Shown here: one piece after another, positions 1 to 64,000 of the stretch
How positions within the stretch are numbered: position 1 is the stretch's first letter
Layout of the letters: every line of letters starts with the position of its first letter
Source: Brachyspira hyodysenteriae ATCC 27164
GTDB lineage: Bacteria > Spirochaetota > Brachyspiria > Brachyspirales > Brachyspiraceae
Assembly: GCF_001676785.2 (NCBI RefSeq)
Contig: NZ_CP015910.2
Span: 1,984,001-2,048,000, forward strand
Direction: 5' to 3'
Length of the DNA stretch: 64,000 bases
Made by a program: the position numbers and the translations under genes
The notes under the pieces: model-generated
The model's input: only the letters and a program-made list of their open reading frames with translations
Told to the model about the DNA's origin: nothing
Database searches by the model: none

Positions 1-840
1 TATGCTTCATTTGAAGAAATAAAAACTTATAATTTCAGACTTGGAGATATAAATAAAGTAGAATCTGCTGAAATTAATTCAATTTCTACAAATGATTTGA
101 AAGATTATACTAAAGGCTCCAAATTTATAAGTTTCGGTAAATTTGATGGAGAAAAATATTTGGAGTATATAGATGAAACAATGGGTTGGCGTATATATTT
201 TCCATCTTTCTTTTTATGCGATATCAATAATGACGGTAAAGAAGAATTAATGCTTTCAGGGGATTATGATTATGGCGGAGGAAGAGGCGGTACAGTGAAT
301 TTTACTTTACTTTTGAAAGAGAATTTGGAAGTAGATTTTGATTCAGAAATAGGACAGCTTATTAATAATAAGGATTTTCAGGATTTAAATAGAATTCAAA
401 AAATATATACTGAAGACGGTAAAAATAAAATGTTTTTGTTAAATGAAGCTTCTAGTGAGGCTTTGGATATATTCATTGATAATAATGAAATAAAGAATGC
501 AGATTATTTTAATTATATCACGTATAGTTATCAGCCCAAATTGGAATGGAAAGGAAGTATACTTGACGGAGTACCTGAAGGAGCTTTAAAAACTGATGCG
601 AGCTTTGACATGTCTAAAGCAGAAAATGCATCAGACAAAGCAATAGTGTCCGATAGAACTTTAAGAATGGCTGATAAACTTATAAGCGATGCATATTTTG
701 CTAAAAAGTCTACTTTGGATAAACAAGGTCAGGAAGAATTATTGGAGCAAAGAAGAGCAGAAATAAAAACTATTCAGGAAGCAAAAGGCGATATTAAAGC
801 AATAGAAGCTGAAATGCTTAAGATTTTGAACATACAATAA
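1..840 (+). CDS. C-terminal part of a protein with an EF-hand-like repeat motif
   Basis: The reading frame is open from base 1, so the gene begins upstream of the window; the first usable start inside it is a TTG at 97, which I do not believe is real. About residues 55-75 (from the window start) of the visible part fit the DxNxDGxEEL loop (DINNDGKEEL) seen in FG-GAP/VCBS-like and dockerin-like calcium-binding repeats, followed by a glycine-rich stretch (GGGRGG). The C-terminus is charged and helical (many E, K, A). No family is recognised. It is likely exported because such repeats are extracytoplasmic, but the signal peptide would lie outside the window. It ends at a TAA and is followed by a hairpin. 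Confidence 0.6.
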   Translation, partial: YASFEEIKTYNFRLGDINKVESAEINSISTNDLKDYTKGSKFISFGKFDGEKYLEYIDETMGWRIYFPSFFLCDINNDGKEELMLSGDYDYGGGRGGTVNFTLLLKENLEVDFDSEIGQLINNKDFQDLNRIQKIYTEDGKNKMFLLNEASSEALDIFIDNNEIKNADYFNYITYSYQPKLEWKGSILDGVPEGALKTDASFDMSKAENASDKAIVSDRTLRMADKLISDAYFAKKSTLDKQGQEELLEQRRAEIKTIQEAKGDIKAIEAEMLKILNIQ

Positions 841-849
841 AATAAATCA

Positions 850-894
850 ATCCCTTATATTTTAATATTAAACTATATTAATAATATAAGGGAT
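850..894. terminator. Hairpin between convergent genes
   Basis: A 12-bp perfect inverted repeat (ATCCCTTATATT and its complement) separated by about 21 bases. It lies between the plus-strand gene ending at 840 and the minus-strand regulator ending at 922. T-rich sequence follows on the minus side (TGATTTATTTT), so it probably serves both directions. Confidence 0.6.
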
Positions 895-921
895 TAATTA
901 TGCTAAAATATATAAAAAAAT

Positions 922-1347
922 TCAATCTATTATATTTTTCAAATCCTTTATTATAGTATCTATATTCGATAACTGCAAAGCAGAATAATTCTTCAATTTA
1001 TTTGCTATATATAAAAGCTTCTTAGTTTTCTCTATATGATCATAACTAAATAATATGCCTATAGGTACATTTAAAGCATTAGCTATTTTATTTAAATTTG
1101 TTATAGATATATTTCTTTTTCCTACCTCAACACTTTGAAGATATTTAGCTGATATTCCTGACATTTCTGCTATTTCAGATATTGTTTTAGTCTGTGATTT
1201 TCTTATAGCTCTTATATTATTTCCTACAGAAGATATAAGTTCATCATCATCTCTCAGTCTCTCTTTATTAGCATTATTTTCTTCTTTACTATCACTTAGA
1301 ATATTATTATAAAAAGGTTTCTTCAAATTCGTAGTAAGCATACTCAA
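922..1347 (-). CDS. XRE-family helix-turn-helix regulator
   Basis: A 141-aa DNA-binding protein. Residues about 40-100 are a Cro/C1-type HTH: the IRAIRKSQ helix, TISEIAEMSGIS as the turn region, KYLQSVEVGKRNIS as recognition helix, and TNLNKIANALNVPIGILF closing the domain. The first 38 residues are polar and unlike the domain; a 40-residue helical tail follows. The start is either TTG at 1347, overlapping the radC TGA stop by 4 bases, or ATG at 1341. It is therefore translationally coupled to radC. Targets are unknown; a single-domain XRE protein of this type usually represses its own promoter or a neighbour. Confidence 0.85.
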   Translation of the reverse strand: MSMLTTNLKKPFYNNILSDSKEENNANKERLRDDDELISSVGNNIRAIRKSQTKTISEIAEMSGISAKYLQSVEVGKRNISITNLNKIANALNVPIGILFSYDHIEKTKKLLYIANKLKNYSALQLSNIDTIIKDLKNIID

Positions 1348-2050
1348 ACCTCCGCATTATGTCTGTATTTATCAAACATACCATCTTCTCTAAAACTATA
1401 AAAAGAATTGCCAGCAACTATAATATGATCAAGCATTTTTATATCCACCATTAAAAATGCTTTATATAAAACCTTTGTAATTTCAATATCTTCTTTTGAA
1501 GGTTTGGATATACCAGATGGGTGATTATGAGATATTATAACATAACTTGCTCCTAGTGATAATGATTTTTCTACTAAATCTCTTGGATATATAGTGGCAG
1601 AATCTATTGTGCCTCTGAATATATGATCCATAGATATGAATCTTTTATTACATCTAAACATATAATAGAAAAAGTTTCGAATTTTAATTTTCCTAATTTT
1701 ATAATAAGATAATTAATTAAATCTTTTTTCTTTATATGAGGAGAAGCAATTTTTAAACTGCTGAGTAAATAATATTCCAAAATAGAAGGAATACTTTTTA
1801 TCAGATTAATCTTTTTTGAATTAAGACCTTTAACTTTTGACAGTTCCTCTTCTGAAGCATTGACTATATTATGCAGATTGTAGAAATTATAATAAAGCTT
1901 TTCTACTATAGTATTCGCCTTATCTAAAGATATGCCATTGGATATAATTGAGGCTAATATTTGCTTTTCATTTGTTATATCGGCATTGGGATTTTCTAAG
2001 GCATTACTAAATTTTGTATTATCATTATAAAAATCATTATACATACGCAT
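1344..2050 (-). pseudogene. radC: radC, JAMM/MPN+ domain protein, split by a frameshift
   Basis: Two overlapping frames together make one RadC. The N-terminal part (1604-2050) has the helix-hairpin-helix region (EEELSKVKGLNSKKINLIKS). The C-terminal part (1344-1661) has the JAMM metal motif (SHNHPSG, then S and D in KPSKED) and the typical RGTIDSATIYPRDLVE and FREDGMF segments. The frames meet near 1645-1655 (minus-strand GATGTAATAAAAGATTC). Restoring one A gives LDVNKRFISMDHIFRG, which matches the RadC consensus around LD.KN....IFRG. The copy is therefore broken by a one-base loss, a sequencing error, or read by rare slippage. RadC's cellular role is unsettled; it is no longer regarded as a proven repair protein. 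It is coupled to the downstream XRE gene. Confidence 0.8.
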
Positions 2051-2292
2051 TTCCTTAATAAATTATAGTATAGCCTTAGTTAAACAAATTATTTTTTAAA
2101 AATAAGCCATTTGTTAAAGAAAATAAACAGTATATATTTAACTTTTATAACTTTTTTAAAAAAATTATCATTAATATAAAAAAATTATAATTTTATTTTT
2201 TAGTTTTATTAACATGTTGTTTTTAATAGTACTATTTATATTTTATAATATTTGAAATTTACAGACTATTATTCTATTGATCATTGAATATA

Positions 2293-2327
2293 AAAACGCC
2301 CAAGACCTTGCCTAAACAAAGCCTTGG
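2293..2327 (-). terminator. Terminator of feoB
   Basis: On the minus strand an imperfect hairpin with outer stem CCAAG/CTTGG and inner TTG/CAA is followed by GCGTTTTTATA. It starts 40 bases after the feoB stop. The rest of the gap up to radC (2051-2292) is A/T-run sequence in which I see no gene. Confidence 0.7.
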
Positions 2328-2366
2328 ACTAAACACTATATTAAAAAACTATCCTATGGATCAAAA

Positions 2367-4856
2367 CTATATAATACCTGCTATTCTTCCAGCAATCTGA
2401 TAGAAAGCAAAACTTACTACCCAAGCAACTGTCAGTGTATAAATCATTAAGAAAGGTATCCATTTATTACCTATCTCAGAACCTATAACGCCAATAGAAG
2501 CAAAACAAGGGAAATAAAGCAGTACAAAAAGAAGTAATGTATATGCCACTACAGGATTAAATACAGGGTCATTCTGTAATGATTCAGTAAGAACTGTTTC
2601 ATCTCCATCTTCTATAGATTTAATCTGTGCTATAGTAGAAACTAATACCTCTTTAGCAGCACCTCCAGCAACAAGCCCAATACCTATTCTCCAATCGAAA
2701 CCTAAAGGCTTTAATACTGGTTCTATAAATGTACCTATCTTACCAGCATAACTATTTCTTAAACCTTCAGAAGCAACTAATCTGTCATATTCAGCAGTGA
2801 TAACTTCTTCATCATTAGCATCCAATCCTTGACTAACAGCCAATGATTTAGCTTCCTGCATAAGTCTTGCATTATCCTCATCAGTAGGCTTATATTGAGG
2901 GAATGTCATTAAAGCCCATATTATAACAGAAGCAGCAAATACATAAGTACCGGCTTTCTTAATATACATCCAGCCTCTGTCAAACATATGTCTTAATACA
3001 GCCTTAGCTCTTGGTATTCTATATGGAGGAAGTTCCATTACGAAAGGAGTTTCCTCACCTTTGAAGAATGCTTTTCTGAATATGAATGCCATTATAAATG
3101 CCATCAATACACCAATCATATATATACTAAACATCACAGAAGCAGCCATTTTAGGAGCAAAAAAAGCACCTATAAACAATATATAAACAGGAAGTCTTGC
3201 ACCGCAGCTCATAAATGTTGTAATCAATATTGTAACTACCCTATCCTTTTTACTTCTCAATGTTCTAGCTGCCATAACTGCAGGTATTGTACATCCGAAA
3301 CCTAAGAAAAGAGGTATGAATGACTGACCATGCAAGCCTAATTTATGCATTATCTTATCCATTAGGAAAGCAGCTCTAGCCATATAACCGCAGTCTTCTA
3401 AGAATGAAATTCCTGTGAATAATATCAATACTAATGGTAAGAATGATAGTACTGCCCCTACACCGCCTATAACACCGTCAACAACAACAGACTGTATCAA
3501 ACTGCCTTCAGGAAGCAAGCTGCCTACAAAACCAGATAATGCCCCTATTCCTGTTTCAAGCCAGCCCTGAGGATAAGCTCCTACAGTAAATGTTACTTTA
3601 AATATCAGCCATAATACAACTAAAAATATTGGAAGTCCAAGCCATTTATTCAAAAATATTACATCGGCAGCCTCTGTAAAATTGAATGCCTGTATATTAT
3701 CTTTATGAACAGCTTCCTGTAAAGCTCCTCTTATATATGAGTATCTTTTATCAGCCATTATAGAATCTGTTTTTGCATTCATAGAAGTTTCTAATTTTAT
3801 TATCTCTTTATTTAATACTTCTATTACCTCGCCGCCATTATTACATTCTCTTCTTATAGAGTGAATTGCCCTTTCATCTTTTTCTAAAGTTTTAATAGCA
3901 AGCCATCTCTTATGAAGCTCGCTTATATCTCCATGCATAGTATCTACAATATTCTTGATAGAGTTTTCTACTTCCTCTCCGTATCTTATAGCAGAATCTC
4001 TATGAAGCTTATTTCCGGAAGTATGCATCTTTTCTATTTCATCTAATATTCTTACAACGCTTTCATATTTATTTCCATGAACTTTCATCACAGGGAATTT
4101 AAAAAGTTCACTTAAATTCTTTTCATCTATTTTAATACCATTCTTTTCAGCATGCTCATACATATTAAGTACGCATACAATAGGAATACCCAACTCTACA
4201 AGCTGTAATGTAAGATAAAGATTTCTTTCTAAATTTGTAGAGTCTATAACATTTATTATAAAATCAGGCTTCTCATTAAGAAGAACATCGCATGCCACTA
4301 CCTCATCTTGAGAATAAGCACTTAAACTATAAACACCAGGCAAATCTATTAAATCATAAGTGTATCCATTATAAAGCATATTAGCCTGTCTTTTTTCTAC
4401 TGTTACACCCGGATAATTAGCAACTTTATAATTAGCACCTGTTAAAGCATTGAATATAGTTGTTTTTCCAGAATTCGGATTTCCTGCTAAAGCTATCTTG
4501 AATTTAGTATTATTAGAAGGAACTTTTATTTTCTTTGCTATATCAGATTTACTTTCAATTAAAGTATCATCTTCATCTTTCACATCTTTATGTTCTATAG
4601 GCTTTAATACTCTTTCCTTTTTTATTTCTACATTTGATTTAGCAACTTCTATTCCATTAGCCTCTGATTTTCTAAGAGAAATTTCATAGTCCATAATATG
4701 AACTTGTATAGGATCACCTAAAGGTGCTTTTCTAACTACCCAGCCTTTTGCTCCAGGAGTGAATCCCATTTCTATAATTCTTTGTCTAATCTCACCATCA
4801 GTGGCCACTTTATCAACAACAAAACCTTCTTCAATATCTAATTCTGTTAGTTTCAT
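2367..4856 (-). CDS. feoB: Ferrous iron transporter FeoB with N-terminal FeoA domain fused
   Basis: An 829-aa inner-membrane Fe2+ uptake protein. Residues 1-73 are a FeoA-type SH3-like domain (IRQRIIEMGFTPG). Residues 120-290 are the G domain: G1 GNPNSGKT at 125-132, G2 region NYPGVTVEK, G3 DLPG at 171-174, and a G4 reading NMYE at 231-234 where most FeoBs have NxxD. The membrane half carries the Gate signature GCTIPAVMAARTLRSKKDR, the second gate FMSCGARLPVY, and GGAAKEVLVS. No separate feoA or feoC is present, in line with the fusion. The ATG is preceded by AAGGAG. A strong promoter and a palindrome lie directly upstream, so iron control is likely but inferred. Confidence 0.95.
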   Translation of the reverse strand: MKLTELDIEEGFVVDKVATDGEIRQRIIEMGFTPGAKGWVVRKAPLGDPIQVHIMDYEISLRKSEANGIEVAKSNVEIKKERVLKPIEHKDVKDEDDTLIESKSDIAKKIKVPSNNTKFKIALAGNPNSGKTTIFNALTGANYKVANYPGVTVEKRQANMLYNGYTYDLIDLPGVYSLSAYSQDEVVACDVLLNEKPDFIINVIDSTNLERNLYLTLQLVELGIPIVCVLNMYEHAEKNGIKIDEKNLSELFKFPVMKVHGNKYESVVRILDEIEKMHTSGNKLHRDSAIRYGEEVENSIKNIVDTMHGDISELHKRWLAIKTLEKDERAIHSIRRECNNGGEVIEVLNKEIIKLETSMNAKTDSIMADKRYSYIRGALQEAVHKDNIQAFNFTEAADVIFLNKWLGLPIFLVVLWLIFKVTFTVGAYPQGWLETGIGALSGFVGSLLPEGSLIQSVVVDGVIGGVGAVLSFLPLVLILFTGISFLEDCGYMARAAFLMDKIMHKLGLHGQSFIPLFLGFGCTIPAVMAARTLRSKKDRVVTILITTFMSCGARLPVYILFIGAFFAPKMAASVMFSIYMIGVLMAFIMAFIFRKAFFKGEETPFVMELPPYRIPRAKAVLRHMFDRGWMYIKKAGTYVFAASVIIWALMTFPQYKPTDEDNARLMQEAKSLAVSQGLDANDEEVITAEYDRLVASEGLRNSYAGKIGTFIEPVLKPLGFDWRIGIGLVAGGAAKEVLVSTIAQIKSIEDGDETVLTESLQNDPVFNPVVAYTLLLFVLLYFPCFASIGVIGSEIGNKWIPFLMIYTLTVAWVVSFAFYQIAGRIAGII

Positions 4857-4899
4857 AAATAACTATCTCCTTTATATATTTTACAACAGAAATTAATAG

Positions 4900-4914
4900 A
4901 CACTTACAAAGTGT
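4900..4914. promoter_or_regulatory. Operator-like palindrome at the feoB transcription start
   Basis: ACACTT-ACA-AAGTGT is a perfect 6-bp dyad. It lies just downstream of the feoB -10 element and covers the predicted +1, the usual place for a repressor. A metal regulator of the Fur or DtxR type is an inference; the half-site does not match the classical Fur box. Confidence 0.45.
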
Positions 4915-4920
4915 TTGTAT

Positions 4921-4948
4921 ATTCTAACATTTAAAATAAAATTGTCAA
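4921..4948 (-). promoter_or_regulatory. Sigma70-type promoter of feoB
   Basis: On the minus strand TTGACA (4943-4948), a 16-base spacer and TAGAAT (4921-4926). Transcription would start near 4914, about 58 bases before the ATG. Confidence 0.65.
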
Positions 4949-5002
4949 TAGAGTAAAATATATTTTTGTTATTTTATTACACAAAAAGTAACAAATCATC
5001 AA

Positions 5003-5860
5003 TTATTTTTTACTTCCTATAACCATACTTATAGTAGAAAGTATTATTAAAATAGAACCTATAATAATATTAATTGTCAGAGACTCTTTATATATAAAAA
5101 TAGATGCAACAACTGTAGTAGCAGGTTCAAACATGTTAAGTATAGATGCTAAAGAAGAACCCAATCTCTTAACTCCGTAAAGTAAAAGTCCAAGAGAAAA
5201 TATTGTACATACTAAAGATATTACAGCAAAATTCCAAAACACATATAAATTATTAAGAACTTGTAAAGAACCTGTAAACATTCCAGCTATAAAAAAAGCA
5301 ATAGATACAAATAAAGACATATAGAAAAGCGAAACCATGGTATCAACTTCAGAAAAGCTGCATTTTTTGTTAGCTATTATATAAGATCCGTAAGTAATAG
5401 TAGTTATTAATGCATATATTACCCCTAAAAATGACTCTACTTCTACAACCTGAGTAAGAAGTACTATTCCAACAACAGCAAATATTATAGAAAGAATTTT
5501 TAATATATTAGCTTTTTCTTTAAACATAAATATCATCACAAGCAGAACTATAACAGGATATCCAAAATGTATCATATTGCTTAGTCCGGCAGATATATAT
5601 AATAATGATTGAGATAAAAAGAAGAATGTAAGACCAAGCCCTATTATACTAAATATAAATAATTCTATAAACTGTCTTTTTGTTATTTTAAAACTTTTTT
5701 TAGTAACAAGAATAATTATAAATAAAAAAATTGCTGTTAGAAAATATCTGTAAAAAACTATAGAAAGCGAAGAGTAATTATAGGCAATAATATTCTTAAC
5801 AAAAATAGGAAGAAATCCATAAGCAATAGAGCCTATTATAACTAATAAAATATTTAACAT
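5003..5860 (-). CDS. DMT-superfamily (EamA) transporter
   Basis: A 285-aa polytopic inner-membrane protein with about ten hydrophobic helices in two similar halves, as in EamA/RhaT-type exporters of metabolites or drugs. The start is hydrophobic (MLNILLVIIGSIAYGFLPIFV), and the second half opens at about residue 145 (SFLGVIYALITTITYGSYII), repeating the pattern of the first. Substrate cannot be told. It stands alone, separated from feoB by about 145 bases. The 174-base gap behind it (5861-6034) is AT-rich and holds nothing I can name. Confidence 0.8.
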   Translation of the reverse strand: MLNILLVIIGSIAYGFLPIFVKNIIAYNYSSLSIVFYRYFLTAIFLFIIILVTKKSFKITKRQFIELFIFSIIGLGLTFFFLSQSLLYISAGLSNMIHFGYPVIVLLVMIFMFKEKANILKILSIIFAVVGIVLLTQVVEVESFLGVIYALITTITYGSYIIANKKCSFSEVDTMVSLFYMSLFVSIAFFIAGMFTGSLQVLNNLYVFWNFAVISLVCTIFSLGLLLYGVKRLGSSLASILNMFEPATTVVASIFIYKESLTINIIIGSILIILSTISMVIGSKK

Positions 5861-6034
5861 TGAAGTCCTCTATAATAATAAATGTAATAAAATAAATATT
5901 TAGAATAAAAATAAGAATAAAAAATCATTTAAATAAATGAAAAAGAAAATTATAACTGCATATGATAACCCTAAAATAATTATAGTTGTTTAATAATATA
6001 TTATATTTTTAATAAATCAATATAAATAATAGCA

Positions 6035-6295
6035 TTATTTTTTATAATTTTTTTTGAGCTTAATACATACTTCATAATTTAATTTATAAAATTCTTCTTT
6101 TGAATAAAAATTAGAATATTTTTTTTGATACATTAAATCCACATTACAAATATCGGGTCTATTGTCATATATAGAGCATTTATTATCTTCTGTTAAATAT
6201 ATACATTCCCCATTGCCATTATCATATTTTTGAAGCTGCGGTACATGTTTAATATTTTTACAGCATATACCGCAGCAATCACAATCAAATTTCAT
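6035..6295 (-). CDS. YkgJ-type cysteine-cluster protein
   Basis: An 86-aa protein of the YkgJ/UPF0153 family, proposed to bind zinc or an iron-sulfur cluster. The N-terminal cluster is CDCCGICC, followed by C-IYLTEDNKC-SIYDNRPDIC, the usual spacing of the family. I choose the ATG at 6295 because its A is the last base of the preceding gene's TAA (TAATG), giving translational coupling; a TTG four codons further up is less likely. It is the last gene of the operon running from 9888 leftward. The biochemical role of the family is unknown. Confidence 0.75.
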   Translation of the reverse strand: MKFDCDCCGICCKNIKHVPQLQKYDNGNGECIYLTEDNKCSIYDNRPDICNVDLMYQKKYSNFYSKEEFYKLNYEVCIKLKKNYKK

Positions 6296-7281
6296 TATAA
6301 TTTGCAAGTCTCTAATAATCTTGTAGACTCTTCACTAATAGAGCCATTATCTGTTAATATAGGAGTATCTAATATAGCTTTAATAGTCTGAGTCAATTTT
6401 ATATTGCTTGCCACAACTTTTTTAGCATCTTCACTATATGAGCTATAATCAGTTCCAAACTCATCAATAACTTCTTCTAAATTATCAATAGCTTTACTGT
6501 ATAATGAATCAACTCTTATAAGAAGTCTTTCAAACATTTGAGCTCTTCTTCTTATAAAATTAGTAGATACTCTTAAAGTTTCAAGCTCTTCTGATATTTT
6601 ATTTGCTTCAGCTAAATTAGAATATGCATCATCAAGTTTTTTAGAAGAAGCCCCCAAAGTAACAAATCCCATAACAGCAAGAGCAGGACCAGCAACAAGT
6701 CCTCCTAAAACAGCCATTCCTCCAGCCATTCCTAATCCTCCTGCTGCCAAAGATCCTCCACCTAAAAATGCTAAAGTAGCATTAGTAGCAGCAACTCCAG
6801 ATAAACTAGCAATAGCAGTACCTGTTGAAGCAGCTCCAAATGCCATAGTTGCACTATAAGCACCAAAAGCAGCCAAAGCACCAGCACCAACTCCACCTAT
6901 TCCTCCAGCTAACATGGATGTTACCTGTAAAGAAGATTCTTTTAATTCATCAAAATATGCTTTATCAAATTTTAATTTATTTATCTCATCAATACCTACA
7001 GAATCTGATATATCAACATTTTTTAGTTTTTCAAAAGAATCAATAAATCTTTTAATAGAAACATCAAATACATAAATTTTTTCTCTTCCCAAAGCCTCTA
7101 AAGAATAGAATGTAGCCTCTCTAGATTTATCCAAATTATCTTTTGCTGTATCTATAGTTGAATTAGCTAAAGCATTAATATCATTAGCTTCACTATTATT
7201 CATAAAACCTTTTACTCCTGCACCAACTCCTGCTGCTGCAGTACCTATTGCTATTGCTCCTAAAATAAATGGTATTGGCAT
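6295..7281 (-). CDS. Gly/Ala-rich membrane-active helical protein
   Basis: A 328-aa protein beginning with a hydrophobic Gly/Ala segment (MPIPFILGAIAIGTAAAGVG), then about 90 residues of amphipathic helix. A long glycine-zipper-like stretch follows at about 120-215 (SMLAGGIGGVGAGALAAFGA; AGGLGMAGGMAVLGGLVAG), then a charged helical tail. The pattern matches a widespread family often labelled chemotaxis protein without evidence; I do not think it is a chemoreceptor, as no HAMP or signalling hairpin is visible. Its neighbour encodes a TerB-like protein. Likely membrane-inserting or membrane-associated; function unknown. Confidence 0.55.
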   Translation of the reverse strand: MPIPFILGAIAIGTAAAGVGAGVKGFMNNSEANDINALANSTIDTAKDNLDKSREATFYSLEALGREKIYVFDVSIKRFIDSFEKLKNVDISDSVGIDEINKLKFDKAYFDELKESSLQVTSMLAGGIGGVGAGALAAFGAYSATMAFGAASTGTAIASLSGVAATNATLAFLGGGSLAAGGLGMAGGMAVLGGLVAGPALAVMGFVTLGASSKKLDDAYSNLAEANKISEELETLRVSTNFIRRRAQMFERLLIRVDSLYSKAIDNLEEVIDEFGTDYSSYSEDAKKVVASNIKLTQTIKAILDTPILTDNGSISEESTRLLETCKL

Positions 7282-7300
7282 ATTATTACTCCTTTTGAAA

Positions 7301-7834
7301 TTAACCTATCTCTACTAAATCTCTTATACTTTTATAAACACTTGCATTAGCATATACAAGGTTATCTATTTCTTTACCTACAATATCACTGATTCCAAGT
7401 TTATTTTTTAAATATTTAAAATAAGAATTAAATTTTTTATCAGTGGATGTTGTTAAAGTTAATAGTTCAAAATATATAATTTTTTTTAATATATTATCAT
7501 TTATATTTTCCAAACATTGAGAATACCTGCTCCAAACTTTTTTTACAACTATTTTCTCTTTAAAATCATAATCATTATTTCTTACTATCTCAGATATATA
7601 CTCTTCCAATTCGCTAATAAAAGACAATAATTCAGATATCTCATATTCATTCAAATTTGATATTTCAGCAATAGATTTTTTTATATTAAAAGATAATACA
7701 GAATCTATATCATCTTTATTATAATAATCATAATCTTGCAAAGTAAAATAGTTATTATATATTTTTGAAATAACATACAACTGAGCTATAAATGATTTTT
7801 TTATTTCAATATTTTCAATGTAACTTAAATACAT
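7301..7834 (-). CDS. Hypothetical all-helical protein
   Basis: A 177-aa cytoplasmic protein with no signal or membrane segment, rich in I, S, N, Y and E and predicted from composition to be helical. Only 2 bases separate it from the TerB-like gene upstream, and 19 bases from the Gly-rich gene downstream, so it belongs to the operon and probably to the same complex. No motif is recognised. Codon use is as AT-rich as its neighbours. Confidence 0.5.
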   Translation of the reverse strand: MYLSYIENIEIKKSFIAQLYVISKIYNNYFTLQDYDYYNKDDIDSVLSFNIKKSIAEISNLNEYEISELLSFISELEEYISEIVRNNDYDFKEKIVVKKVWSRYSQCLENINDNILKKIIYFELLTLTTSTDKKFNSYFKYLKNKLGISDIVGKEIDNLVYANASVYKSIRDLVEIG

Positions 7835-7836
7835 AA

Positions 7837-8304
7837 TTATATCCTTTCATTAAAAATAAATTCATTAGTTCTTTCATTTAAAACTAATACGGTATTAATC
7901 ATATCTTTCATTTCTTCTACTACTGAATTATCAACCTTACATTTTTTAGCTACTGCATTCACAACTTCTTTTTCATAATCATCATATTGGTTATTGCATA
8001 AAGCACAGGATATGATTTCAAAAAGAAATTTTTTAGCTTCTTCTTGCCTATAATCAGGATCAAAATTATCATCTATTATTTTTTTAAAACGGGTTATTAT
8101 TTTTTCTTTTTCTACACCTAATATTTTATTTAAAGTGCTTTCAGGACAAGGTCTGCCGAGCATTTCAAAATATATTAAATCTATTTGCTTTCTCTCATCT
8201 TCATCTATCTCATTATCAACAGCCATAAAAGCAGCTAAACTTCTTGCCACTTTCTTTTTTTCATCTTCATCATATATATTTTCACATAATTCAGAAAGAA
8301 ACAT
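7837..8304 (-). CDS. TerB-like protein
   Basis: A 155-aa helical protein showing two TerB-type repeats. The first is AFMAVDNEIDEDERKQIDLI (about residues 26-45), the acidic ADGxIDxxE-like metal-binding signature. The second is ALCNNQYDDYEKEVVNAVAK (about 101-120). TerB-domain proteins are linked in the literature to Ter-dependent stress and phage-response complexes, where they bind metal and associate with the membrane. No TerC, TerD or TerY homologue is seen here. It is followed after 2 bases by the next gene. The start is ATG with AAAGGAG upstream. Confidence 0.6.
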   Translation of the reverse strand: MFLSELCENIYDEDEKKKVARSLAAFMAVDNEIDEDERKQIDLIYFEMLGRPCPESTLNKILGVEKEKIITRFKKIIDDNFDPDYRQEEAKKFLFEIISCALCNNQYDDYEKEVVNAVAKKCKVDNSVVEEMKDMINTVLVLNERTNEFIFNERI

Positions 8305-8335
8305 ATAATCTCCTTTTTTATATATTTTTTATTAT

Positions 8336-9190
8336 TTAAATTGTTAATGTATCAATATCGCTATTCATAAAATCATCTATTTCTTTAAATGAATTGAATT
8401 GTGATTTTTTACCAAGTTTATTTATTATTTTATTATTGCCTTCTATAAATGAGTCTATATCTCCAAGTTCTAAAGCACTATTCATCTGATTTATGGCATC
8501 GTTAAAAACAGTAATATGATCTATTAAATATTCAGATATAATACTCTCTAATCTTTCTCTATATTCTCTAATCATTTTTATTGCTTCAGCACATTCAGCT
8601 TCTATTCTTAATCTTCTTTCATGAGCAAGTTTTGCTTCTTTAAAAACATTCAATACTTCTTTATAATATGCACTGCTGAAAGCATATCCAACCATACTTC
8701 CAACTAAAGCTCCTACAACAGGTATAGGAATAGCTGCCTGAAATGCAACAGCAAACATACTTGATGACATCATTCCAACACCTTTTTCTCCAAGCTCCTC
8801 AAAACATTGAACTCCATCTATTTCTCCGCTGAAATATCTTTTGAAAGTTTTTCCTACCTCCAAAGTTGTAGTAACTAACATAGCAGGCAAAGATGTTTTT
8901 GATACATTTTGAAGCATAGCATTTTTAGAATTCTGCATAGCTCCTTTTATAACACTTCCTGTAAAAGCTGTACCATAGCTTACAGCTGCAGCTTTACCTG
9001 TATCAAGCGCCACATCTTTTATAGCATCTTCAGGCTCCTTATCTCCATTAAAACAAGCCACACAATTTCTTATTATAGATATACCGCCTCCAATGGCAGC
9101 ACCCATTTTTGCCTGTTCTAAACCAGCTCTATGTCCTAATTTTACAATATCCTTTGCTGTGGAAACTTCTGGGTTTACTCTAGCTTCCAT
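8336..9190 (-). CDS. C-terminal part of a frameshifted two-part protein (Gly-rich/helical)
   Basis: 284 aa from the ATG, but the same frame is open upstream to about 9255 and continues the gene at 9232-9888 after a -1 shift (KYEKISKNIRKSTVSSDESM). It begins with a conserved-looking block (STAKDIVKLGHRAGLEQAK), then hydrophobic Gly/Ala segments (MGAAIGGGISII; IPIPVVGALVGSMVGYAF), then a charged coiled-coil-like region (AKLAHERRLRIEAECAEAIK). I recall undivided homologues of about 500-560 aa in other gut bacteria, but could not verify this. The Gly-rich part may insert into or associate with membranes. Read as one gene with the next entry. Confidence 0.55.
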   Translation of the reverse strand: MEARVNPEVSTAKDIVKLGHRAGLEQAKMGAAIGGGISIIRNCVACFNGDKEPEDAIKDVALDTGKAAAVSYGTAFTGSVIKGAMQNSKNAMLQNVSKTSLPAMLVTTTLEVGKTFKRYFSGEIDGVQCFEELGEKGVGMMSSSMFAVAFQAAIPIPVVGALVGSMVGYAFSSAYYKEVLNVFKEAKLAHERRLRIEAECAEAIKMIREYRERLESIISEYLIDHITVFNDAINQMNSALELGDIDSFIEGNNKIINKLGKKSQFNSFKEIDDFMNSDIDTLTI

Positions 9191-9231
9191 AGATTCATCG
9201 CTAGATACTGTACTTTTCCGAATATTTTTAC

Positions 9232-9888
9232 TTATTTTTTCATATTTTTTAGCTTCTTCAATCTTTTTTCTGCTATGTCAAATTTTCCATCTTGTTTTAA
9301 TCTTTCAGCCTGTTCATAGCATGATTTTGCTTTTGCTTCTGCTTCTATTTTTATACCTTCATATTGTTCTGAAGGCACATCCATAGGAACATCATTATCT
9401 AAATATTTTTGATAGTCTTTGGAAGCTAATTTTTGCAATGCACTAGATGAATCATGCCCTACAAATTTCATTTGAGATTGTTCAATAATATTACCATGTT
9501 CATCATAAGTAACATGATCGTATAATTGATCATTTACCCTTCCTACATCATCTGTTCTTACAACTCTTTGACCATTTTTATTTATGATATTTTCAGCATT
9601 TTTTCTTGCTACATGTTTAACTTCAGCAGAAAATCCAGCCTGCTGTTTTAAATTAGAATATTCATTTTCAGGATTTACTTTATATTGAGAAATATCTTTT
9701 AATCCCTTAGTTAATTGTTTACCAGCTTCATTATCAACACCACTATAGGCAACAAAATGTTCTTTTACAGCAGAGCCATATCTATCAACTACTTCAGAAG
9801 CAGCATTTCCTAAAATAACATTATCAAAAGATTTTTCTTTGTAGTTTTTATCTTTTTTATCTTTTTTATCTTCATTATCATATAGCAT
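9232..9888 (-). CDS. N-terminal part of the same frameshifted protein; possible nuclease-like domain
   Basis: 218 aa ending at a TAA just after a run of six A. Residues 85-141 show GFSAE (E89), RTDDVGRVND (D113, D114, D120), YD (D124) and QSQMK (Q139, K141). Such spacing of E/D residues before a Q-x-(M)-K strand resembles restriction-endonuclease-fold toxin domains; this is inference, not recognition. The start (ATG, preceded by GGAGAAATAAT) follows an AT-rich gap. On the minus strand the A-run reads CTA AAA AAT in frame, a proper A_AAA_AAT slippery heptamer, and a -1 shift joins it directly to the downstream half. It is the first gene of the operon. Confidence 0.5.
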   Translation of the reverse strand: MLYDNEDKKDKKDKNYKEKSFDNVILGNAASEVVDRYGSAVKEHFVAYSGVDNEAGKQLTKGLKDISQYKVNPENEYSNLKQQAGFSAEVKHVARKNAENIINKNGQRVVRTDDVGRVNDQLYDHVTYDEHGNIIEQSQMKFVGHDSSSALQKLASKDYQKYLDNDVPMDVPSEQYEGIKIEAEAKAKSCYEQAERLKQDGKFDIAEKRLKKLKNMKK

Positions 9889-10082
9889 ATTATTTCTCCA
9901 TTAAGCATATTATATAAAAAAATAATAATAAATCAATAAAACAACAAAAAAAATATATAAATACATAAATAAAAAAATTAATCATTTTAATAAATTTATA
10001 AGTATATAAAATATTTCTCAATATATTTTAAATACTTATTTTAATAATTTACATATTTAAAAGAAGTATTTTATATTTAGTA

Positions 10083-10111
10083 TTGATTTGCATAAAAATA
10101 TCTATTATAAT
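10083..10111 (+). promoter_or_regulatory. Promoter of the iron-transport operon
   Basis: TTGATT (10083-10088), a 17-base spacer and TATAAT (10106-10111), 32 bases before the GTG start of the first binding protein. The gap 9889-10082 upstream is extremely AT-rich and holds no gene I can see. Confidence 0.6.
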
Positions 10112-10143
10112 AAATATATAATAATAAATTAAGGATTTTTATT

Positions 10144-11154
10144 GTGAAAAAATATATACTAACCATATTATTTTGTGCTATGTTTTTCTATTCATGTTCT
10201 TCAAAAGAATCAAATATTTCAAATGATAATTCACTTGTAATATATTGTCCGCATCCTTTAGACTTTATAAATCCACTTATTGATGATTTTAAAGCTAAAA
10301 ATCCAGGTATAAATGTTGATGTTATAGCAGCTGGAACAGGGGAACTTATAAAAAGAGTTGAATCTGAAAAAAATAATCCTTTAGGAGATATACTTTGGGG
10401 AGGAAGTTTAAATCTTATAAGAAATAAAATAGAACTATTTGAAAATTACACTTCCACTAATGAAGAAAATATCGCTGAAGCATACAAAAACACTGAAGGA
10501 GCTTTAACTAGATTTACAACTATGCCTAGTGTTATAATGGTTAATACAAATCTAGCAGGCAATATAAAAATAGAAGGCTATGAAGATTTACTTAATCCTG
10601 AATTAAAAGGAAAAATAGCTGCTGCTGATCCTTCTGCTTCTTCATCTGCTTTTGAGCATTTGGTAAATATGCTTTATGCTATGGGAAAAGGAGATCCTGA
10701 AAAAGGATGGGATTATGTAAGCAAATTATGTGCTAATTTAGACGGAAAATTATTAAGCGGTTCTTCTGCTGTTTATAAAGGTGTAGCTGACGGTGAATAT
10801 ACTGTTGGTTTAACTTTCGAAGAAGGAGGAGCTAATTATGTGTCATCAGGTTCTCCTGTTAAATTAGTATATATGAAAGAAGGTGTAGTATTTAAAGCAG
10901 ACGGAATATATATAATAAAGAATGCTAAAAACTTGGAAAATGCTAAAAAATTTGTAGACTATGCTACAAGTTATGATGCACAAAAAACAATTAACGATAA
11001 CTTAAACAGAAGATCTGTAAGAGTTGATTTACCTTCTTCAACTATACTTCAGTCTGTAGATACTATTAATATAATCAAAGATGATGAAACTGTAGTTGAT
11101 CAAAACAAACAAAATTGGCTAAACAAATTTAAAGATATTTTTACTAGTATATAA
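10144..11154 (+). CDS. Iron ABC transporter substrate-binding lipoprotein 1 (Bit-type)
   Basis: A 336-aa periplasmic ferric-iron binding protein of the FbpA/AfuA-like class, matching the Bit system described in Brachyspira hyodysenteriae. The signal peptide ends in a lipobox at FFYSC (Cys18). The mature part opens with LVIYCPHPLDFINPL, followed by the conserved ILWGGSLN and the block EGYEDLLNPELKGKIA at about residue 145. The start is GTG with AAGGA upstream. It is the first of four tandem copies. The central part is nearly identical at DNA level to copy 2, suggesting gene conversion. Confidence that the substrate is iron rests on family resemblance and the genus-specific precedent. Confidence 0.85.
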   Translation: MKKYILTILFCAMFFYSCSSKESNISNDNSLVIYCPHPLDFINPLIDDFKAKNPGINVDVIAAGTGELIKRVESEKNNPLGDILWGGSLNLIRNKIELFENYTSTNEENIAEAYKNTEGALTRFTTMPSVIMVNTNLAGNIKIEGYEDLLNPELKGKIAAADPSASSSAFEHLVNMLYAMGKGDPEKGWDYVSKLCANLDGKLLSGSSAVYKGVADGEYTVGLTFEEGGANYVSSGSPVKLVYMKEGVVFKADGIYIIKNAKNLENAKKFVDYATSYDAQKTINDNLNRRSVRVDLPSSTILQSVDTINIIKDDETVVDQNKQNWLNKFKDIFTSI

Positions 11155-11198
11155 TTATTTAATATAATATTTATATTTTGTTCTTTAAAAGATTCTTC

Positions 11199-11247
11199 AT
11201 TTTTAATAAAAGATGTACAATATTTTTATGCATCTTTTATTAAAAAT
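11199..11247 (+). terminator. 17-bp perfect hairpin between binding-protein genes 1 and 2
   Basis: ATTTTTAATAAAAGATG at 11199-11215 is exactly complementary to 11231-11247, with a 15-base loop. It lies 45 bases after the stop of gene 1 and 40 before the start of gene 2. With no clear U-tract after it, partial termination or protection of the upstream mRNA end is likelier than full termination. Confidence 0.6.
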
Positions 11248-11286
11248 ATCTAATATTTTCAAATTAACAATTCAAAGGAGTTCATC

Positions 11287-12297
11287 ATGAAAAATTTTAT
11301 TATTTTCTGTATGTTAATGCTGTCAATGACTTTATTTTATTCATGCTCTTCAGGAGATTCAAAAAATGCTAATTCATTAGTAATATATTGTTCTCATCCA
11401 TTAGATTTAATGAATACTATTTTGGATGATTTTAAAGCTAAAAATCCTGATATTAATGTTGAAGTGGTTACTGCTGGTACAGGAGAATTATTAAAAAGAG
11501 TAGAAGCTGAAAAGATGAATCCATTAGGAGATGTTCTATGGGGAGGAACATTAAACAGTGTTAAATCAAAAACAGATTTATTTGAAAATTACACTTCTAC
11601 TAATGAAGCAAATATTTTAGATGAATTTAAAAATACAGAAGGACCTTTTACTAGATTTTCAGCAATACCTAGCATATTAATGGTTAATACAAATCTAGCA
11701 GGCAATATAAAAATAGAAGGCTACGAAGATTTACTTAATCCTGAATTAAAAGGAAAAATAGCTGCTGCTGATCCTTCTGCTTCTTCATCTGCTTTTGAGC
11801 ATTTGGTAAATATGCTTTATGCTATGGGAAAAGGCGATCCTGAAAAAGGATGGGATTATGTACAAAAATTATGTGCTAATTTAGATGGTAAATTATTAAG
11901 CGGTTCTTCTGCTGTTTATAAAGGTGTAGCTGACGGTGAATATACTGTTGGTTTAACTTATGAAGAACCAGGAATAAGCTATATGTCTTCAGGATCTCCT
12001 GTGAAAGTAATATATATGAAAGAAGGTGTTATATCTAAACCTGACGGAGTATATATTATAAAAGGAGGTAAAAATTTAGAAAACGCTAAAAAATTCATAG
12101 ACTACTGTGTAAGCTTAGATGCTCAAAATATGCTTGTTGAAAAACTTAGCAGAAGATCAATAAGAAGCGATGCTGTTGTTACAGATATGGTAAAACCTAT
12201 GTCTGAAATATATTCTATTACTGATAATGCTGATGTTGTAGAGGAAAGCCGTCAAAAATGGTTGGATAAATTTAAAGATATTTTTACTAGTATCTAA
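11287..12297 (+). CDS. Iron ABC transporter substrate-binding lipoprotein 2 (Bit-type)
   Basis: 336 aa with lipobox LFYSC and mature start LVIYCSHPLDLMNTI. It is the most divergent of the four in its N-terminal third and C-terminal quarter (VVEESRQKWLDKFKDIF). Yet residues about 132-195 equal copy 1 almost completely, including third codon positions. ATG with AAAGGAG upstream (11274-11280). The differences at the outer lobes may give another ligand form or affinity. It is followed after 34 bases by copy 3 with no hairpin between. Confidence 0.85.
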   Translation: MKNFIIFCMLMLSMTLFYSCSSGDSKNANSLVIYCSHPLDLMNTILDDFKAKNPDINVEVVTAGTGELLKRVEAEKMNPLGDVLWGGTLNSVKSKTDLFENYTSTNEANILDEFKNTEGPFTRFSAIPSILMVNTNLAGNIKIEGYEDLLNPELKGKIAAADPSASSSAFEHLVNMLYAMGKGDPEKGWDYVQKLCANLDGKLLSGSSAVYKGVADGEYTVGLTYEEPGISYMSSGSPVKVIYMKEGVISKPDGVYIIKGGKNLENAKKFIDYCVSLDAQNMLVEKLSRRSIRSDAVVTDMVKPMSEIYSITDNADVVEESRQKWLDKFKDIFTSI

Positions 12298-12331
12298 TAT
12301 TTATAAATAAAAATAAAAAAGGATTGATATC

Positions 12332-13360
12332 ATGAAAAAAATTATTCTAATATGCAGTGTACTATTTCTATCACTTGCACTATTCTATTCTTGTTCTTCA
12401 AAAGAATCTGAAACTCAAGGCGGACAAGCTGGTAATTCACTTGTAATATATTGCCCTCAACCATTAGAATTCATAAACCCATTAGTAGATGATTTCAAAG
12501 CTAAAAACCCTGGAATAAATGTTGATATTATAGCAGCCGGAGTTGGAGAACTTCTTAAAAGAGTTGAATCTGAAAAAGATAATCCTTTAGGAGATATACT
12601 TTGGGGTGGAAGTTTAAATACTGTAAAACCTAAGGTAGAATTATTTGAAAATTACACTACTACTAATGAAGCAAGCATAGCAGATGCATATAAAAATGTT
12701 GAAGGTGCTATTACTAGATTCACTGCTATACCAAGTGTTATAATGGTTAATACAAATCTAGCAGGCAATATAAAAATAGAAGGCTATGAAGATTTACTTA
12801 ATCCTGAATTGAAAGGAAAAATAGCATTTGCTGATCCTTCTGCTTCTTCATCTTCTTTTGAACATTTGGTAAATATGCTTTATGCTATGGGAAACGGTGA
12901 TCCTGAAAAAGGATGGGATTATATAAGCAAATTATGTGCTAATTTAGACGGTAAATTATTAAGCGGTTCTTCTGCTGTTTATAAAGGTGTAGCTGACGGT
13001 GAATATACTGTTGGTTTAACTTTTGAAGAAGGCGGTGCTAATTATGTATCTGCTGGTTCTCCTGTTAAATTAGTATATATGAAAGAAGGTGTTATAATCA
13101 AACCAGATGGAATATACATAATAAAGAATGCTAAAAACTTAGAAAATGCTAAAAAGTTTGTAGACTATGCTACAAGCTATGATGCTCAAAAAACAATAAA
13201 TGATAAATTAAATAGAAGATCTGTAAGAAATGACTTGCCTCCTTCTGCTATACTTCAGTCTGTAGATACTATTAATGTTATTACAGACGATGAAGCTGTA
13301 GTTGATCAAAACAAACAAAATTGGCTAAACAAATTTAAAGATATTTTTACTAGTATCTAA
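12332..13360 (+). CDS. Iron ABC transporter substrate-binding lipoprotein 3 (Bit-type)
   Basis: 342 aa, lipobox LFYSC, then a short polar linker (ETQGGQAGN) before LVIYCPQPLEFINPL. The histidine found at the PHPL position of the other copies is glutamine here, which may alter ligand binding if that residue takes part. It shares long nearly identical DNA tracts with copy 4, in the N-terminal EFINPLVDDFKAKNPGI region and in the last 120 residues. ATG with AAAGGA upstream. Confidence 0.85.
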   Translation: MKKIILICSVLFLSLALFYSCSSKESETQGGQAGNSLVIYCPQPLEFINPLVDDFKAKNPGINVDIIAAGVGELLKRVESEKDNPLGDILWGGSLNTVKPKVELFENYTTTNEASIADAYKNVEGAITRFTAIPSVIMVNTNLAGNIKIEGYEDLLNPELKGKIAFADPSASSSSFEHLVNMLYAMGNGDPEKGWDYISKLCANLDGKLLSGSSAVYKGVADGEYTVGLTFEEGGANYVSAGSPVKLVYMKEGVIIKPDGIYIIKNAKNLENAKKFVDYATSYDAQKTINDKLNRRSVRNDLPPSAILQSVDTINVITDDEAVVDQNKQNWLNKFKDIFTSI

Positions 13361-13374
13361 TAAATAAAAACCAC

Positions 13375-13406
13375 ACAAAGAGTATAAATAGTTTTACACT
13401 CTTTGT
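13375..13406 (+). terminator. Intercistronic hairpin after binding protein 3
   Basis: ACAAAGAGTATA pairs with TACACTCTTTGT (12 bp, one A-C mismatch), beginning 15 bases after the stop. Almost the same sequence recurs after copy 4 at 14476-14505, so the hairpin was duplicated with the gene. Confidence 0.6.
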
Positions 13407-13440
13407 ATTATATTAATAAAAAAAGGAAGGAATTATATTT

Positions 13441-14460
13441 ATGAAAAAAATTGTTCTAATATTCACATCATTATTATTATCAGTATTTCTATTTTATTCT
13501 TGTTCTTCAAGCGAATCAGGTGCCAAAAGCGGTAATTCACTTGTAATATATTGCCCTCACCCATTAGAATTCATAAACCCATTAGTAGATGATTTCAAAG
13601 CTAAAAACCCTGGAATAAATGTTGATATTATAGCAGCTGGAACAGGAGAACTTCTTAAAAGAGTTGAATCTGAAAAAGATAATCCTTTAGGCGATATACT
13701 TTGGGGCGGAACTATAAGTATGGCAAAACCTAAAATTGATTTGTTTGAAAGCTATACATCTACAAATGAAGAGAACATAGCAGAAATATATAAAAATACT
13801 GAAGGTGCTTTAACTAGATGTACTGCTGTTCCTAGTATATTAATGGTAAATACTAACTTGGCAGGCGATATAAAAATAGAAGGCTATGAAGATTTACTTA
13901 ATCCGGCATTAAAAGGAAAAATAGCATTTGCTGATCCTTCTGCCTCTTCATCTTCTTTTGAACATTTGGTAAATATGCTTTATGCTATAGGTAAAGGCGA
14001 TCCTGAAAAAGGATGGGATTATGTACAAAAATTATGTGCTAATTTAGACGGTAAATTATTAAGCGGTTCTTCTGCTGTTTATAAAGGTGTAGCTGACGGT
14101 GAATATACTGTTGGTTTGACTTTCGAAGAAGGCGGTGCTAATTATGTATCTGCTGGTTCTCCTGTTAAATTAGTATATATGAAAGAAGGTGTTATAATCA
14201 AACCAGATGGAATATATATAATAAAGAATGCTAAAAACTTAGAAAATGCTAAAAAGTTTGTAGACTATGCTACAAGCTATGATGCTCAAAAAACAATAAC
14301 TGATAAATTAAATAGAAGATCTGTAAGAGGTGATTTACCTCCTTCTGCTATACTTCAGTCTGTAGATACTATTAATGTTATTACAGACGATGAAGCTGTA
14401 GTTGATCAAAACAAACAAAATTGGCTAAACAAATTTAAAGATATTTTCACTAGTATCTAA
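13441..14460 (+). CDS. Iron ABC transporter substrate-binding lipoprotein 4 (Bit-type)
   Basis: 339 aa, lipobox LFYSC, mature start LVIYCPHPLEFINPL, ILWGGTISM instead of ILWGGSLN, and a cysteine in GALTRCTAVPS where the other copies have phenylalanine. Nearly identical to copy 3 over much of its length, so probably the youngest duplicate. The published Bit locus, as I recall it, has three binding proteins; a fourth is notable. Strong ribosome site (AAGGAAGGA) before the ATG. Confidence 0.85.
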   Translation: MKKIVLIFTSLLLSVFLFYSCSSSESGAKSGNSLVIYCPHPLEFINPLVDDFKAKNPGINVDIIAAGTGELLKRVESEKDNPLGDILWGGTISMAKPKIDLFESYTSTNEENIAEIYKNTEGALTRCTAVPSILMVNTNLAGDIKIEGYEDLLNPALKGKIAFADPSASSSSFEHLVNMLYAIGKGDPEKGWDYVQKLCANLDGKLLSGSSAVYKGVADGEYTVGLTFEEGGANYVSAGSPVKLVYMKEGVIIKPDGIYIIKNAKNLENAKKFVDYATSYDAQKTITDKLNRRSVRGDLPPSAILQSVDTINVITDDEAVVDQNKQNWLNKFKDIFTSI

Positions 14461-14475
14461 TAAATAAAAACTATG

Positions 14476-14505
14476 CAAAGAGTATAAATAGTTTTATACT
14501 CTTTG
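14476..14505 (+). terminator. Intercistronic hairpin before the ATPase gene
   Basis: CAAAGAGTATAA and TTATACTCTTTG form a perfect 12-bp stem with a 6-base loop. Placed between the receptor genes and the ATPase, it could lower expression of ATPase and permease relative to the binding proteins, as seen in other ABC operons. Confidence 0.6.
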
Positions 14506-14541
14506 TGTTTATAAATTAATAAATAAAAAAGAGAGGTTATA

Positions 14542-15666
14542 ATGAGTGTATCTATATCTATTGAAAATGTAGTAAAACGTTATGAAAAGTTGACAATAAT
14601 ACCTGATCTTTCATTAGAGATAAAAAATGGAGAATTTTTTACTCTTCTTGGACCATCAGGATGCGGTAAAACAACTCTCTTACGTATGATTGCCGGATTT
14701 AATACAATAGAAGGCGGAGAAATAAAATTTGATAAAGATGTAATCAACAATATTCCTGCACATAAAAGAAATATTGGTATGGTATTTCAAAACTATGCAA
14801 TATTTCCGCATATGACTGTTAGAGAAAATGTTGAATACGGATTAAAACTCAGAAAAGAAAATAAAGAATCTATGAAGAAAAAAGTAGATGAAATGCTTCA
14901 TGTTGTAAAAATAGAAGAATATCAGGACAGACTTCCTGAAAGATTATCCGGAGGACAGCAGCAGAGAGTAGCTTTAGCAAGAGCAATAGTTATCACTCCA
15001 AGTGTTTTACTTATGGATGAGCCTCTTTCTAACTTAGATGCTAAATTAAGAATAGAAATGAGAAGTGCAATAAAAGATATACAAAGACATGTAGGTATTA
15101 CAACTGTTTATGTTACACATGATCAGGAAGAAGCACTTGCAGTATCTGATAGAATAGCTGTAATGAAAAATGGAGTTATACAGCAGGTTGGAAGCCCTGT
15201 AAGTATTTATACAAGACCTTATAATGTATTTGTTGCTACTTTCATAGGACATTCAAATTTATTCTATGCAAGCATAAAAATGGAAGGAAACGATACATAT
15301 ATTTTATTTAGATGCGGATATAAATTGAAAATGGATAATTTATTAGATGTTAAAGACGGAGATGAAGTTGTTGTTGGAATAAGGCCTGAAGAATTTTTTG
15401 TTAATTCTGAAAATGATGAAGGAATCAAAGCAAAAATTTTATCTAAAACTTTCCTTGGAAAATATACTAATTATTTCTTACATTTCAATGATAATGAAGT
15501 TATTCCTGATCAGCCTAGCATAGAATATTCACAAGACTCATCATACACAGATAGAATGTATGAGAAAGATGAAGTTATAACTTTAAAACCTAATGCTAAT
15601 AAAATAAATGTATTTACTCCAGATATGGAAAAAAGTCTTATTAAAGGAGTAAAAAAATATGAATAA
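14542..15666 (+). CDS. bitD: Iron ABC transporter ATP-binding protein (FbpC/BitD-like)
   Basis: A 374-aa cytoplasmic ATPase driving the importer. Walker A GPSGCGKTT (about 38-46), Q-loop MVFQNYAIFPHMTV, signature LSGGQQQRVALARA, Walker B LLMDEPLSNLD and H-loop YVTHDQEEAL are all intact. After residue 240 there is a TOBE-like regulatory domain (VVVGIRPEEF), as in FbpC/PotA-type ATPases. The gene overlaps the permease by 8 bases, so the two are made together. The symbol follows the B. hyodysenteriae Bit naming as I recall it. Confidence 0.92.
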   Translation: MSVSISIENVVKRYEKLTIIPDLSLEIKNGEFFTLLGPSGCGKTTLLRMIAGFNTIEGGEIKFDKDVINNIPAHKRNIGMVFQNYAIFPHMTVRENVEYGLKLRKENKESMKKKVDEMLHVVKIEEYQDRLPERLSGGQQQRVALARAIVITPSVLLMDEPLSNLDAKLRIEMRSAIKDIQRHVGITTVYVTHDQEEALAVSDRIAVMKNGVIQQVGSPVSIYTRPYNVFVATFIGHSNLFYASIKMEGNDTYILFRCGYKLKMDNLLDVKDGDEVVVGIRPEEFFVNSENDEGIKAKILSKTFLGKYTNYFLHFNDNEVIPDQPSIEYSQDSSYTDRMYEKDEVITLKPNANKINVFTPDMEKSLIKGVKKYE

Positions 15667-17308
15667 ACGTTTAAAAATAGATTTTTGGACTTATATTACT
15701 TTAATAATAGCTGTAATTTTTGCTTTATTTTTAGTATATCCATTATTCTCTTTGTTTATAAGTAGTTTTAAAGATCCTGAAACAGGAGCTTGGACTTTAG
15801 ATAACTTTTTACGTTTCTTCAGCAGAAAATACTATTATCAGGCTCTTGTAAATAGTTTTTCTGTAACTATATGCGTAACTATATTGGCTATAGTAATAGG
15901 AACTCCTATGGCATATTTTATGAGTGTTTATAAAATAAAAGGTAAAACTTTTTTAGAAATACTTATAATAATATCTATGATGTCCCCTGCATTTATAGGT
16001 GCTTATTCTTGGATACTTTTGCTAGGAAGAAGCGGAGTAGTAACTAAATTTTTTGCTGGATTTGGAATTTCCACTCCTACAATATATGGTTTCGGAGGAA
16101 TATTATTAGTATTTACTTTGAAATTATATCCATTCATATTTATGTATGTTTCAGGTGCTTTAAGTAAAATAGATGTTTCTTTAATGGAAGCTGCAGAAAG
16201 TTTGGGCTGTTCTCCTTTTAAAAAGGTCGTTACAATAGCTATGCCTTTAATAACACCTACTATATTGGCTGGTTCATTATTAGTATTTATGAATGCATTG
16301 GCTGATTTTGGTACTCCTATGCTTATAGGTGAAGGATACAGAACTATGCCTACTATGATTTACTCTGAATTCGTAAGCGAAGTAGGAGGAAATGCTAACT
16401 TTTCTGCTTCAATGGCTAGTATTATGGTATTTATAACTGCTATGATGTTTATAGCTCAAAAATACTTTGTTAATAAAAAATCATTTACTATGAGTTCTAT
16501 GAATCCTATAAAACCTAAAGAAATTAAGGGAGTTATGTCTGTATTAGTACATATATTCATTTATTTCATAGTATTTTTATCTATAATACCTCAAATAACT
16601 GTTATATATACTTCATTCTTAAAAACAAACAGAGCAATATTTGTTAAAGGATTCTCTTTAAATAGTTATATTTCAATATTCTCTTCTCTTGGAACTTCTA
16701 TAAAAAATACTTACCTATACGGAATTATAACTATATTTATTATTGTTATAATGGGTATGTTTATAGCATATATTTCAATAAGAAGAAAAAATATTTTAAC
16801 AAGTGTTATAGATACAATAACTATGTTTCCATATATAATACCTGGATCTGTTTTGGGTATAACACTTCTTTTAGCTTTTAACAAACCTCCTATAATATTA
16901 AGCGGAACATCTATGATAATAATAATGTCATTGGTTATAAGAAGAATGCCTTATACTTTAAGATCAAGCTCTGCCATACTATATCAAATAAGCACGAGTA
17001 TGGAAGAAGCCTCTATAAGTTTAGGAGCTTCTCAAGTAAAAACTTTCTTCAAGATAACTGCTATGATGATGCTTCCCGGTGTTATTTCAGGAGCTATATT
17101 AAGCTGGATAACAGTAATTAATGAATTGAGTTCTTCTGTAATATTGTATACAGGAAAGTCAAGAACAATGGCTGTTTCTATTTACCAAGAGGTTATAAGG
17201 GCTAGTTATGGAACTGCTGCTGCTTTATCTACAATATTAACCTTGTCAACTATAATATCTCTTTTAATATTCTTCAAATTAACTGGTAAAAAAGAAGTAA
17301 GTTTATAA
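15659..17308 (+). CDS. Iron ABC transporter permease, two permease domains fused
   Basis: A 549-aa inner-membrane protein with about twelve helices. It contains two complete BPD_transp_1 domains, each with an EAA coupling loop: MEAAESLGCSPFKKV at about 178 and MEEASISLGASQVKTF at about 445. This is the FbpB arrangement, one chain serving as both halves of the channel. My memory of the first described Bit operon is two separate permeases (BitE, BitF), so the fusion may differ from that description. It is the last gene before a strong terminator. Confidence 0.9.
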   Translation: MNKRLKIDFWTYITLIIAVIFALFLVYPLFSLFISSFKDPETGAWTLDNFLRFFSRKYYYQALVNSFSVTICVTILAIVIGTPMAYFMSVYKIKGKTFLEILIIISMMSPAFIGAYSWILLLGRSGVVTKFFAGFGISTPTIYGFGGILLVFTLKLYPFIFMYVSGALSKIDVSLMEAAESLGCSPFKKVVTIAMPLITPTILAGSLLVFMNALADFGTPMLIGEGYRTMPTMIYSEFVSEVGGNANFSASMASIMVFITAMMFIAQKYFVNKKSFTMSSMNPIKPKEIKGVMSVLVHIFIYFIVFLSIIPQITVIYTSFLKTNRAIFVKGFSLNSYISIFSSLGTSIKNTYLYGIITIFIIVIMGMFIAYISIRRKNILTSVIDTITMFPYIIPGSVLGITLLLAFNKPPIILSGTSMIIIMSLVIRRMPYTLRSSSAILYQISTSMEEASISLGASQVKTFFKITAMMMLPGVISGAILSWITVINELSSSVILYTGKSRTMAVSIYQEVIRASYGTAAALSTILTLSTIISLLIFFKLTGKKEVSL

Positions 17309-17327
17309 TATACAATTAACAATCTAT

Positions 17328-17366
17328 ATGGGATCATAGGATAAATATCTTATGATCCCATTTTTT
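17328..17366 (+). terminator. Rho-independent terminator of the iron operon
   Basis: A 15-bp stem (ATGGGATCATAGGAT with ATCTTATGATCCCAT, one G-T pair), a 4-base loop, then TTTTTT. It lies 20 bases after the permease stop. Confidence 0.9.
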
Positions 17367-17479
17367 ATATTATCTAAAATTATAATTTTCTACTTTATTA
17401 TATTTACATTTTATGTTATTATTAAGTTTTAATAAAAAAATATTTTACCTATATTAGATTTTTAAGGAGTTTATTACTA

Positions 17480-20422
17480 ATGGGAGCAATGGACTTAGTA
17501 TTCAAATTAATATTCGGCTCTAAAGAACAAAATGACGCTAAAATATTAAAACCTATAGCAGAAAAAACATTAACCTTTGAAGAAGAGATAAAAAAATTAA
17601 GCAATGAAGAACTTACAAATAAAACAAAAGAATTCAGGGAAAGAGTAGAAAAATACATAGGATGCAAAACAGAAGAATTAGATTTAAGCAAAGAAGAAAA
17701 TAAGAAAAAACTTCAGAATATATTAGATGAAATACTTCCAGAGGCATTTGCTGTGGTTCGTGAGGCTAGTATAAGAACTACAGGAATGAGACACTTTGAT
17801 GTTCAGGTTATGGGAGGAGCAGTACTTCATCAGGGAAGAATTGCCGAGATGAAAACAGGTGAAGGTAAAACACTTGTTGCTACCCTTGCTGTTTATCTTA
17901 ATGCTTTAACAGGATTAGGAGTGCATGTTGTTACAGTAAACGATTACCTCGCTAAAAGGGACGCTGAATGGATGACTCCTATATATTCTATGCTTGGTAT
18001 AAGCGTAGGAATACTTGATAATACAAGACCCCATTCACCTGAAAGAAGAGCCGTTTATAACTGCGATGTTGTTTATGGTACTAACAATGAGTTTGGATTC
18101 GACTATTTAAGAGATAATATGGTAACTAGAAAAGAGGATAAAGTTCAAAGAAAATTCTACTTTGCCATAGTCGATGAGGTAGACAGTATTTTGATAGATG
18201 AAGCTAGAACTCCTCTTATCATATCAGGACCTGCGGAAAAAAACATAAAAATGTACTATGAAATTGATAGAATCATACCTATGCTTAAACAGGCTGAAGT
18301 TGATGAGAGAATGCGTGAGGTAGCAGGCACTGGTGATTATGTACTTGATGAAAAAGATAAAAACGTATACCTTACAGAAGAAGGCGTACACAAAGTAGAA
18401 AAACTCCTTAATGTTGAAAACTTGTACGGAGCTCAAAGCAGTACTATAGTTCACCATGTTAATCAGGCATTGAAAGCACATAAAGTATTCAAAAAAGACG
18501 TTGATTATATGGTTACCGACGGAGAAGTTTTGATTGTAGATGAGTTTACAGGACGTGTACTTGAGGGAAGACGTTACAGCGACGGACTTCACCAAGCAAT
18601 AGAAGCTAAAGAAAAAGTTGCTATACAAAATGAATCTCAAACTTATGCTACAATTACATTCCAGAACTATTTCAGAATGTATCCTAAACTTTCTGGTATG
18701 ACAGGTACTGCTGAAACAGAGGCTGAAGAGTTTTATAAAATATATAAATTAGACGTTGCTGTTATACCTACTAATAAGCCTATAGCAAGACAGGATTTAT
18801 CAGACAGAATATACAGAACAAGAAAAGCTAAATTTGAGGCTTTGGCAAAATATATTAAAGAACTTCAGGATGCCGGAAAACCTGCTCTTGTAGGTACTGT
18901 ATCAGTTGAAATGAACGAAGAATTATCAAAAGTATTCAAAAGACATAAAATTAATCATGAAGTATTGAATGCTAAAAACCACTCAAGAGAGGCTGCAATA
19001 ATAGCACAGGCAGGAGAGCCTGGAGCTGTTACACTTGCTACAAACATGGCAGGCCGTGGTACAGATATTGTGCTTGGAGGAAACCCTGTTGCTAAAGGTG
19101 TTGCTGAAATAGAGCAAATACTTGTACTTATGAGAGATAAAGCTTTCAAAGAGAGAGACCCTTACAAAAAAGAGGAATTAACAAAGAAAATAAAATCAAT
19201 AGACCTTTATAAAGAGGCTTTTGTAAGAAGCGTAATATCTGGAAAAATAGAAGAAGCTAAAGAATTAGCTCAAAAAAATAATGCCGATGAAATGATAGAA
19301 AAGATTGACAGAATAATTCAGATAAATGAAAAAGCTAAAGTTGATAAGGAAAGAGTACTTGCTGCAGGCGGTTTGCATGTTATAGGAAGTGAAAGACATG
19401 AGGCAAGACGTATTGATAATCAGCTTAGAGGTAGAAGCGGAAGACAGGGAGACCCTGGACTAAGCGTATTTTTCTTATCTCTTGAAGATGATTTAATGCG
19501 TTTATTCGGAGGTGAGAGAGTTTCTAAAATGATGCTTGCTATGGGAATGGGCGAAGAAGAAGAGCTAGGACATAAATGGCTTAATAAATCAATAGAAAAT
19601 GCTCAGAGAAAAGTTGAAGGCAGAAACTTTGATATAAGAAAGCATTTGCTTGAGTATGATGATGTTATGAATCAGCAGCGTATGGCTGTTTACGGCGAGA
19701 GAGATTATATACTTTACTCTGATGATATATCTCCTAGAGTAGAAGAAATTATATCTGAAGTTACTGAAGAGACTATTGAAGATATAAGCGGAAATAAAAA
19801 GAATGTTGATGCTTTAGAAGTAACTAAATGGCTTAACAGTTATTTGATAGGTATAGATGAAGATGCGGCAAATAAAGCTGTAGAAGGCGGAGTTGATAAT
19901 GCTGTGAAAAATCTTACTAACCTATTATTAGAAGCATACAGAAAAAAAGCATCTGAAATAGATGAAAAAATATTCAGAGAAGTAGAGAAAAACATATTCC
20001 TTTCAATAATAGATAACAGATGGAAGGATCATTTATTTGCTATGGATAGTTTAAGAGAAGGTATAGGACTTAGAGGATATGCTGAGAAAAACCCTCTTAC
20101 AGAATACAAACTCGAAGGATATAAGATGTTTATGGCTACTATGAATGTTATACATAATGAGCTTGTAAACTTGATAATGAGAGTAAGAATAATACCTAAT
20201 TCATTTGATACTATTGAAAGAGAAAGTGCATTTGACGGAGGCGTTGAAGAAAAAAGCAGTGCTAGTGCTATGAATGGAGGAAATGCTCAAGCTATTCAAA
20301 GCAAAGTAAAAAATGCACAGCCTAATGTTAAAATGGCTCAGAAAATAGGAAGAAATGATCCTTGTCCTTGCGGAAGCGGAAAGAAATATAAGCATTGCCA
20401 TGGAAAGGATAATCCTCAGTAA
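17480..20422 (+). CDS. secA: Preprotein translocase ATPase SecA
   Basis: A 980-aa motor that pushes unfolded preproteins through SecYEG. Walker A KTGEGKT near 125-131, DEAD-box VDEVDSILIDEARTPLI, motif GMTGTAETEAEEFYKIY, motif NMAGRGTDI and QLRGRSGRQGDPG are present. The C-terminus has the zinc-binding SecB/ribosome tail CPCGSGKKYKHCHG. It is about 80 residues longer than the E. coli protein, with the extra length mainly between NBD2 motifs (about 540-630) and before the tail. I keep the ATG at 17480 because AAGGAG lies 12 bases upstream; ATG at 17489 is the alternative. Monocistronic. Confidence 0.97.
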   Translation: MGAMDLVFKLIFGSKEQNDAKILKPIAEKTLTFEEEIKKLSNEELTNKTKEFRERVEKYIGCKTEELDLSKEENKKKLQNILDEILPEAFAVVREASIRTTGMRHFDVQVMGGAVLHQGRIAEMKTGEGKTLVATLAVYLNALTGLGVHVVTVNDYLAKRDAEWMTPIYSMLGISVGILDNTRPHSPERRAVYNCDVVYGTNNEFGFDYLRDNMVTRKEDKVQRKFYFAIVDEVDSILIDEARTPLIISGPAEKNIKMYYEIDRIIPMLKQAEVDERMREVAGTGDYVLDEKDKNVYLTEEGVHKVEKLLNVENLYGAQSSTIVHHVNQALKAHKVFKKDVDYMVTDGEVLIVDEFTGRVLEGRRYSDGLHQAIEAKEKVAIQNESQTYATITFQNYFRMYPKLSGMTGTAETEAEEFYKIYKLDVAVIPTNKPIARQDLSDRIYRTRKAKFEALAKYIKELQDAGKPALVGTVSVEMNEELSKVFKRHKINHEVLNAKNHSREAAIIAQAGEPGAVTLATNMAGRGTDIVLGGNPVAKGVAEIEQILVLMRDKAFKERDPYKKEELTKKIKSIDLYKEAFVRSVISGKIEEAKELAQKNNADEMIEKIDRIIQINEKAKVDKERVLAAGGLHVIGSERHEARRIDNQLRGRSGRQGDPGLSVFFLSLEDDLMRLFGGERVSKMMLAMGMGEEEELGHKWLNKSIENAQRKVEGRNFDIRKHLLEYDDVMNQQRMAVYGERDYILYSDDISPRVEEIISEVTEETIEDISGNKKNVDALEVTKWLNSYLIGIDEDAANKAVEGGVDNAVKNLTNLLLEAYRKKASEIDEKIFREVEKNIFLSIIDNRWKDHLFAMDSLREGIGLRGYAEKNPLTEYKLEGYKMFMATMNVIHNELVNLIMRVRIIPNSFDTIERESAFDGGVEEKSSASAMNGGNAQAIQSKVKNAQPNVKMAQKIGRNDPCPCGSGKKYKHCHGKDNPQ

Positions 20423-20450
20423 ATAAAAACAAATAAATTAATATAAAACA

Positions 20451-20487
20451 AAAGGTATATATAATTGATTTTATATATACCTTTTTT
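20451..20487 (+). terminator. secA terminator
   Basis: AAAGGTATATATAA pairs with TTATATATACCTTT across a 6-base loop, followed by T residues. Confidence 0.8.
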
Positions 20488-20508
20488 ATATTTATGCTTA
20501 TATAATTT

Positions 20509-21429
20509 TTATTTCATAGGTAAATAAGGCGAACGTCCTGCAAAACCATAATCAGCAATTTTTCTAGTCAAATCAGAAACGCTTCCATTGAGTCTAGGGG
20601 CATATCTGTTATTATTTCCTATAGAATCCAAACACCATTGATATATCTCTATATCTCCGTTAGGCTTAACTATACCTACAGGATCATATTCATAAAAATA
20701 TTTTAGTCCATCAACAGCGAATTTCACATGACTATTTAAATTATCAGTATCAGCATTAGCCTCCCATCCAAGCTCAACTGCTCCCCATTCTTCAGGAGCT
20801 GGTATTCCAAGAATAGCTTTCCATTTAGTAGGAACAGCAAAAGCAAATACAAGTTTAGAATAACTATCTATAGCGATTAAATAATTATCCGTATTTACAC
20901 CTGCATTTCCTGTAAAACGGTAAAACCAAAACCTTTTTAGTCTAGAACTTTTATTATAGCTATTAGTTGCATTGAAAGTAGGATTCATGTTTTTATACAT
21001 AAAATATTTTACTCTTCTAACAGGAAAACCAGCAGCTTTTGTATTAGTACCGTTATAATAATATTCATTTCTTAAAGAATCATTTAATTTCCAAGTATCA
21101 TCTTTTATAAGCATATATCTAGGTTCATTTTTAAGTCCGAAAGAAGCGGCTATAACATAATCATTATCAAGATTAAGAGTAAAGCCTCTATAATTAGGAT
21201 CATTCCATTCACCGGTTTTAAAAGGGTCATCTTCAGGATTCAAATTTCCCTCTCCCCCAATATCTGGTTCTTCAGTACCTGTGCCATTTTCTTTATTTTG
21301 CATTTGCTGATAATAATATCTAGGATCGAATTTGCTTGAACATGCTCTTGATATAACAAGAACCATAATAATAGTTAATATGGATAGAATAATAGTTTTC
21401 TTCTGAACTTTTTTTATTATATTTTTCAT
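20509..21429 (-). CDS. Short paralogue of the NPRYYY lipoprotein family
   Basis: 306 aa. The N-terminus is a long hydrophobic helix ending VISRACSSKFDPRYYY, a poor lipobox but at the same place as the Cys of the paralogues. It shares the family order: a PDIGG linker, NPEDDPF, LDN, a KYF/YKxxNPxF segment, SRLKRFWFYR, YSKLVFAFAVP, FYEYDPVG and GRSPYLP. It stops immediately after GRSPYLPMK, exactly where the longer paralogues begin their variable C-terminal domain. That argues for a natural single-domain form rather than random truncation. Role unknown; likely surface or periplasmic. Confidence 0.65.
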   Translation of the reverse strand: MKNIIKKVQKKTIILSILTIIMVLVISRACSSKFDPRYYYQQMQNKENGTGTEEPDIGGEGNLNPEDDPFKTGEWNDPNYRGFTLNLDNDYVIAASFGLKNEPRYMLIKDDTWKLNDSLRNEYYYNGTNTKAAGFPVRRVKYFMYKNMNPTFNATNSYNKSSRLKRFWFYRFTGNAGVNTDNYLIAIDSYSKLVFAFAVPTKWKAILGIPAPEEWGAVELGWEANADTDNLNSHVKFAVDGLKYFYEYDPVGIVKPNGDIEIYQWCLDSIGNNNRYAPRLNGSVSDLTRKIADYGFAGRSPYLPMK

Positions 21430-21524
21430 AAATAATTTCTCTTTATTAAATTAATAATAAAAGTATATATCAAAAGAAATATAAGTAAACAATATATAGT
21501 TTAAAATAAGAGATATAAAAAATA

Positions 21525-21899
21525 TTATTTTAATATAGTAAGCTTTTCATTAAAAATAACATTTTGACCTTTATCATTTCTAACAGTTAAAAATAAATTT
21601 TGAACGTTATTACCTAAATTCAAAATATAAATATATCCATTATATTTTTCAGAATTAACTTTCAAGTACTGACTTGAAGAAGAAGAATTAATTGTTATAG
21701 TTTCATTTATAGTTTCGGAAGATACTGCATCTATAATTAAATTGTCTTTAGATTTGTCGGTAATTGTAACTGTAATACTTTTATCTTTATTTTGATAACT
21801 TCCAGCCCTATTGGAAAACTTTATTCCTGCTCCAGCAAAGGGAGAATTACATGAAATTATAAAAATAGAAATCAGTATTATAGAAAGTTTTTTTATCAT
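21525..21899 (-). CDS. Small lipoprotein
   Basis: 124 aa counted from the ATG at 21899, chosen because it gives a compact signal peptide MIKKLSIILISIFIISC with lipobox IISC. A longer in-frame version adds 14 hydrophobic residues and is less plausible. The mature part is polar and probably beta-rich (repeated T, S, N, I). It shares no clear sequence with the lipoproteins on either side. Function not recognised. Confidence 0.55.
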   Translation of the reverse strand: MIKKLSIILISIFIISCNSPFAGAGIKFSNRAGSYQNKDKSITVTITDKSKDNLIIDAVSSETINETITINSSSSSQYLKVNSEKYNGYIYILNLGNNVQNLFLTVRNDKGQNVIFNEKLTILK

Positions 21900-22072
21900 A
21901 GTTTTAATCCATATTATTTTATATAAAATATTATATATCAAAATAAAATATTGTAAAGTGTTATTAATAAAATCAGATTTTTAATATAATCTGCTTTATT
22001 ATTATAAATTAATAATTAGGTAAATGAACTATATCACAAAGATAAAGTTCATTTCCTATTATATTGAATATA

Positions 22073-23575
22073 TTAGTATTTTAATCTATATATTAATTTC
22101 ATTGTTCCTGTTTTTTTCTCTTCACCTATTTCAGTTGATTTAAATGTTATAGTAAAATCTTTACTGCTTCCTTTAGTAAGTTCAAATCCTGTTGTATATT
22201 CTATAATTCTATCAGCATTATCACCATATATACTGTCAAACACAAAGGCATCTTTTGATTTATCATACTTCAGTTTTACTATAGGTTTTTGAGTATCTAT
22301 CATAGCACTAGGCCATTCAGAAGTCCAGACATTTCCGCTTGAGTAAACTGTAACATTAGCATCAAGCAATAAATAAATATCTTCTTTTTCAGTATATTCT
22401 ATTTTCAATTCTTTAGGCGTTGAAGTTATAGTTTTAGTTTCCCCAACTTTGACACTGAATAAACTAGAAAACAAAGTAGTTTTATCAAATTTATTTATAG
22501 TTTCAAAATTATCCATAACTCCGGAAGAAGTATTGTATCCAAATCTTATATCATAAGATATGCCGGCTAAACCTTTTTTATAATCTATACCTCCAAAGAA
22601 ATAATTAGCGCTTACAACATCAACATTCTGTATCTGAATTTGTTCTGCTGTTACAGTCATACTTAATTTTTCATCTACTTTAATAGGCATATAAGGAGAG
22701 CGTCCTTCTGTTTCTGTTGCTGAAGCTATTGGTCTTTTCAAATCTATAACATTATTTTTAACTCTTGGTGCATATCTGTTTTTAGCTATAGAATCTAAAC
22801 ACCAATCAAATATTTTAATAGTTTTATCAGAAAGAACTACACCTACAGGGTCATATTCATAAAAATATTTTACACCATATGTATTATTAAAGTATATAGG
22901 ATTATTTGAACTAGAATCAGCCTCCCAACCCAATTCAACAGATCCCCAAGCTATAGGCATATCTTTTATAATAACACTTTTCCATTTTATAGGAACACCG
23001 AATGCAAATACAAGTTTAGAATAGCTGTCTATACATATTAAATAATTATCAACAACATTTCCAGCTGAAGATCCTATTAGATGATAAAAATAAAATCTTT
23101 TTAATCTATCACTTTTATTGTATGAACTATTAGGATCGAATGCAGGATTTTTTCCTTTATATAAATAATAAGTAACATCATTAATAGAAAAACTTCCTGC
23201 CTTACATGATAATTTTCCGCCATTTTTATAACTATTTTTGGCAGGATCATTTACCGCCCATGATCCTTCTTCAAATCTATAACTAGGCCTATTATTACCG
23301 TCAAAATCTGCTCTTATAACCAAATTATCAAGATTTAAATTAAATCCGCCGTAATTAGGATCATTCCAGTCCTTACCGCCGGAAGGGTCAAAAGGATCGT
23401 CTTCAGGTGATAAATTTTCACCGCCGCCGCCTATATCAGGATTATCAGGAATATCACCAGAAACTGATGAACCTCTATTATTATAATAGTATCTTGGGTT
23501 AAAATAATTTCCGCATGAAATAATAAATGTAATTAATACAAAAAATATGATTAATAAAAAAATTATCTTTTTCAT
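22073..23575 (-). CDS. NPRYYY-family lipoprotein, long form A
   Basis: About 500 aa from the ATG of MKKIIFLL, with lipobox FIISC. Residues after the Cys read GNYFNPRYYYNNRGSS, then a Gly/acidic linker, then a conserved module of about 270 residues. That module contains LVIRADFDGNNRPSYR, KRFYFYH, DNYLICIDSYSKLVFAFGVP, KYFYEYDPVGVV and GRSPYMPIKV. The last 190 residues differ from the other copies except for the KLKYDKS.DAFVFD segment and the SSKDFTITFKS strand near the end, so the C-terminal domain has diverged or been exchanged. Family unknown outside this genus as far as I can tell. The preceding gap (21900-22072) is AT-rich without visible features. Confidence 0.65.
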   Translation of the reverse strand: MKKIIFLLIIFFVLITFIISCGNYFNPRYYYNNRGSSVSGDIPDNPDIGGGGENLSPEDDPFDPSGGKDWNDPNYGGFNLNLDNLVIRADFDGNNRPSYRFEEGSWAVNDPAKNSYKNGGKLSCKAGSFSINDVTYYLYKGKNPAFDPNSSYNKSDRLKRFYFYHLIGSSAGNVVDNYLICIDSYSKLVFAFGVPIKWKSVIIKDMPIAWGSVELGWEADSSSNNPIYFNNTYGVKYFYEYDPVGVVLSDKTIKIFDWCLDSIAKNRYAPRVKNNVIDLKRPIASATETEGRSPYMPIKVDEKLSMTVTAEQIQIQNVDVVSANYFFGGIDYKKGLAGISYDIRFGYNTSSGVMDNFETINKFDKTTLFSSLFSVKVGETKTITSTPKELKIEYTEKEDIYLLLDANVTVYSSGNVWTSEWPSAMIDTQKPIVKLKYDKSKDAFVFDSIYGDNADRIIEYTTGFELTKGSSKDFTITFKSTEIGEEKKTGTMKLIYRLKY

Positions 23576-23613
23576 AAATTTACAAACCATTTTAATTTTT
23601 ATTATATATAAGA

Positions 23614-23645
23614 TATAGGCATCAGGATATTATCCAATGCCTATA
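23614..23645 (-). repeat. Duplicated intergenic hairpin, copy 1
   Basis: TATAGGCAT and ATGCCTATA form a 9-bp stem. It starts 12 bases past the stop of the lipoprotein gene at 23657 and has no U-tract. The same element, with two or three changes, follows the next lipoprotein at 25274-25305. Confidence 0.6.
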
Positions 23646-23656
23646 TTTATTTATCT

Positions 23657-25231
23657 TTACTCTACAGATTCAAATTTCAAACTATAAGTAACCTCAACCT
23701 CTTCTCCGTTTGAAGCATCATTACCTTTCATCCATTTGTATCTTATAGTAAGATCTTTAGTTTCACCTCTCTTAAGAGTAAAATCAGGTGTATAATAACT
23801 TATAGTTGTAGAAAGTCCGTCATTATTCATAACAGAGTTTGCAATATCCACAACAAACTGCTCATTATCAGCATCATACTTTAACTTTAATTTAGGCATA
23901 TCTTTAGAAGCAACCTCTCCGCTTCCTCCTTTTCCAAAGTTATCAGTATCTATGCAAGTTATACCAATAGCTTTAAGTGTATTATATTTAAATATACGCG
24001 AAGCTAAATCTATACATACATTTTCATTTATATTTTTAATCTCAAAAGATTTACTTGAATTAAAATTAATATAGTTATTTTTATCTATTTTCTTAACTTC
24101 ATTTACATATATCATACCTGTAAGACTGCTATCTCTAGGATCTAAATGTTCTATATCAGTTAAAGTACCGTCAGAAATTTCACTATTATAAGCAGAAGCA
24201 GATATAGTATATGTAAAGTATCCGTAATCTCTAATATCATCATATTGAGGTTTTAATGACCAACTTAAATATCCTTCAGCACTTCTAGCACTTATATTTT
24301 TAAAGCTTTTAGCCATTATTGTTACATTATCTTTTACAGTTGCTTCAACTTTAATAGGCATATAAGGAGATCTTCCAGCAACACCTTTTGAAGCTATAGG
24401 TCTGCTTAAATCTATTTTATTTCCTTCTACTCTTGGTCCGTATAATTTATTATTTCCTATTGAATCAGAACACCATTGATAAATTTCTATAGTACCATCT
24501 TCATGAACTATACCAACAGGATCATATTCATAGAAATATTGTATGCCGTCTGTTTTATTGAAATATACTTCGCCTCCGGTTTCATAAATTTCATAACCTG
24601 ATTCAACAGCTCCCCAAGATATAGGCATGTATTTTATCAAAACATTCTCCCATGCCATAGGTACAGCAAAAGCAAATACCAATTTTGAATATTTATCTAT
24701 ACATATTAAATAATTATTTACATCCTTTCCAGCAGAACTTCCTTTTAGTCTATAGAAATAAAATCTCTCCAATCTGCTGCTTTGATTATATTTACTATCA
24801 ATACTATAATTTGGATTTTTTCCTTTATATAAATAGTAAGTAACACTTCCTATACTAAAATTTCCTGCTTCACATGATAAATTTCCGCCGTTTTTATAAG
24901 CATTACTAGCAGGATAAGGATCCCAAGTACCTTTTTCTAATCTGTAAGTAGGTCTGTTATTACCGTCAAAATCTGCTCTTATTACAAGATTATCTAGGTC
25001 TAAAGTAAATCCACCATAATCAGGTCTATTCCAATCTCCGGTTTGAAATGGATCGTCTTCAGGTGCTAATCCCTCTCCACCTCCACCTAAATCTGGATTA
25101 TCAGGAACATTACCCTCACTTGATGATCCTCTATTATTATAATAATATCTTGGATTGAAATAGTTTCCGCATGAAATAATAAATGTAAATGATACAAATA
25201 ATATAATTAATAAAAAAATTATCTTTTTCAT
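23657..25231 (-). CDS. NPRYYY-family lipoprotein, long form B
   Basis: 524 aa from the ATG at 25231 (lipobox FIISC). The N-terminal module matches the neighbours closely: NPRYYYNNRGSSSEGNVPDN, ADFDGNNRPTYRLEKGTW, YSKLVFAFAVP and GRSPYMPIKVEA. From about residue 300 it carries a second domain shared with long form C: TIMAKSFKNIS, YNSEISDGTLTDIEHLDPR, GMIYVNEVKKI and KLKYDADNEQFVVD. It ends ..LKFESVE. The second domain is predicted beta-rich. Probably an outer-membrane-anchored lipoprotein; exposure is not shown by sequence. Confidence 0.65.
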   Translation of the reverse strand: MKKIIFLLIILFVSFTFIISCGNYFNPRYYYNNRGSSSEGNVPDNPDLGGGGEGLAPEDDPFQTGDWNRPDYGGFTLDLDNLVIRADFDGNNRPTYRLEKGTWDPYPASNAYKNGGNLSCEAGNFSIGSVTYYLYKGKNPNYSIDSKYNQSSRLERFYFYRLKGSSAGKDVNNYLICIDKYSKLVFAFAVPMAWENVLIKYMPISWGAVESGYEIYETGGEVYFNKTDGIQYFYEYDPVGIVHEDGTIEIYQWCSDSIGNNKLYGPRVEGNKIDLSRPIASKGVAGRSPYMPIKVEATVKDNVTIMAKSFKNISARSAEGYLSWSLKPQYDDIRDYGYFTYTISASAYNSEISDGTLTDIEHLDPRDSSLTGMIYVNEVKKIDKNNYINFNSSKSFEIKNINENVCIDLASRIFKYNTLKAIGITCIDTDNFGKGGSGEVASKDMPKLKLKYDADNEQFVVDIANSVMNNDGLSTTISYYTPDFTLKRGETKDLTIRYKWMKGNDASNGEEVEVTYSLKFESVE

Positions 25232-25273
25232 AAAAATCTCCAAATTTTAATTTGGTTATATATACATTAAAAA

Positions 25274-25305
25274 TATAGGCATCAGAGTATTATCCAATGC
25301 CTATA
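25274..25305 (-). repeat. Duplicated intergenic hairpin, copy 2
   Basis: The same TATAGGCAT/ATGCCTATA stem as at 23614-23645, again 12 bases after a lipoprotein stop codon. Gene plus 3' hairpin appear to have been duplicated as a unit. Confidence 0.6.
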
Positions 25306-25316
25306 TTTATTTATCT

Positions 25317-26879
25317 TTACTGTACAGATTCAAATTTCAAAGTATAAGTAATTTCAAACTCTTCACCATTTGAAGTATCATTACCTTTCATCCATTTGTA
25401 TCTTATAGTAATATCCTTAGTTTCACCTCTCTTAAGAGTAAAATCTGCAGGATAAGAACTTATAGTTGTAGAAAGATCATTATTACTCATAACAGAATTT
25501 TCAGTATCCACAACAAACTGTTCATTATCAACATCATACTTTAATTTCAAAATAGGTGCTGAAACAGCTGCCATATTTCCGCTGCCTCGTTGTCCAAATT
25601 TAGCAGTATCGGCAAAGGATGTTTCTTTATTGTATTTATCAACACGAGAAGCTAATTCTATAGTAGCACCTTTTTCTATACTCCTTACCTCAGCTACTAT
25701 TTGAGAAGAGAAGTTAACTTGACCTCCAACAGATATATCTTTTGTTTCACTTAAGTATATCATACCTGTAGTAGATTCAGATCTAGGGTCTAAGTTTTCT
25801 ATATTCTGTAAAACTCCGCTTCCCATTTCATTATTATAAGCGGTTCCTGCTATTGTATATGTAAACCAAGCATTATTTTGAATATCGCCTCCAAAAATTC
25901 CTGCCCAATATACTCTACTTTTTACACTCACATTTTTCAAGCTTTTAGCCATTATTGTTACATTGTCTTTAGTACCAGCTTCTACTTTAATAGGCATATA
26001 AGGAGAACGTCCTGCAACATCTTTTGAAGCTATAGGTCTGTCTAGATTTATTACATTACCTTCTACTCTAGGACCATATCTATTTCCAGCTATTGAATTC
26101 AAACACCAATCATATATTTTTATAGTGTTATCAGGAAGAACTATACCTACAGGGTCATATTCATAAAAATATTGTACGCCATCTGTATTATTGAAATATA
26201 TAGGCTTACCTGTTTCACTATCAGTTTCCCAACCTAACTCAACTGCCCCCCAAGCTATAGGCATCCATTTTATAACAGCCCATTCCCATTTTGTAGGAAC
26301 GCCGAAAGCAAATACCAATTTTGAGTAGCTATCTATACATATTAAATAGTTATCAACAGGTTTTCCTGCAGAACTTCCAACTAAATGATAGAAATAAAAT
26401 CTTTCCATTCTGCTGCTCTGATTATATGAACTATTAGGATCATATGTAGGATTTTTCCCTTTATACATATAATAAGTAACATTACCTATAGTAAAACTTC
26501 CAGCAGCAGATGATAAATTACCGCCATTTTTATAGCTGTTTTTGGCAGGATTATGTGAAGTCCAAGTACCCTTTTCTAATCTGTAAGTAGGTCTGTTATT
26601 ACCATCAAAATCTGCTCTTATTACAAGCTCATCAAGGTTTAAAGTAAATCCGCCGTAATTAGGATCATTCCATGGTTTATCTCCATTATCATTATTAAAA
26701 GGATCGTCTTCAGGAGATAACCCCTCTCCTCCTCCGCCTATATCAGGGTTATCAGGAACATTACCCTCACTTGATGATCCTCTGCTATTATAATAATATC
26801 TTGGATTGAAATAATTTCCGCAAGACATTAAAAATATTGATATTATAGAAATAAATAGTAAATAATATATTTTCTTCAT
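25317..26879 (-). CDS. NPRYYY-family lipoprotein, long form C
   Basis: 520 aa, lipobox FLMSC, then GNYFNPRYYYNSRGSSSEGN. It has the same two-part layout as form B. The first module is the closest to form B (ADFDGNNRPTYRLEKGTW), and the last 90 residues are nearly the same (KLKYDVDNEQFVVDTENSVM). The segment between about 315 and 400 is more variable. It follows the putative beta-barrel gene by 14 bases, so barrel and lipoproteins are probably cotranscribed and may form one outer-membrane assembly; this is inference. Confidence 0.65.
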   Translation of the reverse strand: MKKIYYLLFISIISIFLMSCGNYFNPRYYYNSRGSSSEGNVPDNPDIGGGGEGLSPEDDPFNNDNGDKPWNDPNYGGFTLNLDELVIRADFDGNNRPTYRLEKGTWTSHNPAKNSYKNGGNLSSAAGSFTIGNVTYYMYKGKNPTYDPNSSYNQSSRMERFYFYHLVGSSAGKPVDNYLICIDSYSKLVFAFGVPTKWEWAVIKWMPIAWGAVELGWETDSETGKPIYFNNTDGVQYFYEYDPVGIVLPDNTIKIYDWCLNSIAGNRYGPRVEGNVINLDRPIASKDVAGRSPYMPIKVEAGTKDNVTIMAKSLKNVSVKSRVYWAGIFGGDIQNNAWFTYTIAGTAYNNEMGSGVLQNIENLDPRSESTTGMIYLSETKDISVGGQVNFSSQIVAEVRSIEKGATIELASRVDKYNKETSFADTAKFGQRGSGNMAAVSAPILKLKYDVDNEQFVVDTENSVMSNNDLSTTISSYPADFTLKRGETKDITIRYKWMKGNDTSNGEEFEITYTLKFESVQ

Positions 26880-26893
26880 AATTTACTCCTAAT

Positions 26894-27700
26894 TTATCCT
26901 TTAAATGCTAAACCTAAAGTTAATCCGAAATCTAATGAATTGATAAAATATGATGGTAAAGGTGTATCAGTAGTAAAATTAGGTCTTACCTGATGCATCA
27001 AATCAAGCAAGCTCTGAGGCATAGTTATGTAACCTGGAGAATATACATTAAATCTAGTGTAAGCTCCCAATATTACCTCAACTCTGTCATTTACAGGCTG
27101 ATTATATTCAAGCATAAATTTTATACTAAACATTACAGGATTCATATTTTTTATCATGAAATCAGTTACTATTATTTCACCTATTTCAGGAGCCAAAGCA
27201 CTATTATCATCAGCATAAGCCAAATATTCAGGTGATAAATCAGCTATTAATTTTCCTCCTAAATGCAAGCCTAATGCAAGTCTGCTGTTAAAAAAATATG
27301 CTTTTGTACCTACTCCGAAACTTATCACAGGAGCATAGCTTACATTAATAAACATATTAACTGTAACACCTTCAATGGTATTACCAGCAACCTGTCCTGC
27401 AAATCCGTTTCCAACTCCTATAGAAGCAAATACGCTCATTCCGCTGAATTTATCAGGACTCATACTAAACCATCTTTCAGCGCCAAATAAATATCCAAGT
27501 TCAGCCTCTCCGTCCATAGTGTAACCTACTGAACCCTTCATATATGCTGCACCCAATTTATCCAAATCTTCAGCACTTATAGAAGGCAATGTAGCAGAAC
27601 CATTGAAGTTTGCCTTTAATGCCCAAATAAATCCTTCATCAAAAGTATAAGCTAATGAAAAACTAGCCAGTAGTAAAATGTTAATAAATACCTTTTTCAT
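26894..27700 (-). CDS. Putative outer membrane beta-barrel protein
   Basis: 268 aa from the ATG at 27700, chosen because AGGAG lies upstream and it gives the signal peptide MKKVFINILLLASFSLA-YTF. The mature protein alternates hydrophobic and polar residues in many short strands separated by G, N and D turns (SVFASIGVGNGF, VISFGVGTKAYFF, LALGLHLGGKLIADL). It ends with a strand (FGLTLGLAFKG), as barrels do. No family is recognised with certainty. First gene of the lipoprotein cluster that follows on the same strand. The 215-base gap upstream (27746-27960) is AT-rich and probably holds its promoter. Confidence 0.6.
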   Translation of the reverse strand: MKKVFINILLLASFSLAYTFDEGFIWALKANFNGSATLPSISAEDLDKLGAAYMKGSVGYTMDGEAELGYLFGAERWFSMSPDKFSGMSVFASIGVGNGFAGQVAGNTIEGVTVNMFINVSYAPVISFGVGTKAYFFNSRLALGLHLGGKLIADLSPEYLAYADDNSALAPEIGEIIVTDFMIKNMNPVMFSIKFMLEYNQPVNDRVEVILGAYTRFNVYSPGYITMPQSLLDLMHQVRPNFTTDTPLPSYFINSLDFGLTLGLAFKG

Positions 27701-27960
27701 AATAAAATAATTTTCTCCTATATAAAAAATCGACATAATATTCAAAATGTTTATATTGAATTGTACTATCTTTTAGTTTTTAGTAAATACTGTTTTCCTA
27801 TGGTTTTACAAAAAATTTACTATTATGTTTCTTTATTTTTAAAAAATACTACATATTGAACATAAAAATTAGACATTTAATAATTTTTGTATTAGTTTTT
27901 TTAGACATTTTTGTAAGAATGTTTATTTTAACATAGTTAATTCATACTATTTGAGTATAT

Positions 27961-28929
27961 TTATTTTTTAATGGTGTCTTTATAAGATTTGATTGTTTTA
28001 TAAGGAGGCTTCAATTGAAAATTTATTATGTTACTATACCAGTTAACATAATCAAATCTATTAACTTCAGCCATTATTGAATGTTTCTCATCTGAATGTA
28101 TATCATATTTTGGAAACATCATCGCTATAGTCTGAACAATGTAATAAGAAAATATATTTTTTAATGTTTCGTTATCTAAAGATGAATTTAAAAACTGATA
28201 AGTACTTATTATAGAAATTGATTTGCAAGGTTTTATATTATTATTTTCAACGACTATTCTATCTACAAATCCTCCGTCTGCAATAGATTTAGCACTCATT
28301 CCTCTATAATTCGAAGTTAATGGCATATTCACTATCACTATAGAGCTATCTTTAAATTCATTGGCAATTATTCTCCAATATAAAGACGTAAATATAAATA
28401 ATCTTTTTGCATCAAGAAGCTCATTTCTGCCTTTTACAGGAGTATTCCAAACATTTAATATGCTTTGTTCATAAGAAGGTGCAATGTTTTCAGCTATCTG
28501 TTTTAAAGGTGTTCCATATTCATATCCGAATAATTTTTTTATATTAAAACTAGTTTCATTTGAAAGAGAATATAATATATCTTTCTCCAATTGAGAATAA
28601 TCTATATTTTTTATATCTATAAAATCTCTTTTGAATATATCTGCATTTTCTGTTATTATTTTTCTATTATCTTCATAGAATTTATTATCATCTATACCAT
28701 TTTTCAAATTATATTTTATTTTATATTCTAATATATCATAGGTAAGTTTTGACAAATCATCATCAAAAATATCAAGAAAATCACCAGGAGTAAAACCGAC
28801 AATACTGTCATCTTTAATATAAGTGATGTTAACATTATATACTTTATCTTTATTTAGAGGTTCATTACTTTTTTGACATGATAAAAAGAATATCAAAAAT
28901 AAAAATACTATATTACTCAGGTATTTCAC
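27961..28929 (-). CDS. Hypothetical lipoprotein downstream of lptA
   Basis: I take the GTG at 28929 as start, giving MKYLSNIVFLFLIFFLSC with a clear lipobox; a TTG at 28950 would add seven residues. The 322-aa product is unrecognised. It has acidic and helical stretches (GDFLDIFDDDLSKLTYDILE) and a C-terminal HSDEKHSIMAEVNRFDYVNWY. The gene overlaps the lptA-like gene by at least 17 bases, so it is in the kdsC-lptC-lptA operon. A role at the envelope is plausible from context only. Confidence 0.55.
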   Translation of the reverse strand: MKYLSNIVFLFLIFFLSCQKSNEPLNKDKVYNVNITYIKDDSIVGFTPGDFLDIFDDDLSKLTYDILEYKIKYNLKNGIDDNKFYEDNRKIITENADIFKRDFIDIKNIDYSQLEKDILYSLSNETSFNIKKLFGYEYGTPLKQIAENIAPSYEQSILNVWNTPVKGRNELLDAKRLFIFTSLYWRIIANEFKDSSIVIVNMPLTSNYRGMSAKSIADGGFVDRIVVENNNIKPCKSISIISTYQFLNSSLDNETLKNIFSYYIVQTIAMMFPKYDIHSDEKHSIMAEVNRFDYVNWYSNIINFQLKPPYKTIKSYKDTIKK

Positions 28930-30253
28930 CGCTAACACCCATAGCTTCAACTTTTTCAGTATCTATATAATACTTTATTTCTCTAGCCCTTACAACACTG
29001 TCTTTTTGTTTCAAATAAGGACTTTCACCCCAAAGCCTTAAATATTTATCTTCATCAAAATATGTAGCCCAAGCACTTTGAGAATTCATATCTTTACCTT
29101 CTACATGTACATTTCCATTAGCTCTGAGTTTTTCTTCATCATTAAACATCTGCATAGTTACAGAGGTAATCTTAATACTTCTATCCTCTACATAAGCTTT
29201 AGGATTTCCGCTTACTGTTGCTACTTTAGTATCAGGGTCAAGATGAAGCAAATCTCCTTCTAATGATAAACTTTCATCATAATCAATCATAACAACATCA
29301 TTATGAAATATAACATCTTTAAACTTTTCATCTTTTTTATATTCTATCCATTCCCCAAAAGCTATAATTCCTCTGTCTGGTATTCTAACAGAAGGATCCT
29401 GATACATATAAATATGCTCATTCTCTATTTCATATTCTATATATCCGCCTTTAAGTATCATATTTTCTTCATAAAAGTAGGCTGTAACATTTCCATAGGC
29501 ATATAAAGTACGTGTATTATTATCCTTTCCGCCGTACTCATTCAAAAATAATCTGTCTGCCACTATGATATTATAATTACTTACATTACCATTTTTTTTA
29601 TTTGTTTCAGAAGAGTTTATATAATTATTAGTTTGAAGCACATATATCTTTCCTCTTCCCATAACATTAGCAGCCGATTTTTTAGCATTATACTCCAATA
29701 TTTCACCTTCTAATCTATCAGCCCCTTGATAAAGCCTAGGATTTCCTGTAAGAACGGCAGTTTCAGCATCCATATCATAAATTAAATTATCAGCATATCC
29801 GTCTGTTTTTCTTTTAGTTTCTCTATCAACATGTGTTAAATGTACATTACTGCTAGCCTTGGCTATTGGCGTATTAAAGTCTCTTTCCATAAATGAGCTT
29901 CTTATAGTCATATTATTTGTAGGAGATCTTAAAACAGGATTATTTTTAACATAAGCATATCTAGTTTTTCCATTATAGCTTGCATATCCGCCTGTTATTG
30001 TAGAACCATTAGTTTTACTTAAAAGTTTAACTCCTCCGCTGAATGTAGCTAATTCTGTTTCTTGATAAAATGTCATAACATGGCTTGTAATTACAGCGGA
30101 TGAATCTTCCATTTTGGAATTACCAGTATATTGAAAAACCTTTTTCTTGTTATTGTATGTAAACTTATCAGCACTTCTTCTAGATTGAGCAATTAATGAC
30201 AATGCCAATATAAATAATATAACAGTAACAAAAACTTTATTGACCTTCAGCAA
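28913..30253 (-). CDS. LptA/OstA-like periplasmic lipopolysaccharide-transport protein
   Basis: 446 aa with signal peptide (VTVILFILALSLIAQS). The mature protein consists of repeated OstA-type strands: VFQYTGNSKMEDSSAVITSH, ELATFSGGVKLLSKTNG, YVKNNPVL, AVLTGNPRLYQG, TVSGNPKAYVEDRSIKI and KLRANGNVHVEGKDM. This beta-jellyroll builds the bridge that carries lipid-A-containing molecules across the periplasm. E. coli LptA is about 185 aa; this one has two to three times as many repeats, as in some large LptA/D-like proteins, but no barrel domain. It overlaps the lptC-like gene by 17 bases. Confidence 0.75.
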   Translation of the reverse strand: MLKVNKVFVTVILFILALSLIAQSRRSADKFTYNNKKKVFQYTGNSKMEDSSAVITSHVMTFYQETELATFSGGVKLLSKTNGSTITGGYASYNGKTRYAYVKNNPVLRSPTNNMTIRSSFMERDFNTPIAKASSNVHLTHVDRETKRKTDGYADNLIYDMDAETAVLTGNPRLYQGADRLEGEILEYNAKKSAANVMGRGKIYVLQTNNYINSSETNKKNGNVSNYNIIVADRLFLNEYGGKDNNTRTLYAYGNVTAYFYEENMILKGGYIEYEIENEHIYMYQDPSVRIPDRGIIAFGEWIEYKKDEKFKDVIFHNDVVMIDYDESLSLEGDLLHLDPDTKVATVSGNPKAYVEDRSIKITSVTMQMFNDEEKLRANGNVHVEGKDMNSQSAWATYFDEDKYLRLWGESPYLKQKDSVVRAREIKYYIDTEKVEAMGVSGEIPE

Positions 30254-30800
30254 CTGGAACTCCTATAGCATCACCTTCATCAACTTCATTATATATAGTA
30301 ATATGTTCTAAACTCATATCACCTTCCATACTGCTTCCTGTAAGCCAACTGCCATTTTCTTGTTCTACTCGAATAGGAACAGGGCTTTTAAATTGCTGTT
30401 TCTCATTATCCCATTGAAGATACTCAGTATAAAGTATTGTATTATTTGATGCTTTAACGATAACATTTGTATATATTTGAGTGAATAATGTTTCCTGATT
30501 TACTGTAATAAATTCACCTGATACGCTGGCAGCTACAGTATTATTAGAATCATATGTATAAGTTCTGCTTTCATAAAGTTCTACAACTTTCTTTTTATTA
30601 TAAAATTTGGCATTAGTAGCAAAAGAATCTAATTGTTTAAAATTAGTATCATAGTTTTCTCTTCTGAAACCATAAAATTCCATATCTGGAGGAGGTACAA
30701 AATCATCTTCTTGTTTAAATTCTTTACCAAGATCATTAAAATTAGTGCATGAAACACATAAGAGTAAGAATAATATATTAAATTTGACTAATAATTTCAT
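30237..30800 (-). CDS. lptC: LptC-like lipoprotein
   Basis: 187 aa with lipobox LLCVSC. The order is LptC-like: a FYGFRRENYDTN segment, then NAKFYNKKKVVELYESRTYT, GEFITVNQETLFTQIYTNV, ILYTEYLQWDNEKQQFKSP and TGSSMEGDMSLEHITIYN. It corresponds to the LptC/YrbK family that links the LptB2FG ATPase to the LptA bridge. E. coli LptC is held by a transmembrane helix; a lipid anchor here would be a spirochaetal variation. Flanked by kdsC upstream (23-base overlap) and lptA downstream, matching the enterobacterial gene order. Confidence 0.75.
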   Translation of the reverse strand: MKLLVKFNILFLLLCVSCTNFNDLGKEFKQEDDFVPPPDMEFYGFRRENYDTNFKQLDSFATNAKFYNKKKVVELYESRTYTYDSNNTVAASVSGEFITVNQETLFTQIYTNVIVKASNNTILYTEYLQWDNEKQQFKSPVPIRVEQENGSWLTGSSMEGDMSLEHITIYNEVDEGDAIGVPVAEGQ

Positions 30801-31329
30801 TATAAATACCCTTAGATTTAAGTATCATATCTATTACTACTCTAACAGCACCATATCCCCCTCTTTTATGAATTATAACATCAGCAACTTTCAAAGCTTC
30901 ATGATGGGCATCTTTAGGAGAAAAAGATATTCCCACATATTTCATAACACTTAAATCTATTAAATCATCGCCTATATAAGCTATCTCTTCTTTCTTTAAA
31001 CCATATTTTTCAATTAAAGTTAAAATAATAGGCATTTTATTTTCTTTACCAAGTATTAGATCTTCGAATCCATGTTTTCTAAACTTATCAAATCTTGTTT
31101 TTATGGCATTAGAATTACTTCCGGAAATAACGGCAACTTTAATACCAGCTTTTAATGCTAAAACTACCCCCATACCATCTTGAGTATTAAAAAATTTACT
31201 TTCAACACCATTATCATCAAATATTAATCTTCCGTCAGTCATAACTCCGTCTATATCGGATACTAGAAGCTTAACTTTCTTTAACTTATTTTTATTAAAT
31301 AGATATGAAATATAATCTCTGATATTCAT
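30778..31329 (-). CDS. kdsC: 3-deoxy-D-manno-octulosonate 8-phosphate phosphatase
   Basis: A 183-aa HAD-superfamily C0 phosphatase that removes phosphate from Kdo-8-P in Kdo synthesis for lipooligosaccharide. Motif I is SDIDGVMTDG, motif II VISGS, the conserved Lys lies in KENKMPI, and motif III/IV is IGDDLIDLSVM. The RGGYGAVRVVID tail is typical of KdsC, and length equals the family norm. First gene of the lptC-lptA operon, with the tRNA genes just upstream. Confidence 0.88.
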   Translation of the reverse strand: MNIRDYISYLFNKNKLKKVKLLVSDIDGVMTDGRLIFDDNGVESKFFNTQDGMGVVLALKAGIKVAVISGSNSNAIKTRFDKFRKHGFEDLILGKENKMPIILTLIEKYGLKKEEIAYIGDDLIDLSVMKYVGISFSPKDAHHEALKVADVIIHKRGGYGAVRVVIDMILKSKGIYNEIISQI

Positions 31330-31368
31330 TTTAAGAAACTTTTATTAAGGTATTGGATAAAACATTTT

Positions 31369-31440
31369 GGGGCTTACAGGACTCGAACCTGCCCACCCGG
31401 TTTAGGAAACCAGTGCTCTATCCTGATGAGCTAAAGCCCC
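31369..31440 (-). tRNA. tRNA-Arg (anticodon CCT)
   Basis: A 72-base cloverleaf with acceptor GGGGCTT/AAGCCCC, anticodon stem CTGGT/ACCGG around TTCCTAA, and T-loop TTCGAGT. The anticodon CCT reads AGG. The 3' CCA is not encoded. Confidence 0.9.
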
Positions 31441-31474
31441 TTATATAAAGAAGCTATTTAGTTTTATAAAAATC

Positions 31475-31556
31475 GGAGAGTGTGGGACTCGAACCCACAT
31501 GGGTGTTAGCCCGGCGGTTTTCAAGACCGCTGCTCTACCAATTGAACGAACTCTCC
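31475..31556 (-). tRNA. tRNA-Ser (anticodon TGA)
   Basis: An 82-base class II cloverleaf with acceptor GGAGAGT/ACTCTCC, anticodon stem GCGGT/ACCGC around CTTGAAA, a long variable arm of about 14 bases containing GGG/CCC, and T-loop TTCGAGT. The anticodon TGA reads UCA. No CCA encoded. The pair of tRNA genes lies 34 bases apart. Confidence 0.88.
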
Positions 31557-31617
31557 AAATAGATATGGATTGTATTATAACATATATAAAATTTATTTCA
31601 AGTTTTTTTTTTAAATT

Positions 31618-32367
31618 TCATTCATCTTTAAAAAATGCCCTTCGAAAATAAAGACCATGGGCTGGTGCTGTTACAAATGCTTTTGCTCTGTCCTCACTTT
31701 TCAGTATATCTTCTATAAAGTTAATAGGCTTTTTTTTCTTCTGCCCCTCTACTAAAGTACCAACGATTATTCTAACCATATTATGAAGGAAAGCATTGCC
31801 TCTAATAATAAAATATATAGTATCTCCTTTTCTTATAGCTTTAACTCTCTCTAAATATCTAAATTTAGAATCATTCTCATCTTCTGTAGAACAAAATGAT
31901 GTAAAATTATGCTCCCCTATTAAATATCTTGCATATTCATTAATTAACTTCTCATCTATAACATTTTTTCTATAGAACCAAGCATATCTCTCATAAAAAG
32001 GAAAAGAAGTACTGCTGTTATGAACTATATATAAATATTCCCTAAAAGTAGCTGAAGCCCTAGCATTAAAACTATCCGGCATCTCTTCAGCTTTTATTAT
32101 TCTTAAATCTCTATCTAAATATGAATTCAAAGCTATATGAACCTTATTAATAGGAACCAGCATTTTAGGTACTCTAAAATTAGCCACCTGTCCTAAAGCA
32201 TGAACTCCTGCATCCGTCCTTCCGCATCCATATATAGTAATTTTTTCACCATATACTTTCTGAACGGCCTTATATATTTCACCCTGAACCGTTCTTAAAT
32301 TAGGCTGTATCTGCCAACCGTAAAAATCTGTACCGTCATATTGTATTGTTATCTTTATATTATTCAT
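31618..32367 (-). CDS. truA: tRNA pseudouridine synthase A
   Basis: 249 aa from the ATG at 32367 (MNNIKITIQYDGTDFYGWQ, the normal TruA beginning); an upstream in-frame ATG adds 16 atypical residues and is rejected. It forms pseudouridine at tRNA positions 38-40. The catalytic aspartate is in GCGRTDAGVHALGQV, followed by the AFN-type segment FNARASATFREY and the C-terminal FLHNMVRIIVGTLVEG. Length is standard. It lies next to two tRNA genes, which may be coincidence. Confidence 0.95.
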   Translation of the reverse strand: MNNIKITIQYDGTDFYGWQIQPNLRTVQGEIYKAVQKVYGEKITIYGCGRTDAGVHALGQVANFRVPKMLVPINKVHIALNSYLDRDLRIIKAEEMPDSFNARASATFREYLYIVHNSSTSFPFYERYAWFYRKNVIDEKLINEYARYLIGEHNFTSFCSTEDENDSKFRYLERVKAIRKGDTIYFIIRGNAFLHNMVRIIVGTLVEGQKKKKPINFIEDILKSEDRAKAFVTAPAHGLYFRRAFFKDE

Positions 32368-32436
32368 ATTTTCTAAAAAATAAAAGCCTATATAATATTT
32401 TATACAGGCTTTCATATACTAATAAAATTTTAATTA

Positions 32437-33402
32437 TTATAAATCTGCTGGTATTGTAACACCTAGTTTATTTGCTGCATTAGTATTAATTTCTAATACA
32501 GGATTTTGCATATATTCTATAGGCATGTCAGCAGGGTTAGATTCACCTTTTAATATTTTTACTGCCTGAGTAGCTGTTAATTTTCCTAATTCATAATAAT
32601 CTATACCATAAGTAGCAAGTCCACCCGCATTAAGCATAGCAGCCTCTCCGCATATTACAGGTATATTAGCAGGTCCTGTAACACCTATAACATTTGCCAT
32701 ACCAGCTGATACCATATTATCTGTAGGTACATATATAACATCTACTTTACCTACTAAACTCTGAACTACCTGCTGTAAATCATTAGGAGTTGTTACTGTA
32801 GCATCTACATATGATAAACCTAATTCATTTGCTTTTGCTTTGGCAATATCTATTTGAAATTTAGAATTCTGCTCACTGGAACTATACAAGAAACCTACAT
32901 TTTTAGCATTTGGAATTAACTTCTTCAATAATTCCATTTGTTCTTTTACAGGTGTTAAATCAGAAGTACCTGTAACATTTCCGCCAGGCATTTTATTATC
33001 TGCAACCAATTTTGAATCTGCAGGATCAGTAACTGCTGTTATAAGTATAGGTATATCTTTAGTTAAATTAGCTACAGCCTGTGCTGCAGGTGTTGCTATT
33101 GCTAATATCAAATCTACTTTATCATTAATAAATTTCTGAGATATTGTAACACAATTTGCCTGTTCACCCTGAGCATTTTGATAATCTATGATAACATTTT
33201 TACCATCTTCATATCCGGCTTCTTTCAAACCATCAACAAAACCTTTATTGGCCTGATCTAATGCATAATGTTCAACAAGCTGAAGTATTCCTATTTTTTT
33301 TACTTCACTATTCAAAAGTGAAATATTTTCATTATCTTTTTTTGACGAACATGATGCAATAAATAATATTACAATAGATAAAGCAATAAATAACTTTTTC
33401 AT
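32437..33402 (-). CDS. ABC transporter substrate-binding lipoprotein (ABC_sub_bind/TrpX-like)
   Basis: 321 aa from the ATG at 33402 (AGGAGATAT before it; signal peptide with lipobox FIASC). The fold is a type I periplasmic binding protein of the ABC_sub_bind family: KIGILQLVEHYALDQANKGF, DYQNAQGEQANC, AVTDPADSKLV, NVTGTSDLTPVKEQMELLKK, GLATYGIDYYELGKLTATQA. This pattern is that of TrpX-type receptors, which in Firmicutes serve tryptophan or other aromatic amino acids. No permease or ATPase gene lies nearby, so the partner components must be elsewhere. Substrate is uncertain. Confidence 0.75.
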   Translation of the reverse strand: MKKLFIALSIVILFIASCSSKKDNENISLLNSEVKKIGILQLVEHYALDQANKGFVDGLKEAGYEDGKNVIIDYQNAQGEQANCVTISQKFINDKVDLILAIATPAAQAVANLTKDIPILITAVTDPADSKLVADNKMPGGNVTGTSDLTPVKEQMELLKKLIPNAKNVGFLYSSSEQNSKFQIDIAKAKANELGLSYVDATVTTPNDLQQVVQSLVGKVDVIYVPTDNMVSAGMANVIGVTGPANIPVICGEAAMLNAGGLATYGIDYYELGKLTATQAVKILKGESNPADMPIEYMQNPVLEINTNAANKLGVTIPADL

Positions 33403-33578
33403 TATTATATCTCCTTTAAAAATCATATAATTACTATTATTAGTATAATATAATACAGAAGTAATAAAGTCAAATAAAATTTACAAATATATATTCATCA
33501 TAATTGAATTTTATTGAAAATAATATATTTTATGATATCATCATTTATAATATTTTAATTTAATATGGGGAATAAAAA

Positions 33579-34631
33579 TTGATTAGACATTCCAGACCTA
33601 CTATAAGAAAAAAAGATTTAGAATCCGCTTTAAAAGTAATGATTAGCGATAATCTTGCTACAGGAGATGTTATACAAGAATTTGAAAGAAGTTTTGCTAA
33701 TTATTTCGGCAAGGGTTTTACAGCAATATTTGTTAATAGCGGAACTGCTGCATTAGAACTTATATTAAGACATTTAAAAGTTGGTGAAGGCGATGAAGTT
33801 ATAATGTCATCTTTTCTTAATGCCTCACCTCTTCAAGTAGTTACAAGTTTAAAAGCTACTCCTGTTTTAATAGATATAGACGAAGACAGTTTTCAAATAT
33901 CTATGGATAATGTTATAGAGGCTATCAATGAAAAAACTAAAGCAATTATAGTTTCTCATATGTTTGGAAATTGTGCGTTAATTGATGAGCTTGCTGATAT
34001 AAAAGTGCCTGTTATAGAAGATGCTTCTCATAGTTTGGGAGGCAAATACAGAGATACTTTACTTGGAAGTTTCGGAGATTTTGCATACTTCTCTCTTTCT
34101 GCAACTAGAATGATAACTTCAGGCGGTGCAGGAGGAATGATACTTACAAAGAAAAAAGGAATGGATGCTATAAGAGATATAATTCACTATGATAAAAAAG
34201 AAAATTTTATAAGAAGATTCAATTATTGCGCAACTGATCTTCAGGCTTCAATAGGTATAGAAGAACTTAAACATCTTGAAAGAATGGTTGAAGTAAGAAG
34301 TGATATAGCTTCGTTTTATGATAATGCTATACTTGAAAGCAATTTAATGAAATTATCTACTCATGATAGTGAAAGCCCTTCTCATTATAGATATGTATGT
34401 ATGCTTAACGGCAGTATGAATATATACGATGCTATAAAAATGTTTGAAAGACATAATGTAGAAGCGGCAAGACCTATATTTAAACCTCTGCATCAGTATC
34501 TTAATTTACCTAATGAAAATTATCCTAATACTGAGAATGCATATTTAAAAAGCATATCATTGCCTATATACCCTACTTTGCAAAAAAATGAAGCTGAGCT
34601 AATTTGCAAACTTATAAAACAGATAAGATGA
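33579..34631 (+). CDS. DegT/DnrJ/EryC1/StrS-family PLP-fold protein lacking the lysine
   Basis: 350 aa, TTG start. Typical features of the sugar aminotransferase family: TGDVIQEFERSFANYFG, NSGTAALELILRHL, GDEVIMSSFLNAS, IEDASHSLGG with D148, and a C-terminal RPIFKPLHQY. In the segment that normally reads FSFHxTKxITxGxGG it has FSLSATRMITSGGAGG, so the Schiff-base lysine is Arg177. An ordinary aminotransferase reaction should not be possible. It may bind PLP without transamination, act in another way, or be a structural or regulatory relative. Alone on its strand before znuB. Confidence 0.8.
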   Translation: MIRHSRPTIRKKDLESALKVMISDNLATGDVIQEFERSFANYFGKGFTAIFVNSGTAALELILRHLKVGEGDEVIMSSFLNASPLQVVTSLKATPVLIDIDEDSFQISMDNVIEAINEKTKAIIVSHMFGNCALIDELADIKVPVIEDASHSLGGKYRDTLLGSFGDFAYFSLSATRMITSGGAGGMILTKKKGMDAIRDIIHYDKKENFIRRFNYCATDLQASIGIEELKHLERMVEVRSDIASFYDNAILESNLMKLSTHDSESPSHYRYVCMLNGSMNIYDAIKMFERHNVEAARPIFKPLHQYLNLPNENYPNTENAYLKSISLPIYPTLQKNEAELICKLIKQIR

Positions 34632-34670
34632 TGTATAATATACTTTTTAGCGATTATATGGGAAAATCCT

Positions 34671-35486
34671 ATGGAAATATTTGAATATGATTTTATGCGT
34701 AAAGCTTTCCTAGTAGGTATTATGCTTGCTGTGATAATACCTTGCATAGGAGTTGTTGTAGTATTAAAAAGACTTTCTATGATAGGAGATGCTATTTCAC
34801 ATACTTCGCTTGCTGGGGTTACATTCGGTTTAGTTTTTAATATAAACCCTATAGTCGCATCAATCATATTCTGCATATTGTCTGCATTATCAATAGAGTT
34901 CATAAGAAAGAAAATAGCTAAATATGGTGAGATGTCTATATCAATTATAATGTCTTTGTCTATAGGAGTGGCAGGGCTTCTTTCAGGATTTGTAGCTAAC
35001 AATTCAAACTTTAACAGCTTTTTATTTGGAAGTATTGTTGCTATAAGCGATTTTGAATTGAAATTGGTAATATTGATAAGCTCAATATCAATACTAATTT
35101 TCATCTTCCTATACAAAGAAATTTTTTATATAACTTTTAATGAAAGATTAGCAAAATTATCTGGTGTGCCTGTAAATAGGATTAACTTCATTTTTACAAT
35201 ATTAACTGCTATTACTGTATCAATATCAGCAAGAGCAGTTGGGGCATTAATAGTTTCATCAATGATGGTTGTTCCTGTTGCATGTTCTATGCAGGTAGCT
35301 AATAGTTATAAAAAAACCATTATTTTTGCTGTGATATTCAATCTATTTTTTACTATATTAGGAATATTTATTTCATATTATCAAGGCTTAAAACCAGGAG
35401 CAACTATAGTACTAATAAGCATTGCTACTTTTATAATTATAATTTTATTAAAATCAATACTATCATCAAAAAATAGTGCGGCATAA
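34671..35486 (+). CDS. znuB: Metal (zinc/manganese) ABC transporter permease
   Basis: A 271-aa inner-membrane protein of the ABC-3 family, with about eight helices. Family hallmarks: IPCIGVVVVLKRLSMIGDAI (cytoplasmic loop), SHTSLAGVTFG, ITVSISARAVGALIVSSMMV. The cognate ATPase and binding protein are not beside it but 1.5 kb away on the opposite strand (37038-38651), beyond a repeat and the vsp gene. No SBP or ATPase lies on this side. Zinc is preferred over manganese because of the partner's sequence, but not proven. Confidence 0.85.
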   Translation: MEIFEYDFMRKAFLVGIMLAVIIPCIGVVVVLKRLSMIGDAISHTSLAGVTFGLVFNINPIVASIIFCILSALSIEFIRKKIAKYGEMSISIIMSLSIGVAGLLSGFVANNSNFNSFLFGSIVAISDFELKLVILISSISILIFIFLYKEIFYITFNERLAKLSGVPVNRINFIFTILTAITVSISARAVGALIVSSMMVVPVACSMQVANSYKKTIIFAVIFNLFFTILGIFISYYQGLKPGATIVLISIATFIIIILLKSILSSKNSAA

Positions 35487-35518
35487 TTATTTATTAAATA
35501 TTGAATTTTAATTACATA

Positions 35519-35828
35519 TGCCCACCCTATAAATTTATAGTCTAATTTCTAATAACACATTACATTTCTTTTTTGCTTTTTCCGTAATTGTAACACCCAC
35601 CCTAAGCTTTATTTAAATTTAAAATCATCTAAGCGCACGCAAAATGAAATTTAAAATATAGATTGATTAAAAATAGAATTTAAATTATATCAAAAAACGC
35701 ATAAACCGTGCGTTTAATAAAATTCTAAATTTAATCAACACTTGGGCGGGTGCTGGAAATTCTAATTAGACAAAAAATATAATGAAGATAAAAATACAAA
35801 ATAAAGCAGTAAAAAATAAAGGGCGGGG
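35519..35828. repeat. Nested palindromic intergenic repeat
   Basis: A GC-box-studded non-coding region between znuB and vsp. The inner pair is CACCCACCCTAAG at 35594 and its imperfect complement ending GGGCGGGTG at 35752, with matching ATTTAAATTT-type inner arms. The outer pair is GCCCACCC at 35519 and GGGCGGG at 35821. Inside lies an ACGCA-7-TGCGT hairpin (35697-35713). The G/C boxes are striking in otherwise AT-rich DNA. It looks like a MITE or folded RNA element; no open reading frame. Confidence 0.5.
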
Positions 35829-35847
35829 AATTAAAATAAAATTAAAT

Positions 35848-35880
35848 AAAAAAGGCTTAAATATTAATAATATTCAAGCC
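35848..35880 (-). terminator. Terminator of the vsp gene
   Basis: On the minus strand GGCTT-GAATATT is paired with AATATTT-AAGCC (one mismatch), followed by TTTTTTATTT. It lies 25 bases past the vsp stop. Confidence 0.8.
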
Positions 35881-35905
35881 CTTTCATTATTTCTAATTTA
35901 TATTA

Positions 35906-36952
35906 TTACTCTGCTGCTCCGAAAGAAGGCAAGTACCAAGTAATACCTGTAGTAGATGCAAAGCTAATAGGAACTCCTCCCTCATTATTTACATCCATCT
36001 CAAAATACCATTCTAAATCTTCAACAGGAGTAATATAAAGTTCTGCATAAGCTGACCAAGCTAAAGAATGATTAAGTTTAGAACCTTTTCTACCATCATC
36101 ATAAATAGAATAACCTAATCCAGGCTCTAAATAAAGAGAAACTACATCACTGCTTGCCTCTAAAGCTAAAGTAGGAAGTATAGATAAAGTATAAGTTTCT
36201 CTATCAAGTAAATCAGCTGCAGTTGTTGTAGGAATAACAACACTGTCTGATAATACTTCATAACTTCCAGTAGATTTACCTTTAGCACCTAAAGAAGTAT
36301 CATAAGTTACTTTGATGAAAGGATTAAGAGTAACATTTCCAACCATAGCTCCGAAATATAATCTGAAATCAAAACCAAAAGAAGAAGCTGTATATGTTTC
36401 TGATGCAGTTTTAGTTTGATTCATACCATATTTAACTATTAATCTTACTTGATTGAGCAAATCTATTCCTGTATAGTATCTGATTTGAGGATCTAAACTA
36501 ATACCCATATAATTACCATAAGTATTATCTAATTTATCTTTTACAGCTACTTGAACAGGAACTACTATTCTTAAATTATTAGCTAAAGCATTAACAGCTA
36601 AAACAGGAGTATGTACATCTAATTTATATACTTCAGAATAAGTATAATTATAACCAAGTCCTATACCTATTACATCAGAAGTATAACCTATACCTGCTGA
36701 AACTGTAGCATCTAATTTAGTCTCTGCTGAAGAAGTTAAAATAGATCCCCAATATCCTGTATTAGCTCTGAAACCAACAGTACCTTTAATACTGTCATTT
36801 CCTAATACAAAACCTAATTGATCCATTCTTGCTCTGAATTGATTTCCGTCTGTAAGAAAATCAATCCAATCATTGTTGTTGCCGTACATACCAAATACTA
36901 AAGAATTTGTAATTGATAATAAAGCAATCATCATTAATAAAATCTTTTTCAT
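35906..36952 (-). CDS. Variable surface protein Vsp family (39-kDa outer membrane protein)
   Basis: 348 aa. Signal peptide MKKILLMMIALLSITNSLVFG, then MYGNNNDWIDFLTDGNQFRA and RMDQLGFVLGNDSIKGTVGF, the start I recall for Brachyspira hyodysenteriae Vsp proteins. The rest is amphipathic beta-strand with D/N/G turns (SAGIGYTSDVIGIGLGYNYT; VTLNPFIKVTYDTS; LEWYFEMDVNNEG), as in an outer-membrane barrel. Vsp proteins are major surface antigens in multi-gene families; only one copy is in this window. AGGAG ribosome site and a consensus promoter indicate high expression. Confidence 0.85.
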   Translation of the reverse strand: MKKILLMMIALLSITNSLVFGMYGNNNDWIDFLTDGNQFRARMDQLGFVLGNDSIKGTVGFRANTGYWGSILTSSAETKLDATVSAGIGYTSDVIGIGLGYNYTYSEVYKLDVHTPVLAVNALANNLRIVVPVQVAVKDKLDNTYGNYMGISLDPQIRYYTGIDLLNQVRLIVKYGMNQTKTASETYTASSFGFDFRLYFGAMVGNVTLNPFIKVTYDTSLGAKGKSTGSYEVLSDSVVIPTTTAADLLDRETYTLSILPTLALEASSDVVSLYLEPGLGYSIYDDGRKGSKLNHSLAWSAYAELYITPVEDLEWYFEMDVNNEGGVPISFASTTGITWYLPSFGAAE

Positions 36953-36980
36953 ATTTCATTCTCCTAAAAAAATTGGGAGA

Positions 36981-37009
36981 ATTATATATTTTATTGACAA
37001 AAAAATCAA
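36981..37009 (-). promoter_or_regulatory. Strong promoter of vsp
   Basis: Minus-strand TTGATT (37004-37009), 17-base spacer, TATAAT (36981-36986), about 30 bases before the ATG at 36952. Confidence 0.7.
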
Positions 37010-37037
37010 ATTTATTTTACAATTTATTTTAATAAAA

Positions 37038-37778
37038 TTAACATGAACAAATATGATCGCTATTAGGATGTTTATGCTTATGAGAAAGTTCATCATATAT
37101 TTGTTTCTTTTCAAGTTCAACTAAAGAACCTTCTTCAAAACAAAATATTCTATTAGATATATTAGATGTTTTCTCTACATCATGAGTAACCATTATTATA
37201 GTTACTTTTTTTTCTTTATTTAAATCCTGTAAAATTTTATATATCAAATCAATAGTTTCTCTATCAACTCCATTAGTTGGTTCATCAAGTACAAGTAAGT
37301 CAGGTTCAGATATTAATGTTCTGGCTAAAAAAACTCTCTGAATTTGTCCGCCGGAAAGCTTAGATATCATTCTGTTTTTATATTTTTCCATACCCAAAAG
37401 CTCTAATGCTTTAATAACCTTAACATGATGACTTTTATTTGGAAATTTAAATAAACCTATATCAGCAAAATTATTGGACATCACTATTTCATAAACAGTA
37501 GCAGGAAAATTTATAATCTTTGAATATGCATTCTGTTCTAAATACCCTATTCTTTTCCAATCTCTGAATTTATTTATATCTTCTTCATAAAGTTTTATGC
37601 TTCCTCTAAATTGACTTATCTCTCCTAAAATAAGTTTTAATATAGTGCTTTTTCCAACTCCATTGGAACCTATTATAGATACAAAATCTCCTTTATTTAC
37701 ATCAAAACTTATACATTTAAGTATATCATCAGAAGTGTATCCGAAATGCACATTTTTAAATTCTATAATCTTACTCAT
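37038..37778 (-). CDS. znuC: Zinc ABC transporter ATP-binding protein with metal-binding tail
   Basis: A 246-aa ATPase. Walker A GSNGVGKST, Q-loop GYLEQN, signature LSGGQIQRVFLARTL, Walker B LLVLDEPTNGVD and H-loop MVTHDVEKT are intact. The last residues (SHKHKHPNSDHICSC) concentrate four His and two Cys, a likely zinc-sensing or zinc-storage tail. It is coupled to the upstream binding-protein gene by a 9-base gap; the permease is on the other strand at 34671-35486. Confidence 0.88.
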   Translation of the reverse strand: MSKIIEFKNVHFGYTSDDILKCISFDVNKGDFVSIIGSNGVGKSTILKLILGEISQFRGSIKLYEEDINKFRDWKRIGYLEQNAYSKIINFPATVYEIVMSNNFADIGLFKFPNKSHHVKVIKALELLGMEKYKNRMISKLSGGQIQRVFLARTLISEPDLLVLDEPTNGVDRETIDLIYKILQDLNKEKKVTIIMVTHDVEKTSNISNRIFCFEEGSLVELEKKQIYDELSHKHKHPNSDHICSC

Positions 37779-37787
37779 AATATTATT

Positions 37788-38651
37788 TTAATTAAGTCCA
37801 TTAGTTAAAGAGATAAGATTTTCTTCCATTACAGAAAAATAATCTTCTCCAGCATTAATATATTCTTCGCTTAAAGATTCTATAGGATTTAATGTAAGTA
37901 TTTTTACGCCTGTCTCTTTTGCTATAGAATCTACTAGCTTAGAACTTGAAAAATCTTCATAGAATATAGCTTTAACATTATTATTTTTTATAAAAGCTAT
38001 AGTATCAGACATAGCCTTAGGATCAGCTTCATCTCTTGCAATAGCAACTTGATTCAATGAATATTCTTCGCAAAAATGTCCGAAAGCAGGATGAGTTACC
38101 ACTAAATTAGTACTTTTCATATTTGATAAAACATATTTAAAATGATTATCTAATTCATCCAATCTATCAGCATAAAAATTATAATTAGAATTATAATAAT
38201 CCGCATTAACAGAATCTATCTCTATTAATGCATTTTTTATATTCTCCATTTGTTTCTTAGCCTTAATAGGCGAAAGCCAAAAATGAGGATCCAATCCGTC
38301 ATTATTTATATTAAAAGCAGTTTCCACATATTTTAATTCTTTTATACTGTCTTTAACTGTATCAACCCAATGCTCCATACCGCCGCCATTATAAATAAAC
38401 AAATTCGCCTTTGTTAAATTAGCCATATCTTTTGAAGTTATTTCAAAATCATGAGGCTCTGATCCTGTAGAAGTCATATTATATACATCAGCTTTATCTC
38501 CGCATATTTTTTTGGCAAAATCATACATCGGATAAATACTAGCATAAACCTTTAACTTATTTGAAGAATCTTGATTTTGATTATTTCCTGAACTATTACT
38601 GCATCCTATTAATAATGATAATATAAAAATGATTGTTAAAATTTTTTTCAT
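37788..38651 (-). CDS. znuA: Zinc-binding lipoprotein of an ABC transporter (ZnuA-like)
   Basis: 287 aa, lipobox LLIGC, cluster A-I fold. Metal ligands expected: His in GSEPHDFEI, His in DGLDPHFWLSP, His in THPAFGHFCEEY, Asp/Glu in FYEDFSSSKLVD. The conserved NLFIYNGGGMEHWV is present. The His-rich loop of E. coli ZnuA is missing, replaced by a short polar linker. Its role is to deliver Zn2+ (or Mn2+) to the permease. It opens divergently from the META-domain lipoprotein genes; the 183-base gap is AT-rich and could contain a Zur-type operator that I cannot identify. Confidence 0.85.
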   Translation of the reverse strand: MKKILTIIFILSLLIGCSNSSGNNQNQDSSNKLKVYASIYPMYDFAKKICGDKADVYNMTSTGSEPHDFEITSKDMANLTKANLFIYNGGGMEHWVDTVKDSIKELKYVETAFNINNDGLDPHFWLSPIKAKKQMENIKNALIEIDSVNADYYNSNYNFYADRLDELDNHFKYVLSNMKSTNLVVTHPAFGHFCEEYSLNQVAIARDEADPKAMSDTIAFIKNNNVKAIFYEDFSSSKLVDSIAKETGVKILTLNPIESLSEEYINAGEDYFSVMEENLISLTNGLN

Positions 38652-38834
38652 TAATTTTCATATCCTTACATTCAAATTATTATATAATATTCTGTAATTA
38701 TATATGAGAATCATCAAATTTCAATATGTTTTATAGTACTAACATTATAAAATAATATATAAAATTACATTATCAAATATAAGAACTTTTTACCGAGAAT
38801 ATTAATAATATTATAAATTAAATCTAGGATAATT

Positions 38835-39239
38835 ATGAAATATATTGTACATATTTTAATAGCAGCATTATTTATATTATCATGTTCTACAGCAAAAGTT
38901 ACTCATATAGAAGAACCAAAAAATGACTCTCTTTTTGGAAGAAAATTTAAATTGGTGAGTATATATCCTGATATGGATATTACCATAGAATTTACACAAG
39001 ATACAATATATGGTTTTTCTGCTGTTAATAATTATTCGTCTTCATACACTATTGACGGAGATATATTTAATATATTGTCTATTTCAATGACTAAAAGAGC
39101 AGGTACAAGCGATAAAATTGCCGCTGAAATTGAATATCTTAATATGCTGCAAAATGCTACTTCTTATAAAATTAATGGAAGACAATTAATAATATATACT
39201 TTATTATCCAGTGAAAATTTGGTTTTTGAAGAATTTTAA
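38835..39239 (+). CDS. META/HslJ-domain lipoprotein 1
   Basis: 134 aa, lipobox FILSC. After the anchor comes one META domain: GRKFKLVSIYPDMDITIEF, GFSAVNNYSSSYTI, SISMTKRAGTS, AEIEYLNMLQNATSYKING and the final LIIYTLLSSENLVFEEF. HslJ-like proteins are small outer-envelope lipoproteins linked to stress resistance; biochemical role unknown. Adjacent to a related copy (32-base gap), so a tandem duplication. Start ATG preceded by AGGATAATT. Confidence 0.7.
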   Translation: MKYIVHILIAALFILSCSTAKVTHIEEPKNDSLFGRKFKLVSIYPDMDITIEFTQDTIYGFSAVNNYSSSYTIDGDIFNILSISMTKRAGTSDKIAAEIEYLNMLQNATSYKINGRQLIIYTLLSSENLVFEEF

Positions 39240-39271
39240 GTTATATTGTATAATGTATATAGGATATTTTA

Positions 39272-39682
39272 ATGATAAGAAATTTTATTTTAATATTAAG
39301 TTTTACTATAATAATGTTTATAACTTCCTGTGCTACAACATCTCAATCAATCAATGTATCCACAAGCACATTAAATGGAAAAACTTTTCAGCTTACAAAT
39401 ATGTTTGAAGGAAGAGGAATTACAATATCATTTTATAATGAAGAGTTTTACGGTTACAGCGGATTCAATACATATCTAGGAAAATATGAAATGCGAAGAG
39501 GCAATATGATAATATTCACAGATATGGTTGTTACAAAAATGGGCGGAACATCAGAAGCTGTAGAAGAAGAAAAAAAATATATAGAATTGCTAAGCAAAGC
39601 ATCTTCAATAGAACTTACAAGCAATACACTTACAATAAATACTTTAGATAATGATACTCTCATATTTAAAAGAATAAAATAA
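39272..39682 (+). CDS. META/HslJ-domain lipoprotein 2
   Basis: 136 aa, lipobox FITSC, domain GKTFQLTNMFEGRGITISF, GYSGFNTYLGKYEM, VVTKMGGTSEAVEEEKKYIE and LIFKRIK. It aligns throughout with the preceding gene but only about a third of residues match, so the duplication is old. Its TAA is directly followed by the ATG of the permease gene, so it is part of that operon. Confidence 0.7.
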   Translation: MIRNFILILSFTIIMFITSCATTSQSINVSTSTLNGKTFQLTNMFEGRGITISFYNEEFYGYSGFNTYLGKYEMRRGNMIIFTDMVVTKMGGTSEAVEEEKKYIELLSKASSIELTSNTLTINTLDNDTLIFKRIK

Positions 39683-40411
39683 ATGAAAAATAAAAAACTT
39701 ATATATTTAATATTAGGTATTATTATATTCATAAGCTTATGGTATTTTACCGCTTTAAAAATCAATTCTGAAATATTGTTTCCAAATATACAAAATATAT
39801 TAGCAAAGTTAATAGAAATAATATCTGAAAAATCATTTTATAAAGATTTATTATCAAGTTTGCTTAGAGTATTAATAACATTTGCTTTATCTTTTTTGTC
39901 GGCATTTATAATAGGAATATCAGCAGGAATATTTTTACCTCTTAGATATACATTAATACCAATAATAAATTTCATAAGAACAATACCTACTATACCATTA
40001 ATATTAGTTGCTATAATATGGTTCGATAATAATACAGTACCTATATTCGTTTCTATGCTTGTAATTTTTCCTATAATATATGATTCTATAACTAATGGAA
40101 TAATCAATGTAGATAAAAAATTAATAGAGATGTCTATATCATATAATGTATCTATAAAAACACAGATAATAAATCTCTATATACCGTATATAAAACCATA
40201 CATATTTACCGGAATATCTCAATCTATGGGAATTACTTGGAAAAGTATATTAGCCGCAGAAATATTGGCTTTACCTGCTTTAGGAATAGGTACAAAACTT
40301 TATGAATCTCATTTATATTTAGATAGTGTGAGTTTATTTGCTTATTGTCTTATTGCAATAATATTTAATGGTATATTTGAAATCATTATAAGGATAAATA
40401 ATGACAAATAA
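39683..40411 (+). CDS. ABC transporter permease (NitT/TauT type)
   Basis: A 242-aa inner-membrane protein with six helices. The EAA loop is shifted to EMSISYNVSIKTQIINLYIP, and the region GISQSMGITWKSILAAEILALP fits SsuC/TauC/ThiX-type permeases. Starts on the base after the preceding gene's stop and overlaps the ATPase by 11 bases. The substrate-binding protein usual for this class is absent in the window, so the substrate (sulfonate, nitrate, thiamine precursor or other) is unknown. Confidence 0.85.
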   Translation: MKNKKLIYLILGIIIFISLWYFTALKINSEILFPNIQNILAKLIEIISEKSFYKDLLSSLLRVLITFALSFLSAFIIGISAGIFLPLRYTLIPIINFIRTIPTIPLILVAIIWFDNNTVPIFVSMLVIFPIIYDSITNGIINVDKKLIEMSISYNVSIKTQIINLYIPYIKPYIFTGISQSMGITWKSILAAEILALPALGIGTKLYESHLYLDSVSLFAYCLIAIIFNGIFEIIIRINNDK

Positions 40412-41108
40412 AAAAAATGACTATATATTCAGATTAGAAAATATAAATCTTTCTTATAATAATTTGATAATATTTAAAAACTTTAATATAGATTTCCATT
40501 TAAATAAAATCAATATAATATTAGGTGCTTCAGGCTCTGGAAAAACTTCTCTATTGAATATAATATCATCTAAAATAAATAAAGATGATAAAGCATTCGT
40601 ATATCAGGAGCCAAGACTATTAGATTTTTTGACTTCATATAAAAATATAGAATATGTATTAAAAGACAAAATAAAAAATAAAGATGATATGGAGAAAAAA
40701 ATAAAAAATGCTTTGGAAATTACAGGGTTAATAAATAATATATACTCAAAACCTAATGAACTTAGCGGAGGAATGAAGCAGAGATTATCCTTAGCAAGGG
40801 CTTTAGCTTATGATTCAAATTTCATATTTATGGACGAGCCATTACAAGGACAGGATATAAAAAGAAAAAAAGAACTTATTGATATAATAAAAAATATACA
40901 GTCACAAACAAATAAAACTTTTTTCTATGTTACTCATGATGTATATGAAGCAGTTATGCTTGGAGATTATATATATATATTATCAAATAAAAATAACTTT
41001 ACTCAATTAATATTTGAAACATATATTGAAAATGATAATACAGAAAATCAATTACAGTATCATCAATCTCAGCAAGCAAAACTGACAGACATACTTATAA
41101 ATAATTAA
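40401..41108 (+). CDS. ABC transporter ATP-binding protein (NitT/TauT type)
   Basis: 235 aa. Walker A GASGSGKTS, Q-loop VYQEPRLLDFLTS, signature LSGGMKQRLSLARAL, Walker B FIFMDEPLQGQD and H-loop YVTHDVYEAV. It pairs with the preceding permease. Rather than the TauB-like length of about 255 it is slightly short. Its TAA stop ends at 41108 and the next gene's stop begins at 41109 on the other strand, with no base between. Confidence 0.85.
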   Translation: MTNKKNDYIFRLENINLSYNNLIIFKNFNIDFHLNKINIILGASGSGKTSLLNIISSKINKDDKAFVYQEPRLLDFLTSYKNIEYVLKDKIKNKDDMEKKIKNALEITGLINNIYSKPNELSGGMKQRLSLARALAYDSNFIFMDEPLQGQDIKRKKELIDIIKNIQSQTNKTFFYVTHDVYEAVMLGDYIYILSNKNNFTQLIFETYIENDNTENQLQYHQSQQAKLTDILINN

Positions 41109-42116
41109 TTATGCTACTGATGTAGTTTTAAGTAAATAAACAACATAAGCTATATAAACAATTAAGAATATACAGCCCTTTAATTTACCTAAAGTCTTTC
41201 CTTTTGCAGTGAAAGCCAAAAGTAATAAACCTGCAAACACCATAATAGAGAAATCCATTAAATAATTTTGTGTTTTACTTAATACAATTCCTCCAAATTT
41301 GAATGAAGCCATAGATGATATTCCAAGAACTCCTCCAACATTGAATATATTACTTCCTACTATATTTCCTATAGATATATCAGCTTCTTTTTTGATAGCG
41401 GCTATTACACTTGTAACAAGTTCAGGTATGCTGGTTCCCACAGCAACAACTATAAAACCTATTATATGCTCGCTTAAGAAATTTCTAAATATTCCTGTAA
41501 CACCTTTAATAAATATATCAGAACCAAATGCTAAAGCCAATATAGCTACTATTATTTTAAATATAGCTCTAAATATAGAATGTGTTTTAGTTGATGATGA
41601 TACTTCCTTTTCAAAAGCAGCTAATTCATCTTTATCTTTTGATATTACGCTATATAAATAATAGACATATATACATAATAAAATAAGAAGTATTACTCCT
41701 TCAATTATAGATATCTTATCACCTGTTAAACTTTTAGTTTCCATATTAAAAAGCATAATTCCTAAAGCAGCATACATTATAAACATAGAAATCATAGAAA
41801 CATAATACGATTTTTTACCGGCAGACATACTCATAAATAAAGCAGATACTCCAAGTACAAAAACCACATTAAATATATTGCTTCCTATTACATTACCTAC
41901 TGCAATAGCACTCTCACCTCTTAAAGCTCCAAATAAACTTACAAAAAGCTCCGGCATAGATGTACCCATAGCAACAACTGTAAGACCTATAACTATAGGC
42001 GGAATTTTAAGCTTATTAGCGATCATAACACTTCCGTCTACAATATATGTTCCGCCCAAATATAATAGCAGCACACCTGCTACCGTAAAAACTACATTCA
42101 ATACAATATTTTCCAT
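41109..42116 (-). CDS. Calcium/cation antiporter of the CaCA family (YrbG-like)
   Basis: 335 aa, ten helices in two inverted halves. Alpha-repeat 1: VVAMGTSMPELFVSLFGALRG with GNVIGSNIFNV; alpha-repeat 2: VVAVGTSIPELVTSVIAAIKK with GNIVGSNIFNVGGV. These acidic/Ser motifs bind Ca2+ and Na+ in NCX-type exchangers. A charged cytoplasmic loop (KDKDELAAFEKEV) joins the halves. Probably exports Ca2+ in exchange for Na+ or H+. A 23-base gap to the upstream membrane protein suggests an operon. Confidence 0.88.
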   Translation of the reverse strand: MENIVLNVVFTVAGVLLLYLGGTYIVDGSVMIANKLKIPPIVIGLTVVAMGTSMPELFVSLFGALRGESAIAVGNVIGSNIFNVVFVLGVSALFMSMSAGKKSYYVSMISMFIMYAALGIMLFNMETKSLTGDKISIIEGVILLILLCIYVYYLYSVISKDKDELAAFEKEVSSSTKTHSIFRAIFKIIVAILALAFGSDIFIKGVTGIFRNFLSEHIIGFIVVAVGTSIPELVTSVIAAIKKEADISIGNIVGSNIFNVGGVLGISSMASFKFGGIVLSKTQNYLMDFSIMVFAGLLLLAFTAKGKTLGKLKGCIFLIVYIAYVVYLLKTTSVA

Positions 42117-42139
42117 CTAATTATATTCCTTTAATTTAA

Positions 42140-42772
42140 TTATTCAGTTTTATTTTCTGTATTTTCTGCATTACTTGTGTTTTCTGTATTATTTGTATTT
42201 TCTGTTTTTTCTATATTATTTTCAGAATTTTCTGATGAAGATGCTTCAGAATTATTATCTTCTATTTTATTTTTATCTTTTTTATTTAATGCTGATACTA
42301 TAAATACTATTATAAATATTAATAATATAACAAGAACCAATGCTGTAGAAAGCCATAATGGAGAAAGAACCCATATCCAGCTCCAAGTAACGGCATTGAA
42401 TAATTTTAATATTACAAATATTATTCCCAAAAAAGCAAAAAATATAACAGCTATATTTAATATTGAAAATTTATTAGCTACAGCTATTTCTGATGTATCG
42501 GAATTATCTTGTGATGAACTGCTTGAAGCATTATCAGAAGCTTTCTTGTTTTTGAAAAACATAGAATCGAATGCCAAGGCAAATATTACAAGTATAACTT
42601 CTATTAATAATATACTCAATATAAAATACCAGTTTAAATCAACTAATACTTTTGATAATTTTAATAATGATAAAATAATTATAAATACAGGCAGTAATCT
42701 TGAAGAAAAATTTAATAAATTCTTAATAAGATATAAAGTTGCCATAGTAAAAACATTTTTCACTTTTCCCAT
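42140..42772 (-). CDS. Membrane protein with low-complexity acidic tail
   Basis: 210 aa from the ATG at 42772 (AGGATTTAT upstream), rejecting a longer hydrophobic leader. Four hydrophobic helices occupy about residues 12-70 and 105-160. Two polar regions follow: a Ser/Asp loop (ASDNASSSSSQDNSDTSE) and a C-terminal tail built of short ENTxN-type repeats (TENTNNTENTSNAENTENK). No family recognised. Repetitive tail may vary in length between strains. Confidence 0.55.
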   Translation of the reverse strand: MGKVKNVFTMATLYLIKNLLNFSSRLLPVFIIILSLLKLSKVLVDLNWYFILSILLIEVILVIFALAFDSMFFKNKKASDNASSSSSQDNSDTSEIAVANKFSILNIAVIFFAFLGIIFVILKLFNAVTWSWIWVLSPLWLSTALVLVILLIFIIVFIVSALNKKDKNKIEDNNSEASSSENSENNIEKTENTNNTENTSNAENTENKTE

Positions 42773-42866
42773 AATATAAATCCTATAAAAAATATATATA
42801 ATAATATATATTATTTTCATTAAATTTTAAATAAGTATTTATAATATTTTTACTTTAAATAAAGAT

Positions 42867-42894
42867 GGTATGGGGCAATAAATAATCCCATACC
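42867..42894 (-). terminator. Hairpin downstream of the cupin gene
   Basis: GGTATGGG pairs with CCCATACC across a 12-base loop, 22 bases past the stop. The following sequence (ATCTTTATTT) is only partly U-rich. Confidence 0.65.
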
Positions 42895-42916
42895 ACAATT
42901 ATGAATTTATTTAGGG

Positions 42917-43249
42917 TTACTCTGATTTCACTTGTATAACTAATATTTTAAATGCTTCTATAGCTTTCAATGAATGAGGAGCATTGGCAGGAATTAAAAT
43001 AGATTGTCCTAATGAAGTTTCAAATGAATTTCCATCAATCATTATTTCTGCCTTTCCTTCAATCACTGTAACTAAAACATCTCCTGTGCTTGTATGTGTA
43101 GGAATTTCTTTACTTTTATCAGCTGATATTATTGTCATAGCCAGACTTTTTCTATCAACTAATGAAAGCATAGATATATCTTTAATCGCTACTAAATCTT
43201 TTAAAGCAACTACTTTTTTATAATCTATATTGTTAATATAATTCCCCAT
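42917..43249 (-). CDS. Small cupin-domain protein
   Basis: 110 aa with one RmlC-like cupin barrel. Motif 1 is reduced to PTHTSTGDVLVTVIEGKAEI, and motif 2 is LGQSILIPANAPHSLKA. Metal ligands would be one His in PTH, an Asp in place of the usual second ligand, Glu, and the His in APHSL, so the site is not canonical. Similar stand-alone cupins serve as sensor or sugar-isomerase-like proteins, but the reaction is unknown. Monocistronic. Confidence 0.75.
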   Translation of the reverse strand: MGNYINNIDYKKVVALKDLVAIKDISMLSLVDRKSLAMTIISADKSKEIPTHTSTGDVLVTVIEGKAEIMIDGNSFETSLGQSILIPANAPHSLKAIEAFKILVIQVKSE

Positions 43250-43297
43250 ATATAAAAACCTTGACTCATTTATTATTATTATCTAACTTATATATAT

Positions 43298-43332
43298 AAA
43301 AATCTGTTGCTGCAGCAACAAAAAAGATTTTT
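43298..43332. terminator. Terminator of pyrG with palindromic core
   Basis: Outer arms AAAAATCT and AGATTTTT enclose the perfect 14-bp palindrome GTTGCTGCAGCAAC (43306-43319). On the minus strand this lies 37 bases past pyrG and ends in T residues; the plus strand also reads into TTTTTTT, so both sides can stop. Confidence 0.75.
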
Positions 43333-43368
43333 TTATAAAAATATTCACTATTAACTAACAATAAATAA

Positions 43369-44985
43369 TCATGCTTTTAATTTTTTAGCAGCTTCTATAA
43401 ATCCTACAAATAAAGGATGAGGATTAGTAATTCTTGATTTTAATTCAGGATGAAACTGAACTGCTATCATAAAAGGATGATCTTTTATTTCTACAATCTC
43501 AACCAAATCAGCATTTTTCATTCTTCCTGTTACAATAAATCCAGCTTTTTCCATTACATCTATATATTCATTATTAAATTCATATCTATGTCTATGTCTT
43601 TCACTAATTTCAGTTTTACCATATAGTTTATTAGCCAAACTTCCCTCTTTTATATCACAATCAAAAGCACCAAGTCTCATAGTACCGCCTTTCAATATGC
43701 TTTTTTTCTGTTCTTCCATAATAGTAATTATAGGATTTTTAGCATTTTCTTTAACTTCTATTGTGTTGGCGTCTTCTAATTTTAATACATTCCTTGCAAA
43801 CTCAACGCTCATAAGCTGCATACCTAAACATATTCCTAAATAAGGTATTTTATTTTCTCTAGCATATTTGATAGCCTGTATTTTACCCTCTATTCCTCTC
43901 TCTCCGAATCCTCCAGGTATTATAAGCCCATGAATATTTTTAAAATACTCTGCTATATTATCTTTATTTTCTAATTCTTCAGCTGAAATCCATTCCATAT
44001 CAACATTAATATCATTATATATTCCGCCATGATTCAAAGCCTCTATCAAAGATATATATGCATCTTTCATAGATATATATTTTCCAACTATAGCTATTTT
44101 TACTCTTTCATTTGTTGTAGAAATCTTTTTTTGCCTGATTATTAACTCTGTCCAATCTGTCAAATCTATTTTTGCAGTCTGCAATTTAAAATGTTTGCAT
44201 ACAACATCTGAAAGTCCTTGTGCTTCAAGCATTATAGGCACATTATAAATATTAGGCTCATCAAAATTTTCAAATACATTTTCTTTTGGAAGATTGCAGA
44301 ATAATGCTATTTTAGATTTATGCGATTCCTGTAAATGCTTACTAGTTCTGCATACTAATATATCCGGTATAATACCGCTTTGCATAAGCTCTTTTACACT
44401 ATGCTGAGTAGGTTTTGTCTTTATTTCTTCAGATGAACTAATAAAAGGAATCAATGTTACATGTATATATAAAACATTATCCTGACCTAATTCTGTTTTT
44501 ATCTGTCTTATAGCTTCAATATAAGGTAATGATTCTATATCACCTATAGTTCCGCCTATTTCTGTTATTACTATATCAGTCTTTTTTGTATCATTTTCTC
44601 TGTATATTCTTCTTTTTATTTCATTAGTAATATGAGGTATAACCTGAACAGTTTCACCTAAATATTTACCCTCTCTCTCCATATTTATAACATGCTGATA
44701 TATTTTGCCTGTTGTTACATTACTGAATTTATTTAAATTTTCATCTATAAATCTTTCATAATGCCCTATATCCAAATCTGTTTCTGCCCCGTCGTCAGTA
44801 ACAAAAACCTCACCATGCTGAAATGGGCTCATAGTACCAGGGTCAAGATTTATATAAGGATCAAATTTTTGTATAGTTACACTTAATCCTCTAGCCTTTA
44901 AAAGTCTTCCTAATGAAGATGCTGTTATTCCCTTTCCTAAACCAGATACAACTCCACCTGTTACAAATATGTATTTAGTATTCAT
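43369..44985 (-). CDS. pyrG: CTP synthase
   Basis: 538 aa, converts UTP to CTP with glutamine as nitrogen donor. N-terminal synthetase begins [20 protein letters not shown], with [20 protein letters not shown] and [10 protein letters not shown]. The class I glutaminase has PGGFGERG, catalytic Cys in [10 protein letters not shown], and VQFHPE near the end. Length is the family standard. ATG start; 103 bases separate it from the S9 peptidase stop upstream region, so probably its own unit. Confidence 0.97.
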
Positions 44986-45088
44986 ATAATCCTCAATTAA
45001 TTTTTTTATTTTTATTTATTATTATCAAACCTTTTAACATTATCATAAATTATTATTAAATCAAGTAATTATTAATTTTTAATTCAAT

Positions 45089-47086
45089 CTATTTTAAATA
45101 TTTTTCAAACCAATCGGTAATTTCTTTCAATCTTCTTACTCTATGCTTAGGTTTTCCGCTTCTTGAAAGTTCATGATTCTCACCTTTAAACAAACATATC
45201 TTAGATTCAATACCATAATATTTCAAAGCAGTAAACATTTGAAATGCCTGACTCTGATAGCATCTGTAATCTTCTTCGCTATGTATGAATAAGGTAGGAG
45301 TCTTTGCATTATTAGCATATTTTAACGGTGACTGTTCCCATAACTTATCAAAACCGCTGCATACATCTCCGCCTAACTCATCAGGATTGAAATAATAACC
45401 TATATCAGTAGTTCCAAAATCATCTATCCAATTTGATATAGAACGCTGAGAGGCTGCACATTTAAATCTGTCAGTATGGCCTATTATCCAATTAACCATA
45501 AATCCGCCGTAAGATCCGCCTGTTACTCCTATTCTATCTTTATCTATATTAGTATATTTTTCAAGAACAATATCAGTAAACTTCATTATATCTTCATAAT
45601 CTATAGTTCCGTATATTCCTCTTATATCAGCGAATGCATTTCCTTTTCCTTCACTTCCTCTAGGATTGCAGAAAAATACAAAATAACCCATATTAGCCCA
45701 AACCTGCATTTCATTAAAGAATATTTCTCCATAAGCAGTTTTTGGTCCGCCATGTATATCAAGTATTGCAGGATATTTTTTATTTTCATCATAATTTATT
45801 GGCTTTAATACCCAGCCGTCTATTTCAAAATTATTAGTAGTTTTGAATGAGATTTTTTCCGGTATTGATAAACTTTTTTCTTTTAATATATCTTCATTGA
45901 AATGAGTTAATTGTATTTCTGTTTCATTATTAATACAATATATTTCTTCAAGTTTCAAATCTCTAAAAGCTATAAAATATATATTATCATCATTAGAAAT
46001 ATCAAAATAATTAACCGCTTCTTGTTTATTAGTTATATTTTTTACATTTCCTTTTAAATCCAAGCATTTTATATGAGCATTTTCATTTTCTGTGCCTACG
46101 AAATATATTTGATTTTTATAAACTCTAATATCCTTGCCGCCTCCGAAAGAACAATCAGTTCCTATCATATTTCCAAGTCCATTATCATAATGATATATAA
46201 GATTAATATTTTCATCTATAAAATAAAAACTGCAATTTTCATTGAGTCCGTATTTTTTCATGTCTGTCATAACAGAGATAATTTTTTCTTTATTATCATC
46301 ATCGATTATAAAATCAGCAAAGTATATTGCATATTTATTAGAATCTATAATAATTTTTTCTTTTATATTATTAATGTCTTTTATATCATATAAGCGAAGT
46401 TCTGAAGTGGTAGGAGCTTTATCTTTAAAAGAATTTATAATACATAATACTTTGCCGTCTTTATATTTAAAAGAATTAACATTACTGTATTCATCTGTAA
46501 TAGCAGTTAATTTATTTTCTTTTTTATTATAATGATAAAGTCTGTCTCTTTTCTTATTTGTTACTCCAACATTATTAACCCAAAAAGGAATTTCATCAAA
46601 TACTTCATAATCAATTTCTTCTTTAGCCCATTCTAAATAATCATCTTCTTTTCTTTTTTTATTTCTATTAATATCATAAACGGCTTTTAATAAAAAATTA
46701 TTTTCATCTATAGAATACAAATCTATTATTTCAAGTTCAATATTAAATAAACTTTCAGCTTCTCCTCCGTTTATATTAATAGAATAAATTAAAGAATAAT
46801 CAATAAAGTCTTCATCTTTTTTGCTTTTCAATTCTTCATCTCTTAATGATGATTTAAATATCACAGTATCATTATCAAGCCAAGAAACTAGAGAAGCATC
46901 TTTTACAGAAGTGAGTTTATAAATTTTATTTTTATCAATATTATAAATAAAAGCATCTGAAATATAATTATTATTCTCATAATCCTGATTGCTTTTAACA
47001 AACAGTAAATTTTTATTATCTTTTGAAAGCTCTATATTAGATAAAAAATTGAATTTCAAAAAGTCCTTAATATTTAAATTTTCCAT
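45089..47086 (-). CDS. S9-family serine peptidase (acylaminoacyl peptidase-like)
   Basis: 665 aa from the ATG at 47086 (MENLNIKDFL). Residues 1-400 form a beta-propeller with repeated blade-like strands (KNLLFVKSN; VSWLDNDTVIFKSS). The C-terminal 250 residues are an alpha/beta hydrolase: DIHGGPKTAYG oxyanion region, nucleophile Ser in VTGGSYGGFMVNW, acid Asp in LFIHSEEDYRCYQSQ and His in KGENHELSRSG. It degrades oligopeptides in the cytoplasm; no signal peptide. Lies behind the nuclease-like gene after 37 bases and may be cotranscribed. Confidence 0.9.
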   Translation of the reverse strand: MENLNIKDFLKFNFLSNIELSKDNKNLLFVKSNQDYENNNYISDAFIYNIDKNKIYKLTSVKDASLVSWLDNDTVIFKSSLRDEELKSKKDEDFIDYSLIYSININGGEAESLFNIELEIIDLYSIDENNFLLKAVYDINRNKKRKEDDYLEWAKEEIDYEVFDEIPFWVNNVGVTNKKRDRLYHYNKKENKLTAITDEYSNVNSFKYKDGKVLCIINSFKDKAPTTSELRLYDIKDINNIKEKIIIDSNKYAIYFADFIIDDDNKEKIISVMTDMKKYGLNENCSFYFIDENINLIYHYDNGLGNMIGTDCSFGGGKDIRVYKNQIYFVGTENENAHIKCLDLKGNVKNITNKQEAVNYFDISNDDNIYFIAFRDLKLEEIYCINNETEIQLTHFNEDILKEKSLSIPEKISFKTTNNFEIDGWVLKPINYDENKKYPAILDIHGGPKTAYGEIFFNEMQVWANMGYFVFFCNPRGSEGKGNAFADIRGIYGTIDYEDIMKFTDIVLEKYTNIDKDRIGVTGGSYGGFMVNWIIGHTDRFKCAASQRSISNWIDDFGTTDIGYYFNPDELGGDVCSGFDKLWEQSPLKYANNAKTPTLFIHSEEDYRCYQSQAFQMFTALKYYGIESKICLFKGENHELSRSGKPKHRVRRLKEITDWFEKYLK

Positions 47087-47123
47087 ATATAAATCCATTA
47101 TTAAAATTATTTATAAAAACATA

Positions 47124-47675
47124 TTAATAAAAATTAACTTCAATACCTAATATATTTTTCATATAATTATTCCAAGAATTTTCTGATAAAACATTAGAAG
47201 TATGTATAAATTGATTAGTATATAATTTATCATCAACTTTTGAAAAAATAGGTAAATAATGTTCCAAATCTTTACGCATATTTCTTAATATCGCATTAGA
47301 TATTTTATCAGGCATAGAAACAATAACATAATAATGTATATTGCTTTCTAATTTATTTGATGAATATTCTCTTATAAATGTATCTCTTGCTTTTTGTATA
47401 CAATCATAGATGTATGAATGTCCATTTTCTGGTTTTCTATATACAAATTTTGAAAAGAAATCTTTTCTTTCTTCTTCTGTTTGAAGTGATAAATATTTTT
47501 TATTATAATTTTTTACTTCAATAAAAACAATTATATTATTAACATATACAATAAAATCAACATTCTTCATAAAATGAGTATAATTAGAATTCTCATCATC
47601 TATTTTTCTTACAGTGATATTAGAATTATTATCATAAATCATTTTAAAATTACTTTTTTCTTCAAATATTTCCAT
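47124..47675 (-). CDS. Putative PD-(D/E)XK nuclease, partner of the ATPase upstream
   Basis: 183 aa from the ATG at 47675, 2 bases after the ATPase stop; a TTG two codons earlier would overlap that stop. A core resembling restriction-type nucleases is seen: hydrophobic strand with Asp (VDFIVYVNN, D40) then strand IIVFIEVKNYN (E53, K55), the D-x(n)-E-x-K pattern. Downstream helices are rich in charged residues. No signal peptide. The pairing with an OLD/AAA-type ATPase is the layout of several two-gene phage-defence systems. Function and motif reading are inference; the family is not named. Confidence 0.5.
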   Translation of the reverse strand: MEIFEEKSNFKMIYDNNSNITVRKIDDENSNYTHFMKNVDFIVYVNNIIVFIEVKNYNKKYLSLQTEEERKDFFSKFVYRKPENGHSYIYDCIQKARDTFIREYSSNKLESNIHYYVIVSMPDKISNAILRNMRKDLEHYLPIFSKVDDKLYTNQFIHTSNVLSENSWNNYMKNILGIEVNFY

Positions 47676-47677
47676 AA

Positions 47678-48724
47678 TCAATTTTTAAATGCTTTTTCTA
47701 TAGATTGTAGATGCTGTTCTTCAAATTTATCTTCTATTGAATTATGCTGTATATTATTTAAATATTCACTGCTTTCAATTAATACACCATTCTTTTTATC
47801 TTCATCAAAATAAAAAGAATGAAACTTTATTTTATCATTTTCTTTTCTTTGTAATTCAAAATCTTCTATAATAAAATTATTATGTGTAGCTAAAAATATT
47901 TGAACGCCTAATCTTGATAAACTTAGTAATATTTCAACTAAAACTCTTGTAAGTTTAGGATTTAAATTTGATTCAGGTTCATCAAAAAGAAGTATAGTAT
48001 CTTTATCTATCTCACCATTTTTTATAAGAAGCCAAAGCAAAGCAAGTTTTTTATGCCCTTCTGCCACCATTGTAAACTGAACTTCACCAAAATCTTTATA
48101 CTTAATAAAAAATACTTCATCTTTTTGGATAACGATTCCGCCTATTGCATTTTCTATTTTTTTTGTAATATCTTCTAAATACGGATCTAATTCTCTTAAT
48201 TGAGGCACAAAAGCCTTATTTAAAATATCATAGTAGACAGATTCAAAAGATACTTCCCTTTTATTGTATAATGAAATAAAACCTTTTGAATTAGTTAAAA
48301 TATCTTTGCATGGTATGTATGTAATTTTTTTATTAAATGGAAAAATATTCATTTCTTTTAAATAAAGATTAAACGAGTCAATAGTAGAAGCCTCATCTAA
48401 ATTATTAGCATATTCATCAACTAACATTGAAAAAGGTTTAAAAAATATATGTTTATTAAAAATAATTTCCCAGATTTTTAAAGGAAGATAATTACCAGAT
48501 ACAGAATCTATATTATCTAATGGAAAATGACTGCCAGATAATGCAGAATAATATGTTGGATTTTTTACATCATAGAAAGATTCATTTAAACAATAAATAG
48601 CTTTAAGTAAATGAGTTTTGCCTGTTCCATTCTTGCCAATAAATATGTTAACTCCTTTACTGAAGTCTGTATAGCAATCCTTAAATACTGTGAAATTATT
48701 TATACGAACATTTTCTACATACAT
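47678..48724 (-). CDS. AAA/ABC-type ATPase (OLD/AAA_15-like), defence-cassette candidate
   Basis: 348 aa from the ATG at 48724, preceded by GGAG at the right distance; in-frame ATGs further up lack one. Walker A FIGKNGTGKTHL (30-37), a VAEGHKKLALLWLL segment acting as signature, Walker B ILLFDEPESNLNP and His switch FLATHNNF. This is an SMC-like single-chain ATPase, as found in OLD, RloA or AriA proteins. No TOPRIM domain is seen at the C-terminus, so the effector is probably the next gene. It sits between psuG and the S9 peptidase, which are housekeeping genes, so it is an insertion-like pair. Confidence 0.75.
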   Translation of the reverse strand: MYVENVRINNFTVFKDCYTDFSKGVNIFIGKNGTGKTHLLKAIYCLNESFYDVKNPTYYSALSGSHFPLDNIDSVSGNYLPLKIWEIIFNKHIFFKPFSMLVDEYANNLDEASTIDSFNLYLKEMNIFPFNKKITYIPCKDILTNSKGFISLYNKREVSFESVYYDILNKAFVPQLRELDPYLEDITKKIENAIGGIVIQKDEVFFIKYKDFGEVQFTMVAEGHKKLALLWLLIKNGEIDKDTILLFDEPESNLNPKLTRVLVEILLSLSRLGVQIFLATHNNFIIEDFELQRKENDKIKFHSFYFDEDKKNGVLIESSEYLNNIQHNSIEDKFEEQHLQSIEKAFKN

Positions 48725-48774
48725 ATTAAAATACTCCATTATCAATATCGGAGTTAACATTATTAAAAATTATA

Positions 48775-49701
48775 TTACCTACTCAAATTTGAATAATCAT
48801 AAGCAATGTTAGCAGCAACACGGCAATTATTATAAACTAGCTCTTTATTGGCTTTAAGACTCTTATTTTCTGTTACACTATGAAGCTTAGCCAATATATA
48901 AGGAGTAACATCTTTTCCTGATATGTTTTTATCTCTAGCCTCTTTTACTGTTTCATCTATTATTTTATTTATATAATCTTTATCCATTTCATATTCTTCA
49001 GGTATAGGATTACAAACTAAAACTCCTCCGTTTAATCCTAATTTCCATTTTGTATCAAGTATATTAGCTATATCTTTTGTAGTATCTATTTTATAATCAA
49101 CTTTGTATCCGCTCTCTCTTGTATAGAATGCTGGAAAATTTTCTGTTTTATAACCAAGAACAGGTATACCGAAAGTTTCAAGATATTCTATAGTAAGCCC
49201 TATATCAAGTATTGATTTTGCTCCCGCACATACAACGGCAACATTTGTTTTGCTTAACTCCTGCAAATCTGCTGATATATCAAAAGTTTCCTGAGCATAT
49301 CTATGAACTCCTCCTATTCCTCCTGTAGCAAATACTTTTATTCCTGCAAGAGAAGCACCTATCATAGTAGTTGTTACAGTAGTAGCTCCGTCTTTTTTTA
49401 ATGCAAGCATAACAGGCAAATCTCTTCTGCTTGATTTAGCTATATTTTTATTGGAGCCCATATATTCAAGTTCCTCTTTATTTAAACCTACTTTTATTCT
49501 TCCTTTTATTATTGCAATAGTGGCTGGTACTGCATTATTTTCACGTATATTTTTTTCAGAGTTTAAAGCACTTTCCACATTTTCTGGATAAGGCATACCA
49601 TGTGATATTATTGTACTTTCTAATGCCACAACAGCTTTTTTCTCATGCAAAGCCTCTTTAACTTCTTCGCTTATATCCAAAAATTCTTCTAAATTATTCA
49701 T
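48775..49701 (-). CDS. psuG: Pseudouridine-5'-phosphate glycosidase
   Basis: 308 aa. Cleaves pseudouridine 5'-phosphate to uracil and ribose 5-phosphate (reversible). Recognised by VALESTIISHGMPYPEN, the Lys-containing KIGL-type segment IKVGLNKEELEYM, TTVTTTMIGASLAGIKVFATGGIGG, and VVCAGAKSILDIGLTIEYLE. Length matches the family. The kinase that makes its substrate is the gene before it, 40 bases upstream. Confidence 0.93.
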   Translation of the reverse strand: MNNLEEFLDISEEVKEALHEKKAVVALESTIISHGMPYPENVESALNSEKNIRENNAVPATIAIIKGRIKVGLNKEELEYMGSNKNIAKSSRRDLPVMLALKKDGATTVTTTMIGASLAGIKVFATGGIGGVHRYAQETFDISADLQELSKTNVAVVCAGAKSILDIGLTIEYLETFGIPVLGYKTENFPAFYTRESGYKVDYKIDTTKDIANILDTKWKLGLNGGVLVCNPIPEEYEMDKDYINKIIDETVKEARDKNISGKDVTPYILAKLHSVTENKSLKANKELVYNNCRVAANIAYDYSNLSR

Positions 49702-49741
49702 ATTTATTCTCCAATATTTAATTAACTATATTAATTTTTTA

Positions 49742-50686
49742 TTATCTTTTAATCTTGAAAATATCTTCTACTCTTTTGGCAACCTTATCAAAATTAGTAT
49801 TATCATTTACAGTTTCTTCACTCTCCAAAGCAAACATAGCCATAACAGCAGCAAACTTCACTTTATAATCCAAATCATAATCATGAAATATAGAATATAC
49901 AATTCCAGCCATAAAAGCATCTCCTGCCCCTGTAGCATTTACAATATTCACCTTTGGAGCTTTAAGATAATATGCTTCATTAATATTATTATAAGTGCCG
50001 TAACATATACCTAAAGCACCGAATGTTATATAAATTTCTTTGACGCCTTTTTCTAAAAATATTTTTACAGCCTCTTTTCCTTCTTCTATAGTATTTATAT
50101 CTCTGTCAAGAAGAAAAGATGCTTCATTAGAATTAAGCTTCAAAGCATAAATATATTTTTCTAATCCTTTTATATGTTCTGATTTTTTTATTGAAACGGC
50201 ATCGGTAAGAAGTTTTTTATTTGGAAAGTTTTTTATAATGTATTCAAATATATCCCTATTCATAACGGCATCTATAGTAATAAAACTTGAATCTTCTATA
50301 ATATCTCTTATACTCTCTAAATACTCAATATTTATATTCTCATCTAAAGTATCCATATCGGACATGGCTATTTCCATATCTCTGTCATTATTCATAATAG
50401 CTATATATGAAGTGCTGCTTCCATTCCTTACTATATAAGAAACATCAACACCTAATGATTTAATATTATTGAAAAGTATATCTCCAAAAATATCATTTCC
50501 TATAGAAGTAATAAATTTTATGTTTTTTAATCCTATATTTGATAAGTTATTAATAATATTTCTTTCTACTCCGCCTGTACATACTTTTATTTTTCCGGGA
50601 TTAGATTCTTTTAAAAGTATTCTGCTTTTTGAGAATCCTTGTATATCTATATTTGAACCGCCAATAGATAATATATAATTTTTCAT
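49742..50686 (-). CDS. psuK: Pseudouridine kinase (PfkB family)
   Basis: 314 aa. PfkB signatures: SIGGSNIDIQGFSKS at the N-terminus, CTGGVERNIINNLSNIG as GG signature and NATGAGDAFMAGIVYSI, the anion hole with catalytic Asp. Phosphorylates pseudouridine at the 5' position. The adjacent psuG supports this over ribokinase or fructokinase. Together they allow use of pseudouridine from RNA turnover or from the gut. The gene lies 59 bases after recR, so it may be read with it. Confidence 0.88.
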   Translation of the reverse strand: MKNYILSIGGSNIDIQGFSKSRILLKESNPGKIKVCTGGVERNIINNLSNIGLKNIKFITSIGNDIFGDILFNNIKSLGVDVSYIVRNGSSTSYIAIMNNDRDMEIAMSDMDTLDENINIEYLESIRDIIEDSSFITIDAVMNRDIFEYIIKNFPNKKLLTDAVSIKKSEHIKGLEKYIYALKLNSNEASFLLDRDINTIEEGKEAVKIFLEKGVKEIYITFGALGICYGTYNNINEAYYLKAPKVNIVNATGAGDAFMAGIVYSIFHDYDLDYKVKFAAVMAMFALESEETVNDNTNFDKVAKRVEDIFKIKR

Positions 50687-50745
50687 TTAACGCCTTTTAT
50701 AAAACTACAATAATTATAACAATAAATTAATAAAATAATAAAAAA

Positions 50746-51351
50746 TTAATTCATATCTACTCTGTCTAAAATACTTCTGGCTAAAGATCTGGAATCTGCA
50801 TTTTCTATATCGCTTGCTAAAGATATTCCGTAAGTGATGCGTGTTACTCTGCCATTAAAATTATTATCTTTTAATGTTTTATAAATATATGATGCTGTTG
50901 TATCAGCTTCCAAAGATGCACTGAATGCTATCATTATTTCTTCTATACTATTGTTATTAACTCTTTCTATAAGTTCTTTTATTCTTATGTCGCTTATACC
51001 TATACCTTTTAGAGGAGATATAAGGCCTCCTAATATATGATAAACTCCATTATATTCTTCTGTCTTTTCTATGGCAAGCATATCAGGATATGATTCCACA
51101 ATACATATTTTATTATGCTCTCTTTTATCATTACTGCATATATCGCAAATATCATTATCGCTCAAACTGTAGCATACTTGGCATAATTTAATATTTTCAT
51201 GTAAAGAAGACAAAACATCTGAAAATTCTTTTAAATATTCATCATCACAGTCAAATAAATACAAGGCAAGCCTCATTGCTGTCCTTGTACCTATTCCTGG
51301 AAGTCTTGATATTATTTGTGTGAGTTTATCCAAAGATTGTATATTATTCAA
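50746..51351 (-). CDS. recR: Recombination protein RecR
   Basis: 201 aa. Helix-hairpin-helix LPGIGTRTAMRLALYLF, zinc finger C-x2-C...C-x2-C (CQVCYSLSDNDICDIC), TOPRIM domain with CIVESYPDMLAIEKT and GLISPLKGIG, and the ARSILDR tail. Loads RecA at gaps with RecO. Preceded after 5 bases by ybaB, the usual order ybaB-recR. Confidence 0.95.
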   Translation of the reverse strand: MNNIQSLDKLTQIISRLPGIGTRTAMRLALYLFDCDDEYLKEFSDVLSSLHENIKLCQVCYSLSDNDICDICSNDKREHNKICIVESYPDMLAIEKTEEYNGVYHILGGLISPLKGIGISDIRIKELIERVNNNSIEEIMIAFSASLEADTTASYIYKTLKDNNFNGRVTRITYGISLASDIENADSRSLARSILDRVDMN

Positions 51352-51356
51352 AATGA

Positions 51357-51791
51357 TTATTCCTTTTTATTGTCATCATCATTTTTATTATTCATGTTAT
51401 TCATCATATCATTCATCTTTGATATCATATCAGGAGTTATAGAATCTAAAGATATATTTATTTTTCCGTCTTTATACTCCACAGAAGTCATTTTACTTAT
51501 ATCATTAAACATTTGATTCATATCTTTAAAATTCATATTAAATAAATTAGGCTGAGGCTTAGCTTGTTCTCTTTCATTATCAGAATCCTCTTCCTCTAAT
51601 TTTTTTCTTAATTCATTTACTTTAGAAACAGCTTCATTAATACTAGAGCTTATCATTTCTTCTAATAATTCTTTCTGATCCTTTGCTAAAAGAGTTTCAT
51701 CTATACTAAAACTAGTTATATTATATGATTTATTCATAGTCAAAGATACTAGATTTCCTGCCGAACTATATTTTATACTATTTTCACTCAT
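51357..51791 (-). CDS. YbaB/EbfC nucleoid-associated protein
   Basis: 144 aa, longer than the usual 105-110. Core strands SSAGNLVSLTMNKSYNITSF and SIDETLLAKDQKELLEEMIS with SSINEAVSKVNELRKKLEE match YbaB. The extra C-terminal region is Met/Asn/Asp-rich (MNDMMNNMNNKNDDDNK), likely disordered. Binds DNA non-specifically as a dimer in relatives such as Borrelia EbfC. Position next to recR supports the call. Confidence 0.75.
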   Translation of the reverse strand: MSENSIKYSSAGNLVSLTMNKSYNITSFSIDETLLAKDQKELLEEMISSSINEAVSKVNELRKKLEEEDSDNEREQAKPQPNLFNMNFKDMNQMFNDISKMTSVEYKDGKINISLDSITPDMISKMNDMMNNMNNKNDDDNKKE

Positions 51792-51949
51792 AATTTTATA
51801 CTCCTTATTTATTAATATGCTATAATATATATTCTTTTTAATAATTTATCAATAATAATAAAATTATATAAATTTGACTTTTTTATTCTAAAAATATAAC
51901 ATATAAAATATTATATTTAATTAACCTTAAAAGAAAACTATAGATAAGA

Positions 51950-53419
51950 ATGTTTACAAGAATAATTATATTTTTGATATTATTATTTCCATCTATATTG
52001 CTGCCTCAGCAAATAAAAAAAGAAATAGGCGAAACTTACGAAAAAGAAAATATAGCTGTCTTTGAAATACAAAGCACATCATCAGGATATGGCGAAGAAT
52101 TAGGCCCTAAAATGACAGCATTAATAGAAAATTCATTAACAAGAATGAATAGGTTTAATATAGTAGATAGGAAAAATTTAGATAAATATTTAAAAGAAAT
52201 GGAGCTTCAATTAACTGGCATAACTGAAAAACAAGTAATTGAAGTTGGTAAAATATATGGATATTCAAAAGCAGTAACAGGTAAAATAGTATCTGCTAAT
52301 GTTACAGTAGAATATAATGATGACGGCAGTTTCAGTTTATATTCTACTGTTGATATGGTGCTTCAAATAGTTGATGTAGAAACTACTAAAATACTTTACT
52401 CTTCACAATTACAGGGTTATGACTATTACACTACTAGTAGTTATCCTTCTTATTCTTTAAGGCAAAGTCTTATAGATAATGCCTGCAATAATTTAGCATA
52501 CAAAGTAGAAAATAAAATGAGGAGTATATTCAAGATAACATTAACAATAGCAGATGTAGATGGAGGAAATGTAATACTTCTTGCTGGAAAAAATCATGGA
52601 GTAAGTTCAAAAACTAGATTTAAAGTTTATTCTAAAAAAGATGATATAATACTTCCATCTGGAAATGTAATAACCGGAGGATATAATTATAAAGGTACTT
52701 TGAGAGTAAAAGAACTTAATAATGAATATTTAATAGCAAAAATATCTAGGGGAAATAATATACAGCCGGGAGATATTGCTAGAGAAACAGTGATAGGAGA
52801 TTTTGGATTTGGACTATTCTTAAATTATGCATCTTATAATATACAGGCTACAGAAAGAATATACCAAAGCAGTTTCAGGCCGGATGCTGGAAAAATAAAA
52901 ATCTCATTAAATAAAAATGAATATGCTTTAGGACTGCATTTAAAAATAGGATATAATGGTGTATTATTCTCTCCAAATTTAAGTATAGGTATATTATTTG
53001 GAGACTTTTTAAAATCAAGTTATGCTGTAGATACTAGATTTAATTTCGATATTAATATAAATTTATATCAGGAAGTTTTAAGATTAGTAATTTCACCCTA
53101 TATAGGTATGGGATTAGCATTTACAACCATAGGAGAAGTATATGGAGGAAATTACTATACTGATAATTACGGATATTTACCAAATGGCTCTAAAATAGAT
53201 TCTAGAGATATTATGTTTGGTATAGGTGCTATAGCTTCTCTGCAGTATAATGTTACAGATACTATAGGATTAAATTTAGGAATTGGATACAGATTTTATA
53301 CTAATCCTATTAATTTAGGCGTTTTTAGTGATGGTAAGGAAGTTTCTTTACCTGAAAAGATTAAAACGGTTAATCTTACAGGATTAGAATTTACATTTGG
53401 AGCATTTTTTATATTATAA
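51950..53419 (+). CDS. CsgG/LpoB-like protein with C-terminal outer-membrane-type domain
   Basis: 489 aa with signal peptide (IIIFLILLFPSILLP). Residues 35-190 resemble the CsgG/LpoB/TolB-N fold: ENIAVFEIQSTSSGYGEELG, RMNRFNIVDRKNLDKYLKEME, VIEVGKIYGYSKAVTGKIV and VDVETTKILYSSQLQGYD. Residues 195-270 are a linker domain with VILLAGKNHGVSSKTRFKVY. The last 200 residues (FGLFLNYASYN to LTGLEFTFGAFFIL) alternate like a small beta-barrel and end in an aromatic strand. No Cys for lipidation. Likely an envelope assembly or secretion helper. The next gene overlaps by 1 base. Confidence 0.65.
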   Translation: MFTRIIIFLILLFPSILLPQQIKKEIGETYEKENIAVFEIQSTSSGYGEELGPKMTALIENSLTRMNRFNIVDRKNLDKYLKEMELQLTGITEKQVIEVGKIYGYSKAVTGKIVSANVTVEYNDDGSFSLYSTVDMVLQIVDVETTKILYSSQLQGYDYYTTSSYPSYSLRQSLIDNACNNLAYKVENKMRSIFKITLTIADVDGGNVILLAGKNHGVSSKTRFKVYSKKDDIILPSGNVITGGYNYKGTLRVKELNNEYLIAKISRGNNIQPGDIARETVIGDFGFGLFLNYASYNIQATERIYQSSFRPDAGKIKISLNKNEYALGLHLKIGYNGVLFSPNLSIGILFGDFLKSSYAVDTRFNFDININLYQEVLRLVISPYIGMGLAFTTIGEVYGGNYYTDNYGYLPNGSKIDSRDIMFGIGAIASLQYNVTDTIGLNLGIGYRFYTNPINLGVFSDGKEVSLPEKIKTVNLTGLEFTFGAFFIL

Positions 53420-54018
53420 TGAGTACAAAAATTATATTAATATTATTTATCATATCAAACACATTCTTCGGTGCTTTTTATTTTTCAGATATAGCTAAAG
53501 AATACGGCACAAATGAAAACAAAAATACAGAAGAAAAAACTATAATAGAAACAAATGAACAATTAAAGACTGATTATAATATAAATACAAACAGTATTGA
53601 ATCATTCTTCAGTATGGAAGGAACAAATATTATAAAGCAAAATGGTGTTGTAAGTTCTCCTGTTATATTAGAAGATTCTTATAAAAGCAACCCATTCAGA
53701 TATACAGAAGTAACATTTATTTTAACAGCATTTTTTTCATATACTTATGCTACTTATTTGACATTAGGTTTACAGTCTATAGAAAATGCGAATGTAGTTA
53801 CAACAACGGGAAGAAATAGGTATAAAAGTTTATGGATATCATCTATGCTATTTGAAATTACTGCTGGAATATTCTGCGGTGCTGCTGTTGCTTATGATAG
53901 TTATCAAAGAGTTTACGGTAAAAAGAAAAATGATGGATTTAGTTTCAGTTTTGTACCTTTTTATGAGCCTATAAATCAAGATGCAGGATTTGTATTTTCT
54001 TTGAATCATCCTCTATAA
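53419..54018 (+). CDS. Hypothetical exported or membrane protein
   Basis: 199 aa, ATG overlapping the preceding TAA (TAATG). An N-terminal hydrophobic stretch (IILILFIISNTFFGAFYF) is a signal anchor. Residues 28-95 are polar. Two more hydrophobic stretches follow (TFILTAFFSYTYATYLTLGL; LFEITAGIFCGAAVAY). No family seen. Translational coupling suggests a partner of the CsgG-like protein. Confidence 0.55.
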   Translation: MSTKIILILFIISNTFFGAFYFSDIAKEYGTNENKNTEEKTIIETNEQLKTDYNINTNSIESFFSMEGTNIIKQNGVVSSPVILEDSYKSNPFRYTEVTFILTAFFSYTYATYLTLGLQSIENANVVTTTGRNRYKSLWISSMLFEITAGIFCGAAVAYDSYQRVYGKKKNDGFSFSFVPFYEPINQDAGFVFSLNHPL

Positions 54019-54051
54019 TTGAAACTTCAAAATATATTATTTTTTTAATAT

Positions 54052-54091
54052 AAAATTAAATATTAAAGATATATCATTAATATTTAATTTT
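54052..54091. terminator. 15-bp perfect AT-only hairpin between convergent genes
   Basis: AAAATTAAATATTAA (54052-54066) is fully complementary to 54077-54091 with a 10-base loop. It separates the plus-strand gene ending at 54018 and the minus-strand gene ending at 54111, so it probably terminates both. It has no G or C in the stem. Confidence 0.7.
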
Positions 54092-54110
54092 ACAATATAT
54101 TTGTATAAAC

Positions 54111-54599
54111 TTAACCTTTGGAAGTGATTATCTTTTTCTTTTTTAATTTTGGAAGTAAATTTTTATTTATAAGAAGTAAATAAGTTATGAAACATAGAGC
54201 TATCATCAATGCTAATATTAAAGCTCCCCTTATATTAAGGTAATTGTCATTTTCTTTTATTGATGATGATAATACGGATTGAGTATTTTTTGTTTCCTCA
54301 TCATTTTTTATAATCTTTATAATTTTCTCATTTTTACTGCCGTCTAAATATCCGAATGTCTTTGCATAAGATAGTATATATTCTTTATCTGTTTTGAGTC
54401 TTTCTATATTATTTGATATTTGAATTTTTCTTCTATTTAATTCTTCAACTTTCTTTTTTTTACTTTCTATAATAACTTTTTTAGCATCTAATGTAAGAAA
54501 ACCTTTAGGACTAAAAACAAATACATATACCATAAAAGCTATTCCAACTAATATGATACCATAGAATATTTTAGAGCTGATTCTCACATTGAAATACAT
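54111..54599 (-). CDS. FtsB/DivIC-like septum formation protein
   Basis: 162 aa. Transmembrane helix at 9-29 (IFYGIILVGIAFMVYVFVF), then a coiled coil (SKKKKVEELNRRKIQISNNIERLKTD, broken here by positions 46-71), then YILSYAKTFGYLDGSKNEKI, which matches the DivIC end (A-RxxLGY-xxGE). FtsB is about 100 aa; this one has a second membrane helix near the C-terminus (GALILALMIALCFITYLLLI). The periplasmic arm of the divisome is its expected place. Confidence is moderate because of the additional helix. Confidence 0.65.
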   Translation of the reverse strand: MYFNVRISSKIFYGIILVGIAFMVYVFVFSPKGFLTLDAKKVIIESKKKKVEELNRRKIQISNNIERLKTDKEYILSYAKTFGYLDGSKNEKIIKIIKNDEETKNTQSVLSSSIKENDNYLNIRGALILALMIALCFITYLLLINKNLLPKLKKKKIITSKG

Positions 54600-54735
54600 A
54601 CAATTATTAACCTTATTAAATATACAACTTATTATCGGAAGTAATTTATTAAAGTTAATAGTCTTATAAATAAATATTATTTCACAATGTATATTTATAC
54701 AGTATTTTTAATATCTAAAATACTGTAATTATATT

Positions 54736-54960
54736 CTATTTTATACTACATAAAGTATTTACTGCATTTTTTATAAAATTTCTATTATGGCTTACTATTA
54801 TCAAAGCGCAATTAAGAAAATATAAAGCCTCTTTCAAATGCTATATGGAATATATTAATATGATTAATGAGTTTATCCAATAAATATTCTTTATATATAG
54901 AATTATTAAACATTGTTTCAATAATATAATTTAATAATACACTATTACCTGATATCTTTT
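54736..54960 (-). pseudogene. Decayed remnant of an ABC-F ATPase gene
   Basis: Not a complete reading frame. On the minus strand, starting near 54960, the frame gives KKISGNSV (cf. LSGGE), then YLLDKLINHINIF, a degraded Walker B plus linker (standard LLLDEPTNHLDIF). After a one-base shift it reads HLKEALYFLNCALIIVSHNR and NFIKNAVNTLCSIK, ending at TAG (54736-54738). The last part equals the ABC-F ending (LEEAL..F.GALIIVSHDR.FI). Stops and shifts show loss of function. ABC-F proteins act on ribosomes or in antibiotic resistance. The rest of the 490-base gap (54600-54735 and 54961-55028) is AT-rich without further features. Confidence 0.6.
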
Positions 54961-55028
54961 TTCATTATAAGTTTTGGTTAACATATTTATTACATATATA
55001 TTTCTCATATAAAAAATGTCAATAAAAA

Positions 55029-55051
55029 AGACATGCCAAAAAAGCATGCCT
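55029..55051. terminator. Terminator downstream of the SDR gene
   Basis: AGACATGC and GCATGCCT form an 8-bp stem with one mismatch and an A-rich loop. A T-run follows on both strands; it lies 40 bases past the SDR stop (minus strand). Confidence 0.7.
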
Positions 55052-55090
55052 TTTTAACTTTTTGAAATGAAAATAATTATTTAAAATTAA

Positions 55091-55900
55091 TTAACCTTTT
55101 TTTCCTCCCATATCCATATACTGACTGTACATAGGTGAAGGAAGTCCAAAACCTCCTGCTACAGGCATAGTTTCACCTGTTATAAAAGATGAATTATCGC
55201 TTGCAAAAAACAGTACTGCATTAGCTATATCTTCAGGTGATGCAGGTCTGTTTAATGGTACATTCTTCAAAAATGATTTTAAAAATTCTTCTGACATACT
55301 TTCCATTGCTGCATCTGTTGCCACAAAGCCGGGTAACACAGCATTGCATCTTATATTGTTTCTAGCATACTGTACTGCAATGTTTTTTGTGAGGAAATTT
55401 ATTGCTGACTTTGATATGCCATAAGCCAATCTTGACATATCAGGAAAAATGCCTCCTACTGATGATATATTTATTATGCTTCCGCCTCCTGTTTTAATCA
55501 TTTGCTTAACAGCAGCCTTTGAAGGAAGATAAACACTCTTTAAGTTTTCGTTAACTATTTTAAAAAAGGCTTCAGTGTCACCATTAACCAAATCAAAATC
55601 TTTGCTAGTATCAGTAGTACCGAAATTATTTACAAGTATATCTATTCTATTTTCTTTTTTTATAACATCTTCAATCATAGAAGTAAATGTTTCTTCTTTA
55701 GTGGCATCAAAATATACAACATCAGCTTCTCCTCCGTTTTTTATTATATCATTTGCCACTTCTTTTCCTGCATCAAGTCTTCTTACAGCTAAATAAACTT
55801 TTGCACCATTTTCTGCAAGCTTCTTTGAGCATGCTAAACCTATACCCCTTGTAGATGATGTTACTAATGCTATTTTTTTATCTAAAAGTTTCATAACCAT
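55091..55900 (-). CDS. SDR oxidoreductase, 7alpha-hydroxysteroid-dehydrogenase-like
   Basis: 269 aa, Rossmann fold. Cofactor motif TSSTRGIG near residue 15, with R following in AVRRLDAG (position 40 region), suggesting NADP. NNFG replaces the usual NNAG. Catalytic Ser-Tyr-Lys are in SIINISSVGG and the Y-G-I-S-K segment (LAYGISKSAI). The end (PLNRPASPEDIANAVLFFAS, then FITGETMPVAGGFGLPSP) resembles clostridial 7alpha-HSDH, as does the NNFG form. It would oxidise the 7-hydroxyl of bile acids, sensible for a gut spirochaete. A generic SDR cannot be excluded. Located behind the MATE gene with a 61-base gap. Confidence 0.7.
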   Translation of the reverse strand: MVMKLLDKKIALVTSSTRGIGLACSKKLAENGAKVYLAVRRLDAGKEVANDIIKNGGEADVVYFDATKEETFTSMIEDVIKKENRIDILVNNFGTTDTSKDFDLVNGDTEAFFKIVNENLKSVYLPSKAAVKQMIKTGGGSIINISSVGGIFPDMSRLAYGISKSAINFLTKNIAVQYARNNIRCNAVLPGFVATDAAMESMSEEFLKSFLKNVPLNRPASPEDIANAVLFFASDNSSFITGETMPVAGGFGLPSPMYSQYMDMGGKKG

Positions 55901-55961
55901 ATATCTCCTTTATATTTTGTAATTACATTAAATCTAATAAATATTTTTATAATTAATATAA

Positions 55962-57281
55962 CTATTTTGAATATATAGTTCTGTATTTCATAAAAAATAC
56001 CATAGCAATAATAAAAGTTATAACTTCTGTAATAGGCATGACATACCAAATGCTATCTTTTACAAATATTAAAGGCATTATAAATATTAAAATACCACTT
56101 ACTATAAGTCCTCTTAATACAGCAATTATAAAAGAAGATGAAGGCTTCATTATTGCCTGAAAATAGTAAGTAGCATATACATTGAAAGGCAGTATTAAAA
56201 ATGATATAAAATAGGCTCTCATAATATTTTTTGATATAGACAAAGCTTCTTCTGAAGGCTTCATAAATGCTTTCATTAAAAAATCTGTATTAAAGTATGT
56301 AAACAAAGTATATACTATGCTAAGAACCAAAGCTGAAAATATACTGCATTTTACTGCTGATTTTATTCTCTCCATTTTACCAGCACCTAGATTTGTTGAT
56401 ATTATAGGCTGAGCTGCCTGCCCTATTGCATAAGCCGATGACTGAACTAATATATTAATATTTATTATTACAGAATAAACTGCCAAAGCTGATGTTCCGA
56501 AATATTTCATTATCTGCCTATTAAACATTAAAGCTAATATTCCCATCGCTATATCTATAAAGAATGTAGAAAAACCAATAGAGGCAATATTCTTTGATAA
56601 TGAAAATACTCCATTAACTTTTTGAAATTTCAAAGTATTTTTTTTAGTGAATAAATGAGATATCAATATAGAAGCAGTAATCACTTGTCCTATAGCTGTT
56701 GCAAGCCCTGCACCAAATATACCCATATCGCATATAAATACAAAGAAATAATCACCGAATACATTGAAAATACCTCCTGCCATAACTCCTAAAGTGGCTT
56801 TCATAGGTGCATTATCGTTTCTAAGAAATGCAGCAAAAAACTGACTGTAAGCAAATAAAGGAAGAATAATTTTTATAGGAAGAAAGTATCTTTTAGCTAA
56901 ATTTAAAAGAACTTCATCAGCACCGAAAAAATAAAGTATATTATCTTCAAATATTAATGATAATATCCAAACTATGAATATGACAGCAGATAAAGCTATA
57001 AAAGAAGCAGTAAAGAAATTATTTTGTTTATCATACTCTCCGGAGCCTTTTGCTTTACTGAAAAGTACAGAGCCTCCTATACCAAAAAGGAGTCCTATAC
57101 CATATATTACATTCCATATAGGAGCAAATACAGCCAAAGCAGCAGCTCCATTATCCCCCTCATATTGTCCAACCATAGCAACATCAACTATAGAATAAAT
57201 AGCGGCTATCAATGCACTTCCAAAACTAGCAGATAAATATTTAAAAAATATTTTTTTTACATCTGTTTTTAGCATATCCAT
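55962..57281 (-). CDS. MATE-family efflux transporter
   Basis: 439 aa with twelve helices in two bundles. Hallmarks: LSASFGSALIAAIYSIVDVAM, VGQYEGDNGAAALAVFAPIW near the N-terminus, IGGSVLFSKAKGSGEYDKQN, LVQSSAYAIGQAAQPIISTN in the second half and FMKPSEEALSISKNIMRAY. Resembles MepA/NorM/DinF drug-sodium or drug-proton antiporters. Upstream is a leader with promoter and terminator hairpin. The pairing with an HSDH-like enzyme suggests bile acids or another gut toxin as substrate, an inference. Confidence 0.88.
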   Translation of the reverse strand: MDMLKTDVKKIFFKYLSASFGSALIAAIYSIVDVAMVGQYEGDNGAAALAVFAPIWNVIYGIGLLFGIGGSVLFSKAKGSGEYDKQNNFFTASFIALSAVIFIVWILSLIFEDNILYFFGADEVLLNLAKRYFLPIKIILPLFAYSQFFAAFLRNDNAPMKATLGVMAGGIFNVFGDYFFVFICDMGIFGAGLATAIGQVITASILISHLFTKKNTLKFQKVNGVFSLSKNIASIGFSTFFIDIAMGILALMFNRQIMKYFGTSALAVYSVIININILVQSSAYAIGQAAQPIISTNLGAGKMERIKSAVKCSIFSALVLSIVYTLFTYFNTDFLMKAFMKPSEEALSISKNIMRAYFISFLILPFNVYATYYFQAIMKPSSSFIIAVLRGLIVSGILIFIMPLIFVKDSIWYVMPITEVITFIIAMVFFMKYRTIYSK

Positions 57282-57317
57282 AAATAAACTCCAATATTAA
57301 AGTTTAAAAACAAAAAA

Positions 57318-57400
57318 GGCTGAATAAGAAATCTAATAATTAGACATCTTATCCAACCTTTGGTATTTTTCTCTCCAATAAGTCCTCCGATGAACTTGGC
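57318..57400 (-). ncRNA. Attenuator-like 5' leader of the MATE operon (riboswitch candidate)
   Basis: The RNA from about 57400 begins AUGCCAAGUUCAUCGGAGGA. An early fold is possible: CAUC/GAUG and CUUAU/AUAAG with a GGAGGA internal loop and UUGG/CCAA. It competes with a long terminator (57318-57358) whose arms include GAUAAGA and UCUUAU, plus UCUAAU/AUUAGA, then UUUUUU at 57312-57317. The AUAAGAUG stretch is in both folds, so they exclude each other. No class matches with certainty. It ends 31 bases before the MATE ATG. Confidence 0.55.
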
Positions 57401-57404
57401 ATGT

Positions 57405-57432
57405 ATTATATCATATACAATTTACAAGTCAA
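57405..57432 (-). promoter_or_regulatory. Consensus promoter of the MATE leader
   Basis: Minus-strand TTGACT (57427-57432), 16-base spacer, TATAAT (57405-57410). Places +1 at about 57398-57400. Confidence 0.75.
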
Positions 57433-57495
57433 ATTTTGGACTAATCTTTTTTTACAAATACTAAATTTTATTTCAGTACTTCTCATATTTATTTA

Positions 57496-57524
57496 TTGAT
57501 ATTTTTTGTATAATATATTATATT
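57496..57524 (+). promoter_or_regulatory. Probable promoter of the barrel protein gene
   Basis: TTGATA (57496-57501), 17-base spacer, TATATT (57519-57524), about 58 bases before the ATG. Weaker match at -10. Confidence 0.4.
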
Positions 57525-57582
57525 AGTATAGTATAAAGTGTATTATTGTAAAAAATATAAATAAATTAAGAAGATTAAATTT

Positions 57583-58329
57583 ATGAAAAAGTTTTTATTT
57601 ACATTTATTTTAATGTTAATATTATCAGCATTAGCCTATTCTTTCCCATACAAAATGTACACAGGTATGACTGGTGCATTACGTCTTGGTGGAACTCTTT
57701 ATCTTAACAATGACAGAATAGGTACATCAAAATATACTTTATCAAGTCCATTAATGATAAATTTCGGAATACTAAGAAACTTGGATATATTTGCAAGAGT
57801 AGTACCTATAACTTATGTACCTGAAATAGGCGTAGGTGTAGAAGGACAGCCTCAATTCTCTATAATGCCTAGATTTCAATTTTTTAATGGGTTTATAGGG
57901 GCAGTTGAAGTATTATTTCCTGGATCGTCTAAACAGAAATTTGGGCTTAATCCTCAGCTTCATTATTTAATAGGTTTAGGAGACTTTTTTACAGCTTTCT
58001 TTAATTTTGAACTTCCTATGTATTTCGATGATCCAAGAGGAGTTGTTGAATCTATAAGATTGAAAACTGCTTTCGGTGTTTATCCCGGAGCATTGTTCGG
58101 ATTCTCTTTAGCTGGTATATATTTAGAATATCATTTCGCTTATGACTTTTATAATAGTGCTTTGCTATATCTTAATCATTTAGGAATAGGTCTCTATTTA
58201 GTATTAAACAGCGATGCAAGCCTGTCTCTAAACTTTACACCGTATTTGGAGCAATTATCAACAGGATTCTATTTTGGAATAGGTGCTTCTATATCATATA
58301 CATTTGATTTCAGCAAATTCCTTAGATAA
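57583..58329 (+). CDS. Putative outer membrane beta-barrel protein
   Basis: 248 aa. Signal peptide MKKFLFTFILMLILSALAYS. Strands follow one another: GMTGALRLGGTLYLNNDRIG, LMINFGILRNLDIFARVVPI, FSIMPRFQFFNGFIGAVEV, LHYLIGLGDFFTAFFNFELP, FGFSLAGIYLEYHFAY, GFYFGIGASISYTFDF. Ends FSKFLR, close to the aromatic terminal strand of barrels. No recognised family. The 264-base gap after it (58330-58593) contains only AT-rich sequence. Confidence 0.6.
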   Translation: MKKFLFTFILMLILSALAYSFPYKMYTGMTGALRLGGTLYLNNDRIGTSKYTLSSPLMINFGILRNLDIFARVVPITYVPEIGVGVEGQPQFSIMPRFQFFNGFIGAVEVLFPGSSKQKFGLNPQLHYLIGLGDFFTAFFNFELPMYFDDPRGVVESIRLKTAFGVYPGALFGFSLAGIYLEYHFAYDFYNSALLYLNHLGIGLYLVLNSDASLSLNFTPYLEQLSTGFYFGIGASISYTFDFSKFLR

Positions 58330-58593
58330 TCAATTGATATAATTAAAAATATAGAACTCTATAAAACTATTTTATATTTTAATATAATTTAGTTTTACAA
58401 AATAATAAATATATTAGAAAATAATAAGTCTAGAATAAAATACATACTCAATTAGTTTATTTATAAAATTTAATATCTATATTTTATTATAGTCTATGCA
58501 AATATGAAATAAAAAAATATTTTTAGAACATAAAATATATGCTGAATGATTTTATATATTGACTTTTTTTATATTTTTATATAATCTACTTCA

Positions 58594-59124
58594 ATGATTA
58601 AATACTATATTTTTTTAATAATGATAACAGTAAATACTCTATACCCCTTAGTTATAGTAGAAGAGAAATTAAATAAGAAGAGTATGTACCTTTGGCAGAA
58701 TTTAGAGTACACTCTAACATATACAGGAGATGCTGATAAATTCAAACCTGAAGGTATTAATACAAATGCTATAAGCGATTTTGAAGTGCTTAATGAAAGA
58801 GTAGAAATAGAAACTATTCATAAAGACAATGAAATTCCAACTATGAATTATAAAATAATATATACTATGAAGCCTTTAAGAAATGGCAAATTAAAAATAC
58901 CTGAGTTGGAAGCAAGATATTATAATGTAGAAAGAGGAAACAGTTTAGTACCTAAAGAACAGATGATAGATGAACATAATATAAGAGTATTCAGTTCATG
59001 GTTCCTATTAATAATGATAGGACAGTGGATTGTAATAATACTTATAGCACTTTTAATTTATAAGTTCATAAAAGATCAGCATAAATTAAATAAAAAGAAC
59101 TTTGCAAATAAACAAACATCATAA
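58594..59124 (+). CDS. BatD-like membrane-anchored protein
   Basis: 176 aa. Signal peptide (YYIFLIMITVNTLYPLV), a single extracytoplasmic beta domain (VEEKLNKKSMYLWQNLEYTL; DFEVLNERVEIETIHKDN; NYKIIYTMKPLRNGKLKIPE) and a C-terminal transmembrane helix (WFLLIMIGQWIVIILIALLI). The domain resembles one BatD/oxygen-tolerance immunoglobulin-like repeat, and the gene is followed by a MoxR ATPase 37 bases later, as in Bat operons. A full BatD is 400-600 aa, so this is a shortened form. Moderate confidence. Confidence 0.55.
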   Translation: MIKYYIFLIMITVNTLYPLVIVEEKLNKKSMYLWQNLEYTLTYTGDADKFKPEGINTNAISDFEVLNERVEIETIHKDNEIPTMNYKIIYTMKPLRNGKLKIPELEARYYNVERGNSLVPKEQMIDEHNIRVFSSWFLLIMIGQWIVIILIALLIYKFIKDQHKLNKKNFANKQTS

Positions 59125-59161
59125 TTTTAATATATATACAAAGAACTATGAGGAATAACAT

Positions 59162-60205
59162 ATGACAGATAATATCAATAACAGTGAAAATTCAAATGAA
59201 ATAAGCAGTGAAATAGCTAATGCCAGCAAGGATTTACAAGCCATATCAGAAGCTTCAAAAATGGCTCTTGATGTTGTAAATGCTATAAAAAATGAAATAA
59301 AAAAAGTAATTATCGGACAGGAAAACATGCTCGATAAACTTCTATTAGGAATTATATGTGATGGGCATGTATTGTTAGAAGGAGTACCTGGACTTGCAAA
59401 AACATTAACTGTAAAATCATTGGCAAGCACAATAGATGCAAGTTACAAAAGAATACAGTTTACACCAGATTTGCTTCCTGCTGATATAGTTGGTACTGAA
59501 ATTTATGACATAAAAAATTCAGTATTTCTTCCTAAACAAGGACCTATATTTTCTAATATAATATTGGCGGATGAGATAAACCGTTCGCCTGCTAAAGTAC
59601 AGTCAGCACTTTTAGAGGCAATGGGAGAACATCAGGTTACTATAGGAGATAAAACATACAGACTTCCTGATGTATTCTTAGTATTAGCAACTCAAAACCC
59701 TATAGAACAAGAAGGAACCTACCCTCTTCCAGAAGCTCAGGTTGACAGATTTATGCTTAAAGTTATAGTAAAATACCCTACTAAAAGTGAAGAAAAAACT
59801 ATAATAAAAAATATGTCATCTTCAAAACCTGCAGAATTAAAGCCTATAACTACAATAGAAACTATAGAAAAATTAAGAAAATTAGCCAATCAAATACATA
59901 TAGAAGAAAGATTGATTGATTATATAGTAAACATTATAGATGCCACAAGAAATCCAAAAGATTATAAACTTCAAAGCGAATACATAGAATACGGAGCTTC
60001 TCCAAGAGCAGGAATATATTTAACTAAAGCAGCAAAAGCAAATGCTATGATGCAGGGCAGAGGATTTGTAATGCCTGAAGATATAAGAGCTGTTGCTTAT
60101 GAGGTATTAAGACATAGAATAAGCGTAAGCTATGAAGCACAGGCTGAAAATGTTAATAGCGATATGATTATAGAAAACTTGCTCGCGAATATCAATGTGC
60201 CTTAA
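59162..60205 (+). CDS. MoxR-family AAA ATPase
   Basis: 347 aa. An N-terminal helical extension of about 35 residues precedes the family core: IGQENMLDKLLLGII, Walker A LEGVPGLAKT, Walker B IILADEINRSPAKVQSALLE, sensor LVLATQNPIEQEGTYPLPE and arginine finger region QVDRFMLKVIV. Typical MoxR length is about 330. MoxR ATPases act as chaperones with VWA-domain proteins (BatA, BatB, DUF58 proteins); none of those is in the window, so this unit is incomplete here. Confidence 0.92.
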   Translation: MTDNINNSENSNEISSEIANASKDLQAISEASKMALDVVNAIKNEIKKVIIGQENMLDKLLLGIICDGHVLLEGVPGLAKTLTVKSLASTIDASYKRIQFTPDLLPADIVGTEIYDIKNSVFLPKQGPIFSNIILADEINRSPAKVQSALLEAMGEHQVTIGDKTYRLPDVFLVLATQNPIEQEGTYPLPEAQVDRFMLKVIVKYPTKSEEKTIIKNMSSSKPAELKPITTIETIEKLRKLANQIHIEERLIDYIVNIIDATRNPKDYKLQSEYIEYGASPRAGIYLTKAAKANAMMQGRGFVMPEDIRAVAYEVLRHRISVSYEAQAENVNSDMIIENLLANINVP

Positions 60206-60236
60206 TAATTTTAATTTATAAAATATGATTGATTAT

Positions 60237-60268
60237 AAAGCCTGGTTATTAAGTAATCGGGCTTTTTT
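60237..60268 (+). terminator. Terminator of the MoxR gene
   Basis: AAAGCCTG and CGGGCTTT (one G-T pair) around a 13-base loop, followed by a T-run. Placed just before the convergent nuclease-like gene ending at 60285. Confidence 0.8.
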
Positions 60269-60284
60269 ATTATAAAAATTTTTA

Positions 60285-60911
60285 TTAAATCAAAATTTCA
60301 TTATTGTCAGTTATATCATGCTTTATAATATCTAAAGTATCAGAATTAAAAGGGTATATTTTTAAACGTACATTATTGATTATCTTTTTTTTCTTAAACA
60401 AACGTCTCTCATTTATTTCATCTTTCTTCTTATTTGTACTATTATCTGTTTCAGAACAACTTTTAGAATCAATATTATTTTTATACACTAAATGAAAGTT
60501 TATATTTTCTATATCATTAGAATAAGCAAGAAAAATAGCTCTTATTCTCAAATATGCACCTAAAAACTGTTGATGAATCCATTTTAAATCATCATCATGA
60601 ATATCATTTTTTAATTCTATTATATGTAAATCAAATTTATCATTATTATTTTTATTTATGATCACAGCATCAGCACATTTTTTCATATTTAAATGGCTGA
60701 ACTTTCTCTCTCCTTCTATATCTGAACTACAAATAGATTCAGAGCTTAATTTTACATGGCATTCCATATTTGATTTTTCATCTTTTATAATAAAAATATC
60801 TTTTATTACATCAATTTTACACATTGTATTATTAAATAGATATTTTTTTTCACCTTTTTTATTAACTATAAAATCAGAATTATAAAGTTTATTAAAATCG
60901 TCCATAATCAT
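60285..60911 (-). CDS. Putative PD-(D/E)XK nuclease, partner of the second ATPase
   Basis: 208 aa, starting 5 bases after the ATPase stop. Core pattern: CADAVIIN (D81), then DLHIIELKNDI (E99, K101), followed by a helix with a glutamine pair (WIHQQF, Q114-Q115). Asp, ExK and the following Q are the usual residues of restriction-like nucleases. The last third is lysine-rich (RRLFKKKKIINNVRLK), consistent with nucleic acid binding. It does not resemble the nuclease-like protein at 47124 beyond the catalytic pattern. Family unnamed; function inferred. Confidence 0.5.
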   Translation of the reverse strand: MIMDDFNKLYNSDFIVNKKGEKKYLFNNTMCKIDVIKDIFIIKDEKSNMECHVKLSSESICSSDIEGERKFSHLNMKKCADAVIINKNNNDKFDLHIIELKNDIHDDDLKWIHQQFLGAYLRIRAIFLAYSNDIENINFHLVYKNNIDSKSCSETDNSTNKKKDEINERRLFKKKKIINNVRLKIYPFNSDTLDIIKHDITDNNEILI

Positions 60912-60916
60912 TAATC

Positions 60917-62272
60917 TTAATTTATTGCATCATATTCTATAGAGGCATTATTTATATATTTATGAAATGTTTCTATATAAAATCCTGTTTCTCTATCGCC
61001 TTTCAATTCTTTTACGGTTGTAATATCATTGTCATCAGTATCAAATTGATATATTCTAATTTTGTCTATATATATGGTGTCATTTTCAGTATATGAATAC
61101 TCTTTTAATATTTGATTTTTTTTATCCTCATCTTTCATGCTATGAAGAACAGCCATATTATTTATATGTTCTAATATAGTGTCGCTGTGAGTAGATATTA
61201 TTATATTTCTTTTTTTATTAACTAGATTTATTAATACACGAGCTAATTGTTTCTGCAATTTCAAATGCAATGATAATTCAGGCTCCTCTATAAATAAATC
61301 GCCTAAAATAGGATAATATTTTAAAAGTAAATATAATGGAGCAACTTCCGTTATAACAGCAGAGCATAAATGCATAGGTACTTTTAAATCTTTGTTATTA
61401 GGCTGATAGTACATAGCATTTGTTTCTCTATTAAGATTTATTTTACCTTTTAGTATGTTATTTTCAAATATTTCTATTATATCTTTATAATTATCATTTT
61501 CTCTAAAATTATAAGATAAATCTATTAAACTATTAATAAAATCTATAATAGGTTTTTGAAATATAGTTTTTTCTTTTTTATCTTTAATACTAAATTGATG
61601 CATATTTGATATTTTTGATAATTCTTTATATGTTAATAAAAAACCAGTTCTTGATGTAGGTAAAAATTTTAAATCATAGAAAGTATTTTGTAATATATTA
61701 CTAATAATATTTTTAATTAGGAATATATAATCAATATTTTCATATTTAAAACCAGTCATAAAATCATTTTTTTTGTTAATAGCTACATAATTTTGAATAA
61801 TTAGAACATCAAATAAACAATTTGAATAATCAAAATATATACTTTCTAAATTTATTACATTATCCTCATCATTAAAAATAATTTGTAAAATTTCTGTTTT
61901 ATATTTATTTAATAATTGATTTAGAAAATTATAAAATATATTAAGCTCATTTTTTGACAGTAAATGTTTATTATCAGAATCTGAAAAAAAATTCAATATA
62001 TTTTTACCATGATTTATATTCTCATTTATTTTTATATATTTAGTAACTATATTTTGCATTTCTTTATATTCTTCCAAGCTGTAAATAAATTCTTTATCCT
62101 GAAAGATAATATTTACAATATCATCACTATATTTCATCAAGCCGTATATTAATGTCATTAAATAACTTTTTCCGCTGTTATTATCACCTATAAACAATAT
62201 AAGATTAGAAAGTTCTATTTCTGCCTCTTTAATCTTACCGAAATTTTTAATTATTAGCTTGGAATATGACAT
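60917..62272 (-). CDS. AAA/ABC-type ATPase of the second defence-like cassette
   Basis: 451 aa from the ATG at 62272 (AAAGG upstream); a longer frame adds 25 hydrophobic and lysine-rich residues and is rejected. Walker A FIGDNNSGKSYL (29-36), Walker B LGDLFIEEPELSLHLK, His switch IIISTHSDTIL. Between them lies a long low-complexity insertion (N, I, Y, D-rich). A C-terminal part (TVKELKGDRETGFYIETF) may contact the partner. Resembles the ATPases of OLD or AAA_21 type that team up with nucleases. Locally more AT-rich than flgG or MoxR genes, in keeping with transfer. Confidence 0.7.
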   Translation of the reverse strand: MSYSKLIIKNFGKIKEAEIELSNLILFIGDNNSGKSYLMTLIYGLMKYSDDIVNIIFQDKEFIYSLEEYKEMQNIVTKYIKINENINHGKNILNFFSDSDNKHLLSKNELNIFYNFLNQLLNKYKTEILQIIFNDEDNVINLESIYFDYSNCLFDVLIIQNYVAINKKNDFMTGFKYENIDYIFLIKNIISNILQNTFYDLKFLPTSRTGFLLTYKELSKISNMHQFSIKDKKEKTIFQKPIIDFINSLIDLSYNFRENDNYKDIIEIFENNILKGKINLNRETNAMYYQPNNKDLKVPMHLCSAVITEVAPLYLLLKYYPILGDLFIEEPELSLHLKLQKQLARVLINLVNKKRNIIISTHSDTILEHINNMAVLHSMKDEDKKNQILKEYSYTENDTIYIDKIRIYQFDTDDNDITTVKELKGDRETGFYIETFHKYINNASIEYDAIN

Positions 62273-62390
62273 TTTCAAAATACCTTTTTTAATTTGTATT
62301 ATTTTATAATAGAATTTTATCTTTAACAAGTATTTTAATATATACATAAGTAAATATATTTTATCAAAAATAAAATTATATTTTTAATAT

Positions 62391-62436
62391 ATGGGGCTTT
62401 GCCCCATACCCCACTTCTTTTGTTGTCACAAAGAAG
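62391..62436. repeat. Palindromic intergenic element
   Basis: ATGGGGC-TTT-GCCCCAT is a perfect 7-bp hairpin; next to it CTTCTTT and AAAGAAG form a second stem (62414-62436). The GC-rich hairpins differ from surrounding AT-rich DNA, like other dispersed repeats. The whole gap 62273-62705 has no gene; near 62520-62535 there is TTCGCGAA, a further small palindrome. Confidence 0.45.
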
Positions 62437-62705
62437 CAAAAAGACTGCATTTTTGACCTAAAATTATGGTATTATCATTATTAAATACATATTCTTAAAA
62501 ATTAAGCTGTAATATGTGCATTTTCGCGAAGCGTGTAAAAAAAGTAGATAATATTAATATATTTATATAGTTTTGAAATAGTTTTAATGTAAAAAAGCAT
62601 TTAAATAACTTAACATAATATTTTTTATATAAATTCTAATAAAGCAATTTTTGTAATTACCGAAGATATAATATAATAAATTTATAAGATAATGGAGTGT
62701 ATTAT

Positions 62706-63500
62706 ATGGTACGTTCTTTATGGACAGCTGCAAGCGGTATGAATGGTATGCAGTTCAAAACTGATACTATAGCCAATAACCTTGCAAATGTTAATACTAT
62801 AGGATATAAAAAAGTTAGAGCTGATTTTGAAGATTTAATATATCAAAACTTAAAAATACAAGGAACTCCTGCTACAGAAGACACTGTAACACCTGTAGGA
62901 CTTCAAACAGGACTCGGTGTAAAAAGTGCTGCTACTCAAAAAATGTTTGATCAAGGTTCTTTACAGGCAACAGGAAATAAACTTGATTTAGCATTAGAGG
63001 GAGAAGGATTCTTCCAAGTATTAATGCCTGACGGAAGTGTTTCTTATACTAGAGACGGTTCTTTCAAAATTGATGCTAACGGTCAATTAGTTACTTCTAA
63101 TGGATACAGATTAGTTCCTGAAATAGTATTTCCTGAAAATTTCTTGGTAGAGCAGATAAGCATATCAAGAGAGGGTGTTGTTTCTGTGAAAATAGGTGAT
63201 GAAAATGATCCTGTAGAAATAGGACAAATTACACTTCATAGATTCATAAATCAGCCTGGACTTTTATCTATAGGTGATAACTTATATAAAGAAACTATAG
63301 CAAGCGGACCGGCTTTTGAAGGCGAACCAGGTGCTAATGGATTCCCAAGAATTCACCAAGGTTTCGTTGAGATGTCAAATGTTAAAGTTGTTGATGAAAT
63401 GGTTGATATGATAGTGGCTCAAAGAGCTTATGAAATGAACTCAAAAGCAGTTCAAACTAGCGATAACTTACTTGCTACTGTTGTAAACTTGAAAAGATAA
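62706..63500 (+). CDS. flgG: Flagellar basal-body rod protein FlgG
   Basis: 264 aa from the ATG at 62706, with GGAG 9 bases upstream; the GTG at 62697 is discarded. Distal rod protein, here of the periplasmic flagella. N-terminal MVRSLWTAASGMNGMQ and DTIANNLANVNTIGYKK, middle ALEGEGFFQVLMPDG and YTRDGSFKIDANGQLV, and C-terminal HQGFVEMSNVKVVDEMVDMI with IVAQRAYEMNSKAVQT-SDN. All standard. Other rod genes are not in the window. Confidence 0.96.
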   Translation: MVRSLWTAASGMNGMQFKTDTIANNLANVNTIGYKKVRADFEDLIYQNLKIQGTPATEDTVTPVGLQTGLGVKSAATQKMFDQGSLQATGNKLDLALEGEGFFQVLMPDGSVSYTRDGSFKIDANGQLVTSNGYRLVPEIVFPENFLVEQISISREGVVSVKIGDENDPVEIGQITLHRFINQPGLLSIGDNLYKETIASGPAFEGEPGANGFPRIHQGFVEMSNVKVVDEMVDMIVAQRAYEMNSKAVQTSDNLLATVVNLKR

Positions 63501-63528
63501 TTAAAAAAATAATATAACTAGTAAATAT

Positions 63529-63555
63529 AAAAGGAGGCTTTAAAGGCCTCCTTTT
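63529..63555. terminator. Terminator between flgG and the transglycosylase
   Basis: AAAAGGAGGC and GCCTCCTTTT form a 10-bp perfect stem with a short AT loop; followed by T/A tract on both sides, so it may act on both strands. Confidence 0.9.
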
Positions 63556-63581
63556 ATATTGTTTATAAAATAAATAATATT

Positions 63582-64000
63582 TTAAAATATTTCTTTTCTA
63601 TATATAGCACCATATGAACTATTTTCTTTCACATAAAGACTTACCATAGTATCATATTCATATTTTATTTTCTCTGCATAAGATTCGCCGTATATATCAT
63701 AAGCATTGCCTGCATTATAATATCTAAGAGACTTCACAATATCACCGTCGAATTTATCCAAAATTTTATCTATGAATCTTACACCAAGCACAATATTATC
63801 TCTAGGATCATACCTATTTAATTTAGGATCAACATCCTTATTTGCAATAGGTGTTATTTGGCAGTATCCGTAAGCATTTTTTCTTGAAAGTGCTGTAGGT
63901 ATGAAGCTGCTTTCAACTTTAATTAGAGCCACCATTAATAGCGGATCAACATCATAATTACTGCAAACATCGAAAACATCTTTTATGAACCAAAAATCCT
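63582..64000 (-). CDS. Lytic transglycosylase (SLT domain), partial
   Basis: The C-terminal part of a peptidoglycan-cleaving SLT enzyme; the frame is open to the right edge, so the N-terminus lies outside the window. Catalytic Glu is in LMVALIKVESSF, followed by YGYCQITPIAN, NIVLGVRFIDKILDKF and RYYNAG, all typical of the fold. The segment DFWFIKDVFDVC before it is the start of the domain. It could modify the wall around the flagellar rod, but the neighbourhood is only suggestive. Confidence 0.85.
   Translation of the reverse strand, partial: DFWFIKDVFDVCSNYDVDPLLMVALIKVESSFIPTALSRKNAYGYCQITPIANKDVDPKLNRYDPRDNIVLGVRFIDKILDKFDGDIVKSLRYYNAGNAYDIYGESYAEKIKYEYDTMVSLYVKENSSYGAIYRKEIF

Follow-up and report, generated by a model that had tools for sequence, protein, structure and literature searches.

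A PLP-fold protein can be kept after its lysine is gone, as for LCB1 of serine palmitoyltransferase, a fold-type-I protein that is without its lysine and is paired with the active LCB2. In ColD, E1 (RfbH), and SpnQ, His stands in place of Lys, and these proteins are 3-dehydratases of the same fold (PMC8987622). The lysine-bearing form of the site is described for Spr1654, where Ser194 (phosphate) and Lys199 (aldimine) are set five residues apart (PMC5936713). Within the limited set of literature searched, no paper was found on a lysine-less DegT family of spirochaetes.

Here, we describe a gene of Brachyspira hyodysenteriae ATCC 27164, located in a stretch of 64,000 nucleotides (the window), whose product shares the whole fold and the pocket Asp, His, Ser, and Thr of the ArnB/GDP-perosamine synthase class at 26–28% identity. 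It differs from that class in being without the PLP lysine, in having a longer SGGAGG loop after this site, without the usual Glu, and in lying outside a sugar operon. Compared with ColD, E1, and SpnQ, the fold is the same (E1 Z 42.2) and so is the residue replaced (PMC8987622), but the Brachyspira protein has Arg where the others have His. An analogy to ColD had been drawn from the DNA letters by a sequence-only reading; it is correct as chemistry, with His for Lys in these enzymes (PMC8987622), whereas no sign of a ColD-like activity was seen in our comparison. With roughly even confidence, we favor the reading that the Brachyspira Arg type is a non-transaminating, probably ligand-binding protein.

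A DegT-Fold Product With Arginine at the PLP-Lysine Position

The 350-residue product matches PF01041 (DegT/DnrJ/EryC1/StrS) over residues 8–346, with a whole-length profile score of 233.9 bits against a cut-off of 19.8. Narrower assignments were not reached: the scores lie far under the cut-offs of the PseC (TIGR03588, 166 vs. 423.5 bits) and ArnB (NF008658, 149.6 vs. 631 bits) equivalogs, and the curated cut-off for RfbH (E1) was likewise not attained (107.3 vs. 423 bits). The TTG start (Table 1) is common to 29 of the 30 loci of the taxonomic family, which is unusually constant for a weak start.

Table 1. Coordinates in the window of the DegT-like gene, its pocket residues, and neighboring transporter genes. 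Roles given by analogy with Spr1654 follow PMC5936713.
Feature	Position	Strand	Basis or remark
CDS, 350 aa, DegT-fold protein of the spirochaete lysine-less clade	33579..34631	+	TTG start, stop included
G55-T56, phosphate-site motif (NSGTAAL)	33741..33746	+	G55 in 15/15 Lys/Arg members, 0/91 others
E147-D148; D148 expected partner of pyridine N1	34017..34022	+	D148 in 104/106 members; role by analogy with Spr1654 Asp170 (PMC5936713)
S172, expected phosphate contact, five residues ahead of site 177	34092..34094	+	Analogy with Spr1654 Ser194/Lys199 (PMC5936713)
Codon 177, AGA = Arg, at the PLP-lysine position	34107..34109	+	Read in sequence; phmmer and profile alignments
SGGAGG loop (181-186), longer by one residue than TGEGG, the usual form	34119..34136	+	Alignment
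N215 in RFNY	34221..34223	+	N in 13/15 Lys/Arg members, 0/91 others
H305 of KPLHQYL, conserved clade-wide	34491..34493	+	13/15 Lys/Arg members, 87/91 others
Permease (PF00950), part of a split ABC transporter	Just after the DegT-like gene	+	Profile match
ATPase-like gene	37038-37778	-	By eye
Binding-protein-like gene	37788-38651	-	By eye

The sequence-only reading had placed Arg177 where the Schiff-base Lys belongs, and this was confirmed. R177 falls in the lysine column of phmmer alignments to solved sugar aminotransferases (FSLSATRMITSGG vs. FSFFGNKIITTG), and in a profile search the same column holds K in 3dr7 and A in 3dr4, the latter titled ‘GDP-perosamine synthase K186A mutant’. Because these two sequences differ there, the column is that of the PLP lysine, and misalignment of R177 is ruled out. 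The lysine for the internal aldimine is thus absent, Arg177 occupying its column, while all 24 viral-contig DegT proteins of the alignment used for structure modeling (A3) have K at the site. The spacing between S172 and site 177 matches that of Ser194 and Lys199 in Spr1654 (PMC5936713).

The cofactor pocket is otherwise present in the Brachyspira protein: D148 (Asp to N1), S172 and T56 (Ser/Thr to phosphate), and H151 (His/Gln to O3′) are in place, as are F79 and N215, and E147–D148 is kept as had been said from the sequence. A first structure model, built on the shallow alignment A2, had a pLDDT of 44 and was set aside; the A3 model (36 rows) has a mean pLDDT of 92.4 and a pTM of 0.91, and residues 206–211, covering the K206–K207 loop, are its only segment under a pLDDT of 50. 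It agrees with the fold of sugar aminotransferases, the best solved matches being GDP-perosamine synthase 3bn1 (TM 0.91) and ArnB (Z 45.7, rmsd 2.2, 347 aligned). The best 50 VIA-align matches do not include ColD, which has no bearing on ColD likeness.

The intact pocket, together with a fold like that of ArnB and perosamine synthase, would also suit a protein that has stayed an aminotransferase, whether a slow enzyme able to tolerate Arg or an enzyme that takes its amine from another lysine, e.g., K206 or K207 of the mobile loop. Both of these lysines, which lie in a low-confidence loop, are present in every one of the ten rows from the two families of the order and could in principle serve as an amine source, a point against the reading of a non-transaminating protein. 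However, they are equally invariant in the K-bearing orthologues among these rows and therefore do not track lysine loss. Residual aminotransferase activity is further opposed by the arginine mutants of aspartate aminotransferase, which are crippled, and we consider it distinctly unlikely.

Conservation of Arg177 in Brachyspira and Its Near Relatives

The taxonomic family is represented by 30 loci in 29 genomes, and site 177 is Arg in 28 of these loci (codons AGA 26, CGA 1, CGG 1) and Lys in two (both AAA). Arg is found in all 27 Brachyspira loci (26 genomes) and in the single locus of genus g3, Lys in both genomes of genus g2 (G026 and G027), whose proteins are 75–76% identical to the Brachyspira protein. 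Both matching genomes of f2, the other family of the order (the sister family), also have Arg, at 58–60% identity. NG86 dN/dS was about 0.05–0.13 for eight pairs, with dS reaching 0.6–2. Because Arg recurs in 28 of the 30 family loci, a sequencing error is excluded, and with such low dN/dS values a pseudogene is ruled out as well. Conservation of R177, a check proposed from the sequence, therefore extends through most of the family and into f2 but breaks down in g2. The Lys of G026 and G027 is the kind of observation in close homologues that had been named as speaking against the earlier proposal; it does so only in part, and the tree nests these Lys residues within Arg.

The main rival to our reading is that of a PMP- or PLP-dependent enzyme holding its cofactor non-covalently, with Arg177 as an acid/base or electrostatic catalyst in the manner of the ColD, E1, and SpnQ His. 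All R members have an intact pocket, R is fixed under purifying selection, and natural His-for-Lys dehydratases of the same fold are known (PMC8987622). Yet orthologues with 75% identity use Lys in place of Arg, so that a specially evolved catalytic role for Arg is disfavored, and most of the clade has dropped any basic residue. The window, moreover, has no sugar-pathway genes adjoining the DegT-like gene, and the Brachyspira neighbors are not conserved. On balance, such an enzyme seems unlikely.

A Spirochaete Clade That Has Largely Lost the Lysine

The wider distribution was surveyed in 392 genomes of the phylum Spirochaetota, a sample of a larger group, and up to five candidates were scored in each genome. 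A search with the window protein picked up 98 of the 392 genomes at E ≤ 1e-45, and a profile of 46 members picked up 127 at E ≤ 1e-90; the 265 genomes without a match at the latter threshold may hold more divergent members. From the 127 members, 106 were aligned, the 21 left out being near-copies from Brachyspira genomes, all with Arg. Thirteen residue types occur at site 177 in the 106 rows (M 37, D 13, H 13, S 11, R 8, G 8, K 7, E 3, N 2, and C, A, Q, and T one each), and 91 members, with eleven residue types among them, have neither K nor R.

Loss of the basic residue goes together with loss of part of the phosphate site. G55 and N215, the latter presumably a phosphate contact supplied by the partner subunit, are both absent in every one of the 91 non-K/R members, whereas the K/R members retain G55 in 15 of 15 and N215 in 13 of 15. 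D148 is retained in nearly all members (Table 1) and H305 in 100 of the 106. The thirteen members with His belong to families f6 and f17 (within L217–L244) and resemble ColD and E1 at this site but are without G55 and N215; this is probably convergence without the same chemistry.

The Brachyspira protein belongs with these lysine-less proteins by overall sequence. A profile trained on 62 rows, taken only from families without any K or R, gave the window protein 341 bits, vs. 222 for the best canonical paralogue. At the site, the 26 canonical spirochaete paralogues have K (20), H (5), or S (1), and the five sampled His-type paralogues of these genomes fall in the outgroup, which also sets the Brachyspira protein apart from ColD, E1, and SpnQ.

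The LCB1 precedent raises the possibility that the protein is inactive and forms a heterodimer with a paralogue that has the lysine. The source genome (3.07 Mb, two contigs) would offer candidates, as it encodes three more strong PF01041 proteins (L001–L003), each with K at the site, and sugar aminotransferases of the same fold are dimers with shared sites (PMC5936713). These paralogues, however, are encoded far from the DegT-like gene, one of them on the small second contig, and in genome G155 a lysine-less member of the Asp type is the sole PF01041 match at E ≤ 1e-40, so that no lysine-bearing partner of this family is at hand there. LCB1 is likewise a PLP-fold protein without its lysine but has an active LCB2 partner, whereas G155 is without another strong PF01041 protein, and a heterodimer appears highly improbable.

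Order of Residue Changes

A tree was built from 77 clade rows and the 26 canonical paralogues after removal of sites 55, 172, 177, and 215. The clade is monophyletic with respect to the canonical paralogues (branch 100/100) and broadly follows species families. In the subtree of the two families (ten rows), g2 with its Lys is nested among Arg-bearing rows (branches 100/99, 99/94, and 100/97); Lys and Arg therefore seem exchangeable. For the ancestor of this subtree, parsimony assigns one change to R and three to K. If the Lys-bearing family f10 is taken as sister, two steps suffice for a stem change from Lys to Arg plus a single reversal, and three separate Lys-to-Arg changes take three, so that the R-before-K order drawn from these sequences is preferred by one parsimony step, which is not proof. 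If loss is irreversible, K/R must have disappeared completely on two or more separate occasions.

Gene Neighborhood and Pterin Synthases

The sequence-only reading had suggested a search for a partner enzyme, and none was found: the genes upstream and downstream vary among Brachyspira species, and a partner inferred from this neighborhood was rejected. An ABC-3 permease gene lies directly downstream in the window, but the same order was seen in only 6 of the 18 loci L038–L055, some of them on short contigs. The permease appears to belong to a zinc/manganese-type ABC transporter seemingly split across strands (window 34671–38651). Elsewhere in the window, on the minus strand at 23657–26879, two large lipoprotein-like genes that closely resemble each other (528 and 520 aa) stand in tandem, an apparent duplication by eye.

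Across the clade, a gene of the PTPS/QueD type follows on the same strand, 3–257 bp downstream, in 36 of 106 loci (e.g., L066, L068, L070, and L103). This count was obtained by tblastn (35 of 77 rows plus 1 of 29), and a stricter ORF-based count gave 29 of 105. The CExxHGH motif occurs in 28 of the 29 ORF-called neighbors; it marks a PTPS-I/III hybrid able to serve folate and queuosine (PMC5041015). Matches to FolB were obtained in 4 of 22 spirochaete genomes tested, to HPPK in 18, and to PTPS in 19; because 18 of the 22 are without FolB, the neighboring PTPS is likely a folate PTPS-III replacement. An RlpA-like lipoprotein gene (labeled by eye) was also seen upstream in divergent orientation in 36 of the 105 loci with a called focal gene (L064, L066, L068, L070, and others).

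The PTPS neighbors, found at both Arg-type f2 loci too, suggest that the DegT-like protein could act jointly with the pterin synthase encoded next to it, in the metabolism of folate or queuosine. None of the seven Lys-type loci has one, however. Searches of the source genome of the window gave no matches for PTPS, FolB, HPPK, or QueC, and PTPS is absent from 28 of the 29 genomes of the Brachyspira family, although the DegT-like gene is retained. A pterin link can thus be no more than part of the function, a folate/queuosine link was rejected for Brachyspira itself, and we regard joint action with the pterin synthase as quite improbable.

Functional Interpretation

The reading of a non-transaminating protein draws on the place of R177 in the lysine column, the retention of Arg with low dN/dS, the monophyly of the clade, and the co-loss of G55 and N215. 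The higher score with the non-K/R profile, the nesting of K within R, the fold of the model, and the sole PF01041 protein of G155 argue for it as well. The gene would belong to a DegT-fold clade of spirochaetes, inherited vertically, whose members have departed from lysine-PLP transamination. On the Brachyspira branch, Lys may have changed to Arg on the stem of the two families while G55, T56, D148, H151, S172, and N215 stayed, and on most other branches Lys would have given way to Met, Asp, His, Ser, Gly, and other residues, with G55 and N215 lost alongside. As best read from the alignments, the Brachyspira form would be an intermediate, its pocket intact and its aldimine lysine gone.

Given a Lys-to-Arg change with the pocket retained, in a clade that is leaving lysine-PLP chemistry, the Brachyspira protein is most likely unable to form an internal aldimine and would be without transaminase turnover. 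Non-covalent binding of a ligand with a phosphate group (PLP, PMP, or a nucleotide-sugar-like compound) is probable, Arg177 giving a positive charge. Because most relatives in its lineage have also lost the lysine, another job is probable, and we infer a ligand-binding or structural/regulatory role in a conserved spirochaete process. On the other side, it would be odd for the K/R members to retain the full pocket if no cofactor were bound, these members may be unlike the 91 others, and both K orthologues, at ~75% identity, could be ordinary PLP enzymes. A new reaction, PMP-bound use, and a non-enzymatic role had all been offered from the sequence; the comparison favors a departure from lysine-PLP transamination and, among the three, leans to the non-enzymatic one.

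More broadly, and tentatively, an ancient spirochaete DegT-fold protein may have been converted stepwise from a PLP aminotransferase to a lysine-free protein that took on a new, conserved role, a proposal that we rate as plausible but somewhat short of even. Its stages would still be living: Lys with the full pocket, Arg with the full pocket (Brachyspira and the sister family), and a form in which the basic residue is gone and the phosphate site dismantled, whose gene often seems to share an operon with a pterin synthase of the hybrid PTPS-I/III type. Domain libraries place the clade in the aminotransferase family PF01041, though 91 of its 106 aligned members have neither Lys nor Arg at the site; should the clade members prove not to be aminotransferases, a single conserved gene is wrongly described in much of Spirochaetota. 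The series from Lys through Arg to neither is a natural set for studying how a cofactor enzyme turns into something else. The clade may also extend outside spirochaetes, because a Lys-bearing protein of Lawsonia intracellularis plasmid 2 (L299) scores 287 bits with the clade profile, intermediate between the clade and the canonical paralogues.

Follow-up and report, generated by a model that had tools for sequence, protein, structure and literature searches.

Does the window, i.e. the whole stretch of 64,000 nucleotides from the 3.07 Mb genome of Brachyspira hyodysenteriae ATCC 27164 that was analysed here, carry a second ATPase-nuclease cassette besides the pair at 47-49 kb, and what might such a cassette do? 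A preliminary description made from the sequence had proposed an ATPase with the motifs GDNNSGKS, FIEEPELS and STHSD, directly followed by a 208-aa protein with D81, E99, K101 and a Q-Q pair. We found both open reading frames with all of these motifs, on the minus strand, in the order ATPase then nuclease-like gene and with five bases between them, and refer to them as genes A and B (Table 1). The best explanation is a two-gene anti-phage defence in which an OLD-ABC ATPase would act as sensor and a PD-(D/E)xK nuclease as effector, most likely with an abortive outcome (probability about 0.66).

Table 1. Features of the window discussed in the text (positions count from the first letter of the window).
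Feature	Position	Strand	Remarks
First pair, PADLOC candidate HEC-02	47124-48760	-	HEC-02A 2e-89, HEC-02B 2e-19
MoxR-family ATPase gene, bordering the variable site	59162..60205	+	97-100% aa identity in closest relatives
Gene B, predicted PD-(D/E)xK nuclease effector	60285..60911	-	208 aa; E66, D81, E99, K101, Q114-Q115
A-B spacer	60912..60916	-	5 bases; in relatives stop and start overlap as TAATG
Gene A, OLD/ABC-type ATPase, putative infection sensor	60917..62272	-	451 aa; ATG at 62272
Motifs of gene A			Walker A GDNNSGKS ~aa 29-36; Walker B FIEEPELS ~aa 327-332; H-loop STHSD ~aa 360-364
Imported segment of A, variable insert	61225..62134	-	aa ~46-349; change-point scan; donor lineage close to G010
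Hairpin-forming interspersed repeat upstream of A	62385..62560	.	45 matches in own genome; DNA fold z = -4.1 vs shuffles
flgG, at the opposite border of the variable site	62697..63500	+	98-100% aa identity in closest relatives

Gene A encodes an ATPase of the OLD/ABC type in which the Walker A, Walker B and H-loop motifs are all intact, and residues K35, E330 and H362 of A are invariant among the 23 ATPases compared. An alternative in-frame ATG is present at 62347, and the alignments of homologues begin at 62272. The Pfam search assigned A to PF13175 (AAA_15, 6.8e-22). Among the PADLOC models, PD-T4-4_A matches nearly the full length of the protein (aa 5-445, 2.8e-40), followed by PDC-M47A (6.3e-30) and by the AriA model of PARIS (2.8e-25). 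Structural matches of the AlphaFold2 model of A (pLDDT 72) are the retron Eco8 ATPase, Gabija GajA, Septu PtuA, OLD and UvrA, and further RecN and SMC heads. In a phylogenetic tree of 23 ATPases the A proteins of Brachyspira form one clade together with a protein from another spirochaete (G131) and two (pro)phage proteins (L145 and L147), and the sister of this clade, with a support of 100/100, comprises the PD-T4-4/PDC-M47-like ATPases of plasmids, a Vibrio phage and another spirochaete. This tree contains long branches and is rooted at its midpoint; an earlier version with very long outgroups was redone without the worst of them.

For gene B the motif had been the starting point, and the pattern D-x(10-25)-[DE]xK also occurs in 31 of the 49 other open reading frames of the window (7 of 49 if E and a trailing Q are required). 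As the pattern is this frequent by chance, the motif alone is no evidence for B and the evidence comes from its conservation across homologues. E66, G67, F71, D81, I97, E99, Q115 and R122 do not vary among 17 homologues, and D81, E99 and Q115 are likewise invariant in 21 homologues with identities down to ~21%. The expected conservation of the D-ExK residues thus holds for D81 and E99 and only in part for K101, which is replaced by S or T in one Brachyspira sub-branch and is a K otherwise. This sub-branch consists of L046, L047, L050, L037 and L038, all of which retain D and E. In the AlphaFold2 model of B, which is of moderate confidence (pLDDT 72), D81 precedes one strand and E99 and K101 lie at the end of the next, followed by a helix with Q115 and R122 and another strand, which is the order of PD-(D/E)xK folds. 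Foldseek alone gave no match to this model at E < 0.001. VIA-align retrieved mostly PD-(D/E)xK enzymes, among them Card1, BsmI, Bse634I, HamA, McrC, Can2 and NucC, with Z scores of ~4-5.5 that are each weak singly. The sequence of B from the window searched alone against Pfam, NCBIfam and PADLOC gave no convincing match to a model, apart from a weak HSDR_N_2 match over B in Pfam. B as a TOPRIM/DUF4435 protein was rejected, as neither B nor its homologues gave such a match in Pfam or PADLOC.

The decisive link between B and the PD-T4-4/PDC-M47-type nucleases, at the level of predicted relationship, is a profile-profile match. When B was compared by hhalign with ten partners of PD-T4-4/PDC-M47-like ATPases a probability of 92% (E 5e-7) was obtained, and 88% (2.7e-6) with a wider alignment, for which reversed or column-shuffled controls reached at most 0.2%. 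The ten partners share an invariant D, K and Q as well as a D/E in register, and D81, E99, K101 and Q115 of B align to their D, D/E, K and Q, respectively. The core of B is modelled as PD-(D/E)xK type and B is predicted to be a nuclease. That B might be catalytically dead, or a non-nuclease partner merely resembling the fold, could be argued from the exchanged K101, the chance frequency of the pattern and single fold matches with Z at most 5.5, but seems quite improbable given the invariance of D81, E99 and Q115 over such distant homologues and of the K throughout the PD-T4-4/PDC-M47-type set.

Comparison with known systems places the pair, as far as can be judged from sequence, as a sister branch within the broad WonAB/PD-T4-4/PDC-M47 kind of OLD-ABC ATPase and PD-(D/E)xK pairs. 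PD-T4-4 (Vassallo et al. 2022, PMC9519451) and the PADLOC candidate PDC-M47 share with it the adjacent arrangement of a PF13175-type ATPase followed by a PD-(D/E)xK-like protein of ~200 aa, the full-length match of the ATPase and the same order of D, [DE]xK and Q in the partner. They differ in that the Brachyspira ATPases form a separate clade and that one sub-branch of Brachyspira B proteins is without the K. The PADLOC model PD-T4-4_B matched neither B from the window nor any of 16 homologues, so by the PADLOC definition, taken strictly, the pair does not count as PD-T4-4. PDC-M47B did not match B from the window either and recognised two of 17 homologues (best 2.1e-4, a member of the sub-branch); a search of the own genome with this model returned nothing, nor did its control, so that this search is uninformative. 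WonAB, described as 'OLD-ABC ATPase + novel REase', resembles the pair by description in its organisation, the OLD-type ABC ATPase motifs and the PD-(D/E)xK effector, and PD-T4-4 is grouped with WonAB by the WonAB paper itself (PMC12137116). Unlike WonAB, which is located on a prophage, the pair in the window is chromosomal, with housekeeping genes on either side. PARIS (AriA/AriB) has in common with it an AAA_15 ATPase recognised by the AriA model, but an effector of the AriB type was not found, B being without a DUF4435/TOPRIM match. Gabija and OLD nucleases share the ATPase fold with A, whereas A stops after the ABC ATPase, with no fused TOPRIM nuclease found in the Pfam search, and has a separate PD-(D/E)xK-like partner instead.

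The same models also separate the cassette from the first pair of the window, as had been proposed: PADLOC finds PD-T4-4_A/PDC-M47A in one and HEC-02A/HEC-02B in the other, even though both have an ATPase and a nuclease-like gene in the same order. The HEC-02B model of PADLOC did not match B, and the best matches of the two ATPases differ. Calling the two pairs unrelated turned out to be right for the nucleases (hhalign probability 0.4%) and too strong for the ATPases, which share the core of the ABC/OLD superfamily only. The first pair is flanked by a prolyl-oligopeptidase-family gene on one side and an indigoidine-synthase-A-like gene on the other.

An HMM search for B was positive in 17 of 26 Brachyspira genomes, with up to three copies each, and in 3 of the 138 genera of a phylum sample. 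A precedes B in every intact Brachyspira copy that was read through. In the window a GAA two codons before the usual end of A has become TAA, so A is two residues shorter and the overlap of the relatives has given way to the five-base gap. Homologous A-then-B pairs outside the genus are located on small plasmids of enterobacteria, in a Bernardetia, on a cyanobacterial plasmid and in a P2-like Vibrio phage, there at the integrase end between repressor and integrase; a tblastn search of B against plasmids gave no match. A further homologous pair is located behind the lysis genes of an IMG/VR prophage (L145, 3986-5911), the B of which matches the Brachyspira B profile in hhalign with 91%. Both genes show dN/dS values of mostly 0.1-0.6, i.e. 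overall purifying selection. This distribution also bears on whether A and B could be a housekeeping DNA-repair ATPase with its nuclease partner (RecN/Rad50/UvrA-like), as the structural matches of A to UvrA, RecN and SMC heads would allow. We regard this as very improbable, since B is missing in 9 of 26 congeners and in nearly all other spirochaetes, homologous pairs are located on plasmids and phages, and the best sequence matches of A are defence families.

At the MoxR-flgG junction itself, where presence or absence across strains had been named as informative, the locus varies between genomes. G000, G003, G004 and G023 carry the cassette there and G008, G012 and G013 lack it, with an unrelated small gene in the gap of the two that were read, G013 and G008. 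In G011 a relic comprising just the last 28 codons of B is left. In G010, G015 and G016 the cassette lies beside flgG; MoxR is located elsewhere in G010 and G015 and was not found next to the flgG-side cassette in G016. No integrase or other defence gene was found immediately beside the cassette of the window, its neighbours being housekeeping genes.

Gene A of the window is a mosaic. Compared to G004, flgG (96.9%), B (96.5%) and the ends of A (94-97%) are highly similar, whereas aa 54-350 of A are just 78.4% identical; compared to G010, flgG (92.7%) and B (88.7%) are more distant and the same part of A is 99.0% identical. In a change-point scan 187 of 190 informative sites inside the segment given in Table 1 favour G010, as opposed to 27 of 161 outside (chi2 244; the highest value among 200 permutations was 17.5). 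The insert was thus brought in by recombination, its donor being a lineage near that of G010, which is another species; B, both ends of A and the flanks group with a different relative. An even more pronounced exchange was observed between G012 and G013 (L037 and L047), which are 100% identical in the N-terminus of A, 98% in its C-terminus and 99% in B, but only 26% in the insert; the flanking DNA matches on both sides, i.e. this is the same locus with a differing insert of ~0.8 kb. Within A, dN is 0.153 for the insert vs 0.027 at the ends, with dS values of 0.36 vs 0.27.

The new finding here is that the insert is exchanged against a constant background of B and the ends of A, and from it we infer that the insert would bear the trigger specificity, with B and the ATPase ends as constant machinery. 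By this evolutionary pattern the insert would be an exchangeable sensor, and the swaps further suggest that B docks on the conserved ends of A. Whether this goes as far as an exchangeable specificity cassette, with the same nuclease re-aimed at new phage triggers by recombining the middle of the sensor and the ATPase ends serving as homology arms, we consider an even bet. The exchange of the insert would then be comparable to that of the target-recognition domains of HsdS in type I restriction systems. Trigger specificity in the insert, with B and the ATPase ends as the constant part, would also agree with WonAB, where WonB has been modelled on C-terminal extensions of WonA (PMC12137116).

From their sequence relationships A and B are very probably an anti-phage system, and by analogy to WonAB an abortive sensor-effector mechanism appears likely. 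A would dimerise via its ATPase ends and, if it forms a complex as suggested by WonAB, hold B inactive or controlled. The variable insert would detect a trigger of infection, an ATP-dependent rearrangement would license B to cut nucleic acid, and the infected cell would most likely cease to grow as a result (abortive infection). Restriction enzymes typically have a PD-(D/E)xK fold, and it is conceivable that B under the control of A itself cuts the DNA of invading phages or plasmids and the cell survives. Such direct restriction would fit the structural matches of B to BsmI, Bse634I and McrC, the resemblance of A to Gabija GajA and OLD and the weak HSDR_N_2 match, but we consider it unlikely, as there is no modification gene beside the pair and as under WonAB phage DNA replicates without degradation of the host genomic DNA (PMC12137116). 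WonAB is a proven abortive infection system in which mutants of the ATPase and K71 mutants of the nuclease lose protection, and an excess of WonB is toxic (PMC12137116). B as a toxic effector and the abortive outcome are both drawn from this system of the same organisation, which makes a phage-sensing ATPase controlling a nuclease effector the most likely reading here as well.

The toxicity of WonB would also suit a toxin-antitoxin or selfish module, in which A keeps the toxin B in check and the pair is maintained through addiction and not for phage defence. The compact two-gene unit with up to three copies per genome and the decay of some copies, with B frameshifted in G004 and broken copies in G004, G007 and G024, are compatible with it. 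We find this improbable nevertheless, since a swapped and fast-evolving insert is not expected of a pure antitoxin and since the authors of WonAB argue against such a simple reading for their system (PMC12137116). Under the preferred reading, an abortive defence with A as sensor, the natural chimeras with unrelated inserts in G012 and G013 point to the position of the sensor and provide ready-made pairs. What WonAB senses has been stated as an open question (PMC12409358), as is the trigger of PD-T4-4-type ATPases, and these chimeras bear on it. The family also widens predicted defence to a genus whose effector escapes the models used here; our literature search found no paper on defence in Brachyspira and nothing on PDC-M47.

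The repeat-like region with GC hairpins that had been described beside the cassette is indeed present upstream of A. As a part of the cassette it was rejected, being a genome-wide repeat. It is also located near flgG in relatives with or without a cassette in view (L065, L059), and as copies lie near the cassettes of some relatives and away from many others we claim no link between the two. In the relative G005 the repeat coincides with contig ends (L058/L059). In L057 (1264-1565) and L054 (1339-1423) the end of the MoxR gene, together with the hairpin downstream of it, is partially repeated in tandem, and these copies are traces of repeated rearrangement at the cassette-free MoxR-flgG junction.
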